NCBI GenBank assembly: GCA_027083135.1
Contig: JALWQH010000032.1
Span: 1 to 54,431 of the forward strand
Reading direction: 5' to 3'
Source: Desulfurococcales archaeon
GTDB lineage: Archaea; Thermoproteota; Thermoprotei_A; Sulfolobales; WAQK01
Length of the DNA: 54,431 nt
Position numbers and translations under genes: made by a program. Under the pieces are notes generated by a model, which worked only from the letters and a program-made list of their open reading frames with translations, was not told where the DNA came from and made no database searches. Of this stretch, positions 1 through 54,431 are shown in pieces; within the stretch, counting starts at the first letter, position 1, and every line of letters starts with the position of its first letter.

Positions 1-1148
1 ATGAGGTAATTGTTGTTCAGCACGGCTGTTCTTGCAACCTCCCTTACCCCCTCTCCGCCCAGGCTCATCAGCCAGGCGTAGGCTCTCACCACTGCTGGGA
101 AGACGCCGTGGAACTCCCTTATCTTCCTTATGGTGTGGGGTAGATTGTAGTCCAAGTAGTATTTCCTTCTCTCCTCATCGTAGCTTACAACTGGTACTGG
201 GAGGAATGATTCAAGCTCTCTGCTTACGCCCAGGGCTCCCAGCCCAGGCCCTCCGCATCCATGGGGAGAGGAGAATGTCTTGTGGAGATTGTAGAAGCCC
301 ATGTCGAAGCCCAGGTCAGCTGGCCTCACAATACCTATGAGGCCGTTAGCATTGGCCCCATCCCACGCGCACAGCCCTCCAACCCTATGCACAGCGTCTA
401 TCATCTCCCTTACATGGGGGTTGAATATCTCAGTGTCCTCGGGGTTGCATATAATCATCCCCGCAGTCCTCTCCGAAACGGCCTCCATGAAGGCCTCCAT
501 GTCAGGATACCCTGTCTCAGGGTCTGGCGGAATATCTATGACCTTGAATCCCTTGAGCTTAGGGGCAGCAGCGTCTGAGGGATGTGATAGGAGGGTGGTA
601 ATGATCTCATCCTTACCCGTATTACCGTGGAGCTTGTGGTAGGCGTATATTATTGAAGCCATAGCGTAGATCGCATGGGAGCCTCCTCCAGGCTGGAAGG
701 AGAATCTAGCGAAGCCTGAAAGCTCTCTGAGCATGAGGTCCAACTTATATATTACCTCGAGGGCTCCTTGAACAGTATCCTCGTCTTGAAGCGGGTGTAG
801 CTCGGAGACCTGGGGCCACCTGACGAAAACCTCGTTTACCTTGGGGCTGTACTTCATGGTGCATGTCCCCTGACCCACATCTATGTTAACATCTGCTCCA
901 AGCGTCTCCTGGGATAATCTAAGGTAGTGTCTAAGCACCCTTACCTGGGCAACCTCAGGCAGCCTGGGAGCCTCCCTCCTAACAATACTGTCCGGGAGAT
1001 CTGAGACCCCGTCCCCTACAAGCCTCTCAACCTCCTCCTCAACCCTCGGCGGCAGTATCCCTCTCTCCCCAGGCCTACTCAGCTCGAATATTATGGGTTC
1101 ATCCCACTTAGCCTCATGGAACCTCTCCCTAAGCCTGATGACCCCCAC
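1..1148 (-). CDS. gcvPB: Glycine dehydrogenase (decarboxylating) subunit 2, 3' end cut off by window edge
   Basis: This is the PLP-binding half of the glycine cleavage P-protein. It decarboxylates glycine and passes the aminomethyl group to the lipoyl arm of GcvH. About 382 codons are visible and the frame runs off the left edge. The translation contains the family hallmarks: VNIDVGQGTCTMKYSPKVNE near residue 95, FQPGGGSHAIYAM near 150, and the PLP-lysine region YNLHKTFSSPHGCGGPG near 290. The likely start is a GTG at 1148, four bases past the gcvPA stop, so the two subunits are almost certainly co-translated. Family identity is very clear; only the C-terminus is missing. Confidence 0.95.
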   Translation of the reverse strand, partial: MGVIRLRERFHEAKWDEPIIFELSRPGERGILPPRVEEEVERLVGDGVSDLPDSIVRREAPRLPEVAQVRVLRHYLRLSQETLGADVNIDVGQGTCTMKYSPKVNEVFVRWPQVSELHPLQDEDTVQGALEVIYKLDLMLRELSGFARFSFQPGGGSHAIYAMASIIYAYHKLHGNTGKDEIITTLLSHPSDAAAPKLKGFKVIDIPPDPETGYPDMEAFMEAVSERTAGMIICNPEDTEIFNPHVREMIDAVHRVGGLCAWDGANANGLIGIVRPADLGFDMGFYNLHKTFSSPHGCGGPGLGALGVSRELESFLPVPVVSYDEERRKYYLDYNLPHTIRKIREFHGVFPAVVRAYAWLMSLGGEGVREVARTAVLNNNYL

Positions 1149-1151
1149 GAC

Positions 1152-2594
1152 CTACACCCCCCTATTCTCCGAGACTATTTCTTCGAGGGCGTCGTGCAGC
1201 ATATCTATATCCTCCTTTGAGTGAACCTCTGTTACACAGTAGAGGGCTGAGTCTCCGAGCTCGGGGAAGCTTTCCGAGAGATCTATGCCTCCGAAAATAC
1301 CGTAGCCTAGTAGGCGCTTGTTGATCTCCCTGACGCTCATGCCGGTATCGTTGAAGTCTACTACGAACTCCTTGAAGTGCGGTGCATTGAACCTGGGGGC
1401 CTTGACCCCATTGATCTCGGATAACCTCCTCATAGCGTACATGGCTCTCTGCCTTATCAGCCTCCCAACCTCCTGCATCCCCCTAGGCCCCATTAAGGCC
1501 AAGTATATTCCAGCCACTATTCCCCAGAGGGCAGCGGCTGTTCCAACAAACTCCTTGGACTCTGAGGGCGTCTCCCTCACCATGAATGATGTCCTCTCAA
1601 ACGCCACGTCGCCGAAGCCGTACTCCCCCTCAACAATGGTTTTTGCAAGGCCGAATATACGGTAAGGTATCTCCCTGACAAACCTGGGGTCATCCCTTGT
1701 TGCAACGAAGCCTGCCAGCCCTCCCCCGAAATACATGTGGTTGCCTAGGGGCTGTAGATCCCCGCATACGATGTCTGCTCCATAATGGCTTGGGGGTTCA
1801 AGTATTCCAAGGGAGATCGGGTCGACGCCTACAACTACTAGGGCTCCTCCCCTATGAGCGATATCCGAGACCTCTTCTCCACGGGTCTCGATGAATCCTA
1901 GATATGAGGGGTTCTCGAAGTAGACTGCAGCTGTATTGGAGGTTATCTTGGACTCCAGGTCCCCTAGGTCTATCATACCTGTCTCCGAGTCGTGTTTAAC
2001 CAGTCTTACCCTGACATGGGGCTCCAGGTAGTTCTCAATGATCCTGCGCCTCTCAGGGGATATTGTGTCGGCTATTAGGGCCTCCCTCCTCCCAGTAATC
2101 CTGCCGGCCATTCTCAGAGAAGTGCCTGCCGCGTGCCCCCAGCTATATATGGGGACGCTGACAACATCCATGTCTAGGAGCTCCGCCATCAGGCTCTCAT
2201 ACTCGAAGAGAGCCTGCCATCTCCCATGATCCTCGTAGGGGTCGCCTGCATAGGCTGTTAGGAACTCGGCGCGGCCTGCTATCTCATCGCAGATTGCTGG
2301 GACGTAGTGGGGCCAGGTTCCACCCCCCATGAAGCACAGGTATTCTCCGCATGGCTTGTTCCTTGAGAGCAGCCTCCTCATATGGCGCTTCAACTCCTGC
2401 TCCGAGGGAAGCGGTTCAGGCAGGCTGAGCTCACCCCTGTATTGAAGCTCCCTGGGAACAATCTTGTCGAGAAGCTCGTCGATGCTGCTGACGCCTATTG
2501 TCCTAAGCATCTCCTCTCGAACCTCGGGGACGGAGTTAGGGATGTAGGGGTGAATGATCCCTTCATTACTTCTGCTGGGAGCCATGCCTCCCAC
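1152..2594 (-). CDS. gcvPA: Glycine dehydrogenase (decarboxylating) subunit 1
   Basis: This is the non-PLP half of the split P-protein; it forms a heterotetramer with GcvPB. Its 480 residues fit the family (about 450). Family-typical segments include HPYIPNSVPEVREEML near the N-terminus, CFMGGGTWPHYVPAI near 90, FLTAYAGDPYEDHGRWQALFEYE near 110 and ENPSYLGFIE in the middle. The start is probably GTG at 2594, with a GGGGGAGG ribosome binding site about ten bases upstream inside the preceding gene. An ATG at 2585 is the alternative but leaves almost no spacing. The stop of the upstream SDR gene abuts this start, so the three genes form one operon. Confidence 0.95.
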   Translation of the reverse strand: MGGMAPSRSNEGIIHPYIPNSVPEVREEMLRTIGVSSIDELLDKIVPRELQYRGELSLPEPLPSEQELKRHMRRLLSRNKPCGEYLCFMGGGTWPHYVPAICDEIAGRAEFLTAYAGDPYEDHGRWQALFEYESLMAELLDMDVVSVPIYSWGHAAGTSLRMAGRITGRREALIADTISPERRRIIENYLEPHVRVRLVKHDSETGMIDLGDLESKITSNTAAVYFENPSYLGFIETRGEEVSDIAHRGGALVVVGVDPISLGILEPPSHYGADIVCGDLQPLGNHMYFGGGLAGFVATRDDPRFVREIPYRIFGLAKTIVEGEYGFGDVAFERTSFMVRETPSESKEFVGTAAALWGIVAGIYLALMGPRGMQEVGRLIRQRAMYAMRRLSEINGVKAPRFNAPHFKEFVVDFNDTGMSVREINKRLLGYGIFGGIDLSESFPELGDSALYCVTEVHSKEDIDMLHDALEEIVSENRGV

Positions 2595-3380
2595 CTAGGC
2601 TGTTCCTCCCCCATCCACTACTAGGACTGAGCCTGTTATCCAGGACGACATGTCTGAGGCTAGGAATAATACTGCCATTGCAACATCCTCAGGCCTCCCT
2701 ATCCTCCTCAGAGGCCTGTCCGCAGCCTCCCTTACAAACTGCTCCCAGGGTACGCCTAGCTGGGCAGCCTCTCTGCGCAGCATAGGTGTATCGACATCTC
2801 CCGGGGCGACGCAGTTCACCCTAATGTTGTCTCCCCCATGGTCGATAGCCATAGCTCTTGTAAGATTAATTACGCCGGCCTTGGCGGCACAGTATGCCGC
2901 GGCCTTGGGTCCCCCCTTCAACCCCCACCCGGAGGCTATGTTGACTATGCTTCCCCCTCCCCCCTGCTTCATGTAGGGTATGACGTGGTGTGAGGTTATG
3001 AAGACGCCCTTCAGGTTCACGTCTATAACTCTGTCCCACTCCTCCTCGGTCAGCTCAACCACATCCTTGCGGATAATGATGCCAGCACAGTTTACAAGCA
3101 CATCTATTCCGCCGAAATCCCTGTATATATTGCTGATAGTCCTCTCACACTCAGAGCTGGAGGTCACATCGCATCTATAGAACTCTGCTCTAACACCCTG
3201 CCTCCGAAGCTCCTCTACTACGCGTCTACCACCCTCTTCATCCACATCTATGACTGCCATATTGCTCCCAGCCTCAGCCAGCATAAGCGCTGTAGCCCTA
3301 CATATACCTGAAGCCCCGCCTGTAACTATGGATGTCTTACCCTTAAGCGAAATACTATCTAATATTCTCCTACTAACCAC
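2595..3380 (-). CDS. SDR-family oxidoreductase, coupled to gcvPA
   Basis: This is a classical short-chain dehydrogenase/reductase of 261 residues (usual 250-260), a cytoplasmic NAD(P)-dependent alcohol or keto-acyl oxidoreductase of unknown substrate. Visible motifs are the cofactor loop TGGASGIC (about residues 21-28), NCAG near 95, the catalytic serine in NIASGWG, and YCAAK. In the cofactor loop the third glycine of TGxxxGxG is replaced by Cys. The start is GTG at 3380, preceded by GGGGGGAG at good spacing and a TATA-like GGATATTTTATT further upstream. Its stop touches the gcvPA start, so it leads the glycine-cleavage operon and may act on a hydroxy amino acid or related compound; that is inference from position only. 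Confidence 0.85.
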   Translation of the reverse strand: MVSRRILDSISLKGKTSIVTGGASGICRATALMLAEAGSNMAVIDVDEEGGRRVVEELRRQGVRAEFYRCDVTSSSECERTISNIYRDFGGIDVLVNCAGIIIRKDVVELTEEEWDRVIDVNLKGVFITSHHVIPYMKQGGGGSIVNIASGWGLKGGPKAAAYCAAKAGVINLTRAMAIDHGGDNIRVNCVAPGDVDTPMLRREAAQLGVPWEQFVREAADRPLRRIGRPEDVAMAVLFLASDMSSWITGSVLVVDGGGTA

Positions 3381-3475
3381 TATGCTCCCCCCGCAGAAAT
3401 AAAATATCCTTGTTTTAACTAGTATGTCTCAGTGGATAACTTATAAAACTGCCTCTCCATGGAACACTGCTTCTA

Positions 3476-4261
3476 TTATCTCCTTATCTCCACCCTATCT
3501 ATGAGCCTGTAGATGTATGGGCCTGCTGTCTCCCCGCCGTCGATCGTGATGACTGCCCCGGTTATGTATTTGGCTTGATCGGAGGCTAGGAATGCGAAGA
3601 GATCTGCTATCTCCTCGGGCTTGGCATGCCTGTTGAGCGGTATAAGTGAGTTAACCTTGCCGAGCATCTCCGGAGTATATTCTGCCTTCTGCATCTCTGT
3701 TAGAACGTATCCTGGGCTCACAGCGATCACCCTTATCTGCGGCGCCAGCTCTAATGCCAGGGTTTTCGCGAGGAGGATTACCCCTGCCTTGGATGCATTG
3801 TAGTGGGCGTAGAATGGATGGCCCTCCAAGCCATTGGTGGAGGCTGTAAACATTATTACGCCTGACCCCTGCCTAACCATTCTTCTAGCAGCCTCCCTGG
3901 CGCATAGGAAGGCGCCGTCAAGGTTTACCCTCATGATCTTACGCCACTCCTCATAGCTGAGTTCGAGGAATGGTCTGCGTGAACTTATGCCTGCATTAGC
4001 TATGAGGACGTCTACTCCTCCAAGCAGGCTGTCCACCTCCCTGAACGCCCTTTCAACCTGCGCTGGATCCCCCACGTCAGCTATTATTCCATGTAGGCCT
4101 GGATTCCTCTTAACAGCCTCGCCCAGCAGCTCCCTGTTTATATCTATGATGGCGATCCTCGACTCCTCCTCCAAGAACCTTCTAGCAGTGGCCAGGCCTA
4201 TCCCCCTGGCCCCCCCAGTAATAACCACCCTCCTATCCCTGAGGCTTGGATACACCTCCAT
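3476..4261 (-). CDS. SDR-family oxidoreductase (FabG / glucose dehydrogenase-like)
   Basis: This is a second classical short-chain dehydrogenase, 261 residues, with a complete set of motifs: TGGARGIG near residue 16, NAG near 88, a serine in FTASTNG, YNASK as the catalytic Tyr-Lys pair, and the C-terminal TGAVITIDGGE. It is only distantly similar to the SDR downstream, so it is not a recent duplicate. It starts at ATG 4261 and ends 95 bases before the next SDR start, which has its own promoter-like sequence, so co-transcription is uncertain. Substrate is unknown; 3-oxoacyl-carrier or sugar dehydrogenase activity would be typical of the family. Confidence 0.85.
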   Translation of the reverse strand: MEVYPSLRDRRVVITGGARGIGLATARRFLEEESRIAIIDINRELLGEAVKRNPGLHGIIADVGDPAQVERAFREVDSLLGGVDVLIANAGISSRRPFLELSYEEWRKIMRVNLDGAFLCAREAARRMVRQGSGVIMFTASTNGLEGHPFYAHYNASKAGVILLAKTLALELAPQIRVIAVSPGYVLTEMQKAEYTPEMLGKVNSLIPLNRHAKPEEIADLFAFLASDQAKYITGAVITIDGGETAGPYIYRLIDRVEIRR

Positions 4262-4396
4262 ACACCATGGGAGACAAGAGGAATCCTCGTAATAATACCT
4301 GTCCTCCCTTACACCTGGATAACCATTAGGCCTGCTTGTTCGAAGAATTCGCTTCTTTACCTATGGTTAACTTACGGGTCTTATGGGTGGTGCTGT

Positions 4397-5233
4397 GTGC
4401 GTAGGCTTGCATTATACTCTTCAATAATCATCGTTGTGCTGCTGGCCGTAGGCTACATGTATGTGGAGACGCGGTCTCCGCGTAGCAGTGGAGGCAGTGG
4501 AGGCGCATCCTCACAGTCAGGTGGGGCGTCAACCACTGTGATTAATGGGACAGTCTTCCTCGAATACAGGGTGAAGGGCCTTAGAAAAGACGTTATGCTT
4601 GGAGGAGTGCTCTTCAAACACATAGATGTTACTACTACTGGGTGCTGGAGCAACGGCTACATAGCCGTGTTTCCAGATGGCTCGACGGAGCAGCTCTGGT
4701 TTCACGCTCCATGCCCTAACTTCGCCTCTAAAACCACGAGTACTACGAGTAGGCGTTACTGGGATGTCTGGTCCAAGCATAGTTCGCCTAGGGTTGGGAT
4801 AAGAATGGTGGATGACAGCCTGGTATTCCTCGTGAGCAAGGGTGGTGCTGGGTGGAGGATACTGGCATTCAATGTGTCTGAGGGCTGGCTGGCGGTAGCA
4901 CTGGCTCCCCCGAACACCAGCCTCTCAAACCCGAGGATACTGGTCGAGATCATCAATGCTGGATACACTATTGAAGCTGAGAGCACAAGGCAGTATATGG
5001 GTGTAATAGCTGTTACAACTCCCAGTGGAAGCAGGATCGTCACCAGGGATCCGGGGCTTGGACCAACAACGATTAAGAGGCGCTGGGTGGAGACAGGGTA
5101 TGTTCATAAGCGGTGGATAGTGTTGAAGGGAGCCTCCAAGCCCGGAGTATACGGTGTTGAGGTAAGCGTGCTGTGTCCAACCTACATGGGTGAAACAACT
5201 GTAACGCTGGGCTTCAGCTTGGAGCTGAGATAA
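4397..5233 (+). CDS. Membrane-anchored extracytoplasmic protein, function unknown
   Basis: A protein of 278 residues that I do not recognise. Residues 5-24 form one hydrophobic segment (YSSIIIVVLLAVGYMYV), followed by a Ser/Gly linker (about 27-50) and a globular domain expected outside the cell. The globular part is rich in beta-type sequence and Thr/Ser and has three cysteines (CWSNGY, APCPNF, VLCPTY), which could form a disulfide. The start is taken as GTG 4397, giving MRRLALYSS, with GGGTGG about six bases upstream. It converges on the PPDK gene with only 15 bases between the stops. Lipoprotein-like or surface-exposed location is inferred from layout only. Confidence 0.7.
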   Translation: MRRLALYSSIIIVVLLAVGYMYVETRSPRSSGGSGGASSQSGGASTTVINGTVFLEYRVKGLRKDVMLGGVLFKHIDVTTTGCWSNGYIAVFPDGSTEQLWFHAPCPNFASKTTSTTSRRYWDVWSKHSSPRVGIRMVDDSLVFLVSKGGAGWRILAFNVSEGWLAVALAPPNTSLSNPRILVEIINAGYTIEAESTRQYMGVIAVTTPSGSRIVTRDPGLGPTTIKRRWVETGYVHKRWIVLKGASKPGVYGVEVSVLCPTYMGETTVTLGFSLELR

Positions 5234-5248
5234 GGGGGTTTGGAAAAA

Positions 5249-8221
5249 TTACTTCTCCTTCTCATTCTCCCTCATTATCTTCGCCTGGGCTGCCGCCAGC
5301 CTGGCTACCAGTATTCTGAAGGGAGAGGCGCTGACGTAGTCTAGGCCAGCCTTCTCGAGGAAGTATATTGACTGCGGGTCTCCGCCATGCTCCCCGCATA
5401 TTCCTACCTCGAGCGCGGGGTTGGACTGCTTCCCCTCCCTTGTAGCTATCTCTATCAGCCTGCCGACACCCTTGGTGTCAAGTGTTTGGAACGGGTTGGC
5501 TGGCAGTATGCCTAGCTCCAGGTACTGTGGCATGAACTTGTTCTCCACGTCATCCCTGCTGAAGCTGAATGTAGCCTGAGTGAGGTCGTTTGTCCCGAAG
5601 CTGAAGAAGGCTGTCTCCCTGGCTATCTCGGCGGCGGTTAGTGATCCCCTCACTGTTTCCATCATTGTTCCTACGAGTATCTTCAGCCTCTCCCCATCCT
5701 TCTCGAAGAAGTATGTTGCAGGGTTCTTACCCTCCACGAGCTTGTATCCCTTCTCCTCGGCGACGTCTCTGAGGGCGGGCTCTATTGCCTTCGACTTGAC
5801 GAACCTTATCTCATTGACCTCGCTTACCTGGGGTATCATGATCTCCAGCCTTGGATCATGGCCCTCCTCATGCAGCTCTACTGCAGCCTCTATCATAGCC
5901 CTGGATAGATAGTAGTATATTTCAGGGTAGGTGACTCCTACTCTGACTCCCCTGTGACCCATCATGGGGTTATGCTCCTTCAGCACTGATACCCTGCGGT
6001 ATAGTTTTTCAAGCCTCTTGATCTTGTCCTCATACTCCTTGAGGAGGTCTGGCATCGTCTCCCTGACGGCCTCCGAGGACTTCAACGCATAGTAGGCTAT
6101 CCTTGTCTCATACAGCTGTCTCAGCAGCTCCTCGGGTGTTGGGAGGAACTCGTGTAGAGGGGGGTCTATGAGCCTTATCACTACGGGTAGGCCGTCCATT
6201 ATGCGGAGCATCTCCTTGAAGTCGGGCTTCACCAGAGCCTTAAGCTTCTCCAGATGCTCCCTCCTCTCCTCCTCTGTTTCAGCCAGTATGACGTTTCTAA
6301 GGGCTTCTAGGCGTTCAGGCTTCCTGAACATCCTCTCTATTCTCAGGAGCCCTATCCCCTCAGCCCCGAACTTCCTGGCTATCTCAGCATCCTGAGGCAC
6401 ATCGGCGTTGGCTCTGACGCCCAGCCTCCTAGTCTCATCAGCCCATCCAAGCAGCTCTTCGAGCTCTGGTATTATTTCAGGCTGCACCGTGGGGACTTTG
6501 CCTAGATACACGTTGCCGGTATTTCCATCTATGGTTATCCAGTCTCCCTCCTTGACCACTATGTCCCCTACCCTCAGCTCCTTGGCGTCATAGTCTATCT
6601 TCAAGGCCTCCGCTCCAACCACTGCAGGCTTCCCTATGCCTCTCGCCACAACTGCTGCGTGGCTTGTCATTCCTCCACGGGCAGTCAGCACGCCTACAGC
6701 CGCGTAGAATCCATGCACGTCGTCGGGCTTAGTCTCCACCCTCACAAGTATTACTTTCCTACCTCTCCTAGCCCAGGCTACAGCGTCGTCGGGGTGGAAT
6801 ACAACCTGCCCGCTTACAGCTCCAGGCGATGCTGCAAGCCCCTTGGCTATCGGCTCAGCCTTAGCCTTAGGATCTATTATGGGGTAGAGTAGGCGGAGGA
6901 CAACCTCAGGCTTAACCTTCATTATAGCCTCCTCTCTGCTGAGGATGCCCTCCTTAGCCATGTCTACCGCGGTCTTAACCCTGGCGAGGGGAGTCATCTT
7001 CGCAGCCCTGTTTTGGAGGAAGTAGAGCCTACCCCTCTCAATGGTGAACTCTATGTCCATGACATCCTTGTTCAGCTTCTCAAGCAGCTTACCGCCCTTT
7101 ATCAGCTCCTCGTAAACCTTAGGCATCCTCGACTTAAGCTCATCCAAGTGTAGGGGTGTCCTTATGCCTGCAACCACGTCTTCGCCCTGAGCGTTAGGCA
7201 GGAATTCACCGTAAGGCTTGTTCTCACCCGACGCTGGATCCCTGGTGAAGTATACTCCTGTCCCCGAATCCCAGCCCATGTTGCCGAAAACCATTGTTAC
7301 AATGTTGACTGCCGTGCAGTCAGCTATGTCGGGGGTTATCTTGTTGGCTATCCTGTAGAGTATTGCCCTCGGATTCATCCATGATCTGAATACAGCCTTC
7401 ACAGCCAGCTTAAGCTGCACCCACGGGTTCTGGGGGAACTCGCCCCACTCCCTCAGAATTATGGCCTTATACTCCTCTACAAGCCTCATGAGATACTTTA
7501 CCGCCAGCTCCCATGCCCCGGGAGCAGTATCCCTGGGTGGCTGGGCGTCAAGCCTGAGGCTATACATGGGGTACTTCTCCCTTGTCTTCTCAAGCTCCTC
7601 CGAGTATTTTTCACCGGCCTCCCTTCTGAACTCAGCGTCAACCTCGTCGAAAGCCTTGTTGAACAGCTCCTCATCGATCTCCAACACTATCTTGCCGAAC
7701 ATCTGGAGGAATCTCCTATAAGCATCATATGCGAACCACTCGTTGCCTGTAAGCCTCGCCAACCCCACAGTGGTCTCATCGTTCAACCCTAGGTTAAGCA
7801 CAGTATCCATCATCCCAGGCATCGATACTGCTGCACCAGACCTAACGGATACTAGGAGGGGGTTCTCAGGGTCGCCGAACTTCTTACCCGCCTCCTCTTC
7901 AAGCCTCCCCATATATTCTTTAAGCTCATCTTCCAGCCCTGGAGGCAGGTCGAGGGAGTCTATGATCCTCCATATCTCTGCAATTATCTTGTCCCGCTCC
8001 TGGGGCGGCGGGTTACGCTCCAGCCTCCTAACAAGCTCGTCTATCTCCGCCCTACGGGAGCCGTAGAAATCCCTGCACGCCTCGGTGGTTATGGTGAAGC
8101 CTGGAGGGACAGGCAAGCCGAGCTGCGTCATCTGGGCTAGGGATGCCCCCTTACCTCCAAGCAGCTTCTTATTCCTCCAGTCCCCCTCCTTGAACGAGAA
8201 TATGTACTTCTTCGCCGCCAT
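5249..8221 (-). CDS. ppdK: Pyruvate, phosphate dikinase (long form)
   Basis: The enzyme interconverts pyruvate, ATP and phosphate with phosphoenolpyruvate, AMP and pyrophosphate. Domains in order are an ATP-grasp nucleotide domain (start GGKGASLAQMTQLGLPVPPGF), the phospho-histidine domain with GGMTSHAAVVARG (His near residue 521), and the C-terminal PEP/pyruvate barrel with GICGEHGGD (Cys near 942). At 990 residues it is roughly 100 longer than bacterial PPDK; the excess lies both before the His domain and in the barrel (lysine/glutamate-rich stretch around KLEKLYRRV and the YFFEKDGERLK region). I chose ATG 8221 because GAGGAGG lies nine bases upstream; an upstream extension of the frame to 8347 runs through the promoter and is rejected. 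Confidence 0.95.
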   Translation of the reverse strand: MAAKKYIFSFKEGDWRNKKLLGGKGASLAQMTQLGLPVPPGFTITTEACRDFYGSRRAEIDELVRRLERNPPPQERDKIIAEIWRIIDSLDLPPGLEDELKEYMGRLEEEAGKKFGDPENPLLVSVRSGAAVSMPGMMDTVLNLGLNDETTVGLARLTGNEWFAYDAYRRFLQMFGKIVLEIDEELFNKAFDEVDAEFRREAGEKYSEELEKTREKYPMYSLRLDAQPPRDTAPGAWELAVKYLMRLVEEYKAIILREWGEFPQNPWVQLKLAVKAVFRSWMNPRAILYRIANKITPDIADCTAVNIVTMVFGNMGWDSGTGVYFTRDPASGENKPYGEFLPNAQGEDVVAGIRTPLHLDELKSRMPKVYEELIKGGKLLEKLNKDVMDIEFTIERGRLYFLQNRAAKMTPLARVKTAVDMAKEGILSREEAIMKVKPEVVLRLLYPIIDPKAKAEPIAKGLAASPGAVSGQVVFHPDDAVAWARRGRKVILVRVETKPDDVHGFYAAVGVLTARGGMTSHAAVVARGIGKPAVVGAEALKIDYDAKELRVGDIVVKEGDWITIDGNTGNVYLGKVPTVQPEIIPELEELLGWADETRRLGVRANADVPQDAEIARKFGAEGIGLLRIERMFRKPERLEALRNVILAETEEERREHLEKLKALVKPDFKEMLRIMDGLPVVIRLIDPPLHEFLPTPEELLRQLYETRIAYYALKSSEAVRETMPDLLKEYEDKIKRLEKLYRRVSVLKEHNPMMGHRGVRVGVTYPEIYYYLSRAMIEAAVELHEEGHDPRLEIMIPQVSEVNEIRFVKSKAIEPALRDVAEEKGYKLVEGKNPATYFFEKDGERLKILVGTMMETVRGSLTAAEIARETAFFSFGTNDLTQATFSFSRDDVENKFMPQYLELGILPANPFQTLDTKGVGRLIEIATREGKQSNPALEVGICGEHGGDPQSIYFLEKAGLDYVSASPFRILVARLAAAQAKIMRENEKEK

Positions 8222-8260
8222 GAAGTCCATCCTCCTCGGCAGATATGGGAGCCCACCAAC

Positions 8261-8270
8261 TATATTTATC
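8261..8270. promoter_or_regulatory. TATA element shared by ppdK and the 8313 gene
   Basis: TATATTTATC lies between the divergent genes. On the minus strand it reads GATAAATATA and would place a transcript start near 8240, about 20 bases before the ppdK ATG at 8221. On the plus strand it would place one near 8292, about 20 bases before the ATG at 8313. No other good TATA is visible in the gap. Confidence 0.5.
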
Positions 8271-8312
8271 TTACCTATAATACCCTGGTAACAACTAGGA
8301 GCTGCGGGGAAT

Positions 8313-9278
8313 ATGGCTATGGCTAGGAGGCCTAGCAGGCGGGGCATGCTGGCTGTAGCGCTGCTCGTAGCATTGATGCTGCTCCCCTTCCTCTGGCCCT
8401 ACCTGCAGGCACTTATGCCAGTTGAGTCGGAGACGTCTCCGAAGCCCCTGGAACTCATGGTTAAGGCGGTTATGCATCTCAACAGCTCCGACACCCTTCT
8501 ATCCAGGTCGGTTGAGCCTGGATTCAGGGTTCCGCGAAGCCTGGACAGCATGTCCCGCGACGCATTGGACACTGCATCCCAGCTGAGAGCAGTGGCTGAA
8601 AAGCAGCCTCCATCCAGGCTAGGCTTGATCACGAGGAATGCATCCATAGCCTACGCGCATATGGCTGAAGCCTCCGCCAGCATGTATAATGCCTCTTCAA
8701 CCCTGGCCTCAGCTTCACCCATCCTAGAGGAGGCTTACAGGCTTCTAGTGAAATGCAGGGTGGATGAAGCCCTCTCAAAGTATGAGGAGGCCCACGGTAA
8801 TCTAAGCAGGGCTGAAGGCCTGCTGGAAGAAGCATATGGACAGCTGGCTGAGACGAGGCCTCAAAGCCTGCTCTCAGAGAACCATACAGCACTGCTCCTA
8901 GACGCTGAGGACGACGTGGCAGGCATGATCTCGGCTATCAGGGAGTCGGAGAAGCTTTTCAGCCTGGTCGAGGCTCACAGAGACGCCTTCAAACACCTAT
9001 GCTCAGGCAACCTGACGCAGAGCGATATCCAGGCTCTCAGAGAAACATTGAAGTCGATTAACCCGGGCAGGGCTGGAGCATACGGCTACGAGGAGGCCAG
9101 CATAGCGTCGATGATAGAGGATGCGCTGCAATGCTACAACGGCTCTACGAGCAGCGGGGCAGGGCAGGGAAGCCAGCAGGGCCAGGGCAGCCAGCCTGGT
9201 AGTGGAGGCCATAGCCATAGCGGCAGACCTGGGCAGGGGCAGGGTGCGGGATATGGGGCTCCCAGCAGCGACGATTAG
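8313..9278 (+). CDS. Secreted or membrane-anchored helical protein with Gly/Gln/Ser-rich tail
   Basis: A protein of 321 residues with no family I recognise. Residues 12-33 are hydrophobic (signal peptide or anchor), residues about 45-265 look almost entirely alpha-helical with many Ala, Leu, Glu and short repeats such as EEAYRLL / EEAHGNL / EEAYGQL, and the last 50 residues are low-complexity Gly, Gln, Ser and His. This layout suggests an extracytoplasmic helical bundle or coiled-coil on a flexible tail. The 3' end overlaps the start of the von Willebrand A gene by about 26 bases, so it is the first gene of that operon. A structural or substrate role in the MoxR/vWA system is possible but is inference. 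Confidence 0.7.
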   Translation: MAMARRPSRRGMLAVALLVALMLLPFLWPYLQALMPVESETSPKPLELMVKAVMHLNSSDTLLSRSVEPGFRVPRSLDSMSRDALDTASQLRAVAEKQPPSRLGLITRNASIAYAHMAEASASMYNASSTLASASPILEEAYRLLVKCRVDEALSKYEEAHGNLSRAEGLLEEAYGQLAETRPQSLLSENHTALLLDAEDDVAGMISAIRESEKLFSLVEAHRDAFKHLCSGNLTQSDIQALRETLKSINPGRAGAYGYEEASIASMIEDALQCYNGSTSSGAGQGSQQGQGSQPGSGGHSHSGRPGQGQGAGYGAPSSDD

Positions 9279-10191
9279 CTTCAGGCTGGGAAACCCGCTC
9301 ATAGCTGCGGCGGGGATCCTGGCCGCGGTCCCCGTATATATCTGGTGGCTTAGGGCTAGGAGGCTTTCAGGAAGGCTTAGATCAATACTAGGCTCCCCTG
9401 CAAAGCCCGGGGGAAGAGCATTGTTCGCAGCCAGGGTTACCGCTATAATACTGCTATCACTCGCAGCATCCAACCCCTACATAGTGGAGTATAGGAGCGT
9501 GCCTGTAACGCTCAGCAACCCTGAAGCCTATAGAGGAGTACCTGTCAGACACATCATAGTGGTAGACGTGTCTAAAAGCATGAATTACAGGGATTTAGGG
9601 GAGAGCAGGATCGATGCTGCTAGAAGCCTCATAGCCAAGTATCTGAGAGAGCTTGGGGCAGGGGACAATGTCACCATAATGACGTTCTCATCAAACATCA
9701 CCACGCTCTGCTCGGGGAGCCCTGAGGAATGCATGAAGGCTCTGAGCAGGCCTAAGGCTGGGGAGAAGTACTCAGCCCTCGGAGACGCCCTGGCCAGAGG
9801 GGTATTGGAGGCAAGGGTGTCAGGGATCCCGGGAGTAGTTGTATTAGTGAGCGATGGCGGCTGGAACTACGGCTCTGACCCCAGGCAGGTTGCAGAGAGG
9901 TATAGGGGCACGGCTCCAGTAGTCCTGGTGAGGGTGGGGCATGATCCCAGGGCAACGGTCATGGAGGAGGCTGCGGCGATAATGAAGGCCAGGCTATTCG
10001 ACCTCAACGAGTTCTCGCTTAAAGCAATTAACGACACTGTATCGGAGCTCTACATGCAGGCCAAGTACACGGCGCTCACAAGGGCTGGGAGGACGAGCAT
10101 AAGGGTGGCTTATAGGAGCTACTATGCATCCTCTATTCTAGGCGTGCTGGGAGCATTCTTCCTAATAGCATCTCTCAGGGAGGGGGTGTAA
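9253..10191 (+). CDS. von Willebrand factor A membrane protein (BatA/BatB-like) 1
   Basis: This is a membrane-anchored vWA protein of about 312 residues. Order: N-terminal membrane helix (LIAAAGILAAVPVYIWWL), a second helix (FAARVTAIILLSLAA), then a vWA domain with the MIDAS motif DVSKS, the loop VLVSDGGWN and a C-terminal membrane helix (SILGVLGAFFLIASL). This layout matches BatA/BatB proteins that accompany MoxR ATPases and DUF58 proteins. I prefer ATG 9253, which keeps the typical short N-terminus before the first helix; the frame stays open upstream to 9121 but that part lies inside the preceding gene. MIDAS residues look complete, so metal-dependent ligand binding is expected. Confidence 0.85.
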   Translation: MGLPAATISFRLGNPLIAAAGILAAVPVYIWWLRARRLSGRLRSILGSPAKPGGRALFAARVTAIILLSLAASNPYIVEYRSVPVTLSNPEAYRGVPVRHIIVVDVSKSMNYRDLGESRIDAARSLIAKYLRELGAGDNVTIMTFSSNITTLCSGSPEECMKALSRPKAGEKYSALGDALARGVLEARVSGIPGVVVLVSDGGWNYGSDPRQVAERYRGTAPVVLVRVGHDPRATVMEEAAAIMKARLFDLNEFSLKAINDTVSELYMQAKYTALTRAGRTSIRVAYRSYYASSILGVLGAFFLIASLREGV

Positions 10192-10251
10192 GAGACGCAC
10201 TTCTCCTTCACCCAGCCAGCAGTCCTCGCCCTGCTGCCAGTAGCAGTAGCC

Positions 10252-11157
10252 GTGCTGCTGCTTGCTAGGAGGAGGGCGCTGAACACCTATGCTTCAAGAC
10301 ATGCATACTGGAATCCCCTGGCCAGGCATGTTGAAACCCCCGTTCCCAGAGGCTCTAAGGCCACCCTGCCACTAGCCCTCACCATAGTTACCCTAGCACT
10401 CGTAGCTGCGGCAAACCCTGTTGTAACGGGGTATAGGGAAGTATCCCTCAAGACAGGCTACACGGGCAGCATACATGTCCCCGCAGCACCTGGAGTAGTA
10501 TTAGTAATAGATGTTTCTGGAAGCATGAGTGGAGTCAAGCTTGAAACAGCTAAGAAGGCTATGCTTAGATTCATAGACCTGCTGAACAATACCGTCGACC
10601 TAGGGCTAATAGCGTTCAACACAGCCGTGGTGACAGCTGTCCCCCCCACGCGTAACCGGAGCGCTGTTAGAGCAGCCGTTGAGAAGCTGAGCGCGGGGGG
10701 AGGAACAATGTTCACCTACCCTCTCACCACGGCTTACAACTGGCTTGAAGTGTACCGTGAATACAAGCTTCCAGCCATAGTGGTCATGGCTACAGACGGC
10801 CTCCCAGCAGACATAGCCGAGTATAAGCTTGTTGTGAGGGAGATGGCTAAGGCTGGGATCAAGGCTTACACCATATTCATAGGCACGTCGCCTGAAGGCA
10901 TAAGGGAGACAAGGTTCATAGCAGGGGAGACTGGGGGGAAGCAGTATACGGCGGGCCAGGTTGCAAGCCTAGTACACGTCTTGGAGAAGATAGCAGGAGA
11001 GGCTAACAGGATAGTAGCCAACGTGACCGTTAAGACCAGGGTTACTGTTAGGAAAGAATACAGGGTATCCCTGGCCCCATACCTCTACCTGGCATCCATG
11101 CTGCTCATCGCTGCTCTGAGCTACCTGCGATACCGAGCTTCTCGGCTAGAAGTCTGA
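10252..11157 (+). CDS. von Willebrand factor A membrane protein (BatA/BatB-like) 2
   Basis: This second vWA membrane protein has 301 residues from the first conventional start, a GTG at 10252. It shows a hydrophobic helix near residues 40-58, the MIDAS motif DVSGS at 87-91, GGGTMFTYPL, ATDGLP and a C-terminal helix (YLYLASMLLIAALSYL). The family normally begins with another membrane helix, and that helix is encoded just upstream in the same frame (TQPAVLALLPVAVAVLLLA) but without ATG, GTG or TTG. The preceding TAA at 10189-10191 is in frame, and an ACG at 10195 sits seven bases after GGGAGGGGGTG. True translation therefore may start at ACG 10195. The 3' end overlaps the convergent gene by 53 bases. 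Confidence 0.8.
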   Translation: MLLLARRRALNTYASRHAYWNPLARHVETPVPRGSKATLPLALTIVTLALVAAANPVVTGYREVSLKTGYTGSIHVPAAPGVVLVIDVSGSMSGVKLETAKKAMLRFIDLLNNTVDLGLIAFNTAVVTAVPPTRNRSAVRAAVEKLSAGGGTMFTYPLTTAYNWLEVYREYKLPAIVVMATDGLPADIAEYKLVVREMAKAGIKAYTIFIGTSPEGIRETRFIAGETGGKQYTAGQVASLVHVLEKIAGEANRIVANVTVKTRVTVRKEYRVSLAPYLYLASMLLIAALSYLRYRASRLEV

Positions 11158-12127
11158 ACACCCTCCACGCACCCTCATATGACTCCGGATTCCTGGCTGC
11201 ATCTAGGAGCACTACTAGGAATCCAGCGAGGCCCAGAGACACGCTTCTCATCAATCCAAGCATCCCGGGGTATACTACTGATCTAACCTCCATGCGCCCC
11301 CTAACACCCATCATGAATGCATCCATGAAGGCCGCCCTACTGTAATTCGACTTACCCTCCAAGGCTTTATCCATCTCCTCAGCTATCTTACCTCCAACCA
11401 GGATGCTTGCCTTAGGGTGAGGGGGATTAGCGGAGCCAGGTGATGCTGGGAAAGTCGTAGTTGTAACCTGGTGTATAGGGGTGGTTACAGTTATGGTGAC
11501 GGTGACTGTTCCACCATGAATCGAAAACCCTCCTGAGGAGGCAAGTAGGTTCAACGCTGTTTTACTCAGGGGTAGCCTGATAACCATCACTGCCCCATAA
11601 CTCTTAGCAGGTATTCCGAGGCTCACGCTTGTCCCATCCCATCTTATCTCCCTGCTCTTCGAGGCCAGGCTCTGGGATCCCAGGAGCTTGAGTATGATGC
11701 TTATAGTGCTGCTTGGAACCAGACCTGGAGGCGTGAGCAGCTTTGACACCTGCCCGTAAACCTTCTGGTCAACAATGTATACCTCCAGCCTAGCCCCCCT
11801 TGAGGGAAGCATTATGCTGTTAAACATGCCTGTAGCATTAATTATGGTTGGCGGGGAGGAGACGACTATTCCGCCGGGCCCCCTGGACACCGTGACGTAG
11901 AGTCTCTGCGTGTATAGGCCTTTCCTAGGCATCACGGGGATCTGGAAGGCCTGAATGAATACTAGGCTTGAAGCAGTGTGCCCTAGACAAGTGTTCATCC
12001 TCCAGCCTATGGTTGTAGCCATGAGGCTCATGGTCATAGGCTCATACATTGCGAATGCGGCAACCCCTGCGGCGGTGAGGGAGACCACGATGAGGATCGC
12101 CCCTATAAGCCTTAGCACCAGCATCAC
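11105..12127 (-). CDS. Membrane protein with N- and C-terminal helices, unknown function
   Basis: A protein of 340 residues that I do not recognise. A hydrophobic segment at about residues 4-27 is followed by roughly 220 residues rich in Thr, Ser and Val that look extracytoplasmic, then a hydrophobic stretch near 300-312 (VSLGLAGFLVVLLDAA) and a charged tail. It begins directly behind the ABC permease (stop at 12130; start GTG 12127 or ATG 12124 after AAGGG), so it is the last gene of the MoxR-ABC operon. It could be an extracytoplasmic partner of the transporter. Its 3' end runs 53 bases into the convergent vWA gene. Confidence 0.65.
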   Translation of the reverse strand: MMLVLRLIGAILIVVSLTAAGVAAFAMYEPMTMSLMATTIGWRMNTCLGHTASSLVFIQAFQIPVMPRKGLYTQRLYVTVSRGPGGIVVSSPPTIINATGMFNSIMLPSRGARLEVYIVDQKVYGQVSKLLTPPGLVPSSTISIILKLLGSQSLASKSREIRWDGTSVSLGIPAKSYGAVMVIRLPLSKTALNLLASSGGFSIHGGTVTVTITVTTPIHQVTTTTFPASPGSANPPHPKASILVGGKIAEEMDKALEGKSNYSRAAFMDAFMMGVRGRMEVRSVVYPGMLGLMRSVSLGLAGFLVVLLDAARNPESYEGAWRVFRLLAEKLGIAGSSEQR

Positions 12128-12129
12128 CC

Positions 12130-12897
12130 TTAGATATCCGTCCTATACTTGAAGAAACGGTACCCTAGATAATATAGTATTAGTGATGCTCCGAACCCGT
12201 AGGCCAGGCTCAGGGAAGCAGACCCGCCTCTAGGCGTGAACGGCATGTAGAATACTGCTGGGTGGAATACTCCCACGATCTTTGCAACCAGGCTCATAAT
12301 ATCCACGGTGTGTATGGCTGATGCAAGCAGGCCTCCAACGAATACTACCAGGGTGGGGGCAATTATTATTACTGTGAGGAGGGCTAGGATAGCCTTGCTT
12401 TTATCCTTGAAGAGTATGGAGGAGAACACTGCTACGGAGGTGTGGAAGGATATCTGGCCTGCTATGCATAGTACTGGCAGATACACTGATGCGTCGAGCA
12501 TCGAGGATGGGTTGAGGGCTATGAGGGGTGCGGCGACGCTTAGAAGATAGGCTACAAGCACTACTAGTGGCCCCGCAGTCATCCAGGCTGCGAAGTATTC
12601 AGCCCTGCTTAGAGGGTGGGCTAGGTATAGGGAGGCGTAGCCTTGGCCTAGATCGTCACCCATGCTTGCAACAGCTAGGCCTGCAAGTATAGCGTAAAGC
12701 ATTCCTGCTGCGAGAAGCATGGAGGCTAGGGCACTTGTGCTTGAAACACCCATCGTCACTATTCCGAAGGCATGTATGACTGCTATAGCAGCTATGGATA
12801 CTAGTAGGCTTCTGCCAACCACGTGTGTCGACACGTAGTCGGCGTGGGTCATCACTCTATGCAGGCTTAATCTACGCAGAGCTGATGGCCTTCTCAT
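12130..12897 (-). CDS. ABC-2 type transporter permease
   Basis: A polytopic membrane protein of 255 residues with about six hydrophobic segments (for example LLVSIAAIAVIHAFGIVTM, MLLAAGMLYAILAGLAVASM, LVVLVAYLLSVAAPLIA, IIIIAPTLVVFVGGLLASAI). The loop after the second segment, DDLGQGYASLYLAHPLSRAEYF, is typical of ABC-2 permeases. I use ATG 12897 because GGGTGA lies five bases upstream; a GTG at 12906 is the alternative. It overlaps the ATPase gene by about 26 bases, so the pair is translationally coupled and forms one exporter. Confidence 0.8.
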   Translation of the reverse strand: MRRPSALRRLSLHRVMTHADYVSTHVVGRSLLVSIAAIAVIHAFGIVTMGVSSTSALASMLLAAGMLYAILAGLAVASMGDDLGQGYASLYLAHPLSRAEYFAAWMTAGPLVVLVAYLLSVAAPLIALNPSSMLDASVYLPVLCIAGQISFHTSVAVFSSILFKDKSKAILALLTVIIIAPTLVVFVGGLLASAIHTVDIMSLVAKIVGVFHPAVFYMPFTPRGGSASLSLAYGFGASLILYYLGYRFFKYRTDI

Positions 12898-13783
12898 ACA
12901 GTTCACCCAGATACCCTGTCTTAACCTTGAAGCCTCTGACCATGCCGCTGCCCCTCAGGTCTTCGAGGATCCCTCCAAGCTCCCCTGAGGCGAGGGCTTC
13001 GACGTGTACTTCAAGCCACCCGTCATGGATGAGGACGCCTTTCACGGAGTCCAGGTCTATTAGTCTTCGGGCAAGGCTTCTGGGGGCAGGTGTGTCAACC
13101 CTGAATACAACTGTGACGCCGTATCTCCTTGCAAGCTCCTCGAGGGGCCCGTAGTCCACTACCCTGCCCTTAGAGATCAGTATGACGTGGTCTACAACCT
13201 GCTGTAGCTCGGGTAGGATGTGGCTCGATATAACTACTGTTGCCCCTAGATCCTCCTTGAGCCTTGCTATGAGGCCCAGTATCTCCACCCTTGCCGCCGG
13301 GTCTAGGTTCGCTGTAGGCTCGTCGAGCAGCAGTATCTCTGGTTCTCCTAGGAGTGCTTGGGCTAAGCCTAGTCTCTGAAGATATCCTCTTGACAGGGCG
13401 TTTATCTTGGAGTCCATGTATTTGGAGAGGCCTGCCAGCCTAGCCACCCTCTCAGCATACCTTGATGAAAGCCCCCTAAGCTTCGCCAGGTAGCGTAGAA
13501 GCGTTCTAACGGAGACGAAGCCAGGGTAGACGGGGCGTTCAGGCAGGTAGCCTAGAATGCTTTTAACCCCATGTTCTTCTAGGAGGGGATCCATGCCTGC
13601 GACAAGCACCCTGCCGCGTGTCGGTCTAACCAGGCCTACGGTTATCTTCAGCGTCGTCGTCTTGCCTGCACCGTTGGGGCCCAGCAGCCCCGTCATGCTT
13701 CCCTCCCCTACGCGGAATGAAACCCCCCTTAAAGCCTCGACGCTTCCATAAATCTTCACAACATTGTCGAAGACTATGGACAA
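12872..13783 (-). CDS. ABC transporter ATP-binding protein (ABC-2 exporter type)
   Basis: This is the nucleotide-binding subunit of an ABC exporter, 303 residues, cytoplasmic. Visible motifs are Walker A GPNGAGKTT (about residues 34-42), signature LSRGYLQRLGLAQALL, Walker B ILLLDEPTANLD and the H-loop VISSHIL, followed by a family-typical C-terminal domain of about 90 residues. The start is TTG at 13783 with GGGGGT upstream. It lies between the MoxR gene (14-base gap) and the permease (overlap), so export by this transporter is likely linked to the MoxR/vWA proteins. Confidence 0.9.
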   Translation of the reverse strand: MSIVFDNVVKIYGSVEALRGVSFRVGEGSMTGLLGPNGAGKTTTLKITVGLVRPTRGRVLVAGMDPLLEEHGVKSILGYLPERPVYPGFVSVRTLLRYLAKLRGLSSRYAERVARLAGLSKYMDSKINALSRGYLQRLGLAQALLGEPEILLLDEPTANLDPAARVEILGLIARLKEDLGATVVISSHILPELQQVVDHVILISKGRVVDYGPLEELARRYGVTVVFRVDTPAPRSLARRLIDLDSVKGVLIHDGWLEVHVEALASGELGGILEDLRGSGMVRGFKVKTGYLGELYEKAISSA

Positions 13784-13797
13784 TCCATAACCCCCGC

Positions 13798-14856
13798 CTA
13801 GGCTGAAACCTGGTCTACTATGAGCTTCAACCCCTCCCTGATAACCCTTACCCTGGCGTGAAACCTGTCCTCCTCCTCAGCCTCTATCACTCTATCCATG
13901 TTGGGTATGAGCCTATGGTTAAGCACAGGGAATAGGACTGCGTCTACATCCTGCTTCTCCACCGAGCCTGAGCCCCTTATGGCCGCGTATGCCTGAGAGG
14001 CTCTTATCAGGGAGATACCTGCCCTTGGACTAGCACCCAGCTCGAAGAACCTTGCCGCAGGTTTAAATATGGTTGGACGCGTTGTTCTCACAAGCCTTGT
14101 CACATAGTCCAGTATATCCTCGCCCACATCCACTCCCCCTGCAACTGTTCTCTGAGCCTCTATAAGCCACCCTGGCTCCACTATGCTTTCAAGCTCCTCG
14201 TAGGGTTCTGAGAGTCTGCCTAGGTGGAGCCTAAAGACGTTCTTCTCGTCTTCAAGGCCTTCAGGATACTCCATTATTATTCTCATTAGAAACCTGTCCA
14301 GCTGGGCTTCGGGGAGAGGATATGTCCCCTCCTGCTCCACGGGGTTCTGAGTGGCTATAACCATGAAGAACTTCCCTCTCCCCCTGTCTTCGAGGGGGTA
14401 GGTTGAGTCCCCTATGGTTACCTGTCTCTCCTGCATTGCTTCTAGGAGGGCTGACTGTGTTCTTGGAACAGCCCTGTTGATCTCGTCCGCCAGCACTATG
14501 TAGGCGAATATGGGGCCTAGCCTTGGCTCGAAGCTCCTGGTTGAAGGGTTGAATATCAGGCTTCCAGTAATATCGCTTGGCAGTAGGTCTGGCGTGAACT
14601 GTATTCTGCTGAACCCCTTATACCTCACCCCGCCTATCTCCACGTAGTCCTCGGTTAAACCCATCAGCCTGCCCAGGGCTTTAACCATGGTTGTCTTAGC
14701 TATGCCTGGCACTCCTTCCAGGAGGACGTGTCCTCCTGCAAGCATGGATGCTATGAGGAGCCTCTGCTCCTCCCTGTAGCCCACCACTACCCTGGATAGC
14801 TTGGAGAGCATCTCCGAGGCCGTTCTCCTAACATCATCTAGATCCAAGGCTCCCAT
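13798..14856 (-). CDS. MoxR-family AAA+ ATPase
   Basis: A 352-residue AAA+ ATPase of the MoxR/RavA clade, which typically remodels or activates client complexes together with vWA proteins. Motifs: Walker A GVPGIAKTTM near residue 40, Walker B with VLADEINRAVPRTQSALLEAMQE near 125, sensor 1 IATQNPVEQEGTYPLPEAQLDRF near 170, and sensor 2 SPRAGISL near 285. ATG 14856 follows the stop of the next gene upstream by four bases. Neighbours are the ABC exporter, two vWA proteins and a DUF58 protein, which together match the MoxR-DUF58-vWA gene set plus a transporter. Client unknown. Confidence 0.92.
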   Translation of the reverse strand: MGALDLDDVRRTASEMLSKLSRVVVGYREEQRLLIASMLAGGHVLLEGVPGIAKTTMVKALGRLMGLTEDYVEIGGVRYKGFSRIQFTPDLLPSDITGSLIFNPSTRSFEPRLGPIFAYIVLADEINRAVPRTQSALLEAMQERQVTIGDSTYPLEDRGRGKFFMVIATQNPVEQEGTYPLPEAQLDRFLMRIIMEYPEGLEDEKNVFRLHLGRLSEPYEELESIVEPGWLIEAQRTVAGGVDVGEDILDYVTRLVRTTRPTIFKPAARFFELGASPRAGISLIRASQAYAAIRGSGSVEKQDVDAVLFPVLNHRLIPNMDRVIEAEEEDRFHARVRVIREGLKLIVDQVSA

Positions 14857-14860
14857 CCCC

Positions 14861-15724
14861 CTATGATACTAGTATGACCTCCCTCACCTTCCTCACCCTG
14901 CTCCAGGCTACGTCTACATATATGCTCTGCTCCTCTCCTCTAACAATGCTTTCCCCAAGCATTCTGAACGCTGTTTCATCAGCCTTCATGGAGCGCAGGA
15001 TCTCCTCAACCCTTTGCTTCAGGCTTAGGTCAAGCCTACTATGCTTCAGGGGATCCCTGAACTCGGCTAGGGCTTCATATATCTCTGTGTAGCCTGCCTC
15101 GCGGAGCCTCTTGGTTAGGGAGAGCCAGTTTATGTATCCTGTAGACCCCCTCCTCCTGTAAACCCTTATTCCAGGCTCCCCTGGCCCCACCACTATTTCT
15201 CCAGCGTAGCCTAGGATCCCCTGCTCCAGGCTTAACACTAGTTTTCCTTCAAGCTCCTCGGGCCTAGGCAGCATGGGGGATTCCTGTGGGTGGATCCCCC
15301 TATACCTTGCCTCCCTAGGTGTGCGGAGCATGATTACCGTCAGCTCCTCCCTCCTCCCATCGAACTCTAGCCCAGCCTTATCTATCCAGAGGATCTCTGA
15401 GACAGGGATGGAGCCCTTCACGTATTCCAGGCTTCCCTCAACCTCCATGTACGGCACCTCCAACCCCTCCTCGCGGGCCCTGGCTACAAGGTACTCCAGC
15501 TCCTCCGACCCCGATACATGTACGCCTCTCTCCAGGAGCATTTCTACAAGCCTATCCTTATCCACAGCTATGCTTCTGCCACGGGTCTCCACAAGGCCTA
15601 CAATGTAGACTCCGCTTGCATTGATCTTCAGGTATCCTGCCTTCCCGTAGACCAGTCCCTCTGAGTCCACTATGAGGGCGCCTCTCAGCTCATCCTCGCT
15701 GAAGAACCTTGAGGGTGAAGGCAT
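14861..15724 (-). CDS. Unrecognised soluble protein of the MoxR cluster, possibly PRC-barrel-like
   Basis: A 287-residue protein with no signal peptide or membrane segment. Its first 45 residues (ELRGALIVDSEGLVYGKAG onward) and the segment near 165 (EGKLVLSLEQGILGYAG) have the alternating short strands of a PRC-barrel domain, a fold that often binds partner proteins or RNA. The resemblance is weak and from pattern only. The C-terminal 80 residues are helical and charged. It is the first gene of the leftward operon with MoxR, the ABC pair and a membrane protein. The palindromic TATA at 15759-15768 could serve both it and the divergent DUF58 gene. Confidence 0.7.
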   Translation of the reverse strand: MPSPSRFFSEDELRGALIVDSEGLVYGKAGYLKINASGVYIVGLVETRGRSIAVDKDRLVEMLLERGVHVSGSEELEYLVARAREEGLEVPYMEVEGSLEYVKGSIPVSEILWIDKAGLEFDGRREELTVIMLRTPREARYRGIHPQESPMLPRPEELEGKLVLSLEQGILGYAGEIVVGPGEPGIRVYRRRGSTGYINWLSLTKRLREAGYTEIYEALAEFRDPLKHSRLDLSLKQRVEEILRSMKADETAFRMLGESIVRGEEQSIYVDVAWSRVRKVREVILVS

Positions 15725-15758
15725 GTCTGCTCAGCTCCCATAAACATAGGCTCGGCAT

Positions 15759-15768
15759 CAATATATTG
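15759..15768. promoter_or_regulatory. Palindromic TATA element between divergent MoxR-cluster operons
   Basis: CAATATATTG is a perfect 10-base palindrome. Its centre is about 26 bases before GTG 15790 on the plus strand, which would make the DUF58 mRNA leaderless, and about 40 bases before ATG 15724 on the minus strand, giving a leader of about 13 bases. It is the only clear TATA in the gap. Confidence 0.5.
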
Positions 15769-15789
15769 TTGTCCTCCCATGAATCACGT

Positions 15790-16683
15790 GTGGATGGCTT
15801 GAAGGCTGATCCCTGCAGGGAGGCTGTAATGGCTGCCAGGGTTGCAAGGGCTGATGCTAACAGCATGTTCTACGGTGCTAGTAGGGCTAGGGTTAAGGGG
15901 ATAGGCTTAGAGTACGTTGACTTCAGGGAGTATTCCTTCGGGGATGATGTGAGGCATGTTGACTGGAGGCTCTCGGCAAGAATGATCAAGCCTGACGGGG
16001 AGATGAGGCTCATAGTGAAAGAGTATGAGGCTGAGAGAAGGGTCCACGTAGTATTCGCAGCTGATCTATCGGGCTCCATGCTCTTCGGCTCCAAGCTATG
16101 GGTCCTAGTATACTCGGCCTCACTGGCCTCCCATCTAGCCTCAAGGCTTGAGGATGAGGCGACGCTCATAACTCTGGGGAGGGGGAGCAGGGTTTTCTGG
16201 AGGGTTCAGCCGGGCCTTATACCCAGAATACTCTACACGCTTATCTGTAAGGGCGGTGTGGGGGGAGACTCCAGGCTAGGGGACCTCCTATCACTTCTCC
16301 GCAGACTGGGGGCTGGCTCCAGGCTCATGCTGCTCACCGACTATGATCACAGGCCTGGGGAGGCCTACATGCTTGCCAAGACCCTTAGACTAATGGGGGC
16401 TAGGGGCCAGGCCATCATAGCGTCTGATAGGGCTGAGGTGGAGCCCCCGGTTGACGGGAACCCCCTGCTAGCGTTTAGAAGCATGGAGGGAGGGGGAATA
16501 GTGCTAGGCCGCATGGATGAACTCTACTCTGAGATCAGGAGGCATGTGAGATCTGTGAGGGCTGCCTTCGCCTCCAAGGGTATGGGTGTATTGGAGCTGA
16601 GGGGAAGGGAGGCTGCTGTTAGAGGTAAGGCTAGGATAGCTGGAGCATACCTCGCCCTGAGATCAGGGCTTAGAATAAGGTGA
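15790..16683 (+). CDS. DUF58 domain protein (MoxR partner)
   Basis: This is a DUF58 protein, the vWA-like partner normally encoded beside MoxR ATPases. The diagnostic block EYVDFREYSFGDDVRHVDWRLSARM is present about 40 residues from the start, followed by a vWA-like core with AADLSGSML in the MIDAS position and LLTDYDHRPGE. I place the start at GTG 15790, 26 bases after the centre of a TATA palindrome, giving 297 residues and a leaderless mRNA. The frame is open further upstream to a TTG at 15709, inside the divergent gene, which I consider less likely. No membrane helix is visible, so it is probably cytoplasmic. Confidence 0.88.
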   Translation: MDGLKADPCREAVMAARVARADANSMFYGASRARVKGIGLEYVDFREYSFGDDVRHVDWRLSARMIKPDGEMRLIVKEYEAERRVHVVFAADLSGSMLFGSKLWVLVYSASLASHLASRLEDEATLITLGRGSRVFWRVQPGLIPRILYTLICKGGVGGDSRLGDLLSLLRRLGAGSRLMLLTDYDHRPGEAYMLAKTLRLMGARGQAIIASDRAEVEPPVDGNPLLAFRSMEGGGIVLGRMDELYSEIRRHVRSVRAAFASKGMGVLELRGREAAVRGKARIAGAYLALRSGLRIR

Positions 16684-16720
16684 GATGTATGGAAAAGAAG
16701 GTCTTGGAGTACGTGTAGGC

Positions 16721-18022
16721 CTAGTATGTGTAGGAGTACAGCTTCCTGACAGCCTCCTTGACGAGGGAGCCGTTGTCAACCACTATTTCCCCGTTCTTGA
16801 ACACTGTTTTAACATGGTTTACGCCGTAATGGTAGGGTATGAACTTATGGTTAGGTATGTCTAGGATCACTATGTCGGCCTTCTTACCCTCCTCTATGCT
16901 TCCAATATCATATGCCCTCTCAATAGCATGAGCCGCGTTTATCGTTGCTGCTGAGAAGACCTCTGATGGAGTCATCTTCATCTGGAGGGCAGCTATAGTC
17001 ATCATCATCTGCATTGACTCACTCATATTGGCTGCGCTTAGATCTGTTCCGAGGGCTACTGGCACACCCCTCCTAATAATCTCCCTGGCATTAGCGTATC
17101 TGCCGAGATAGCAGAAGGGGGTTGTAGGTAGGAGCACTCCTATGATCCCCTTCTCAGCTATCTTGTCTATGACGTCCATGGGGGTGTGGATCAAGTGGTC
17201 TGCGGATACTACTCCAAGCTCTACTCCAAGCTCCCCTCCACCGCTGTGGGCAAGCCAGTCGGCATGGATCCTTATCTTCCCTCCAAGCCTCTTACAGGCC
17301 TCCAGCATTATCCTTGTCTGATCCATGTTGAAGAACCCTACCTCGGCGAACACGTCGCAGTATTCCACTAGGCCTCGTTTAAGGAACTCCGGGATCCACT
17401 TCTCAGCTATTACTCTTGCAAACTCATCCACCTTTCCCTCCCATTCAGGAGGTATGGCTTGGGCGCAGAAGGTTGGTACAAGGTCTACTGGATGTATCTT
17501 GTTCAGCGTCTTGATGATTTCAAGCTCCCTTATCTCCCCCTCCAGTGTCATCTCGTAGCCGCTTTTAGCCTCAATGGTTGTTGTGCCGTGCAGCAGCATC
17601 CTGTCAAGTATGCGGAGCGTCTTGGCTATCAGCTCGTCTGTAGAGGCGTTCCTAGTCGCCATGACCGTTCTATTCATCCCTCCCCCCTTCTTCTTGATAT
17701 CCAGGTAGCTGTAACCCTTGATCATCATCTCCATTTCATCCTCCCTTGACCCTGCGAAGATCAGGTGGACGTGAGCGTCGATGAATCCCGGGGTAACGGT
17801 CATCCCTGAGGCATCTATGGCTTCGAAGCCCTTGTCAACCATGTCTAAAACCTCCCTGGTTGTGCCTACAGCCACTATTCTACCATCCTTCACGGCTACG
17901 GCTCCATCCCTTATTATGCCTGGATCCTGCAGCTCCTCCCTAACCTTAGGCTTATTCGAGTAGCCTCTCATCGTTAGAAGCTCGTTTGCATGCATTATCA
18001 CGTAGTCCGCCCTAACACCCAT
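16721..18022 (-). CDS. hutI: Imidazolonepropionase
   Basis: It hydrolyses 4-imidazolone-5-propionate to N-formimino-L-glutamate, the third step of histidine degradation. The 433-residue amidohydrolase shows GFIDAHVHLIFAGSR (metal HxH), ITA-type loop TIEAKSGYE, HADWLAHSGGGELG, ADHLIHT and GTDLSAANMSESM, which together are specific to HutI. ATG 18022 is chosen because GGTGG sits six bases upstream; a TTG two codons earlier is also in frame. It is divergent from a glutamine synthetase gene and shares its TATA element. Urocanase and histidine ammonia-lyase lie about 10 kb away. Confidence 0.95.
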   Translation of the reverse strand: MGVRADYVIMHANELLTMRGYSNKPKVREELQDPGIIRDGAVAVKDGRIVAVGTTREVLDMVDKGFEAIDASGMTVTPGFIDAHVHLIFAGSREDEMEMMIKGYSYLDIKKKGGGMNRTVMATRNASTDELIAKTLRILDRMLLHGTTTIEAKSGYEMTLEGEIRELEIIKTLNKIHPVDLVPTFCAQAIPPEWEGKVDEFARVIAEKWIPEFLKRGLVEYCDVFAEVGFFNMDQTRIMLEACKRLGGKIRIHADWLAHSGGGELGVELGVVSADHLIHTPMDVIDKIAEKGIIGVLLPTTPFCYLGRYANAREIIRRGVPVALGTDLSAANMSESMQMMMTIAALQMKMTPSEVFSAATINAAHAIERAYDIGSIEEGKKADIVILDIPNHKFIPYHYGVNHVKTVFKNGEIVVDNGSLVKEAVRKLYSYTY

Positions 18023-18057
18023 GAACAACCACCATGCTTAGAGAGTAGCCTAGAATC

Positions 18058-18067
18058 ATATTTATAT
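18058..18067. promoter_or_regulatory. Shared TATA element between hutI and glutamine synthetase
   Basis: ATATTTATAT is a near-palindrome centred at about 18062. It lies about 40 bases from each of the two divergent starts (hutI ATG 18022 and glnA-like GTG 18102), so each transcript would have a leader of about 14 bases carrying its ribosome binding site. Confidence 0.5.
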
Positions 18068-18101
18068 CAAATCCACCCAGCTTTTCAGAGGGTGCTTGTT
18101 C

Positions 18102-19418
18102 GTGGAGGATGCTGGGAGAACTGTGAAGGAGGCTTTAGACAGGGGTGTCAGATATGTTAACCTGCTCTTCACCAGTCTGACGGGGAAGATGCATGTAGCC
18201 CAAATACCATTAGAGGACTTCGAGGATGCTGTTGAGCATGGAGTCGGCTTCGACGGCTCCTCTACAGGTATGATGAGGATAGAGGAGAGCGACCTCATGC
18301 TCCGCCCCGACCCGTCGACCCTTAGGGTAGCATACTGGGCTGATCCCCCCGTAGCCGTGGCTGTGGCAGACATATATGAGGGGGGAGAGCAAAGCAGCCT
18401 TGACCCAAGATTCATATTGAAGCAGGCTGTCTCGAAGCTTAAGGAGGAGATGGGGAGCAGCGTCGAATACTATACTAGCCCTGAAATAGAGTTCTGGCTT
18501 TTCCGCAGGACTCCTGAGGGAGATGTTGAGTTCCAGGATCAGGGCAGCTACTTCTCCCTCCCCCCGGAGGATCTGGGATACAGGGTTAGGCTGGAGGTGG
18601 CGGGGGCCCTGGAGTCCCTTGGAATACATCCCGAGAAGATCCACCACGAGGTCCCGCCTGGGAAGCATGAGATAGACTTCAAGTACGCTGACGCTCTTAG
18701 GACAGCGGACAACGTGCTGCTCTACAAGTATACTGTTAGGATGGTGGCTGAGAAACACGGCCTAATAGGCTCCTTCATGCCTAAACCCTTCTACGGCCAA
18801 TATGGTGCTGGAATGCATACTCATCAAAGCCTCTACGATAAGGCTAGGGAGGAGAATCTTTTCCACGGAGGGGAGGGCAGGCTGTCCCACATAGCCCTGC
18901 ACTTCATAGGAGGCTTGATGAAGCATGCCAGGGAGATAACTGCTCTCACCAACCCCACGGTCAACAGCTATAAGAGGCTTGTGCCTGGATGGGAGGCTCC
19001 AGTATACATAACGTGGGCCAGGCTCAACAGGTCTGCTCTCATAAGGGTGCCTATGGCAACTGATCCTAGGAGGATAAGGATAGAGTATAGGGCTACGGAC
19101 GGTTCATGCAACCCGTACCTAGCCTTCGCAGCAATGCTGCTTGCAGGGCTTGACGGCATTAAGAATAAAGTGGAGCCTCCGGACCCAGTGGAGCAGGACA
19201 TCTACAAGATGACTCCCGAGGAGAGGAGGGCTAGGGGAATAGAGGTTCTGCCCGGAACACTTGAGGAGGCTCTGAGAGAGTTCGAGGAGAGCAGGCTTGC
19301 AAGAGAAGTCATGGGTGAGAGAGCGTTCAAACGATACTTGGAGCTTAAGAGGAAGGAGTGGTTTGAATACAACGTCTACGTGCATCCATGGGAGAGGAGG
19401 AGGTACCTGCACCTATAG
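18102..19418 (+). CDS. glnA: Glutamine synthetase, type I-alpha-like
   Basis: It condenses glutamate and ammonia with ATP to glutamine. About 438 residues, normal for GS-I. Conserved blocks: GFDGSSTGMMRIEESDLMLRPD near residue 48, SPEIEFWLF near 128, HHEVPPGKHEIDFKYADALRTADN near 180, NPTVNSYKRLVPGWEAPVY near 285 and the C-terminal HPWERRRYL. The loop usually DNGSGMHxHQSL reads QYGAGMHTHQSL, so the conserved Asp-Asn are Gln-Tyr. The adenylylation Tyr motif is absent (DIYKM), as in GS-I-alpha. GTG 18102 is preferred to TTG 18096 because GAGGGTG is seven bases upstream. It could recapture ammonia released by histidine breakdown. Confidence 0.88.
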   Translation: MEDAGRTVKEALDRGVRYVNLLFTSLTGKMHVAQIPLEDFEDAVEHGVGFDGSSTGMMRIEESDLMLRPDPSTLRVAYWADPPVAVAVADIYEGGEQSSLDPRFILKQAVSKLKEEMGSSVEYYTSPEIEFWLFRRTPEGDVEFQDQGSYFSLPPEDLGYRVRLEVAGALESLGIHPEKIHHEVPPGKHEIDFKYADALRTADNVLLYKYTVRMVAEKHGLIGSFMPKPFYGQYGAGMHTHQSLYDKAREENLFHGGEGRLSHIALHFIGGLMKHAREITALTNPTVNSYKRLVPGWEAPVYITWARLNRSALIRVPMATDPRRIRIEYRATDGSCNPYLAFAAMLLAGLDGIKNKVEPPDPVEQDIYKMTPEERRARGIEVLPGTLEEALREFEESRLAREVMGERAFKRYLELKRKEWFEYNVYVHPWERRRYLHL

Positions 19419-19442
19419 CCTAGACAATGTGAATGGTGGTGG

Positions 19443-19733
19443 ATGCTGGGGAGAGGAGTATTCGAGGTTAAGGCGCGTAAAGGCCTCATAAGAGTGGAAG
19501 CCGTGGTCAGGGAGGGCAGGGTGGAATCCGTGAGTATTCGGGGAGACTTCTTCCTATACCCGGAGGACTCCTTATGGATGGTTGAGGAGAAGCTCAGGGG
19601 AGTGGGGGTTGAGGAGGCTCCTAGGAGGCTTGAGCAGCTTATAGGGGAGCTTGGCGTAAGGCTTGTAGGGGCAGAGCCACGCGACTTCGCTGAGGCTCTT
19701 AGAGGAGCGTTAAGGAGGGCTGAGGAGGGTTGA
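19443..19733 (+). CDS. lplB: Lipoate-protein ligase, C-terminal subunit
   Basis: A 96-residue protein matching the small accessory domain that archaea encode separately from the catalytic lipoate ligase subunit; both are needed to adenylate lipoate and transfer it to GcvH or other E2-type proteins. Visible features are the strand pattern FEVKARKGLIRVEAVVREGRVESVSIRGDFF and LEQLIGELG followed by AEALRGALRRAEEG. ATG 19443 has GGTGGTGG just upstream. The TGA stop overlaps the TTG start of the catalytic subunit (TTGA), so they are translationally coupled. Need for lipoylation fits the gcvP genes in this window. Confidence 0.82.
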   Translation: MLGRGVFEVKARKGLIRVEAVVREGRVESVSIRGDFFLYPEDSLWMVEEKLRGVGVEEAPRRLEQLIGELGVRLVGAEPRDFAEALRGALRRAEEG

Positions 19734-20557
19734 GGAGGCTCCGCGTATTATTATACGAGGCTCCTGAAAACCCCTATATGAACCTGGCGTTCGAGGAGGC
19801 TTTCGCCAGGCTTAGGGCTGCGGGAATAATACCTGACACACTTAGGATATGGAGGAATAGGAGGGCCGTCATCATAGGCTACTTTCAGAGGGCGGAGGAG
19901 GAGGTGCATCTCGACGAGGCCCGTAGGCTGGGAGTAGCTGTTGCACGGAGATTCACTGGGGGAGGAGCAGTATACCATGATCTCGGCAACATCAACTATG
20001 CTATAGCACTAGGCCCTAGTCCAGAGAGCACCAGGGATCCCATAGGATACCTTTACAACTATCTTGTGAGGGGGGCCTTAAACGCTCTGAGGATACTGGG
20101 CTTAAACCCCCATCTGGAGAACATTAATGATATTGCCGTGGGAGACCATAAGGTTTCAGGGGTTGCTGCAAGCTATCGTTGGAACGCTCCATTCCTGCAT
20201 GGAGCCCTCCTAGTCTCAACAGACCTGAAGGTACTCTCATCTATACTCAAGGTGTCTAAGAAGAAGCTGGAGGATAAGCGTGTCTCAAGCGTTAAGTACA
20301 GGGTCACATTGATCAAGGAGCTGCTGGGCCGCCCGGTCAGCTACAGTGAGGTTGTGGAGGCCTTGGTGAGAGGATACGGGGAGCTGCTGGGGGCTGAGGC
20401 ATACTATGATCTACCGTGGCCCGAGGAGCTTGAGGCTGCCAGGATTCTCTATGAGCATAAGTATAGGCTTGAAGAATGGAATCTTCGGAGGACGCCGGCC
20501 TACAGGTTCAGGGAGGCTGAGAGGCTTTTCTCGGAGCTGGTGGCAGGGGCCCGTTGA
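19730..20557 (+). CDS. lplA: Lipoate-protein ligase, catalytic subunit
   Basis: The catalytic subunit of a split archaeal lipoate ligase, 275 residues. Signature segments: NLAFEEAFAR near residue 20, RNRRAVIIGYFQRAEEEV near 42, the lipoyl/AMP-binding motif RRFTGGGAVYHDLGNINYA near 75-95, and the DHKVSGVAASYRW block with the catalytic lysine near 145. It starts at TTG 19730 with GGAGGG upstream, overlapping the stop of the preceding small subunit. It converges on the liv transporter genes with about ten bases between the stops. Confidence 0.93.
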   Translation: MRRLRVLLYEAPENPYMNLAFEEAFARLRAAGIIPDTLRIWRNRRAVIIGYFQRAEEEVHLDEARRLGVAVARRFTGGGAVYHDLGNINYAIALGPSPESTRDPIGYLYNYLVRGALNALRILGLNPHLENINDIAVGDHKVSGVAASYRWNAPFLHGALLVSTDLKVLSSILKVSKKKLEDKRVSSVKYRVTLIKELLGRPVSYSEVVEALVRGYGELLGAEAYYDLPWPEELEAARILYEHKYRLEEWNLRRTPAYRFREAERLFSELVAGAR

Positions 20558-20566
20558 CCAGGCTCC

Positions 20567-21277
20567 TTAGCCTCCAAGATATATTTTCCTAACCCTGAGA
20601 TCGTTTCTAGCCTCATCTGCCCTTGCATGCAGGACTACTCTACCCGTATCCAGCAGGTATACTCTGTCTGCAACCTCCAATGCCTTCCTGGCATTCTGTT
20701 CTACTAGGAGTATGGTCACCTTCTCCTCCTCTTTCAGGCTGCTTATAGTGTCGAAGACCTCGTCGACTATTTTTGGGGCTAGGCCCATGGACGGCTCATC
20801 CATCAGCAGTATTCTGGGGTTAACCATTAATCCCCTCCCGATTGCCAGCATCTGGGCCTCTCCTCCGCTCAGAGTTCGGGCAAGCTGGCTTCTCCTCTCC
20901 TCAAGCCTTGGGAAAAGCCTGTATACTGCTTCAAGACGCCTATAGATCTCCTCCTTGTCTTTCAGAGTATAGGCTCCTACAAGCAGGTTTTCCTCGACTG
21001 TTAGGTATGGGAACAGCCTCCTACCCTCAGGCACGTATCCTATCCTCAGCTTAGCCCTTATCCAGGGAGGCTTGCCTGTTATATCCTCCCCTCTGAACAA
21101 TATTCTACCCTTAGCCGGCTTCACAAGCCCCATTATGCTTCTCAGCAGCGTTGTCTTGCCTGCCCCATTCCTCCCTATGACTGCCACCACCTCGCCTTCA
21201 CTGATATCTATGGACACGTTGTCTAGGGCCATGATCTTGCCGTAATACGTGGTTAGATTCTCGACTCTAAGCAGCAT
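20567..21277 (-). CDS. livF: Branched-chain amino acid ABC transporter ATPase LivF
   Basis: One of two cytoplasmic ATPases of a HAAT-type amino acid importer. The product of about 236 residues has Walker A GRNGAGKTT, the LivF-specific GYVPEGRRLFPYLTVEENL, signature LSGGEAQMLAIGRGLM, Walker B ILLMDEPSMGLAP and LLVEQNARKAL. ATG 21277 is favoured by GGGTGCAGG upstream; GTG 21286 is an alternative. It overlaps the end of livG, completing the order livH-livM-livG-livF. Confidence 0.92.
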   Translation of the reverse strand: MLLRVENLTTYYGKIMALDNVSIDISEGEVVAVIGRNGAGKTTLLRSIMGLVKPAKGRILFRGEDITGKPPWIRAKLRIGYVPEGRRLFPYLTVEENLLVGAYTLKDKEEIYRRLEAVYRLFPRLEERRSQLARTLSGGEAQMLAIGRGLMVNPRILLMDEPSMGLAPKIVDEVFDTISSLKEEEKVTILLVEQNARKALEVADRVYLLDTGRVVLHARADEARNDLRVRKIYLGG

Positions 21278-22034
21278 ATCCTGCACCCAGGTAGGCTTCT
21301 ATAACACTCTTATTCCTAACAACCTCTTCAGGCTTGCCCTCAGCTATTATTCTGCCGAAGTTCAGGACGTACATCCTGTCAGACAGCTCCACTGCTACGG
21401 GGACATTGTGTTCTACTAGGAGTATGGTTAACCCCTTTCCCCTAAGCCTGCGGATAAGGGCTTTTATCTCCTCTATCTCCTCTACACTCATACCCGACAT
21501 TGATTCATCTAGGAGGAGTATTTTGGGATCTATGGCTAGGGCCCTGGCTATCTCCAGCCTCCTCAGATGTCCTAGGGGGAGGGTTCCAGCCTGCTTGTAG
21601 GCGTAGTCCTCTAAGCCGACCTCCCTTAGCAGGCGTTCAGCCTTATCCAGGTAGTCCTCCCTGTCCCAGGGCTTCACGAAGGAGAAGCCCCAGTAATCCC
21701 TGTAGCCGCATGCTGTGAGCACGTTCTCGAATACTGTGAGGTTTTTGAGGGGTCTGACTATCTGGAACGTCCTAGCAATACCCATCCTAGCAATCCTGTA
21801 GGGCGGGAGGCCCTGTATCTCTCTCCCCTCATATATTATCTTCCCCCTAGTAGGCTTGAGGAACCCTGTGACAAGGTTGAAGAAGGTTGTCTTGCCCGCC
21901 CCGTTGGGCCCTATTATTCCTAGGAGCTCGCCTCTATACACCTTTATGTCGACTCCGTCGACTGCTCTGACCCCTCCGAAATGCTTCGCCAGGTCTTTTG
22001 TCTCAAGGATTACTTCTCTCTCCACTGCTCCCAC
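21267..22034 (-). CDS. livG: Branched-chain amino acid ABC transporter ATPase LivG
   Basis: The second cytoplasmic ATPase of the importer, 255 residues. Motifs: Walker A GPNGAGKTTFFNLVTGFLKP, the LivG-type GIARTFQIVRPLKNLTVFENV, LPLGHLRRLEIARAL (signature slightly degenerate, LPLGH instead of LSGGQ), Walker B ILLLDESMSGMS with DES where DEP is common, and LLVEHNVPV. The start is GTG 22034 (or GTG 22025), overlapping livM by about 30 bases. Substrate cannot be read from the ATPase. Confidence 0.9.
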   Translation of the reverse strand: MGAVEREVILETKDLAKHFGGVRAVDGVDIKVYRGELLGIIGPNGAGKTTFFNLVTGFLKPTRGKIIYEGREIQGLPPYRIARMGIARTFQIVRPLKNLTVFENVLTACGYRDYWGFSFVKPWDREDYLDKAERLLREVGLEDYAYKQAGTLPLGHLRRLEIARALAIDPKILLLDESMSGMSVEEIEEIKALIRRLRGKGLTILLVEHNVPVAVELSDRMYVLNFGRIIAEGKPEEVVRNKSVIEAYLGAGYAA

Positions 22035-22914
22035 CTCTGAGCCATTCTAGGAGGGGGCTGTTTCTGCCCAGTATGCCTTGAGGCATGAATACTAGGACGA
22101 GCACTATTACTATGGAGTATACTACCAGCCTGTACTCTACGAAGGGCCTGAAGACCTCTGGCAGGAGCTTCACGACCGCCGCTCCCGTTATGGCTCCGGG
22201 TATGGAGTCCATTCCTCCCAGTATGCTCATGGTGAGGATCTCTATGGACTTGTCGAACCCGAAGTTCTGGTATGTTATAGAGGTTTTGAAGTGGGCTAGG
22301 AGGCTTCCACTGAAGCCTGCGAGGGCTGCTCCTATTGCGAACGCCAGGATCTTGTATTTCCTGGGATCTATCCCCATGGTCTGGGCTGCCTCCTCGTCCT
22401 CCCTTATGGCCTGGAAGGCTCTTCCAAGCCATGATTTCTCAATCCACCATGTCCCTGCTGCTGCCAGGGCTAGTATGATGTATACGAGCACCATGAAGTT
22501 GAATCCCCATACACTGTGGCCTAGGATTCTGGGGGGAGGTATGCCTATGAGGCCAGTCGTCCCTCCGAACACGCTGTAGTACTCGAATACTCCTACAACT
22601 ATGAAGTTGAATCCTATGGTGGTTATGGCTAGGAAGTCGTGTTTAAGCCTTATGCTGACTGCCCCCAGCAGCACGCCTATCAGCAGGGACATAAGGCCTG
22701 CTGCTAGGAATCCTATCCAGAATGAGAGGTGCAGGTCTAGTGTTAGGAGAGCCGAGGTTATGGCTCCTATGCCGACGAAGGCTGCCTGCCCCAGGTTGAC
22801 CTGGCCTGCATAACCCATGGTTATGTTTAACCCTAGGGCCGCTATAGAGTATATGCCTATCTCCGTGAGCAGCGTTATATAGTACATGCCGATCACGGCT
22901 TCCACCCCTCCCAT
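22003..22914 (-). CDS. livM: Branched-chain amino acid ABC transporter permease LivM
   Basis: A polytopic permease of 303 residues with about eight hydrophobic segments. Family marks are LNITMGYAGQVNLGQAAFVGIGA near residue 25, DFLAITTIGFN, the EAA-like loop WLGRAFQAIREDEEAAQTMGI near 165 and GMDSIPGAITGAAVVKLLPE near 235. ATG 22914 directly follows the livH stop, so the permeases are co-translated. It pairs with LivH to form the membrane channel. Confidence 0.92.
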   Translation of the reverse strand: MGGVEAVIGMYYITLLTEIGIYSIAALGLNITMGYAGQVNLGQAAFVGIGAITSALLTLDLHLSFWIGFLAAGLMSLLIGVLLGAVSIRLKHDFLAITTIGFNFIVVGVFEYYSVFGGTTGLIGIPPPRILGHSVWGFNFMVLVYIILALAAAGTWWIEKSWLGRAFQAIREDEEAAQTMGIDPRKYKILAFAIGAALAGFSGSLLAHFKTSITYQNFGFDKSIEILTMSILGGMDSIPGAITGAAVVKLLPEVFRPFVEYRLVVYSIVIVLVLVFMPQGILGRNSPLLEWLRGGSSGERSNP

Positions 22915-23799
22915 CTACTCTGCTCTCCCGAAGAGGCCCTGAGGCCTGAATATTAGTAGCACTATCATGACTATGAATGCGAATGCGTCTCGGGGGAGGA
23001 TGTTGCTGAAGAATGCTGCTAGGAAGGCCTCTGCTACGCCTAGTATGAGTCCGCCTACAACGGCCCCCACTATGCTGCCGAATCCTCCGAGCACTATTAC
23101 TACTAGGGACTCGTATGCAACCACGTCGCCCATGTGGGGGCTTATCTTACCATAATATATTCCTACAAGCATGCCTGCTATGCCTGCTAGGGCTGAGCCA
23201 AGTATGAAGTTCAGGTCCACTATCTTGTTTGTCTCTATGCCCATGGCCTCGGCGACTTCTAAGTCCTGGATGAGGGCCTTCGACGCTAGTCCAAGCCTGG
23301 TTTTCTCGAAGATAAGCCATATGGCCAGGGATAACGCGTAGACGAGGGCCATGAGGAGGATCTGCTGGAACGATATCAGAACGCCGCAGCAGCTGTACAC
23401 TGATGAGGGTAGGCTTGTCTGAAAAGCCTTAGGATAGTGTCCAGCAGTATTGGCAACCATCTCCTCTATCAGGATGAATAGAGCTATGCTTATCATTAAC
23501 GGTATGTGCCTAGGCTTATCCAGCATTGGAAGGTAGAACAGCCTCTCTATAACAACCCCCACCAGCGCCGAGCCTGCAGCAGCCGCCAGGAAGGCTAGAA
23601 GGACGCTGTGAGTAGCCACATAGGATACTAGGCCTACATACGCCCCCACAACGTATACTCCAGCATGAGCAATGTGGAGTATCTCAAGTATACCGTAGAC
23701 TATGGTGAGGCCCAGCGCTATAGCTATGTAGACTGCCCCAAGGGTTAGGCCTGTTATCAGCTCCTGCGCTAGGAAGGCTGCAGTTATCTCCACTATCAC
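22915..23799 (-). CDS. livH: Branched-chain amino acid ABC transporter permease LivH
   Basis: The partner permease, 294 residues, with about eight membrane segments. Family marks are GLTLGAVYIAIALGLTIVYGILEILHIAHAG at the N-terminus, the EAA-like loop TRLGLASKALIQDLEVAEAMGI near 175 and the region IVLGGFGSIVGAVVGGLILG near 240. The start is GTG 23799 with GGAGGG upstream. It begins the livHMGF operon; a TATA-like CCTTTAATTC lies about 50 bases upstream. The substrate-binding gene is separated from it by the ATPase gene at 24184. Confidence 0.92.
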   Translation of the reverse strand: MIVEITAAFLAQELITGLTLGAVYIAIALGLTIVYGILEILHIAHAGVYVVGAYVGLVSYVATHSVLLAFLAAAAGSALVGVVIERLFYLPMLDKPRHIPLMISIALFILIEEMVANTAGHYPKAFQTSLPSSVYSCCGVLISFQQILLMALVYALSLAIWLIFEKTRLGLASKALIQDLEVAEAMGIETNKIVDLNFILGSALAGIAGMLVGIYYGKISPHMGDVVAYESLVVIVLGGFGSIVGAVVGGLILGVAEAFLAAFFSNILPRDAFAFIVMIVLLIFRPQGLFGRAE

Positions 23800-24148
23800 C
23801 AGCCCTCCACACGTAATGGCATCGTCATACCATGCCTCCTCTGAGAATTAAAGGTGTTTTGCCTATGGAGAGGCAGCCATGCTGATCGCCGTGGATACCT
23901 CTCGAAATAATGTTAAGCAGTATTTCTCCAACCATTCTCTTTTTATCTCCACAGGATCTCGTGCATAGCATCTTCTCTGGAACACTAGAACAACCATATA
24001 TTGGAACTGTAAACCAAGCATCCAGACATCAATTCATGGCTCCAAAGAGCAACTAGTAGAAACCCGCTTAGAGCAACATATCAGCCCTATGCTGCTAGTT
24101 CATACTATTCATCAACTATGAACTTATGTTTCAAGCATGAGTTTATTA
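23800..24148. other. Intergenic stretch between livH and the STAND-type ATPase
   Basis: About 350 bases without a credible gene. The part next to livH holds its promoter-like TTTAATTC and ribosome binding site. The remainder is more AT-rich than the flanking operons and I see no conserved frame, tRNA or terminal repeat in it. A TTTATTA at 24142-24148 is the probable TATA box of the ATPase gene. Confidence 0.5.
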
Positions 24149-24182
24149 GGTTCTGGGTCAGAACTAGTTCTGGGTGAGAACC
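24149..24182 (+). promoter_or_regulatory. Tandem palindrome overlapping the ATPase transcription and translation start
   Basis: Two perfect 15-base inverted repeats sit in tandem: GTTCTGGGTCAGAAC (24150-24164) and GTTCTGGGTGAGAAC (24167-24181), each with five-base arms GTTCT/AGAAC around a GGGTC/G core. Their junction AGAACTAGTTCT is itself palindromic, and outer G and C extend the symmetry. The spacing centre to centre is 17 bases. The probable TATA is at 24142-24148, so the repeats would cover the transcription start and the leader up to two bases before ATG 24184. This is the layout of a strong repressor operator. Confidence 0.7.
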
Positions 24183-24183
24183 T

Positions 24184-25305
24184 ATGGTTATTTTTAGTGA
24201 TAGGCCTATCACTGAGCTGGAGCATCTTTATGGTGAGGGGCATAGAAGGGCTGTTGAAAGCCTACGGAGAGCTGTTGAATCAGGCTTCTTTGCGGCTGTT
24301 CTAGGTGCTCGTAGAGTTGGTAAAACTAGTGTAGTCAAGACTTTCCTTAAACATTACCGTCATAAATACTTGTATTTTGATTTGTCTCCATACATGGGTC
24401 TTAAATCAGTTGGTTTCCGCTCTCTTGTTCCAGCAGAAATAGGCTTTGATGAAAATACCTTGTCCAGCGAGGCACAGTTGAATCTAACTGTAATAAGCTT
24501 TAGAATTAAAAGAGTAAAAATTACGGGTGAGGTCTTTCAGGCAAATCTACTATCACTATTAAGAGAATTAAATAGTAAGTATGATAGGCTTGTAATAGTA
24601 TTTGATGAAGCACAGGTATTAGCGTTCATTAAGGGAGTAAACTATCGTGGACTACTACAATTCATACATAACAACTATAGGAACATAGTCGTCGTATTAA
24701 CAGGGTCTATGCCTGGACTGCTTGAAAGAGTGATTTCACCCATAAAAGCAGGGGAACCAGGCTTTGCCCGATACATAGAGGAAATCCATGTACCTAGATG
24801 GAGTAGGAGGGAAACAATAGAATTTCTTAGAGGAGGATTAAAGGAGAGGAATATAGAGCACAGGGAAGAAGAGCTGCATGAAGTATATGAGGAGATATCA
24901 GGCATACCAGGCTTTATTTCATACTATGGGCTTCTCAGGTTAAGAGGGCTGGATCATAGGGACGCCTTAGATAAGACTATAAGCTACGCGGTATCCCAAT
25001 GGGAGAATGATTTGCATGCATTCTTAAGCATATATAACTCACCACTATACATTTATGTGCTCAGCATACTTGCCGAAACAATGACAGGCGCCTCATGGAC
25101 TGAATTAAAGAATGAGTTGGAAAGAAAGCTCAGCAGAACAGTGGGAAAATCAACCCTCTACAGGATACTGACAAACCTGGTGAAAGCAGAGATGATACAG
25201 AAGCAGGGAGACAGATACACCATAATGGATCGCTCATTAAGAAAAACAATAACCATGTTAAACAAGCAATTATATCCTATTATAGAAGCTTGGAATAAAG
25301 GTTAG
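24184..25305 (+). CDS. Archaeal STAND-type ATPase (Arch_ATPase family) with C-terminal winged helix
   Basis: A 373-residue ATPase of the archaeal family related to STAND NTPases. Walker A is LGARRVGKTSVV (about residues 39-50), Walker B RLVIVFDEAQ (near 138), sensor-like VVLTGSMPG near 180, a helical region, and a C-terminal segment (SWTELKNELERKLSRTVGKSTLYRILTNLVKAEMI) that looks like a winged helix-turn-helix. Cellular role of the family is poorly known. It lies in the opposite direction between livK and livHMGF and is visibly richer in AT codons than both, which suggests later insertion. The winged helix makes autoregulation through the upstream palindromes possible. Confidence 0.85.
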   Translation: MVIFSDRPITELEHLYGEGHRRAVESLRRAVESGFFAAVLGARRVGKTSVVKTFLKHYRHKYLYFDLSPYMGLKSVGFRSLVPAEIGFDENTLSSEAQLNLTVISFRIKRVKITGEVFQANLLSLLRELNSKYDRLVIVFDEAQVLAFIKGVNYRGLLQFIHNNYRNIVVVLTGSMPGLLERVISPIKAGEPGFARYIEEIHVPRWSRRETIEFLRGGLKERNIEHREEELHEVYEEISGIPGFISYYGLLRLRGLDHRDALDKTISYAVSQWENDLHAFLSIYNSPLYIYVLSILAETMTGASWTELKNELERKLSRTVGKSTLYRILTNLVKAEMIQKQGDRYTIMDRSLRKTITMLNKQLYPIIEAWNKG

Positions 25306-25376
25306 AGAACTGTGGCTAAAACGAGTTAGACTTACCGTTTATTTCTAGGGGCGGAAAAAGAATGATTAGGGAAGGC

Positions 25377-26570
25377 TTACTGGGATGGTGTTATTATGTC
25401 CTTCTCAGTTATGTCTGCGTAGTGGTGGAAGGCCCCGTTCTTAACTATCTGTAGTGTCAGGTATTTTATGGCGTTGTGCCCTGGTGTGAATCCCAGTATG
25501 TGGCCTGTCACGCCGTCGTAGCCTTTGAGGTTTTCAAGGGCGTTTACTATGGCGTCGGGCTTCGTGCTCTGAGCGTTCTCTATGGCTTTCGCCAGGACCC
25601 TCACAGCATCGTAGGCCGAGGCTGCAACCATGTCAGCGTCTATGCCGTATGTCTCCTTATACTCCTTGATGAACTTCTGGACTAATGGGTTGCTGCTATC
25701 CCTGTTTAGATCAGTGACTATTACTACTCCCTCAACATATGAGCCCCCTATCTCCAGGAACTTGGGTGAGTCGAAGCCCTCGCATCCAATTATCTGCGCC
25801 TTTATGCCGAGGTTCTTGGCCTGCTTTACGGCCACTGTGTGATCATAGTAGCCGAATATCATGAGTACGTCTGGGTTCAGCTGCTTTATCTCGGTGAGCC
25901 ATGGTGTGAAGTCATTGGTGGCGAACTTGAACTTATTCATGTAGACTACCTTGGCTCCAAGGGATTCCGCCTCCTTCTTAGCATACTCTGCCAGGCTTGA
26001 GCCGAACGGGTTGTCTATGTAGAGTATTGCTATGGTCTTAGCGTGGAAGAACTTCACGGCAGCGTAGCCTGCAGCCTTGCCTTCAGTCTCCCCCATCATC
26101 CCTACTCTGAACACGTATTTCTTACCCTCAGTTATCTTGGGGTTGACAGCGTAGGCTACTACTAGTGGTACATGGCTGTTCTCGAAGATGGGTGACGCGG
26201 CCAGGGTTGTGCCGCTGTAGGAGCCGCTGACTGCTGCAACAACCTTGTCCTGCTCTATCATCTTATGAGCGACTGCTACAACCTGGTCTGAGCTGAGCTG
26301 GTCGTCGTAGGGCACCAGCTCAACCTTGTATTTCTTCCCCTTAATCGTTATTCCACCCTCCTCATTGATGTGCTTTACAGCAAGCTCTGCTCCATGCTTG
26401 GCTGCGAGGCCGTCGGCTGAGGCGGGGCCTGTCAAGGGTGCGAAGAACCCTATCTTAATGACCTTTGTGCCTCCCCCGCCTCCCCTGCTCTCAATCCACA
26501 CCGCTGCGGCAGCTGCGATTACGATTACTATTATGATAATGCTTGCCGCAACTGCTTTTCTGCTCGCCAT
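25377..26570 (-). CDS. livK: Branched-chain amino acid ABC transporter substrate-binding protein LivK
   Basis: The extracytoplasmic receptor of the importer, 397 residues. Residues 6-27 form a hydrophobic signal or anchor, followed by a glycine-rich linker (SRGGGGGTK) and a periplasmic-binding-protein type I domain beginning IKIGFFAPLTGPASADGLAAKHGAELAVKHINEEGG. No bacterial lipobox cysteine is present, so retention by the N-terminal helix is likely. ATG 26570 is preceded by GTGATCA and, about 40 bases upstream, by a palindromic GATTTAAATC. It has its own promoter and is separated from livH by the ATPase gene. Placement next to hut genes hints at histidine or related amino acids, but this is inference. 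Confidence 0.92.
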   Translation of the reverse strand: MASRKAVAASIIIIVIVIAAAAAVWIESRGGGGGTKVIKIGFFAPLTGPASADGLAAKHGAELAVKHINEEGGITIKGKKYKVELVPYDDQLSSDQVVAVAHKMIEQDKVVAAVSGSYSGTTLAASPIFENSHVPLVVAYAVNPKITEGKKYVFRVGMMGETEGKAAGYAAVKFFHAKTIAILYIDNPFGSSLAEYAKKEAESLGAKVVYMNKFKFATNDFTPWLTEIKQLNPDVLMIFGYYDHTVAVKQAKNLGIKAQIIGCEGFDSPKFLEIGGSYVEGVVIVTDLNRDSSNPLVQKFIKEYKETYGIDADMVAASAYDAVRVLAKAIENAQSTKPDAIVNALENLKGYDGVTGHILGFTPGHNAIKYLTLQIVKNGAFHHYADITEKDIITPSQ

Positions 26571-26605
26571 GGCTGATCACTAGTATAATGATAATGCTGG
26601 ATGCG

Positions 26606-26627
26606 GATTTAAATCTTGCATATATGC
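26606..26627 (-). promoter_or_regulatory. Two adjacent palindromic AT elements upstream of livK
   Basis: GATTTAAATC (26606-26615) and GCATATATGC (26618-26627) are two perfect 10-base palindromes two bases apart. The first is at TATA distance (about 26 bases) from a predicted livK transcript start near 26584. The second could be an upstream regulator site or contribute to the divergent hutU promoter. Confidence 0.4.
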
Positions 26628-26705
26628 TGCTCAGACTTAACACTATAGCCGCGTAAAGGATAATACTTCTCCATCAATCTAATATGCTGCTTGGAGGTGT
26701 TTGAA

Positions 26706-28427
26706 GTGGCACGGGCTTCGCTTGAAGACCTCATAGCTGAGGGATTCTATGATCCTGAGAGCAGGACTGTGAAGGTGATAACTGGTCCAGAGCTCCACGC
26801 TAAGAACTGGCAGATTGAGGGAGCCTTGAGAATGCTGTTCAACGTGCTTGACCCCATGGTGGCCAAGGATCCCAAGAACCTCATAGTGTATGGGGGAACA
26901 GGCAAGGCTGCTAGAAGCTGGGATGACTTTGAAGCCATAGTGGAGGCCCTGCTCTCAATGGATGAGGATGACACGCTTCTCATTGAGAGTGGGAGGGCTG
27001 TAGGGATCTTTAAGACCCATACATGGTCTCCAAGAGTACTAATGGCTAACTCCCTCCTAGTGCCTAAGTGGGCTACATGGGAGTACTTCAGGGAGCTTGA
27101 GAAGAAGGGCCTCATAATGTATGGGCAGATGACTGCTGGAAGCTGGAACTACATAGGCACCCAGGGGATACTTCAGGGAACATACGAGACCTTCGCCGCC
27201 GTGGCTAAAGCGCAGTTCGGAGGCACCCTTGAGGGACGCTGGGTTCTGACAGCAGGCCTGGGAGAAATGGGGGGTGCGCAGCCACTGGCAGTCACGATGA
27301 ATGGGGGAGTAGTGATAGACGTTGAGGTTGATAAGAGGATGATTATGAGGAGGCTTCAGCTGGGACAGCTTGACACGTGGACTGACAGCCTGGACAAGGC
27401 CCTGGACATGGCTATGGATGCCAAGGAGAAGCGTAAGCCTCTCAGCATAGGGCTCCTAGGAAACGCCGCCGACGTCTACCCTGAGCTCGTTAAGCAGGGA
27501 GTCATACCTGACATTGTTACTGATCAGACCCCCGCCCACGACCCGTTAAGCTATGTGCCCTCAGGATACAGTGTGGAGGAGGCTGCAAGGCTGAGGGAGG
27601 AGAACCCTGAGAAGTATACTAGGGAGTCTATGCAGAGCATGAGGAGGCAGGTTGAAGCAATAGTGGCTATGAAGAGGAGGGGAGCAGTAGCATTCGAGTA
27701 TGGGAACAATATTAGGAGGCAGGCCTATGAGGCTGGCTTCAAGGATGCGTTCGAGTATCCTGGCTTCGTGGTGGCTTACATAAGGCCCCTCTTCGAGGAG
27801 GGACGCGGCCCCTTCAGGTGGACCAGCCTCGTAGGAGACCCCAAGGACATATACAAGATCGACGACATGATACTCTCGGAGTTCAGCTACAATAAGGAGC
27901 TTGTAAGGTGGATTGAGAAAGCCAGGGTGCACGTCAAGTTCCAGGGCCTCCCTGCAAGGGTATGCTGGCTCGGCTATGGTGAGAGGGCTAGGTGGGCCAA
28001 GATCGTTAACTCCATGGTTAGGAACGGAGAGCTTTCAGGCCCCATATGGGTTGGAAGAGACCACCTGGATAGCGGTAGCGTAGCCTCACCCTACAGGGAG
28101 ACTGAGGGAATGAAGGATGGAAGCGACGCTATAGCAGACTGGCCTATACTCAACGCCCTCCTCAACGCGGTTGCAGGTGCAACCTGGGTTGCAGTGCATC
28201 ATGGTGGAGGAGTAGGCATAGGGTACAGCATACATGCAGGGCTAAGCGTAGTTCTAGACGGCTCCAGGGAGATGGATCTCAGAGCTGAGAGAGTATTCAC
28301 AACCGATCCCGGCAGCGGTATAGTTAGGCACGCCATAGCAGGCTACGAGAAATCCATAAGGATAGCGAAGGAGAAGGGCATAAGAATACCCTACATAGAG
28401 TACCTTGAAAAGAAGAGGAAGGGCTGA
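26706..28427 (+). CDS. hutU: Urocanate hydratase (urocanase)
   Basis: It converts urocanate to 4-imidazolone-5-propionate using bound NAD+, the second step of histidine degradation. About 573 residues, close to the usual 550-570. Family blocks include [55 protein letters not shown], the NAD-binding [37 protein letters not shown], and the active-site segment [15 protein letters not shown] with the catalytic Cys. GTG 26706 is chosen because GGAGGTG lies six bases upstream; a TTG at 26691 is also in frame. It converges on hutH with 13 bases between stops. Confidence 0.96.
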
Positions 28428-28440
28428 CCGGCCCTCAAGC

Positions 28441-29976
28441 CTACCTCTGTTTTTCCAGGAGATCACCTATAACATGGTACTCGTACTTCTCTACGCCTTC
28501 AGGGAACATGGCTTCCCTAAGCTTCTCTAAGGACATGTAGTAAGGAGTGTCTCCTGAAAGGATCTCTGCATCCACCTGGCTGGAGTAGAGATCATAGAGT
28601 TCTCCGAGCCTGCCCTTAGGCCTGCCTCCCAGCCCCGCCCTTAACGCCAGGGTTGCTGAGAATAGGAGCCCCGCAGCGATCCATTCAAGCCTGCCTAGCT
28701 GCTCTAATAGTAGGAGTAGGCTTGGAGTAGACATGCTGTTGACATCCTCCTGGCCAGCGCTTGTCGGAGTATTGTGCAGGGATGCTGGGGATGAGAGGGC
28801 CTTGGCTTCGGCTAAGAGTGATGCAACGGTGTATTGGAGTATCATGAGGCCTGAGTCTACTCCAGGCCTACCTGCAAGGAATAATGGGAGCTTAGCCCTA
28901 TGAGCACCTGTAAGCAGCCTTTCCACATGTTTTTCAGCCAGCTCCCCTGCCGCTGGGAGCACCGTCCTCACAGTGTCGGAGGCATGGGCAATATACATTG
29001 CATGGAAGTTGCATCCACTATATATTCTGCCATCCTCGTCTATCAGGGGGTTGTCCGACACGCTGTTCATCTCCTCCTCAGCTATTCTCCCAGCATACCT
29101 CAGGGCATCCACTATTGATCCGAGGATCTGGGGCAGGCATCTCATACAGTATGGATCCTGCTCTGAGCCTGAGGAGGAGTTCACCACTAGGTCGGAGTCT
29201 CCTAGGAGGCTTCTAAGCTTTGATGCAATGTACCGTTGCCCCCAATGCTGCTTGGAGGAGTGTATATACTCCTCATACGCATTCATATTGGCCTTCAATG
29301 CTGCGAGTGATAGTGTGAAGCCTAGGAGCAGTCGGTCAAGCAGCCTATAGGCTCTTAGGAGGCCTAGTGTCAGGAGGGCTAGGGAGAAGCCTGTGCCGTT
29401 AACCAGTGATAAGCCTTCCTTCACATCTATGCTTAATGCTTCAAAACCCCTGGGCACCCCTCTCCGCCTAGCACCATTCTCCAAGTACTCCCCCTCACCT
29501 ATGAGGAAGAGGGCTAGGTGGGCCAGCGGCGCTAGATCACCGCTCGCACCCACCGAGCCGTGTAGGGGGATGTATACGTGTATCCCCCTGTTAAACACCT
29601 CTAGCAAAGCCTCTGGGACCTCCGGCCTCACACCCGAGGCGCCTCGGGCCAGCTCAGCAGCCTTGAATAGGGCTGTAAGCCTCACAACATCTAGGGGTGC
29701 TGGGCTGCCCACGCCTGCTGAGTGGCTTCTAATAAGGTTTAATTGAAGCCTAACCGTCTCCCCTGCAGGTATAATCGTGTTTTTAAGCTCCCCGAACCCC
29801 GTGTTGACGCCGTATATGGGCTCCCTCCCCAGGGCTTCTAGGAGCCTCTGCCTAGAGCTTCTCAGAGCACTGTATGCTTCATCCGACAATGATACACGTG
29901 TATTCTCCCTTAAAGCCCTGTAGACTAGGCTTAGGGTTAGCCTGGAGAAGGGGCTTAGCCTCAGCTCCCCGTTCAA
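28441..29976 (-). CDS. hutH: Histidine ammonia-lyase
   Basis: It deaminates L-histidine to urocanate and ammonia, the first step of the pathway. 511 residues, normal length. The Ala-Ser-Gly triad that forms the MIO cofactor is in GSVGASGDLAPLAHLAL near residue 145; YGVNTGFGELKNT near 60, LVNGTGFSLALLTLG near 190, QDPYCMRCLPQILG near 280 and SAGQEDVNSMS near 405 are also family-specific. The start is TTG 29976 (MNGELRLS). It follows the amidohydrolase gene by 24 bases and is probably co-transcribed with it. Confidence 0.95.
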   Translation of the reverse strand: MNGELRLSPFSRLTLSLVYRALRENTRVSLSDEAYSALRSSRQRLLEALGREPIYGVNTGFGELKNTIIPAGETVRLQLNLIRSHSAGVGSPAPLDVVRLTALFKAAELARGASGVRPEVPEALLEVFNRGIHVYIPLHGSVGASGDLAPLAHLALFLIGEGEYLENGARRRGVPRGFEALSIDVKEGLSLVNGTGFSLALLTLGLLRAYRLLDRLLLGFTLSLAALKANMNAYEEYIHSSKQHWGQRYIASKLRSLLGDSDLVVNSSSGSEQDPYCMRCLPQILGSIVDALRYAGRIAEEEMNSVSDNPLIDEDGRIYSGCNFHAMYIAHASDTVRTVLPAAGELAEKHVERLLTGAHRAKLPLFLAGRPGVDSGLMILQYTVASLLAEAKALSSPASLHNTPTSAGQEDVNSMSTPSLLLLLEQLGRLEWIAAGLLFSATLALRAGLGGRPKGRLGELYDLYSSQVDAEILSGDTPYYMSLEKLREAMFPEGVEKYEYHVIGDLLEKQR

Positions 29977-30000
29977 CCCGGCCCGCCCCGCAGGCTGTAC

Positions 30001-31179
30001 TCAGCCCTCCTCAGCCCTATACACTATTCTGCCATTGATGATCGTGTACATTGTCCTTGTAAGCATGTCGAAGGGCCTGCCGCTCAGCACAACTATGTCT
30101 GCATCCTTCCCCTCCTCCAGGCTTCCAACCCTCTCGTCAACTCCCAGTATGCGTGCAGCATTAATGGTTACCGCTTTGAGTGCATCGTTGAAGCTGAGGC
30201 CTTCACGCATGGCTAGCCCAGCCTCCACTGGTAGGAGGCGTATAGGTGTGACCGGGTGGTCTGTTGTGAGGGCGAATGTTACTCCATGCTCGGCTAGGAT
30301 TGCCGGCGTCTTCATTGTCTTCCCCCTCAGCTCCACCTTGTAACGTGAGGATAGGAGGGGGCCTACGACTACGGGTATATGCTTCTCAGCCAGTATTCCA
30401 GCGATCCTGTAGGCCTCTGTCCCGTGATCTATTATGAGCCTGTAGCCGAACTCCTCTGCCAGCCTTATGGCTGTGAGTATGTCGTCAGCCCTGTGTGCAT
30501 GGCTCCTAGCTGGAAACACTCCCCGCAGCAGCTGTTCAAGCGCCTCTAAGCGTAGGTCTCTGTCAGGGAGCTTTTCAGGCTGATCTTTGAACAACTCCTT
30601 CTTCCTAGCATAGTTTTCAGCCTTGACTAGCCACTCCCTTATGAGGCCTGCTACAGCCATCCTCGTTGCGGGGCTTCTCTTAGCCTCTAATCCATGAATC
30701 CTCCTAGGATTCTCGCCGAAAGCCATCTTCATGCCTACAGGCTCCCTTAAAACCATGTCAAGCAGGCTCTCACCATGGGTCTTGAGGGCTGCTGCCAGGC
30801 CTGCTATAGGGTTCCCGCTGCCAGGCAGGACTCCCACCGTTGTTACGCCTGCCTCAGCAGCCTCCTGGAACCCCATGTCATCGGTCTTCACAGCGTCCAA
30901 TGCTCTTAGGTGAGGCGTTATAGGCTCCGTTGTCTCAGTAGTGTCTCTTCCCTCCCATCCAACACCCTGCTCAGCCACGCCTAGATGGCTATGCGGGTCA
31001 ATCATGCCCGGCATAACATGCATGCCCTCAGCATCAATTATCTCAGCATCCCCTGGTATCCTAGCCTTATCGAGGGGCCCGACAAACGTTATTCGGCCCC
31101 CCTCAACTATCACTGCCCCCCCACTAATGGTTCCACGTGTAACAGTATGTATTACTCCACCCTTAATCACGAGAACCAA
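30001..31179 (-). CDS. Imidazolonepropionase-like amidohydrolase, substrate unknown
   Basis: A 392-residue metal-dependent hydrolase of the amidohydrolase superfamily, closest in pattern to the COG1228 group. Metal-site motifs: GMIDPHSHLGV (HxH) near residue 60, a histidine in PARSHAHRADD near 225, LIIDHGTEA near 248, and TTDHPVTP near 305. It is clearly not the HutI of this window. It sits directly upstream of hutH in the same orientation. Because no formiminoglutamate-degrading gene (hutG, hutF or formiminotransferase) is seen here, it is a candidate for that step or for processing another peptide or imidazole compound; this is a guess from position. Start TTG 31179 with GGTGGG upstream. 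Confidence 0.75.
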   Translation of the reverse strand: MVLVIKGGVIHTVTRGTISGGAVIVEGGRITFVGPLDKARIPGDAEIIDAEGMHVMPGMIDPHSHLGVAEQGVGWEGRDTTETTEPITPHLRALDAVKTDDMGFQEAAEAGVTTVGVLPGSGNPIAGLAAALKTHGESLLDMVLREPVGMKMAFGENPRRIHGLEAKRSPATRMAVAGLIREWLVKAENYARKKELFKDQPEKLPDRDLRLEALEQLLRGVFPARSHAHRADDILTAIRLAEEFGYRLIIDHGTEAYRIAGILAEKHIPVVVGPLLSSRYKVELRGKTMKTPAILAEHGVTFALTTDHPVTPIRLLPVEAGLAMREGLSFNDALKAVTINAARILGVDERVGSLEEGKDADIVVLSGRPFDMLTRTMYTIINGRIVYRAEEG

Positions 31180-31297
31180 GCATACCCACCTGATCCACCA
31201 GGAAGCGCCGGCTACTAAAATAATTGTCCGCCCAACCCCCTAGGAGATCCTCTTTTTAATATGCCTTCTAAGATAGCGTCCTCGGTGCCGAGGACTG

Positions 31298-32707
31298 ATG
31301 AGTGCTAAGCCTTACGTAGCCGTGGTAATGATGCTCCTAGTAATCCTGCAGCTCGCCACGCTATCCTCGGCGCAGAAAGCATGCCGTATAGGTGTGCATG
31401 AAGATATTCCTAGGGGGCTGCCATGGTACTTCACAGTGGTGTTCGGTGATAATAGGCCTGGCGATACTTCTAGCACTAGGTATCCTGAAGCCTACTATAG
31501 GCTTGTACACTACTTGGATTTGATGAGGCCCTTCGCAGTTATAGGTACGGGTGATCATACTGGGAGGGGCTCCAAGGCCCAGATAGACGCCTTCACTGCA
31601 AGCCTGTGGAATATTAGTAACGTGTGGGTTGTTGAGGGGAATCATGATGTAGGCTCGCCTAGCAGTCAGGCATACTGGCACAGCGTGGTGGCTCCGCCCA
31701 TGTACTATGAGGATGGTATTCCAGGCTGGCGCGTAGTGTTCTTCTCAACGGAGATTCCCTGGAGCCAGTACTCATCTCTAAGCTCATTCCTACTGGAAGC
31801 CTTCAACACTTCTAGGAGTATTATCCTAGTGTTCCACAGGCCCCTGTACCCCAATATAAACTACAATATGGATCCACGTATGGCAAGCATAGTGTGGCAC
31901 GCCTTATCTGAGACTAGTAGGGTTAAGCTCATATTGCAGGGGCATTGGCACGGATACTTGGAGGCTGAGAGGAGGGGAGTATTATTCATCATTACTGCTG
32001 GGGGCGGAGCACCACTATATCAGCGTGGAGGCAGTCATCACTTCCTAGTCCTCATCCTCAACCCTAAGGGCTCCTTCAAAGCAACGCCTATCAGCCTCGA
32101 TGAGGGAGGGCTAAGCATACGTTCCGCGGGGAAGGGGTGCGTGGAGGTTGACAATAGGCTTGTAGGCCTGAATGGGAAGCCTGTAAAAGTGCCTGTCAGA
32201 ATACCCTTCAACACCTCCGGGGCACTGGTATACGCTGTCCTCAAAGCTCCTCAGGGAAGCGTTGAGATATGCTGCAAGGCTCTGGAGAACAGCGTGGTGA
32301 GGCTGGAGGCCTCAAAACCCCTGGAATGGTATGCATACCTTCCCACCCTGCCTGAAGCCCGGGTAAACTACACGGCTAATGGGTCAAGCCTCGAAGTCAG
32401 CACTAGTGGCTTCGCACCATACACCACCACTGAGAAATGCATAGCTACGAGAACAGTAACCAAGACATACGTGGAGACCGAGACACGGGTCACAACATCC
32501 ACGGTCACAGAGGTTGAGACAAGCATCACAACCATAACATCACCCACAACCACAGTAGAAACCATCACCAAGACATACACAGCCTACAATAACACTCCCC
32601 TCTCCAGAGGAAATCCTGGAAAACGCTTCCTAGCCTTAATCATAGCAGCCCTAATCATAGCCCTATCAATAACAATACTCCTAGCCACACGCATCAAAAA
32701 CCCATAG
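31298..32707 (+). CDS. Secreted calcineurin-like metallophosphoesterase with Thr-rich stalk
   Basis: A surface phosphoesterase of 469 residues. Residues 1-26 form a signal peptide ending near SSAQ. The metal-binding motifs of the calcineurin fold follow in order: VFGDNRPGD, GTGDHTGRG, VVEGNHDVGS, VFHRPLYP and LQGHWHGYLE. After a beta-rich domain with several cysteines comes a Thr-rich stalk (about residues 378-425) and a C-terminal membrane helix (FLALIIAALIIALSITILLA) with a short basic tail, so the catalytic domain is held outside the cell. ATG 31298 has GAGGACTG upstream and a TATA-like TTTTTAATATG at about 31255. Substrate unknown. Confidence 0.85.
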   Translation: MSAKPYVAVVMMLLVILQLATLSSAQKACRIGVHEDIPRGLPWYFTVVFGDNRPGDTSSTRYPEAYYRLVHYLDLMRPFAVIGTGDHTGRGSKAQIDAFTASLWNISNVWVVEGNHDVGSPSSQAYWHSVVAPPMYYEDGIPGWRVVFFSTEIPWSQYSSLSSFLLEAFNTSRSIILVFHRPLYPNINYNMDPRMASIVWHALSETSRVKLILQGHWHGYLEAERRGVLFIITAGGGAPLYQRGGSHHFLVLILNPKGSFKATPISLDEGGLSIRSAGKGCVEVDNRLVGLNGKPVKVPVRIPFNTSGALVYAVLKAPQGSVEICCKALENSVVRLEASKPLEWYAYLPTLPEARVNYTANGSSLEVSTSGFAPYTTTEKCIATRTVTKTYVETETRVTTSTVTEVETSITTITSPTTTVETITKTYTAYNNTPLSRGNPGKRFLALIIAALIIALSITILLATRIKNP

Positions 32708-32906
32708 CAACATGGTTTTCAGCACAATACATGTCGCCGAAGCCCTAATCATAATTCAACACACTAATCCACCCTATAGGAATATAGAGCACTATAAGAT
32801 ATGCCAGCATCAAGTGGAGAAGCAGTATAGGCTAGTATATCATTATACTTCATACTACTATTGGGCTTGGTTCGTCATTATTCCTTGGAGCTTATTCTAT
32901 TCTAGG

Positions 32907-33284
32907 CTACTCTTTCTTCTCATTCTGGGGGGGAGAGGATGCCTGGGCTCCGCTAGCTCCGCTTGTCTCTCCTGCCTCCTGGCTTGTCTCCTGTTCAAGC
33001 TTCTTTAATTCCTCCTCCAGCTCCTTCTCGATCTCCTCTATAGGCTTGGGTGGGGGGGTTGTTGCTAGGGTGTATCCTATCCACCCCAGGATGCCGAATA
33101 CTCCTGCAACAGCTATGAAGCCCGTCAGCTTCAACACGAATATGTCGACCTTATCTCCCCCCACAATCCAGGAGGGAGGGGCGAATACAAGCCACCCATA
33201 TATGATTATCACTATGACCGATACTGCTAGAAGGGTGCCGCCTACAAGCTTATCCCTGCTCACATCGAGCACCTCGCCATGCAT
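32907..33284 (-). CDS. Small membrane protein with charged C-terminal tail
   Basis: A 125-residue protein with two hydrophobic segments (about residues 14-34 and 50-74) and a cytoplasmic-looking tail rich in Pro, Glu and Lys (PPPKPIEEIEKELEEELKKLEQE, then Ser/Ala/Gly-rich). I do not recognise a family. ATG 33284 lies about 20 bases from an AATATTTATCATTAT promoter element, so the mRNA is nearly leaderless. A gap of about 200 bases separates it from the phosphoesterase gene and holds nothing recognisable. Confidence 0.65.
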   Translation of the reverse strand: MHGEVLDVSRDKLVGGTLLAVSVIVIIIYGWLVFAPPSWIVGGDKVDIFVLKLTGFIAVAGVFGILGWIGYTLATTPPPKPIEEIEKELEEELKKLEQETSQEAGETSGASGAQASSPPQNEKKE

Positions 33285-33501
33285 CTACGCGTCGGCTAAT
33301 ATTTATCATTATCCTATCCCATAAAACCATAACTTAGGTCTCGGCTGCCTGAGCATCTGGGAAGCTGAAATACAGGGTTCTAGGAAGCCTGGCTAAAATG
33401 CAGAATGAAGAGCCGGGGAAACAAGGTTTCCTAGACCTTGCAGTTAGTTGGTAACAGTATAAGGGCGTGTGGGTGGGGGAGGGAATGTGTTGAAGGCTAG
33501 G

Positions 33502-34062
33502 TTATTCTCCTTGATTCCCATTGCACTGCTCCTCGTATAGCTTATTAAACATCTTATTCCATTTGGATAAAGTCCTTTGTACAGCTATGATTACTACTAA
33601 GTAGGTGATGCCTGCCGCGATAGCTGCCCATAGCGTACTATTGGTTACGATATTTATCAGGAGCAGTAGTGATACTGATAGGAACAGCGCGTAGAGCGAG
33701 CTTATGAGGAGGCGTACAGGTATTTTAAACTGGCTTTCCTCTATGATTCTTGTTACCTCTTCTAATTTAAGCCGTTTTTCAAGGCATTTTATTGCTCTAA
33801 GCTTAGCTGTTATCAGCTTTGAATGCCTCAATGATATTAGAAGCCCTGAGACACTTAATGCTATTATCATGACTGATGTTGAAATAAGGACTACCTCATT
33901 CTTAGACACTATGTTGAATGTTAGAAGCCCCAGGATAGTTATTAACGGTACCTCAAGTATCCGCCAGCTCTGCTCGCGGCTATAATGTATGTCGCTCCAC
34001 AGGGTTTCTATGTATTCGACTATCCACTCCTTATCTCCAGCATGCTTGGATCCACTATTCAT
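33502..34062 (-). CDS. Four-helix membrane protein, unknown function
   Basis: A 186-residue protein with two pairs of membrane helices (about residues 38-52 and 56-76, then 112-135 and 140-160) separated by a basic and acidic helical loop (RHSKLITAKLRAIKCLEKRLKLEEVTRIIEES). The topology suggests both ends and the central loop are cytoplasmic. I cannot name a family. Start ATG 34062. The next gene in the same direction, a cupin, begins well upstream and the two are separated by 72 bases. Confidence 0.6.
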   Translation of the reverse strand: MNSGSKHAGDKEWIVEYIETLWSDIHYSREQSWRILEVPLITILGLLTFNIVSKNEVVLISTSVMIIALSVSGLLISLRHSKLITAKLRAIKCLEKRLKLEEVTRIIEESQFKIPVRLLISSLYALFLSVSLLLLINIVTNSTLWAAIAAGITYLVVIIAVQRTLSKWNKMFNKLYEEQCNGNQGE

Positions 34063-34134
34063 GGTATTCCAGCTCCACAGTATGCCTCAACAATATTTCT
34101 TGAGGCCTCCATGAGGATATATTGCTTTAGACAT

Positions 34135-34626
34135 TTAAGCACAATGTCTGAGCCCCCTATATTGCTCTTCACTCAGCATGACCTTATCCTTCCCTAGGGA
34201 TTTGCCCTGTCCAGCAGCTATCAGCACAGCATACATCAGCCCATTCATCAGTGTTACCTTATGGAAGAGTCCTGGGGGAAATATTATCAAGTCCCCTCTT
34301 CCAAGCTTGTTCATTCTCACGCAGCCGTTATCAGCATCTATGTATTCTACTTGAGAGTCTCCGAGAAAAATGTATACCTCATAGCTATACCTATGCATAT
34401 GCATGTCCTGGCCATGGCCTGGTAAAGCCACCCCCAGCTCGAAATCACTGCTTAAGAGAATAGGCTTCAACCCATCAATAATTCTCCAATCCCCTCCCCT
34501 CCACTCATACTCCTCCTCCAGCTTCCTCCCTGCTACAATCCTAAACCTCCTCCCCGCTCTCTCCCCATAACTCACCAGGTCATTCAACCTAGCTACATAT
34601 GGCTGCAGCACGCTAATCCCCCTCAT
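34135..34626 (-). CDS. Cupin-domain protein
   Basis: A 163-residue protein with a single cupin barrel. Motif 1 is in HGQDMHMHRYSYEVYIFLGDSQVEY (about residues 78-95, with two histidines and Glu as metal ligands) and motif 2 in GRGDLIIFPPGLFHKVTL (about 111-125). Such proteins may be isomerases, dioxygenases or small-molecule sensors; no DNA-binding domain is visible. ATG 34626 lies about 20 bases downstream of a TATA-like GTATAAAG (34643-34650), so its leader must be very short or absent. Confidence 0.75.
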   Translation of the reverse strand: MRGISVLQPYVARLNDLVSYGERAGRRFRIVAGRKLEEEYEWRGGDWRIIDGLKPILLSSDFELGVALPGHGQDMHMHRYSYEVYIFLGDSQVEYIDADNGCVRMNKLGRGDLIIFPPGLFHKVTLMNGLMYAVLIAAGQGKSLGKDKVMLSEEQYRGLRHCA

Positions 34627-35275
34627 CCAAAATGTTTAACCCCTTTATACATGAAGTTGGTTTCGGCTTAACCTAGAGGAGGCGGAGGAGCCTCATTCCA
34701 CTCGCTTTCCACAAGGTACTATAGGCCTCTCCACAGGCCTAACCATGCCTTCCAGGTGGTTATCTTAAAACATTGGAGCCCAGACATTCTCAAACACGTA
34801 TGCCTAGAGGATGAGTGGGAGAGGTTTACACAGCTGGTTGAAGCTATGCTTACTGGCGCGAAAACAGGAGGCTCAGCTCCGCATAAAAGTATAGTCTAAG
34901 TGGCGGGAAGCATAAGGATGCAGGAGAAGCAATGCTCGAAGCCTGCAGGACGCTGCACCCATATGACGTGAAGACATGATAGCACCCTAGGCATAATATG
35001 CATTCAATGCTAGTGATATAGAATAAAATGCCTGTATCCAGGCATAACCATAATCCCTGCAGGCAAATGCAGGGTACCCATAGAGGCAGCAGAAGCAGAT
35101 GAGGGTGAGGAATCCTGCCTTCACCCTGCTCGAAGGATGATCTGGAGAAGCAGGAGTGGAGAGAAGTCTTTCAGCCTGCTTCGCAACACTATAATAAGAG
35201 CCGCTATAAACCCTGCGGCATGAGGCCCTGCGGTAAGGCCTATGGGGTAAGGCTTATGCTGGAGGGGGGCTAGGC
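34627..35275. other. Intergenic region with hairpins and short repeats
   Basis: About 650 bases without a convincing gene. A short open frame at 34756-34899 (47 codons from GTG, containing LKHWSPDILKHVCLEDEWERF) looks protein-like and stays open upstream to about 34675, so it may be a remnant. Hairpin-forming repeats are CCCTGCA-GGCAAA-TGCAGGG (35055-35074) and AGGGTGA...TCACCCT just after it. The last 60 bases before the flippase gene contain a TATA-like CTATAAA and imperfect tandem repeats (CCCTGCGG twice, GGTAAGGCYTATG twice). Confidence 0.5.
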
Positions 35276-36934
35276 TTGAATGAGTCTACGGGGAGAGTGG
35301 GAGAGGTTCTCGGAGGAGGAGCGTGGCTGGCCCTAGCCTCCCTCACAGCATCGCTTATAGGCGCTGTCTTCTGGTTCTCAGCAGGGGTTCTCGTAGGCTC
35401 CACGGGCGTAGGCTACGCTACAACAGCTTTTAGTGCAGCAGGCTTCCTAGCAGTTTTCAGCAATCTCGGGCTCCCAGTAGCTGTTATGAGGGAGACGCCT
35501 CTCAGAGGCTCCAGGGCCCTGTCATCAGCCCTGCTTGTGGGAGGGGCTACCAGCGCTGCCGCGGCGCTGCTCGGCATGCATCTATTCTCAGGGCTCTTCG
35601 GAGGAGCTATGGGGGAGTACTCTGCCCTCATAGCGATCCTAGTGCTCCTAATGGTTGAGGGCCAGTTATCCCTAACATCCCTGATAGCCCTTAAGGCTGA
35701 GCGCCTATACTTCGCCGTAATGCTTGTAGCCCAGCTCACCAAGCTGATAGTAGGCTTAGGCCTAGCGTTATCAGGGCTTGGGGCATGGGGCCTCGTGGCA
35801 GGCATTGCTGCAGCCATTGTTATACAGCTCGCATCCTCCCTGACAATGGCTCTACACAGAATGGGCTTCAAGCCTCCAAGGATAGGGGATTTGAGGAGGA
35901 TTGTAGGGGTAGGAGTATCCAACTATCCCCTCATAATATCAGCAGGCCTTGTAACTAATCTAAGCGTACTGCTGACAGCCCTCTCCTCGGGGAGCCCCAG
36001 CAGCACAGGGGTCTTCTACATATCCCTCATGATAATCATAGCCCTCGGCTTCATCCCTGCAGGCATAGCCAATGCTGCTCTGCCCAGAATGGTTGGCTGG
36101 GGTGACACGAGCCTGATCAGGGATGCAACCAGGCTCTCCATAGGCCTCCTAGCACCCCTAGCGGCAGGGCTTGCAGCAACCCCCTCCCAGATCCTAGGCT
36201 TACTATCACCCCAATACACTGTGGGTGGAGAACTACTGGCAGCCTTATCCCTGGCAGTAGTGCCTGCAGCATCCCTCCAGCTAGCAGTGAGCAAGATGAA
36301 TGCCGAGGAGTCCTTCACAAGGCTCCTAGCCTCAGGGCTTGCAAGGCTGGGCCTACTATTAATACTCATACCCACCCTGGCAGCAAGCATGGGCCTCACA
36401 GGAATAGGGTTAGCCTACACACTGGCCACCCTGGCAGGCCTCCTAGCAACCCTTGAATGGCAGGCAATAATGGCTGCGGGGTGGGGTTTCTCAGTTCAGG
36501 GCCTAGGCTTCCTTGGAGGACTAGCAGCCTGGCGCCTCCTAGGATCATGGATTCCAAGCCTAGTGGCAGCCATCCTGGTAGGCTACCTAGCCTCCATCAC
36601 CCTAGGCCTCACAAGGTGGGGTGAGATCACAATGATCACTAGGCGCATCCTAGGCGAACTGAAGCCTAAGCATAGTCTAGGGGTAAACCCGCATCTACGC
36701 ATGCATGTGCATGTGGATCTGCCTAGCCTGGAGGAGGTGAGCATGGGCCTCGCCGTAGGCTTCATGATACTCCTAGTAGCAGCTGCAGGCATGCTTGCAC
36801 TAGGCTATGAGGCCTCAGCCAACCAGCTTGCAGAATACGCATACTACATGCTAGTGGGAGCAGTCACAGCACTGCTAATAGACACTGCTAGAAGCGGTGG
36901 CAGCGATGAGGAGAATGGGCAAGAGCCAGGCTAA
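35276..36934 (+). CDS. Polysaccharide-type flippase (Wzx/MurJ-like membrane protein)
   Basis: A 552-residue membrane protein with about 12-14 hydrophobic segments and the usual layout of oligosaccharide flippases: GGGAWLALASLTASLIGAVFWF as first helix, VGYATTAFSAAGFLAVFSNLGLPVAVMRE in the first pair, and GFIPAGIANAALPRM in the middle. After residue 460 there is a cytoplasmic stretch with LGVNPHLRMHVHVDLPSLEEVSMG and two further helices, an extension not typical of the family. The likely job is moving lipid-linked glycans across the membrane. Start TTG 35276 after GGAGGGGGG. It opens the surface-glycan gene region and overlaps the next gene by about 30 bases. Confidence 0.8.
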   Translation: MNESTGRVGEVLGGGAWLALASLTASLIGAVFWFSAGVLVGSTGVGYATTAFSAAGFLAVFSNLGLPVAVMRETPLRGSRALSSALLVGGATSAAAALLGMHLFSGLFGGAMGEYSALIAILVLLMVEGQLSLTSLIALKAERLYFAVMLVAQLTKLIVGLGLALSGLGAWGLVAGIAAAIVIQLASSLTMALHRMGFKPPRIGDLRRIVGVGVSNYPLIISAGLVTNLSVLLTALSSGSPSSTGVFYISLMIIIALGFIPAGIANAALPRMVGWGDTSLIRDATRLSIGLLAPLAAGLAATPSQILGLLSPQYTVGGELLAALSLAVVPAASLQLAVSKMNAEESFTRLLASGLARLGLLLILIPTLAASMGLTGIGLAYTLATLAGLLATLEWQAIMAAGWGFSVQGLGFLGGLAAWRLLGSWIPSLVAAILVGYLASITLGLTRWGEITMITRRILGELKPKHSLGVNPHLRMHVHVDLPSLEEVSMGLAVGFMILLVAAAGMLALGYEASANQLAEYAYYMLVGAVTALLIDTARSGGSDEENGQEPG

Positions 36935-38396
36935 TATGCTAGGCTTCCTGGGAGGTGTGCTTCTACCCCTACTCCTATTAGGCTTGGAGCCTGTGTCAAG
37001 GCTCCCCATATATCTCCACAGATACCCTCTAAGCCCCCAGGCCTGGAGCCTAATAGGAGGCTGGAAGCCCTACCTATACCTAGGCCTGCTAGGCTTAATC
37101 CTAGTAGTCATCGCATACAGGCAAGGCTCACAATCATCCCTCGTAGCGGAAGGATTCCTCCTCGGAGGCGGAATCATAGGCCTGCTGGGAGTATTCGGAG
37201 TAGCCGTTGAGGCGTGGCGCGGCATGATAGGCGGGGACAGGTGGTTCGCTCTCCCCATGGCTGCCAGGGGGTTATGGCTGCCCCTCTCCCCTCTCCTCCT
37301 AGGAGCAATGCCCACGGCAGCCCTATTATACTATCTCTCCATGCTTCGGAGGAAAACTCAAGCGTATAGGCATCCTAGAAGCAGGGGCTGCGAGGCAGGC
37401 CTCCTCCTAGCATTCCTCCTAGCCCTGCTCTCCATACTCATACCCCATGCAAGCTTCACTAATCCTAGAAGCATGGTGGTGTTCACCGATACGATATTCA
37501 ATGCGAGGTGGATGAGGATACTTGACCAGGAGGGCCTTATAGGCGGGATAGTGAACCTGGCCCACGCCTTGAGGCCCCTATACCTAGCCTTCCTCTACAC
37601 CCTTCACAAGGCTATCCATGTCTCCCCGGAGATACTGGCTGACAACTACTTGCCTCTCCTAGGCCTCCTCCTCCTAGCAGCAACGGTATACCTGCTGGAA
37701 TACCTGGGTGGGGGGAGGCCGGGCTTAGCATCTGTTCTCTCCATCCTCTACTGGTCTCCCATGTTCATCTATGGGGGCTTCCAGACAAACCTCTACTCCC
37801 TATCCATAGCCATGACCTACGCCTACACCCTCTGGAGGGAAAAGTGGGGAGCCTCCCTCATAGTAGGAGTCCTGCTGGGCCTGTGGCATCCATGGACCTT
37901 AGCCTACTATACGGTTGCATCAATCCCCCTACTAGCATACAAGCTATACTACGAGCACGCATCCTGGAGGCTGCCGCTAGCATTGCTCATCATACCGTGG
38001 ATAGCCGTTGCAGTGGTCAACTACCCGTTGCTAAGGGCTGCAGGCCCCCTGGCAGCCAGCATAGCTAGGCCAGCCACGCCTGGGGGAAACCCCCTGTTCA
38101 CACTGCTAGTATATGTGTGGGGGACGGCGGCGAGGCCTGAAATCATACTTCCAGCAGCACTCCTCCTAACACTCAGCCCTGAGAACAATTGGGCATACTG
38201 GTATGCAGTGCCAGCCCTAATAGCCTTCCCCCTCCTCAACCCCACGGGCGCCTACAGGATACTCATGCAGGCCCCACTACCACTCCTAGCAGCAAGGTAT
38301 GCTAGGAGCAGGATAGCCGTGTACGGCATACTATTAGCCGCCACGGGCTCATGGATATACCTAGTAGCCACAGCCCCACCAATAAAGCCGACATAA
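36906..38396 (+). CDS. Large polytopic membrane protein, possible GT-C glycosyltransferase
   Basis: A protein of about 496 residues with some 12 membrane segments. After several helices an extracytoplasmic loop carries FTDTIFNARWMRILDQEG, with acidic residues in the place where GT-C transferases keep their catalytic Asp, but I cannot see a diagnostic motif. GT-C transferase or polymerase in the glycan pathway fits the neighbours (flippase upstream, GT2 and GT4 enzymes downstream). ATG 36906 follows GGTGG by six bases; GTG 36897 is an alternative. It overlaps the flippase gene, so both are co-translated. Coding strand is notably rich in A and C. Confidence 0.65.
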   Translation: MRRMGKSQANMLGFLGGVLLPLLLLGLEPVSRLPIYLHRYPLSPQAWSLIGGWKPYLYLGLLGLILVVIAYRQGSQSSLVAEGFLLGGGIIGLLGVFGVAVEAWRGMIGGDRWFALPMAARGLWLPLSPLLLGAMPTAALLYYLSMLRRKTQAYRHPRSRGCEAGLLLAFLLALLSILIPHASFTNPRSMVVFTDTIFNARWMRILDQEGLIGGIVNLAHALRPLYLAFLYTLHKAIHVSPEILADNYLPLLGLLLLAATVYLLEYLGGGRPGLASVLSILYWSPMFIYGGFQTNLYSLSIAMTYAYTLWREKWGASLIVGVLLGLWHPWTLAYYTVASIPLLAYKLYYEHASWRLPLALLIIPWIAVAVVNYPLLRAAGPLAASIARPATPGGNPLFTLLVYVWGTAARPEIILPAALLLTLSPENNWAYWYAVPALIAFPLLNPTGAYRILMQAPLPLLAARYARSRIAVYGILLAATGSWIYLVATAPPIKPT

Positions 38397-38444
38397 CCCT
38401 TAAATAATAAGCATGCCTAAATAATCCAGCAGGTGTAATTAGGT

Positions 38445-38693
38445 ATGAACAGCAGGCTTACTCGAATTCTAGCGGTGGCAGGCCTAGCCATACTCCTAGC
38501 AGCCTTCGCTACACTATTCACCGGAGCCACACCCACCCACGCACTACTCCCAGCAACTCCAAGCTACTATAAACCCGTGGGAGGAACACTGATCACACCC
38601 CACGCATCACCAACACTAATACTAGTAGCCATAGGGACAGCCCTCCTAGGAGCAGCAATCATAATACTAGCCTACGAGAAGCATCTAAAGTAA
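38445..38693 (+). CDS. Small membrane protein with two helices
   Basis: An 82-residue protein with hydrophobic segments at about residues 8-26 and 60-78 and a Pro/Thr-rich external loop (TPTHALLPATPSYYKPVGG). ATG 38445 is preceded by GGTG and a TATA-like TTAAATAATAA at about 38400. It follows the large membrane protein by about 50 bases. No family recognised; a small subunit of the glycan machinery is possible. Confidence 0.55.
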   Translation: MNSRLTRILAVAGLAILLAAFATLFTGATPTHALLPATPSYYKPVGGTLITPHASPTLILVAIGTALLGAAIIILAYEKHLK

Positions 38694-38941
38694 ACAAATA
38701 TAGCCAACCCTCCTTTCTCCACACTTCAGCCATTCAGCCCTCTACACTGCCTTTCCAAATGAGAATTCTCTGCATAGCTTGAAAGATGAGATCGTGCTGA
38801 AACCAGCTTCAAGGTCTTCGGTACATCAGCATCCATCAGTATTCAGTAGTTATCGTAAGTTGAAATAACCTATTAGAGAAGCGTAAAAAAAGAATAATAA
38901 GGAGGGCTGAAATCAGTTCTCTGAACCATTATGCTAGAGGT

Positions 38942-39379
38942 GTGGGGGGCCTGACCTACCTATCAGCAGCCCTAACATCAGCCACACCTGACCCCAGCGT
39001 TGTGGAAGAGGCCAGGATGATGGCATCCAGGCTCCTCCTTCCATCCAAGCTTACTGGAAGCATACTCCAACACTACTTCCGCAAAGCCCTCCAAAACCAC
39101 ACGTGGCACAGGCTCCCCCACCTCCACCGAGCACTCCTCCTAGCCGCACGCACCCTACAAGAAATACGTTCCCCCACTCTCCAACAACTCCTCCAACAAA
39201 TACTCATGGAAATAGAACTAGCAACACTCAGGGGACAAGCAATACTATACGGAATACTCCTAGCCCTCAGGAGGAATGCTTACACCGTCCTGCAAAACCT
39301 CGCCTCCAACCTGACCCACATACTCTACCTAGGCATATCCTACCTTAACAACCCATTGTATCTCAGGATCTATGGATAA
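38942..39379 (+). CDS. Unrecognised helical protein, start uncertain
   Basis: A frame of 145 codons from GTG 38942, encoding a Leu/Ala/Gln/His-rich, almost certainly all-helical protein (TLQEIRSPTLQQLLQQILMEIE). The frame stays open upstream to 38864 with protein-like sequence (RRAEISSLNHYARGVGG) but no ATG, GTG or TTG, so the gene may be truncated or start unusually. The coding strand is extremely rich in A and C. It overlaps the GT2 gene start by eight bases, which supports that it is translated. The 250 bases before it hold nothing I can identify. Confidence 0.45.
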   Translation: MGGLTYLSAALTSATPDPSVVEEARMMASRLLLPSKLTGSILQHYFRKALQNHTWHRLPHLHRALLLAARTLQEIRSPTLQQLLQQILMEIELATLRGQAILYGILLALRRNAYTVLQNLASNLTHILYLGISYLNNPLYLRIYG

Positions 39380-40199
39380 GGGCTGTAAGAGGAGGATGTA
39401 TTTTCCTGGCAGTGGGGGTGGTTGTTATCGCTTATTCATGGGGCATGATTTATGGGGTGAGGGGAGGGTAAGCATTGTTATGCCCGTGTATAATGGGGGG
39501 CACTACATATGGTTCTCCATCCACATGGTCGCCATGTATATGGATTACTATGGCTTGAACCATGAGCTCATAGTTGTTGATGATGGCAGCACGGATGATA
39601 CTTGGGAGAAGGCTTGCAGGGCGGCTTCACAGTATTCTTACGTCAAGGTGGTGGGCTACCCGCATAATAGGGGGAAGGGAGCTGCGTTTCTCCACGGCTA
39701 CAAGCATAGTAGCGGTGACCCAGTAGTGCTCTTCGACTCTGATCTAGATATATGGCCTGAGCAGATAGCCCTCCTCCTAAAAGCCATGAAGACTACTGGT
39801 GCAGATGTGGTTGTGACGGATAAGTGGCATCCAGCATCCCTCACCCAGGCATCCATGCTCCGCAGGCTTCTAAGCAGGGGTTTCAACATGCTTGTAAGGC
39901 TTCTAACAGGCCTCAACCTAAGGGACACGCAGACGGGGGCCAAGGCCTTCAGAAGACGCGTCCTCGACACAGTGGCTCCAAAAATGTATGCTAAGCGCTA
40001 TGCCTTCGACATAGAGCTCCTCCTCCTAGCCGCGAAGCATGGGTTCCGCATAGCCGAGGTCCCCAGCATCCAGAAGATAAGGCTCAAGGCTCCGGTCAAG
40101 CCCCGCCACATGTACAACATGCTCCTAGAACTATTATCCATAGCCTACAGGCACGGTAGGGTCAAGGGGAATTGGAGGCCCTTAGAATACTATGGATGA
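39372..40199 (+). CDS. GT2 glycosyltransferase (dolichyl-phosphate sugar synthase-like)
   Basis: A GT-A fold transferase of up to 275 residues that uses a nucleotide sugar. Motifs: SIVMPVYNGGHYI, ELIVVDDGSTDDTWEKA, NRGKGAAFLHGY, VLFDSDLDIWPEQ (DxD) and LRDTQTGAKAFRR; the last one is typical of dolichyl/polyprenyl-phosphate glucosyl- or mannosyltransferases. The first 22 residues (MDKGCKRRMYF...) do not match the family and a second start at ATG 39438 (MGHDLWGEG) may be the true one. It overlaps the next GT4 gene. It probably makes the lipid-linked sugar donor for the GT-C-type membrane enzymes nearby. Confidence 0.88.
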   Translation: MDKGCKRRMYFPGSGGGCYRLFMGHDLWGEGRVSIVMPVYNGGHYIWFSIHMVAMYMDYYGLNHELIVVDDGSTDDTWEKACRAASQYSYVKVVGYPHNRGKGAAFLHGYKHSSGDPVVLFDSDLDIWPEQIALLLKAMKTTGADVVVTDKWHPASLTQASMLRRLLSRGFNMLVRLLTGLNLRDTQTGAKAFRRRVLDTVAPKMYAKRYAFDIELLLLAAKHGFRIAEVPSIQKIRLKAPVKPRHMYNMLLELLSIAYRHGRVKGNWRPLEYYG

Positions 40200-41317
40200 A
40201 CTGGAGGTGCATCAAGCACCCCCTCGCAGGAGGAGCAGAAGTCTACACCCACGAGATAGCCAGGAGGCTCGCCAGCCAAGGCCACGAAATAGCTCTCCTA
40301 GCATCAAGGCCGAAAGGACTGCCAGCAGAGGAAACCATAGAGGGCTACAGGGTTCTGCGGGGCGGGGGCAAATACACAGTATACCTATGGGCCCGGAAAA
40401 CCTACCATAAGCTCAAAAAACAGGGATGGAGGCCAGACATAATAATAGACGAGGTCAACACCATACCCTTCCAAACACCCCTCTACGCCAAGGAACCCAT
40501 AACCATGCTCATCCACCAGCTCTGCAAAGACTGCTGGCACTACGCAGTACACCCCCTAGCCCAGCCCATAGGATGGTGGATAGAGAAAAAACTACACAAA
40601 CCCTACATAAAAAGCATCAAGAACGGGAAACTGAGAGCAGTAATCACAGTATCCCCAAGCACAAAGCAGGACCTCATAGAACTCGGCTATCTGGAGGACA
40701 GAATATCCATAATTTACAATGGGCTAGACTGGAATCACTACAAAGACTGCCCAAAACTATCCAGCCACAAAGAAGACCTCGCAGCCTACATAGGAAGAAT
40801 AACACCATACAAGAGACTCGAAGACATCCTAAAAGCATGGAGAACAGTAGAACAAGAAGCACCCAAGGCCAAGCTCATCATAGCAGGCAGAGCAGACTAC
40901 AAATATTTCAAAAAACTAAAACACCTAGCAGAAAAACTCAACCTAAAACGAGTAGAATTCAAAGCAAATATAACACAACATGAAAAGAAAACCCTCCTTG
41001 CAAAAACAAAAACCCTCATCTACACATCTACAAGAGAGGGATGGGGGCAGACAATACTAGAGGCAGCAGCATGTAAGACACCAACAGTAGCCTACAATGC
41101 TCCCGGACTAAGAGATGCAGTCAAGCATATGGAGACAGGAATACTAGTAGAGCCCGGAGACATGGAGCATCTGGCAAAGGCAATAACACAACTACTAGCA
41201 GACAACAACCTGAGGGCCCAGTTAGCGGAAAACGCATGCCAATATGCGCAAGACTTCAGCTGGGACGACACGGCAGAAACCTTCCTACAGATATTAGAGA
41301 GCGTCATACATGGATGA
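40172..41317 (+). CDS. GT4 glycosyltransferase
   Basis: A GT-B fold glycosyltransferase, 381 residues from TTG 40172. Residues 20-30 carry the acceptor-side GGAEVYTHEIARRLASQGHE, residues near 180 STKQDLIELGY, and the donor-site part has YIGRITPYKRLEDILKAW, LIIAGRAD and the E-x7-E region STREGWGQTILEAAA. ATG 40193 is a possible later start. It overlaps both neighbours (28 bases with the GT2 gene, 8 with the next). The coding strand becomes very A-rich and poor in G and T towards the 3' end, which marks the transition into the AT-rich part of the island. Confidence 0.9.
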   Translation: MEALRILWMNWRCIKHPLAGGAEVYTHEIARRLASQGHEIALLASRPKGLPAEETIEGYRVLRGGGKYTVYLWARKTYHKLKKQGWRPDIIIDEVNTIPFQTPLYAKEPITMLIHQLCKDCWHYAVHPLAQPIGWWIEKKLHKPYIKSIKNGKLRAVITVSPSTKQDLIELGYLEDRISIIYNGLDWNHYKDCPKLSSHKEDLAAYIGRITPYKRLEDILKAWRTVEQEAPKAKLIIAGRADYKYFKKLKHLAEKLNLKRVEFKANITQHEKKTLLAKTKTLIYTSTREGWGQTILEAAACKTPTVAYNAPGLRDAVKHMETGILVEPGDMEHLAKAITQLLADNNLRAQLAENACQYAQDFSWDDTAETFLQILESVIHG

Positions 41318-42146
41318 CCCATTAGTATCCATAGTAATACCAACATACAACTCGGAAAAAACACTGTCACTATGCCTAGAATCAATAAAGAGGCAGACAT
41401 ACAAAAACATAGAGGTGATAGTAGTAGATAGTTATAGCCAAGATAAAACGGTTGAAATAGCAGAAAGATATAAGGTAAAAATTATTAGAGTTCATGGGGC
41501 TCTCCTTTGGGCCAGATACCTAGGTCATCTATATGCTAAAGGGGATATTGAACTCTTACTTGACTCTGACCAGATATTGAATTTTACAGCTATTGAAAGA
41601 GGGGTTAAGAAAATACTGAAAGGTTATGATATGTTAATTTTAGAAGAGAAAAGCTACAAACCAAGAACTTTGATTCAGTGGCTTTTTTATTTTGATAGAA
41701 AACATGTTCATGAAATTAAAGATTTAGACCCAGTATATGGAGTTTTGCTGGCTAGGATGTATAGATATGAGATCTTAGATAACGCATTTAGTATAATAAG
41801 AAAGAAGTTACCGGTAAAGGTGATGTCTAGACTCGTCTCACATGATCATGCAATAATTTATTATGAGGCATGGAAGTGGTCAAGAAAAGTAGACATCCTG
41901 GAAGATGCTATTTATCACATAGAGCCCAAGAACTTAAAGAGCTTAATAAAGAAATTCTATAGATATGGAAGAACAGAGCTTGATGTATCAAGGTATTATC
42001 CAAAGTTAATTAGAGGTAAAAGAAAACCAAGAAAGATAAACAAGAGCCTTAACTCTTGGATCTCACTAGGTTTATGGTTAATTAAATCTATATTTTACGT
42101 CTTTGGACTTATATCGATAGCTAGGCAACTAAGCTTAGAGGATTAA
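41310..42146 (+). CDS. GT2 glycosyltransferase
   Basis: A GT-A fold transferase of 278 residues. SIVIPTYNSEKTLSLCLESIKRQTYKNIEVIVVDSYSQDKT is a textbook GT2 N-terminus (residues about 7-47), followed by LLLDSDQI as DxD at about 86. The nucleotide-binding loop reads VVDSYSQDKT rather than VVDDGSxDxT, a variant seen in part of the family. The C-terminal 60 residues are basic and end in a hydrophobic stretch (ISLGLWLIKSIFYVFGLISIA) that may attach it to the membrane. It overlaps the GT4 gene by eight bases. Confidence 0.88.
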   Translation: MDDPLVSIVIPTYNSEKTLSLCLESIKRQTYKNIEVIVVDSYSQDKTVEIAERYKVKIIRVHGALLWARYLGHLYAKGDIELLLDSDQILNFTAIERGVKKILKGYDMLILEEKSYKPRTLIQWLFYFDRKHVHEIKDLDPVYGVLLARMYRYEILDNAFSIIRKKLPVKVMSRLVSHDHAIIYYEAWKWSRKVDILEDAIYHIEPKNLKSLIKKFYRYGRTELDVSRYYPKLIRGKRKPRKINKSLNSWISLGLWLIKSIFYVFGLISIARQLSLED

Positions 42147-42166
42147 AATAAAATGGTAAGACAACT

Positions 42167-43162
42167 ATGAGTGCTCATAAAATATTAATTATAGGAATAG
42201 ATTGCTTAGATTATTATTTGGTTAAAAAGTGGAAACTGCAGGCTTTACAGCTAACATCAACTGGCTATTATTTGGTGAAAAGTGACGATAGATACACGCC
42301 AATACTTTGGTTAACCCTTCTCTCAGGCATCGATGTCACTAAATACGGTTATACTTCTCAAAGGATATCTAGGTCTAAAAGGCTAAAGAATTTTATATCT
42401 GTCTTTTTAAGTCTTTTAAATAAAGATCTTTTTAGTTATTTAAAATACGAAGAGGGCAATATTGTAGAGAGAATAAGAAAGCTATATTTTAATTATATAA
42501 AGAAGATTTTAATTAAGGCATTAATATTTGGTAATAAAAGTTTAAGTTTTAAGGAGAAAATAAGCTATTATTTATTTTTAAAATCTCTATCAACTGAAAA
42601 AGCTCCTAAGAAAATTTTAAAGAAAACTCCATTATATTTGGCCTATAAGAAAAACCTTAAAGTTCTTTCAATAGAATTTCCTCCTTTAAATGACAATATA
42701 TATAGAATTATCAGAAATACTCTTTATTTTCTTATAGACGCTCCTGAAAGTTTGCGTAGATATATCTTAGAAAAAATATATAAAGGAACTGAAGTTAGTT
42801 TAAAGTTAATACTAAATAAAATTAAAAATTATGATATAATTTTATGGTATACACCATATATAGATATTTTATCACATATGTATTACAAACCAAGAAATTT
42901 AAAAGGCCTATTAAGACTATATATAGGGTATTCAAAAATAAATAAACTAATAGGTAAATTTCTATCAAAGATAAAGGATAATAACTTAGCGATAATAATT
43001 ATGAGTGATCACGGATATGATCCTCTTTTAATGGACCATAGCTATTATGGTTATTGGAGCACTAATATAAAAATTAATAACATAAAAACTCATCAAGATT
43101 TATCGTATTTTATTGGGAATAAGATATTTAAAATAATTAAAAGTAAAAATGAAAAAGAATAA
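42167..43162 (+). CDS. Alkaline-phosphatase-superfamily phosphotransferase or phosphodiesterase in the glycan island
   Basis: A 331-residue enzyme of the alkaline phosphatase fold. Metal and nucleophile positions can be followed: GIDCLDYYLV (Asp), YTPILWLTLLSG (the Thr/Ser nucleophile region), DILSHMYY (Asp and His), IIMSDHGYDP (Asp-His) and MDHSYYGYW (final His). The set matches the type I phosphodiesterase / nucleotide pyrophosphatase clade but the middle (about residues 75-190) is a Lys/Ile/Leu-rich insert of unknown role. Strongly AT-rich. Placed between two glycosyltransferase genes (14-base overlap with the next), it could process a phosphorylated glycan or lipid. Confidence 0.75.
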   Translation: MSAHKILIIGIDCLDYYLVKKWKLQALQLTSTGYYLVKSDDRYTPILWLTLLSGIDVTKYGYTSQRISRSKRLKNFISVFLSLLNKDLFSYLKYEEGNIVERIRKLYFNYIKKILIKALIFGNKSLSFKEKISYYLFLKSLSTEKAPKKILKKTPLYLAYKKNLKVLSIEFPPLNDNIYRIIRNTLYFLIDAPESLRRYILEKIYKGTEVSLKLILNKIKNYDIILWYTPYIDILSHMYYKPRNLKGLLRLYIGYSKINKLIGKFLSKIKDNNLAIIIMSDHGYDPLLMDHSYYGYWSTNIKINNIKTHQDLSYFIGNKIFKIIKSKNEKE

Positions 43163-44444
43163 AAAATTAATAAATTTATTAATACCAATAATATCTTCCT
43201 CATTTGGAGGGGGTGAGATTATAAGTTTTAAGATAGTGAAATTTTTATATGAAAGCTTTAGTCAAAGAAAACATATTTATGGAGATCTAAGACTGTATAT
43301 TTTTATCTTATTACCTTGTGGTAGTCCTTTATTCAAATTCTTAAATGATATGATTAATAAGCTCAATAAGTCAAATATAATTCTTAGTGTTTATATTTAT
43401 TGCTGGAAAGAGCAATTAGACTATTTGAAGAAACTCATTAAACTCTTGGCAGATCTTGTTATAATATATATTAAAAAATATAGAAATAAGGTAATTCTTC
43501 TATCACCGATATGTACAGCCGAAAATTTGTTTTTTACTGTCATCTTTAAGTTAATTTCTTCACTTATTAAAACAAGAACTGTTATTATTTCAATTATTCA
43601 TGGAAATCAAAGTCTTTTATATTATTCCTTCAAAGTAAAGCGAGGTATAATAAATAAGATATACTCTTTATTCCAAATTGCCTTATATTTTATAAATGAT
43701 TTACTAAGTTCATATATATTAACTATTATACCTTTGGCTTCACTTACTAAACATAAGTTTAAAAAATATATTCTAATTCCAGTGCCTTATAATATATATA
43801 ATGAAAATGACGAATATATATTTTCCAAAAGACCCGTCATATTTTTCATGGGTAGGCTATATAACGATGTAAAGGGAGATTTTGATGTTATATATGTTTA
43901 TACGAAAGTTCTCATTAAACTCTTGGCATATAAAGTAAAAAAAGATTACCTTATTCCGCAATTAGTGATATGTGGAGAAGGTCCTGATAAGGAGCATATT
44001 AAGAAATTAGTAGAGAAAATTAATAATAAAATTAAAAAGATTGCTAATGAGAAAATTTTATACATGGGTTTTATTAGAGGAAATCTTAAGGAACAAATCT
44101 TAAGAGATGCTATTATATGCATATTACCTTCTAGATTTGAAAGCTTTCCTATTGTGGTGTCAGAATGTATAGCTTATGGTGCGAAAGTTCTAACGTATAA
44201 AGGTCCTTGGATTAAAAACTACAATATTATTGGAGTAGATCACTTGATAAATGGGGTACCTCTTAATGATCTAAATGCACTAACACTTAGACTTGAAGAA
44301 GAAATTATTAATTTTAATAATAAAAAAATGAAGCTGGTTAAGGTTAAAAATGTTAGAGCTAAATTAAATAAATATTATAATGAATATCTTTTCAGGAAGA
44401 CTTTGATGATAATTATCCATACAATTATTAACCTATTAAGATAA
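43149..44444 (+). CDS. GT4 glycosyltransferase
   Basis: A GT-B type transferase of 431 residues, very rich in Lys, Ile and Asn codons. The N-terminal ISSSFGGGEIISFKIVKFL is the acceptor-side loop, the donor-side half begins PVIFFMGRLYNDVKGDF near residue 228, and the E-x7-E region is ILPSRFESFPIVVSECIAYG near 330. Start ATG 43149 lies inside the end of the preceding gene. Neighbours are all glycan enzymes. Substrate unknown. Confidence 0.82.
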   Translation: MKKNKKLINLLIPIISSSFGGGEIISFKIVKFLYESFSQRKHIYGDLRLYIFILLPCGSPLFKFLNDMINKLNKSNIILSVYIYCWKEQLDYLKKLIKLLADLVIIYIKKYRNKVILLSPICTAENLFFTVIFKLISSLIKTRTVIISIIHGNQSLLYYSFKVKRGIINKIYSLFQIALYFINDLLSSYILTIIPLASLTKHKFKKYILIPVPYNIYNENDEYIFSKRPVIFFMGRLYNDVKGDFDVIYVYTKVLIKLLAYKVKKDYLIPQLVICGEGPDKEHIKKLVEKINNKIKKIANEKILYMGFIRGNLKEQILRDAIICILPSRFESFPIVVSECIAYGAKVLTYKGPWIKNYNIIGVDHLINGVPLNDLNALTLRLEEEIINFNNKKMKLVKVKNVRAKLNKYYNEYLFRKTLMIIIHTIINLLR

Positions 44445-44464
44445 ATTTAACTACTTTAAGCAAA

Positions 44465-46285
44465 ATGATAAAAATTAAATATTATAATTTTGTTATTATT
44501 ATAATTTTGTTATTAAGCATTTTAGTTAGATTTCTTAGCTTAAGCTCAGCTCCACCAGGTTTTGATTACGATGAAGGGATTTGGGACTTAATATTTTTAT
44601 TTAAAAAGTTATCTGGTTTAACCTCTTTATCTAATAAAATAATCATATTAAGTTCTTATATAGCTCATCCTCAAATACCGATACTTTTATTAATAAATAA
44701 AATTGATCCAAATATTTTAGTTCATTTATCTATAGATAAGTTCTTTTTAATATTTAGGATATCTCATAGCCTTATAGGTGCAGTACTTCTATTAGTGGTA
44801 TTTATTTTCGGTAGAAAAATACTTGTCAATATAAATTATTTAAATAATAACTATTATTTAATATTATATACTTTATACATTTCTTTTGCCATGCCTATAT
44901 TAATACATCTATCGCGTACTGTCTCGCTAACGAAGGTACTACTCTTTGCTTATGGAACTTATTTATTATTAACCTCTGTGTTAAAAATAAAGGAAAGTAA
45001 AGCCTTATATTCCAAAAGAACATTACATTTTAGAATATTAGCAGGTTACTTTTTATATTTCATAACCTTTTTGACTGATATTAAATCAGTATTTTACGTG
45101 TCTTTTTCGGCACTTTTTTTCATAATAATATTACTAAATATATTAGATACTAAAAAAGAAAAATACATATATATGTGCCTACTTATTTCATCTTTTTTAT
45201 TGTCAATATTATTAGAGCTTTCAAATTCGAGTGTTTACACAAAGATTTTGCATGGAGCCTCTTTCATGCCATCTAACATACTCCCCTATTTTCATTATGA
45301 TTATTTATTTATATCTGGAGGGCGTTTATTCCTCGAGCCATTAGTTCAGCCCTTTAGCTGGCTTGGAGACTACACTTCATGCTATAGATGGAATGCTTGT
45401 GTAGGAGTCTTAGGTCCTTTAGGAATATTAATATATGCTATACCTCTTTTGTTGGTTAAGGTTATTAAAAAGCTTCGTTCATTATATGGAAAAATTTATC
45501 TTAAGTGGTTTATTGTGATGTTCTTATCCTATATATTATCATTATCGTTTACTAAGTATGATAATCCAGTATCAGTTAGGCATCTGTATTTCTACATATT
45601 TGTACCGTTGACCTTAGTACTTATGCTAAAAGCTATTCTAGATCAAAGATCTTCAAGACAAGTAAAGATTTTAAAATCATTAATCTTAGTTATAGTTATA
45701 ATTTATTCAGCCATAGCATCAGTATACTATTTTAACTATTATCCATCGGTACCTTATGTAAAATATAGATTTTTAGAAAGTGAACATAAGCTACTTATAA
45801 ATGCCATGGATGTCTTAACTAATCCTTCTATTAAGCAATATATGAAAAACGATAATATCAAGAATGTACATTTACTTTATATAGCTTTGAATAGATCAAG
45901 ACTTAAATACATAAATTTTGGAGCAATATGTAATTTATATAGGTCATTCATAGAGTTTAAGCTTAAGCATACAAATGTTTTTTGCTCTATTTCAGACTTA
46001 CAATATTTATCTAATGAAAAATCGTTAAAAATAACCATAAATAATCTTCTAAATGGTAATAATAACGAGTTAATATTTTTCATTTTTGAGAACAGTAATT
46101 CAAGAATCATAAAAGAAATATTTCAGTATACCGTAGATACATTCAATAATGAGTATAAAATTTTAAAAGTTTGGCAAATGAAATTATCTATGAATATATA
46201 TTTAGAAATACCTGAGAAAAATAAACTAGTTTCAGTAAAGAAGACAAGCTTAATATTAGTTATTATCTTATTACATAATAGATAA
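44465..46285 (+). CDS. GT-C-like membrane glycosyltransferase
   Basis: A 606-residue membrane protein with about 11 hydrophobic segments. Shortly after the first helix, APPGFDYDEGIWDLIFL carries the Asp-Glu pair typical of GT-C enzymes (ArnT/PMT-like) that use lipid-phosphate sugars in an extracytoplasmic loop. A cysteine-containing loop (GDYTSCYRWNACVGVLG) follows the middle, and the C-terminal 170 residues are soluble. It would use donors made by the GT2 enzyme at 39372 or similar. AT content is very high. It follows the previous gene by 20 bases. Confidence 0.75.
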   Translation: MIKIKYYNFVIIIILLLSILVRFLSLSSAPPGFDYDEGIWDLIFLFKKLSGLTSLSNKIIILSSYIAHPQIPILLLINKIDPNILVHLSIDKFFLIFRISHSLIGAVLLLVVFIFGRKILVNINYLNNNYYLILYTLYISFAMPILIHLSRTVSLTKVLLFAYGTYLLLTSVLKIKESKALYSKRTLHFRILAGYFLYFITFLTDIKSVFYVSFSALFFIIILLNILDTKKEKYIYMCLLISSFLLSILLELSNSSVYTKILHGASFMPSNILPYFHYDYLFISGGRLFLEPLVQPFSWLGDYTSCYRWNACVGVLGPLGILIYAIPLLLVKVIKKLRSLYGKIYLKWFIVMFLSYILSLSFTKYDNPVSVRHLYFYIFVPLTLVLMLKAILDQRSSRQVKILKSLILVIVIIYSAIASVYYFNYYPSVPYVKYRFLESEHKLLINAMDVLTNPSIKQYMKNDNIKNVHLLYIALNRSRLKYINFGAICNLYRSFIEFKLKHTNVFCSISDLQYLSNEKSLKITINNLLNGNNNELIFFIFENSNSRIIKEIFQYTVDTFNNEYKILKVWQMKLSMNIYLEIPEKNKLVSVKKTSLILVIILLHNR

Positions 46286-46293
46286 TAAAAGGT

Positions 46294-47484
46294 ATGAACG
46301 AGAAAATGCAAAAAGTACTTATAATATTTGATGGGGTTCTAGATTTAACAAAAGGTGGTGCTGAAAGATTCACCTTTAATCTTGCTTGCTCATATAGACG
46401 TCTAGGATTAGAACCAATAGTTCTTGGATTTGATCAGAAAATTAATAAGATAGAGCTGTATAAAAATAATAAGCCAGTAATTATCATGATCCCAACCATA
46501 AAGGTAATTGGAAGAAGTATATTATTCAAAAAATTAAAATATATGAAACTGCTTATAAAGCTAATAGAAATTGCTGACATAGTTCACATTCTTTACGGAG
46601 AATCAGTCCCTCACTTTATATCAGGTCTTTTAGCAAGATTCTTATTCAAGAAAAAATTAATTGTTTCGCCACTAGCATCAATAAGTTTCATAAAACATCA
46701 TAGTCTGGCTAAAAGATTTCTGTCCCTCTATTTAATTAGCGTTAAATTACTCCTTACAAAAATAGCCAATCTTGTGCATGTAGCTTCCTTATATGACTAT
46801 TATAGCTTATTAAAAATTAATAAAAATATAATTGTAATTCCTCATAGTCTAAAGTTAAAAACTGAGAAAAATAATAAGGCATATAACAGGTTATGTGCTG
46901 TTATTAAGCAGAGGCTTTTTGAAAAATTCAAGGATAAAATAAAAATATGTTACATGGGTCGATTTACCGAAGATAAAGGAGCAAAAGTTCTTCTCAGCGC
47001 ACTTGAAAAACTTATTCAGAAACAAATAAAAGTTATTCTGGTCATTATAGGTTCTAAAAGGTATGTACTTCGAATGTTTAAAAGTTATATTACTAGTAAT
47101 CTTAATATTAAATATTTTAATATCAAAAATTATATTATTATGTTAGGTTTTGTTCCGGACACCTGTAAATACACTATACTTTCAGAGTGCGATCTGGGCG
47201 TATTACCTTCTCTTTCAGATCCTGTTGAAGCTTTTTCAATTATTTTAAGCGAGTTTAATTTTCTAGGTATACCAGTCGTTGCTTCCAATGTAGGTGCTCT
47301 TAAATTCCGTGTTAAACCTTATGCAGGCATTTTAGTTAAACCGAGAGATCCTGAAGCCCTAGCCAGAGGTATCATGCAAGCATTACAGTTAAAGGGGAAG
47401 GTGAAGAGGCTGCCTGATACGATAACGTATGAACAAGAGGTGAGGCTATGGGGCTCAGCATTAAAGGAATTGCTAAAATCTTAA
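46294..47484 (+). CDS. GT4 glycosyltransferase
   Basis: A GT-B type transferase of 396 residues. The N-terminal GGAERFTFNLACSYRRLGLEPIVLG is the typical acceptor-side loop (residues about 17-41); CYMGRFTEDKGAKVLLSALE near 218 opens the donor half and VLPSLSDPVEAFSIILSEF near 302 is the E-x7-E region, followed by PVVASNVGALKFRV and GILVKPRDPEALARGI. Its 3' end (about 47380 on) becomes less AT-rich, and the next gene begins inside it. ATG 46294 lacks a clear ribosome binding site. Confidence 0.88.
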   Translation: MNEKMQKVLIIFDGVLDLTKGGAERFTFNLACSYRRLGLEPIVLGFDQKINKIELYKNNKPVIIMIPTIKVIGRSILFKKLKYMKLLIKLIEIADIVHILYGESVPHFISGLLARFLFKKKLIVSPLASISFIKHHSLAKRFLSLYLISVKLLLTKIANLVHVASLYDYYSLLKINKNIIVIPHSLKLKTEKNNKAYNRLCAVIKQRLFEKFKDKIKICYMGRFTEDKGAKVLLSALEKLIQKQIKVILVIIGSKRYVLRMFKSYITSNLNIKYFNIKNYIIMLGFVPDTCKYTILSECDLGVLPSLSDPVEAFSIILSEFNFLGIPVVASNVGALKFRVKPYAGILVKPRDPEALARGIMQALQLKGKVKRLPDTITYEQEVRLWGSALKELLKS

Positions 47485-48293
47485 GACAATTTTACCTGTA
47501 CTTGTTTAAAGTTAGAGGAGTTACGCTAAAAGATGAGTTAAGGCTTCTTGCAGCTATGGCCTTATATGTACTTGAGCTAGGTAGAAGGGGTAAAACGTTA
47601 GGCTATTATATACTTGGGTCAGAAACGCTTAAGATAAAAACTTGGGACAATTACATATTTAATGTTAGACCGAGGACTACTGATCTAGGTTTTGCTGCTT
47701 TAACATTAGAATCCTATGAGCTTAATAGATGGTTTGTACCTAACGTTAACGGCGTGGTTATTGATGTGGGTGCCAACATCGGAGGTTATACCGTTAGGGC
47801 TTGTAGGCAAGCTGACTTCGTCATAGCTATAGAGCCCCAAAAAGAAGTGTTTGAATTGTTAAAGGTAAACGTTGAAAATAATTGTAATAAGCACAATGTA
47901 ATACTATTAAGGAAGGCTATAGGAGATAAAAAAGGTAAAGCAATACTAAAAATACCTATGCACGGGCAAGTGGTGGATAGTGGAACTGCAACATTATCTT
48001 GTTCAGATGCCGCGGGAACCAGCAGATATAAGTACGAAGAGGTAGAAGTAGATACTTTAGATAATATTGTAGAATCTCTTTGTATAGATAAAGTAGATTT
48101 TATTAAAGTAGATATTGAAGGTGCAGAGGCAATAGCTTTTAAGGGTATGAAATGTACATTAGGGAATACAAGATACCTTATGATCGAAATACATCATGAA
48201 AATGAATGGTTAATTAATGAGCTTAGAAAGATGAAGTTCAAACTCATTGATAGGAAAGGAATAAACTACTTCTTTGCCAAGGCTAAGAATTAA
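47448..48293 (+). CDS. FkbM-family methyltransferase
   Basis: An S-adenosylmethionine-dependent methyltransferase of 281 residues. VVIDVGANIGGYTVRACR (about residues 103-120) is the SAM-binding motif I, FVIAIEPQKEVFELLKVNVENN motif II, and VDFIKVDIEGAEAIAFKGM the FkbM-type motif near 222. FkbM enzymes O-methylate sugars and polyketides, so it probably methylates a sugar of the glycan made here. ATG 47448 has a near-perfect GAGGTGA four bases upstream, inside the end of the GT4 gene, so the genes are coupled. It closes the glycan island. Confidence 0.88.
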   Translation: MGLSIKGIAKILRQFYLYLFKVRGVTLKDELRLLAAMALYVLELGRRGKTLGYYILGSETLKIKTWDNYIFNVRPRTTDLGFAALTLESYELNRWFVPNVNGVVIDVGANIGGYTVRACRQADFVIAIEPQKEVFELLKVNVENNCNKHNVILLRKAIGDKKGKAILKIPMHGQVVDSGTATLSCSDAAGTSRYKYEEVEVDTLDNIVESLCIDKVDFIKVDIEGAEAIAFKGMKCTLGNTRYLMIEIHHENEWLINELRKMKFKLIDRKGINYFFAKAKN

Positions 48294-48436
48294 GACAGAT
48301 GGGTAATCATCTTCTCAATACAGCCTCTAAAATTATGTTAGCTACTGTCAACGAGTTCATAAAATGAGAATAGTGTTGGCTTGTGACCCATCAAGTTCTA
48401 GATCAGCTATTATAGAGAGCTTACTAGTTTATTATC

Positions 48437-48655
48437 ATGAAGAGAACCAAATCAGATGCTAAATGGTGTTGCGAGGTAGCTGCTTATGCAGTGTTTGCTG
48501 AGGCTTATGATTCACTGTAGGAAGCTAGGGTGTACCGGGATGGTAGGCTTGTTGAGAGGGTTAGGTCTATTCCTGTCTATGGTGTTATCAACGGTTTCTG
48601 GATTAATGCTACTGGTGACCTCACTATTGTTATCATGTATGTTCCTCAGAGGTGA
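48437..48655 (+). pseudogene. Broken small gene with internal amber codon
   Basis: A frame from ATG 48437 encodes 27 residues, meets TAG at 48518-48520, then continues for 44 more codons to TGA at 48653. The part after the TAG (VYRDGRLVERVRSIPVYG, then INGFWINATGDLTIVIMYV) looks like genuine beta-rich protein sequence. I do not recognise the family. The simplest reading is a decayed gene. Confidence 0.4.
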
Positions 48656-49152
48656 TTCGAGCTTGGCCTGCAGATCTCTGCCACCACCTTTGCTCTGTGT
48701 ATTCTACCTTGCTTGGGATTAGAGGGTGTCTTTGTTTTTGATGGTGTTACGGTGTAATGCCTTCCTCGCCTCTCTGAATGAGGATTTCGTGATTAGGGAA
48801 GGCATTATGTCTTCTATGGCTGGAGGACTTGGGGGTGCTTGTGGGGGGACTTGCTGCACTTTGAGTATAGGGTCTAGACTCTGGATTGTTCATGGAATGT
48901 GTCCTGGGATCCCTGCCGCCTTGAAGCGGAGTCCACGTGGATCCCGTATGGGGTCCTGAGGTTGCCTGGGAACATCCCAGGGGTTCGTGGGGAGTTCTGA
49001 GATTACAAGAGTTCCTGGGAGGTTCCTGGGGTATGTCGCGGGCTGAGTTAGGAGAATTTAAGGGTGTTGGTAGTGTGGGTAGTCAACTAAGTATTAGGGA
49101 TATTGCGGTTGTGTAGTGGATTTTGGTCTATTGATTTTGGTCTTTAGTCTTC
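48656..49152. other. Gene-free stretch with several hairpins and palindromes
   Basis: No credible gene. Inverted repeats: TAATGCCTTCC (48755-48765) with GGAAGGCATTA (48797-48807) around an inner CCTC/GAGG stem; GGGATCC (48906-48912) with GGATCCC (48939-48945), enclosing CCGC-CTTGAA-GCGG and the palindrome TCCACGTGGA; and CCTGGGA-ACA-TCCCAGG (48965-48981). A direct repeat GTTCCTGGG(A/G)G lies just after. It could be a structured transcript or remains of a repeat element. Confidence 0.45.
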
Positions 49153-49434
49153 TTGGTATTGTATGTGGCTTCGCTAGCGATGCTTATAATCCGTTTGCTC
49201 ACCTTTAGAAGGAAGCCTCTTATCTATGGTGGGATTGACTATTCTTATCTTATTGAGCAGGGGTTGTATACTAAAGTTTCAGTAGCTATAGCGATTATTA
49301 CCTCCATATCCTCTGTCGCTATTACGCTTAGCTATGTGCGTCACACCTCCGGCGTAGTCCTCTTACTGCTTGGAATCCTTTGCATCATTGTAGCAGCATT
49401 AATGGTGATGGAGCCGGTTCGCAGGAATGCATAA
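49153..49434 (+). CDS. Small membrane protein, unknown
   Basis: A frame of up to 93 codons with three hydrophobic segments (about residues 1-16, 40-58 and 66-86) separated by a basic loop (RLLTFRRKPLIYGGIDYSY). The start is unclear: TTG 49153 is first, ATG 49180 is possible, and no good ribosome binding site or TATA is visible. It resembles in size and topology the membrane protein at 50859, but I see no sequence similarity. Moderate likelihood of being a real gene. Confidence 0.45.
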   Translation: MVLYVASLAMLIIRLLTFRRKPLIYGGIDYSYLIEQGLYTKVSVAIAIITSISSVAITLSYVRHTSGVVLLLLGILCIIVAALMVMEPVRRNA

Positions 49435-49732
49435 GTGTTGTTAATGTCTGCACGTGCTAGTTTCCTCTTTAGCCTTCCAGGCTTCCTAGGCTTCTCCAGA
49501 GAGCCTCTACTCTTCTAAGCGATCTCTACCCCGGCGCTGAACATGCCTGTTAAGGCTGGGATTGAAGCTATGCAGAGGGGGAGGGCTCCTATGTTTAGGC
49601 TGGAGGAGCTGTTGAAGGCTTGTCGTAACTGATCCTACACATAAATGTTTATAACCCTGGTCCCAGTATGTCTGGGAGTGTCCTGCTAGGTGCTACTTTA
49701 TAAACACTACCATAATATCTAGGAATATTTAG

Positions 49733-49861
49733 GTGTGGGAAGGTATTACTATATTGCCTCATGTTGTAAGTGTTCGTCTTCGTGTGCTGGGATGGGTTAG
49801 CAATGAAGAGGTTGAAAGGATTGATTTAGAGATTGAGGAGGGCTTAAGCTTAGGCCACTGA
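49733..49861 (+). pseudogene. Truncated frame resembling a MoaD/ThiS N-terminus
   Basis: A frame of 42 codons from GTG 49733 with VVSVRLRVLGWVSNEEVERI and DLEIEEGLSLGH; the strand pattern and 'IEEG' turn are like the beginning of ubiquitin-fold MoaD/ThiS proteins (weak resemblance, pattern only). A good TATA (CTTTATAAAC, about 49694-49703) lies 30 bases upstream. It stops far short of the roughly 80-90 residues expected and lacks the C-terminal GG, so if it is such a gene it is broken. Confidence 0.25.
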
Positions 49862-50285
49862 GAGTGTTTAACCTCGGCCTAACGGAGATACTAGCTGCGT
49901 ACGTGTCCACCCGAATATCCCTAGTAACTGCGAGGGGGCCCCTGGAGAGCACTCCCTTGTTCCCTAAGGGGAACTTCCTTACTCTCTACTAGCATTCCCT
50001 AAAACTCCCTTTAACTCCCTCATGTCTGCTAGTCGAGATCTCGACGGAATCTCCCAATGGAAACTTCCCTCGATGCCTTCCCGGAACCCCCGTTATGAGT
50101 GTTTAGGGAGCATACAAGGGAGTCTAAGGAGGTGGTTGAAATCAAGTACCTTAAATATGGGAGACCTATACCTGTTGAGGTTCTCAGGGAATTTATAGGC
50201 AAACCATGGTTCTTTGCAGGAACTGTAACGCTATAAATTAAGATAGTGTGGATAGGACAGTAGATGCTAAAGACGAGTGAATTAG

Positions 50286-50627
50286 CATGTATTTGATGCT
50301 ATTGCAATCGAGGTAATTGAGGATCGTGCTGAGGTTCATGAGGCTGAAGTAGAGGCTAGGTGCAGGAATTTCTTAGCTTATGACGGGAAGGCTAGTCTAA
50401 CATGTATTGAAAGGAAGGTTAAGAGGCTTAAGGTTTTACTAAGTATTATAGTCTCGAGCTATAAGTTACAGGGGGTTAAGAGGGCTTGTGTGGCTGAGCT
50501 TGTGCTTCTGTGCTTCGATTCTCCACCTTCATCTCTTAAGGAAGGAATATTGTCAAGGGTTCGAGAGGTTCTTGAAAGGTTACACTCAAATATCCCTGGA
50601 GGTTTTTATGTTCGCGATTCACCTTAG
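50286..50627 (+). pseudogene. Open frame of 113 codons without a start
   Basis: Between TAG 50283 and TAG 50625 lies an uninterrupted frame with helical, protein-like sequence (EDRAEVHEAEVEARC, CIERKVKRLKVLLSIIV, LKEGILSRVREVLERLHSN) but no ATG, GTG or TTG near its beginning. The sequence is compatible with a decayed helical protein; I thought of PaREP1-type families common in Crenarchaeota but cannot support it. Probably a gene that lost its 5' end. Confidence 0.35.
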
Positions 50628-50858
50628 AGGATGATGTTCACCTTTACACAGCTTCAGACATGCTTCGTAGATTAGGCAATAGCCGGCCTGAAAGGAGGCA
50701 ATAGAGTATGTAGCAGGGCTTCTAGCCGTCCACAGGACATATTGTGACTATGTTTAAGCACAGGATTTAGGCATAGAGAAAGCTCCTGACTTAATATTGT
50801 AATAATAAAACACAAATATTGTAGCAGAAAAGCAATAAAAGAAGAGAGTTTATATAAA

Positions 50859-51128
50859 TTAATGAAATATATAACTTAAAATGAATCCTATTATTGTCAA
50901 AATGTTTGCTATCAAGCTTAGAAGAGATGCTCCCCAGGATAGGCTGTTTTTAGAAGGCTCTCCTAGGCAGTAGACAGCTAGGAAGGCCATCCCTACACCG
51001 ATTATTGAGAGAAATGCTGCAATAGGCACATAATGGGTTGCCAAATAGACATATACGGCTAGTGCAAAGGGCACCCAGGGAGCAAGTATAGCTCTTGCAG
51101 GATCAACATTGCTACAGCGGTTCTTCAA
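50859..51128 (-). CDS. Small membrane protein with three helices
   Basis: An 89-residue protein with hydrophobic segments at about residues 15-30, 34-54 and 68-87, and no recognised family. It has good expression signals: a strong TATA (minus strand TATATAAAG, centre about 51170) with a predicted transcript start near 51142, and GGGGGATC close upstream of the TTG start at 51128. This makes it the most credible gene in the otherwise decayed region. Confidence 0.6.
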   Translation of the reverse strand: MKNRCSNVDPARAILAPWVPFALAVYVYLATHYVPIAAFLSIIGVGMAFLAVYCLGEPSKNSLSWGASLLSLIANILTIIGFILSYIFH

Positions 51129-51163
51129 GAAAGATCCCCCAAAGTAATATTGTTACCTGGATT

Positions 51164-51174
51164 ACCTTTATATA
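51164..51174 (-). promoter_or_regulatory. TATA box of the 50859-51128 gene
   Basis: Minus strand GTATATAAAGG is a near-consensus archaeal TATA box about 40 bases upstream of the TTG start at 51128, giving a leader of about 14 bases with a GGGGGATC ribosome binding site. On the plus strand it would direct transcription from inside the small frame at 51184, so it is unlikely to serve that one. Confidence 0.55.
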
Positions 51175-51183
51175 CAGACACAC

Positions 51184-51327
51184 ATGAGGACAAGAAAAAT
51201 AGTTAAGTTAGATATAGAAATACACTACGCATCGAAAAGAGGACTAGCAAACATAGTAAAAGAACTAGTTGAAACCAGAGAAGACCTAATAGAATACATG
51301 CTAGAAACAACATCCATATCAGCATAA
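51184..51327 (+). CDS. Possible 47-residue protein
   Basis: ATG 51184 opens a frame of 47 codons, MRTRKIVKLDIEIHYASK then LANIVKELVETREDLIEYML, with one strand followed by two helices, a layout seen in small DNA-binding or antitoxin proteins. It is A-rich. There is no ribosome binding site, and the nearby TATA is placed for the opposite strand. I give it as possible only. The 265 bases after it contain nothing else identifiable. Confidence 0.3.
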   Translation: MRTRKIVKLDIEIHYASKRGLANIVKELVETREDLIEYMLETTSISA

Positions 51328-51592
51328 ACGTAGATTAAGACACGCAGTTACCGGGGCGGCATAACCTATGAGGTATCTTGTTACTGGTAGAGCAGGTGCC
51401 TGACTTCATATATGGGCTGGATGGGAAGCATCAGTTTCTATTTTGAGAGACATTAATAAAAGGTGATGGTAGCTATATGGAGTGGAAAAGAACTAGAACA
51501 GCAGAATACATGACTGTCTCCAGGAGACTGACAGCAGATATTAATGGCAAACTACCTTTATATTTCGGGCTGCGCCCTGGTATGCTTAGGTT

Positions 51593-51808
51593 ATGGGTAT
51601 GGGTGGGAAGGTGGCTGTGCATGTGGATAGGGAGTTGTATGAGAGGGCTGTGAGGTTTGTTGAGGAGCAGGGTGGTTTTAGCAGTGTTGATGAGCTTGTG
51701 GAGTTTCTGCTGAGCGAGGTGTTATCGGAGGAGGAGTCTGGGAGTGGTATGATTGAGGAAGATGAGGAGAAGGTTAAGGAGAGGCTTCGCAGCCTAGGCT
51801 ACATCTAG
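51593..51808 (+). CDS. Ribbon-helix-helix protein 1 (CopG-like)
   Basis: A 71-residue protein with the ribbon-helix-helix layout: strand KVAVHVD (residues 5-11), helix ELYERAVRFVEEQG, turn GFSSVDE, helix LVEFLLSEVLSEE, then an acidic linker and a C-terminal helix KVKERLRSLGYI. RHH dimers bind DNA through the strand. ATG 51593 lies about 33 bases after the centre of a TATA (TTTATATTTC, about 51557-51566), so the leader is only a few bases. It is the first of two RHH genes in front of ATP sulfurylase. Confidence 0.75.
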   Translation: MGMGGKVAVHVDRELYERAVRFVEEQGGFSSVDELVEFLLSEVLSEEESGSGMIEEDEEKVKERLRSLGYI

Positions 51809-51821
51809 GAGTGTGGGATCA

Positions 51822-51839
51822 TTAATTATATATAATTAA
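51822..51839. promoter_or_regulatory. 18-base perfect palindrome before the second RHH gene
   Basis: TTAATTATATATAATTAA is a perfect 18-base palindrome ending six bases before ATG 51846. It contains a TATA-like core. If it is the TATA, transcription would begin near 51857, inside the annotated start, and the translation start would be the in-frame TTG at 51870; otherwise it is an operator. Either way it is well placed for RHH binding. Confidence 0.55.
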
Positions 51840-51845
51840 ACATAC

Positions 51846-52100
51846 ATGATTAGGCTGGGCGAGGTTGGTTTGGGTTCTGGGAGGAGGGGTAGGTATACTA
51901 CTGTCTCGATCCCTGTGACTCTTTATGAGCGTATCAGGGAGCTTATCAGGGATACTGGGTTTACGAGTGTTTCTCAGTATGTGACGTATGTTTTGCGGGA
52001 GGTTGTTGCGGCTCATGAGGAGGCTAGGTATGAGGAGCCTTTTACTGAGGAGGATAGGGAGAGGATTTTGGAGAGGCTCCGTAGGCTGGGCTACCTGTAG
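51846..52100 (+). CDS. Ribbon-helix-helix protein 2 (CopG-like)
   Basis: An 84-residue RHH protein: basic N-terminus (SGRRGRY), strand TTVSIPV near residue 18, helix TLYERIRELIRDTG, turn FTSVSQ, helix YVTYVLREVVAAHEEA, then the C-terminal helix DRERILERLRRLGYL. The tail is almost the same as in RHH protein 1 (ERLRxLGY), though the rest is different. ATG 51846 is used; TTG 51870 is possible (see the palindrome). The stop is 10 bases before the ATP sulfurylase start, so the regulator and enzyme are in one operon. Confidence 0.8.
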   Translation: MIRLGEVGLGSGRRGRYTTVSIPVTLYERIRELIRDTGFTSVSQYVTYVLREVVAAHEEARYEEPFTEEDRERILERLRRLGYL

Positions 52101-52110
52101 GTGGTGATGC

Positions 52111-53268
52111 ATGGTTTCCCGCCCTCATGGGGGTAGGCTTGTCAGCAGGGTTGTTTCTGGGCGTAGGAGGGAGGTTTTGCTGGAGGAGGCTGGGGAGCTG
52201 CCTTGGCTGGAGCTGAGCCTGGACAGGGCTGTGGATCTGGAGGATCTGGCTCATGGCGTGTATAGCCCCTTGGAGGGCTTCATGGTTAGGGAGGATTACT
52301 TGAACGTGTTGGGGGAGATGAGGCTCTCCTCTGATCACCCGTGGACTATTCCCATAGTGCTGGACGCTGATCCAGGGGAGCTGAGAGGTGTGGGGGAGGG
52401 TGACGACCTGGCTTTGAGGTATGGGGGGAGGGTGCTGGGTGTTATGAGGGTTGAGGAGATCTACGAGTGGGATAAGAGGCTGCATGCTGAGAAGGTGTAT
52501 GGGACCAGGGATCCAAGGCACCCGGGCGTGGCTAGAGTTATGGGTATGAAGGAATTATTGGTTGGGGGTAGGGTTGACCTGCTTAACCCTCTCCCCAACC
52601 ATTTGGAGGATTATACGCTGTGGCCTGAGGAGACGAGGGTTTTGTTCAGGGAGCTGGGATGGAGGAGGATTGTTGGTTTTCAGACTAGGAATGTGCCTCA
52701 CATGGGGCATGAGTATGTGCAAAAGGCTGCATTGACATTCATGGATGGATTATTCATCAACCCATTGGTGGGGTGGAAGAAGCCTGGGGATTTTAGGGAT
52801 GAGGTCATATTGGCGGCGTATAAGGCGCTCATAGAGCACTACTATCCCAGAGACTCAGTTGTGCTTGCAGCGTTGAGGATGAATATGAGGTATGCTGGGC
52901 CAAGGGAAGCTGTGCACCACGCTATTGTTAGGAAGAATTTCGGCTGCACCCACTTCATAGTTGGCAGGGATCACGCGGGGGTAGGAGACTATTATGGCCC
53001 CTACGATGCTTGGAGGTTGTTCGAAGAGTTCCCTGATCTAGGTATACAGCCCCTATTCATCAGGGAAGCCTTCTACTGCAGGAAGTGTGGGGGAATGGTG
53101 AATGAGAAGATCTGCCCCCACGGGGAGGAGCATAGGGTTAGGATAAGTGGAACCCGGCTGAGAGAAATGATTAGGAGGGGTGAGAAGCCCCCATCATACA
53201 TGATGCGCCCAGAGGTGGCTGAAACCATACTGGGCTTCAAGAACCCCTTCGTCGGTGACCATGAATGA
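52111..53268 (+). CDS. sat: Sulfate adenylyltransferase (ATP sulfurylase)
   Basis: It interconverts ATP plus sulfate with adenosine 5'-phosphosulfate plus pyrophosphate. 385 residues, normal for the single-domain archaeal form. Catalytic motifs: VGFQTRNVPHMGHEYVQKAAL (QxRN and HxxH) near residue 195, LAALRMNMRYAGPREAVHHAIVR near 250 and VGRDHAGVGDYYGPYDA near 285. A zinc-type cysteine set CRKCGG and CPHGEEH precedes ISGTRLREMIRRGE, typical of archaeal and sulfur-reducing lineages. ATG 52111 has GGTGGTGAT upstream. The stop overlaps the next start (ATGA). Direction (sulfate activation or reduction) cannot be told from this gene alone. Confidence 0.96.
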   Translation: MVSRPHGGRLVSRVVSGRRREVLLEEAGELPWLELSLDRAVDLEDLAHGVYSPLEGFMVREDYLNVLGEMRLSSDHPWTIPIVLDADPGELRGVGEGDDLALRYGGRVLGVMRVEEIYEWDKRLHAEKVYGTRDPRHPGVARVMGMKELLVGGRVDLLNPLPNHLEDYTLWPEETRVLFRELGWRRIVGFQTRNVPHMGHEYVQKAALTFMDGLFINPLVGWKKPGDFRDEVILAAYKALIEHYYPRDSVVLAALRMNMRYAGPREAVHHAIVRKNFGCTHFIVGRDHAGVGDYYGPYDAWRLFEEFPDLGIQPLFIREAFYCRKCGGMVNEKICPHGEEHRVRISGTRLREMIRRGEKPPSYMMRPEVAETILGFKNPFVGDHE

Positions 53269-54251
53269 TTCCAGGGGAGATAGGGCTAATGGTGTACCAC
53301 TGGGATGCTGATGGAGTAGCATCAGCAGCCATGATCCTCAGGGACCGCAGGGTTCATAGGCTAGCTGTGCCACGCATAGGCCACTACACAGCCCAAGCCA
53401 TACCCGTAGGGGAGGTGGATCTAAGCCTCCCCCTACTAATCCTGGACTACGGCCTAGGCATGAGGGAGCTTGAGAAACTGGAGAGTAGGGTTAGGGGAGG
53501 AGTAGTGGTGGTTGACCACCACCTCACGGATGCTGAGAGTAGGGGTAATGTAAGAGTGTATAATCCCTCCCCAGGCAGGGCCCCTTCAACCACATGGGTT
53601 CTAAGGGACCTCATCCAAAACCCCCCTCTCCTCCCACTCCTAGTAGGGGTGGCAGGAGACGTGGGCGTCGAGCTCAGGGATCCTGTGGGGAGGGAGGTTG
53701 AAGCATTGTTGGGGGAGGCTGGGTGGAGCTATGGGGATGTATTGGAGCTTGCTGAGAGGCTTAACTCCTGCGCCCCCCTACTGGACTACAGGTGCCTCCT
53801 CAAGGCTCCTAGAAGGCTCCTAGAATACGGCGACGACCTGGATAAGGCCTTGGGGGATGAGGATTGGATGGAGGCTAAGGAGAGGGTTGAGGGGGAGGTG
53901 GAGAAATTATTGGCTGAGGCTGCGGCTGAGGAGAGGGGCGGGGTGCTTGTCTATAGGCTCACATCCCCCCTATACCTTGCCTCAAGGATTGGCAGGAGGC
54001 TTGCAGCAGCTAATCCTGGCAGAATAGTGGTCGTGGTATTCGACAGGATGGATGGGTATACGGAGATCTATGTTAGGAGGATTGGCGGAGGCTTATCAGG
54101 CCCCCTCAACAGGCTCAGAGAGTTGGGGTTGCCTGTTGGAGGCAAGGACACTGTGTTCGCCTCCCAGATACCTAGCCCTGAGGCTGAGGGGATCCTAGAA
54201 ATGTTTTTACAAGTGCTTGTGGAATTCATGGGGGTGGAGGAGAACGGCTAG
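53265..54251 (+). CDS. DHH-family phosphoesterase
   Basis: A 328-residue phosphoesterase of the DHH superfamily. MVYHWDADGVASAAMIL (residues 9-25) is the metal-binding DxDG region, LILDYGLG a further Asp, and VVVVDHHLTD (about 80-88) the DHH signature; a C-terminal RIGGGLSGPLNRLRELGLPVGG matches the DHHA1 substrate domain with GGG loop. Members cleave nanoRNA, cyclic dinucleotides or 3'-phosphoadenosine 5'-phosphate. Because it overlaps sat (ATGA), a role on pAp or another adenosine phosphate of sulfur activation is attractive, but this is inference. Confidence 0.88.
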   Translation: MIPGEIGLMVYHWDADGVASAAMILRDRRVHRLAVPRIGHYTAQAIPVGEVDLSLPLLILDYGLGMRELEKLESRVRGGVVVVDHHLTDAESRGNVRVYNPSPGRAPSTTWVLRDLIQNPPLLPLLVGVAGDVGVELRDPVGREVEALLGEAGWSYGDVLELAERLNSCAPLLDYRCLLKAPRRLLEYGDDLDKALGDEDWMEAKERVEGEVEKLLAEAAAEERGGVLVYRLTSPLYLASRIGRRLAAANPGRIVVVVFDRMDGYTEIYVRRIGGGLSGPLNRLRELGLPVGGKDTVFASQIPSPEAEGILEMFLQVLVEFMGVEENG

Positions 54252-54255
54252 ACGG

Positions 54256-54431
54256 ATGCTTATACTTGGATTAGACTCCCTCCCGCCGAGAGTATTGTAC
54301 GGGGGGATGGATGGAGGAGGATTCAATTATCTTAGGGGATTGGTGGGGGATTCTGCCCGCTATATTATGAGGTCCTGCTACCCGCCTATAACTGTGCCTG
54401 CATGGATGGTGATGTTTACGGGTAGGCTTCC
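54256..54431 (+). CDS. Alkaline-phosphatase-superfamily enzyme, 5' part only
   Basis: The first 58 codons of a gene that runs off the right edge. MLILGLDSLPPRVL carries the first metal-binding Asp and YPPITVPAWMVMFTG the Thr nucleophile region of the phosphodiesterase / nucleotide pyrophosphatase clade. ATG 54256 follows the DHH gene by four bases, so it belongs to the sat operon. It is a distant relative of the enzyme at 42167, with no close similarity. Confidence 0.8.
   Translation, partial: MLILGLDSLPPRVLYGGMDGGGFNYLRGLVGDSARYIMRSCYPPITVPAWMVMFTGRL

Follow-up and report, generated by a model that had tools for sequence, protein, structure and literature searches.

The ATPase gene and the repeats at its start

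The window (the whole stretch of DNA that was analysed, 54,431 nucleotides from a Desulfurococcales archaeon) encodes on its forward strand a 373-amino-acid STAND-type/ATPase_2 ATPase with a C-terminal winged helix (24184 to 25305), and two tandem inverted repeats lie directly in front of its start codon. Repeat 1, GTTCTGGGTCAGAAC, occupies positions 24150 to 24164 of the forward strand, the same position as in most family members, and repeat 2, GTTCTGGGTGAGAAC, occupies positions 24167 to 24181 of the same strand. Both are perfect copies of GTTCT-N5-AGAAC, and between 24120 and 24190 the order is ...AGTTTATTAG, GTTCTGGGTCAGAAC, a TA spacer, GTTCTGGGTGAGAAC, CT and the ATG at 24184. An outer G/C pair at 24149 and 24182 further flanks the two repeats. 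Upstream, a TATA-box-like TTTATTA is found at 24142 to 24148 (forward strand), and the seven nucleotides before repeat 1 in 199 homologous operators have the consensus T-T-T-(T/A)-T-A-A. A preliminary description of this locus had reported two perfect tandem repeats ending two bases before the ATG, and a TATA at 24142 to 24148; the first claim held and the second held for a TATA-like element. Its third claim, that the junction of the repeats forms another palindrome, held only in part. The junction is a real 14-bp palindrome in the window, CAGAACTAGTTCTG, because the 2-bp spacer is self-complementary, but spacers are 3–4 bp in most homologues and the junction palindrome is therefore not a general third site. 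With neither spacer length nor junction conserved in the family, a functional third palindrome is ruled out.

The exact word GTTCTN5AGAAC occurs three times in the 1.75 Mb home genome and two of these occurrences are the window repeats, a pairing that lies beyond chance. A regulon built on this word can be ruled out, since exact sites number three genome-wide and mismatched ones stay at background level. A search of the home genome with the window operator similarly returned no other strong site except the operator of a paralogue. Separately, a lone imperfect inverted repeat, TTTCTAGGGGCGGAAA, lies downstream of the ATPase gene at 25342–25357, following TTTAT. It has no gene behind it and resembles a single unit of the operators of other paralogues, and its presence may be due to chance.

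The protein scores above the cut-offs of two Pfam models, AAA_14 (45.8 bits, cut-off 27) and ATPase_2 (41.7 bits, cut-off 33.2). Its Walker A motif (GARRVGKTS, residues 41–49; 24304 to 24330, forward strand) and Walker B motif (DEAQ, residues 141–144; 24604 to 24615, forward strand) are intact and invariant across 14 members, with the G, R, G, K and S columns of the former and D141, E142 and Q144 of the latter unchanged in the alignment. The Protein Data Bank structures 2FNA and 2QEN are its relatives by both sequence and fold, and a Foldseek comparison of the AlphaFold2 model with 2fna gave an E-value of 2e-22 and TM-scores of 0.75/0.79. Family models, Walker motifs and fold all fit an SSO1545-like ATPase_2/AAA_14 (STAND) ATPase, and we assign the protein to this family. 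None of the NCBIfam models matched the window protein or either of two relatives tested with it. A role in defence has little support: PADLOC matches were weak, were to candidate systems and fell mostly within the shared ATPase domain.

The preliminary description had also suggested that the protein ends in a probable winged helix, and this was borne out. The AlphaFold2 model, with a mean pLDDT of 86.9 for the whole protein and of about 90 locally, places a winged-helix domain at about residues 288–346 (25045 to 25221, forward strand), with helices at 288–298, 305–316 and 322–334 and a wing at 339–346, and the Pfam model MCM_C matches this end of the protein with 26.7 bits, just under its cut-off of 27. 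The third helix (25147 to 25185, forward strand) is the recognition helix, identified from the model and from its coupling to bases 1 and 4 of the operator half-site described below. Its first two residues, K322 and S323, are encoded at 25147–25152 of the forward strand.

Tandem operators are a feature of the ATPase family

All five full-length ATPase paralogues in the home genome have a tandem pair of inverted repeats before their start codons, and the arms differ from one paralogue to the next. Alongside the window pair these operators are CTTATGGGGGGTGTAAG/CTTATGGGGGGCGTAAG, GTTTCGAGGCGGAAC in two copies, GTATCAGGGGTGATAC in two copies and GTCCTGGGGGTGAAC/GTTCTGGGGGTGAAC. The search for GTTCTN5AGAAC upstream of related genes that the preliminary description had proposed thus has a divided answer: the architecture recurs with arms specific to each paralogue, and the fixed word does not. 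The GTATCAGGGGTGATAC pair precedes a paralogue (L004, G000:C16) whose gene is broken near its start. The frameshift or stop there could be an assembly error or mark a pseudogene; the operator and helix (N-A) of this gene still fit the code presented below. Two orthologues (74% identical) from other metagenome-assembled genomes, L009 and L010, carry GTTCTGAGTGAGAAC-TG-GTTCTGGGTGAGAAC before a TTG start. The genes that flank L009, the orthologue whose neighbours were checked, are unrelated to those in the window, and its operator has been kept, indicating that the operator travels with the gene.

To assess how general this arrangement is, 141 ATPase homologues were collected from 59 genomes of the order. 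Tandem inverted repeats with a score of at least 16 were found at 102 of the 141 ATPase starts. Among 423 dinucleotide shuffles none reached this score, and among 2,061 other segments eight did. The starts below it, inspected by eye, mostly have imperfect pairs, truncated genes or misplaced start codons. With a second scoring, a threshold of 22 was reached by 44 of the 54 ATPase genes and by four of 127 genes of other kinds; one of these four is in fact an ATPase with the wrong label, and two others are in AT-rich DNA. These scans covered the window and the collected loci, not whole genomes. The same architecture is also present in other classes of the phylum.

The arms vary while the geometry of the operator stays fixed across the family. 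In a set of 124 operators the unit is 15–16 bp long in 93 and 14, 17 or 18 bp in the rest; the spacer is 3 bp in 76, 4 bp in 27 and 2 bp in 17; the gap to the start codon is mostly 0–3; and the half-site begins with GT or CT in 108. The window and its homologues share the order TATA, repeat, repeat, start, with the TATA-like element directly before unit 1. A few family members, among them L230 and L245, have an apparently single repeat and offer natural cases for the contribution of the second copy.

Repeats so close to a start codon could in principle work at the RNA level, by folding into hairpins that regulate translation or present a G-rich loop as a Shine-Dalgarno sequence. In favor of this idea, the sense strand of repeat 2 is G-rich in 176 of 199 homologous genes, directly before the start codon, and an added leader or ribosome-binding function of this repeat is plausible. 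Several observations argue against RNA as the principal site of action. Repeat 1 is flipped, with a C-rich center, in 20 of the 199 genes (repeat 2 in five), and such flipping is what one would expect of a site bound by protein in double-stranded DNA and not of an RNA element. At the usual distance between TATA box and transcription start in archaeal promoters, repeat 1 would not be transcribed at all. The identity of the arm bases tracks the DNA-reading helix of the protein, as shown below. Finally, Rfam covariance models gave no match between 23900 and 24400 at E-values up to 1. We therefore regard an RNA-based mechanism as very improbable, and a second role for the G-rich center of repeat 2, as ribosome-binding or leader sequence, as a possibility.

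A further alternative is that the ATPase genes are mobile and that the repeats serve in their recombination or transposition. The unrelated neighborhoods of orthologues lend this some support, as does L012, which has a second inverted pair behind the gene. However, nearly all genes carry the sites at their 5' end only and at a fixed distance from TATA and start, paired sites at both ends are as a rule absent, and a search of plasmid and phage records gave no match. This explanation is close to excluded, and we favor an operator read by protein. The second tandem operator of L012, GGGTTCTGGGTCAGAACTAGTTCTGTGCGAGAACC, is inverted and lies about 40–80 bases 3' of the ATPase stop codon; it has its own TATA-like CTTTATTG, no open reading frame behind it and no counterpart behind other orthologues, and could be an antisense promoter or the relic of an inverted duplicate.

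A residue–base code links the recognition helix to the operator

If each ATPase reads its own operator, residues of the winged helix should co-vary with bases of the half-site. Coupling was measured as background-corrected mutual information between 347 protein columns and 6 half-site positions (2,082 pairs) in 95 genes with an intact open reading frame and an operator. Two couplings exceed all others among the 2,082: base 1 couples to residue 322 at a Z of 10.6 and base 4 to residue 323 at a Z of 8.0, the next-best value being 4.4. In the AlphaFold2 model the recognition helix begins with these two residues. At residue 322, D goes with C at base 1 and N, K or R with G; at residue 323, S goes with C at base 4, A with T and N with A, and K mostly with G or A. 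Pairings of lysine or arginine with guanine and of aspartate with cytosine are chemically sensible. Both rules hold in each of the five home paralogues (KS-GTTC, DN-CTTA, KA-GTTT, RS-GTTC and NA-GTAT), the last being the gene with the broken start, which was part of neither the training nor the hold-out set.

The code has predictive value. Using only proteins less than 35% identical, base 1 was predicted correctly in 75 of 81 cases, compared with 34 of 81 for the majority base, and base 4 in 48 of 66, compared with 13 of 66. With the rule fixed beforehand, a hold-out of 80 genes was then collected from unseen genomes, 45 from the class and 35 from other classes of the phylum. Base 1 was correct in 70 of 79 and base 4 in 55 of 72; in the other classes alone the corresponding figures were 29 of 34 and 27 of 31. 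None of 20,000 permutations reached either total, the best being 57 for base 1 and 37 for base 4. Most hold-out proteins are 45–97% identical to a training protein and only three fall below 45%, and the hold-out is thus independent only in part.

The sequences are related, and shared descent has to be weighed in judging such associations. In 50 disjoint pairs of genes that switch class at residue 322, base 1 was concordant in 47, half concordant in 3 and discordant in none; these pairs are disjoint yet not fully independent by descent. A single comparison illustrates such a switch: L089 and L190 have ATPase domains that are 84% identical and winged helices that are 62% identical, and the substitutions N322D and R323N accompany a change of operator from GTGTC to CTTAC. 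On a tree of the ATPase domain, parsimony counted 7 co-changes of residue 322 with base 1 against 1.8 expected; among the 347 columns this pair comes third, and the pair of residue 323 and base 4 fifth. These counts favor the code but are not decisive, and partial Mantel correlations hardly separate the winged-helix domain (0.17) from the ATPase domain (0.15).

Across 174 genes, D at residue 322 is found with C in 81 of 84, N with G in 35 of 35 and K with G in 18 of 18, and at residue 323, S is found with C in 61 of 66, A with T in 24 of 34 and N with A in 7 of 8. In the same genes residue 321 also tracks base 3 (T with A in 20 of 20, D with G in 13 of 13). Ambiguities remain, with S or T at 322 occurring with C or G and K at 323 with G, A or T. 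Six loci (L185, L207, L209, L210, L213 and L214) are exceptions, D-A proteins with CTAAC, which has A at base 4, and one with ATATC; they suggest an effect of context, from residue 321 (Y) or later residues of the helix.

The sites could instead be occupied by another regulator, encoded by a neighbor or acting globally. Palindromes in the promoters of other genes are often bound by regulators, and binding by the ATPase itself has not been measured. On the other hand, the arms differ among paralogues of one genome and follow the recognition helix of each ATPase, the orthologue L009 retains its operator amid unrelated neighbors, and a regulon would need further strong sites, which the home genome does not have. 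We judge another regulator very improbable. That the ATPase reads its own operator is, by contrast, very likely, with support that is indirect and inferred from sequence alone: covariation and prediction in unseen genomes, without binding data.

A proposed model of negative autoregulation

These findings lead us to propose, with considerable confidence, that the tandem repeats are a private operator read by the winged helix of the very ATPase they precede, and that the circuit is one of negative autoregulation. The architecture, its conservation and the residue–base code are supported by sequence, and a dyad operator in the gene's own promoter, at a repressing position, is present in the window and in homologues; binding and repression are inferred, in the absence of binding or expression data. 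We envision a scenario in which the C-terminal winged helix binds the operator, probably as two adjacent dimers, one per repeat, the dimers themselves being an inference. The operator leaves no room between TATA box and start codon and, by inference from the layout of archaeal promoters, protein sitting there should get in the way of RNA polymerase; the ATPase would in this way hold down its own synthesis. Affinity for DNA would presumably depend on what the ATPase domain senses, whether its nucleotide state or a ligand. Each paralogue would run a copy of this device tuned to its own sites, a tuning that depends chiefly on residues 322 and 323 at the beginning of the recognition helix. The preliminary description had proposed self-repression through these sites; self-reading is now supported by covariation of helix and half-site that extends to unseen genomes, and the sign of regulation rests on position alone.

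Self-binding could instead activate the gene, or the ATPases could mostly cross-regulate their sister paralogues. One home paralogue, C6, carries the code residues R-S where the window protein has K-S, and its site, GTTCTGGGGGTGAAC, is related to that of the window gene, making cross-talk between it and the window gene possible. However, sites between TATA and start are expected to hinder RNA polymerase and not to help it, and the half-sites of the other three home paralogues are clearly different. We consider activation or predominant cross-regulation unlikely and retain negative autoregulation as the preferred model. A bolder reading is that these are one-gene circuits found throughout the phylum, in which the main or only DNA target of an ATPase sensor is its own promoter and a readable and probably re-programmable code keeps paralogues from interfering with each other. 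The balance of evidence tips only slightly toward this broader view.

Relation to known ATPases and DNA-binding regulators

The closest structure by fold and by sequence is that of SSO1545 from Sulfolobus solfataricus (2FNA), a solved archaeal AAA+ ATPase with the same fold and domain order. Its code positions are D-S, from which an operator of the form CTTC...GAAG is predicted, as found in its close relative L020. No description of an operator or DNA specificity for SSO1545 was found in the open-access literature searched, where it is cited merely as a structural homolog. PAB2304 from Pyrococcus abyssi (2QEN), a Walker-type ATPase, has the same architecture in another archaeal phylum. Orc1/Cdc6 initiators, the next-best fold matches of the window protein, likewise place an ATPase with a winged helix on DNA, but their sites are replication origins whereas the present ones are the promoters of the ATPase genes themselves.

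In MalT, mycobacterial IniR and other STAND regulators a signaling ATPase is joined to a DNA-binding domain, as here. The ATPase domain of IniR has been modelled on SSO1545, and the protein binds the iniBAC promoter (PMC5760070). Unlike IniR, with iniBAC as its target, the present ATPases apparently read only their own promoters, through a C-terminal winged helix and with paralogue-specific sites. Another archaeal protein with a winged helix, Stf76 from the Sulfolobus plasmid-virus pSSVx, binds its own promoter at two sites (PMC4027180); in contrast to the family described here it has 76 amino acids, no ATPase domain and no paralogue-specific code, and is a single case. Autoregulation by winged-helix proteins, SSO1545-like structures and STAND regulators with DNA-binding domains (IniR) were thus already known. 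Within the open-access literature searched, what is new is the tandem operator found across the phylum, the differences in its sequence from one paralogue to another and a recognition code that can be read. The preliminary description had known of no operator of this form, and that statement held within the same literature; our search, which was mainly of open-access work and left most subscription papers uncovered, found no description of the operator family or the code.

SSO1545-like ATPases often occur in several copies per genome in this phylum, and no known job was found for them. The operators give them a first testable molecular function, as DNA-binding regulators. About 175 natural protein–operator pairs governed by a simple code could be used to study insulation among duplicated regulators, and are a potential source of mutually independent repressors for hyperthermophiles. 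For STAND/NLR-type switches more broadly, the output in this branch may be control of the switch's own level.

Genomic setting of the window gene

The region of the window ATPase gene (24001–25300) has about 40% GC and the surrounding cluster about 52%. The surroundings are a branched-chain amino acid transport cluster, with a binding-protein gene at 25377–26570 and permease/ATPase genes at 20567–23799, and the ATPase gene sits inside it on the opposite strand. The orthologue L009 is located elsewhere, and the window gene resembles a single-gene insertion. Further along the window, GC content drops to 25–28% over about 5 kb (42001–47000), against about 53% in that region of the genome. The open reading frames of this segment resemble glycosyltransferases and a membrane protein, and it is probably a recently acquired island.
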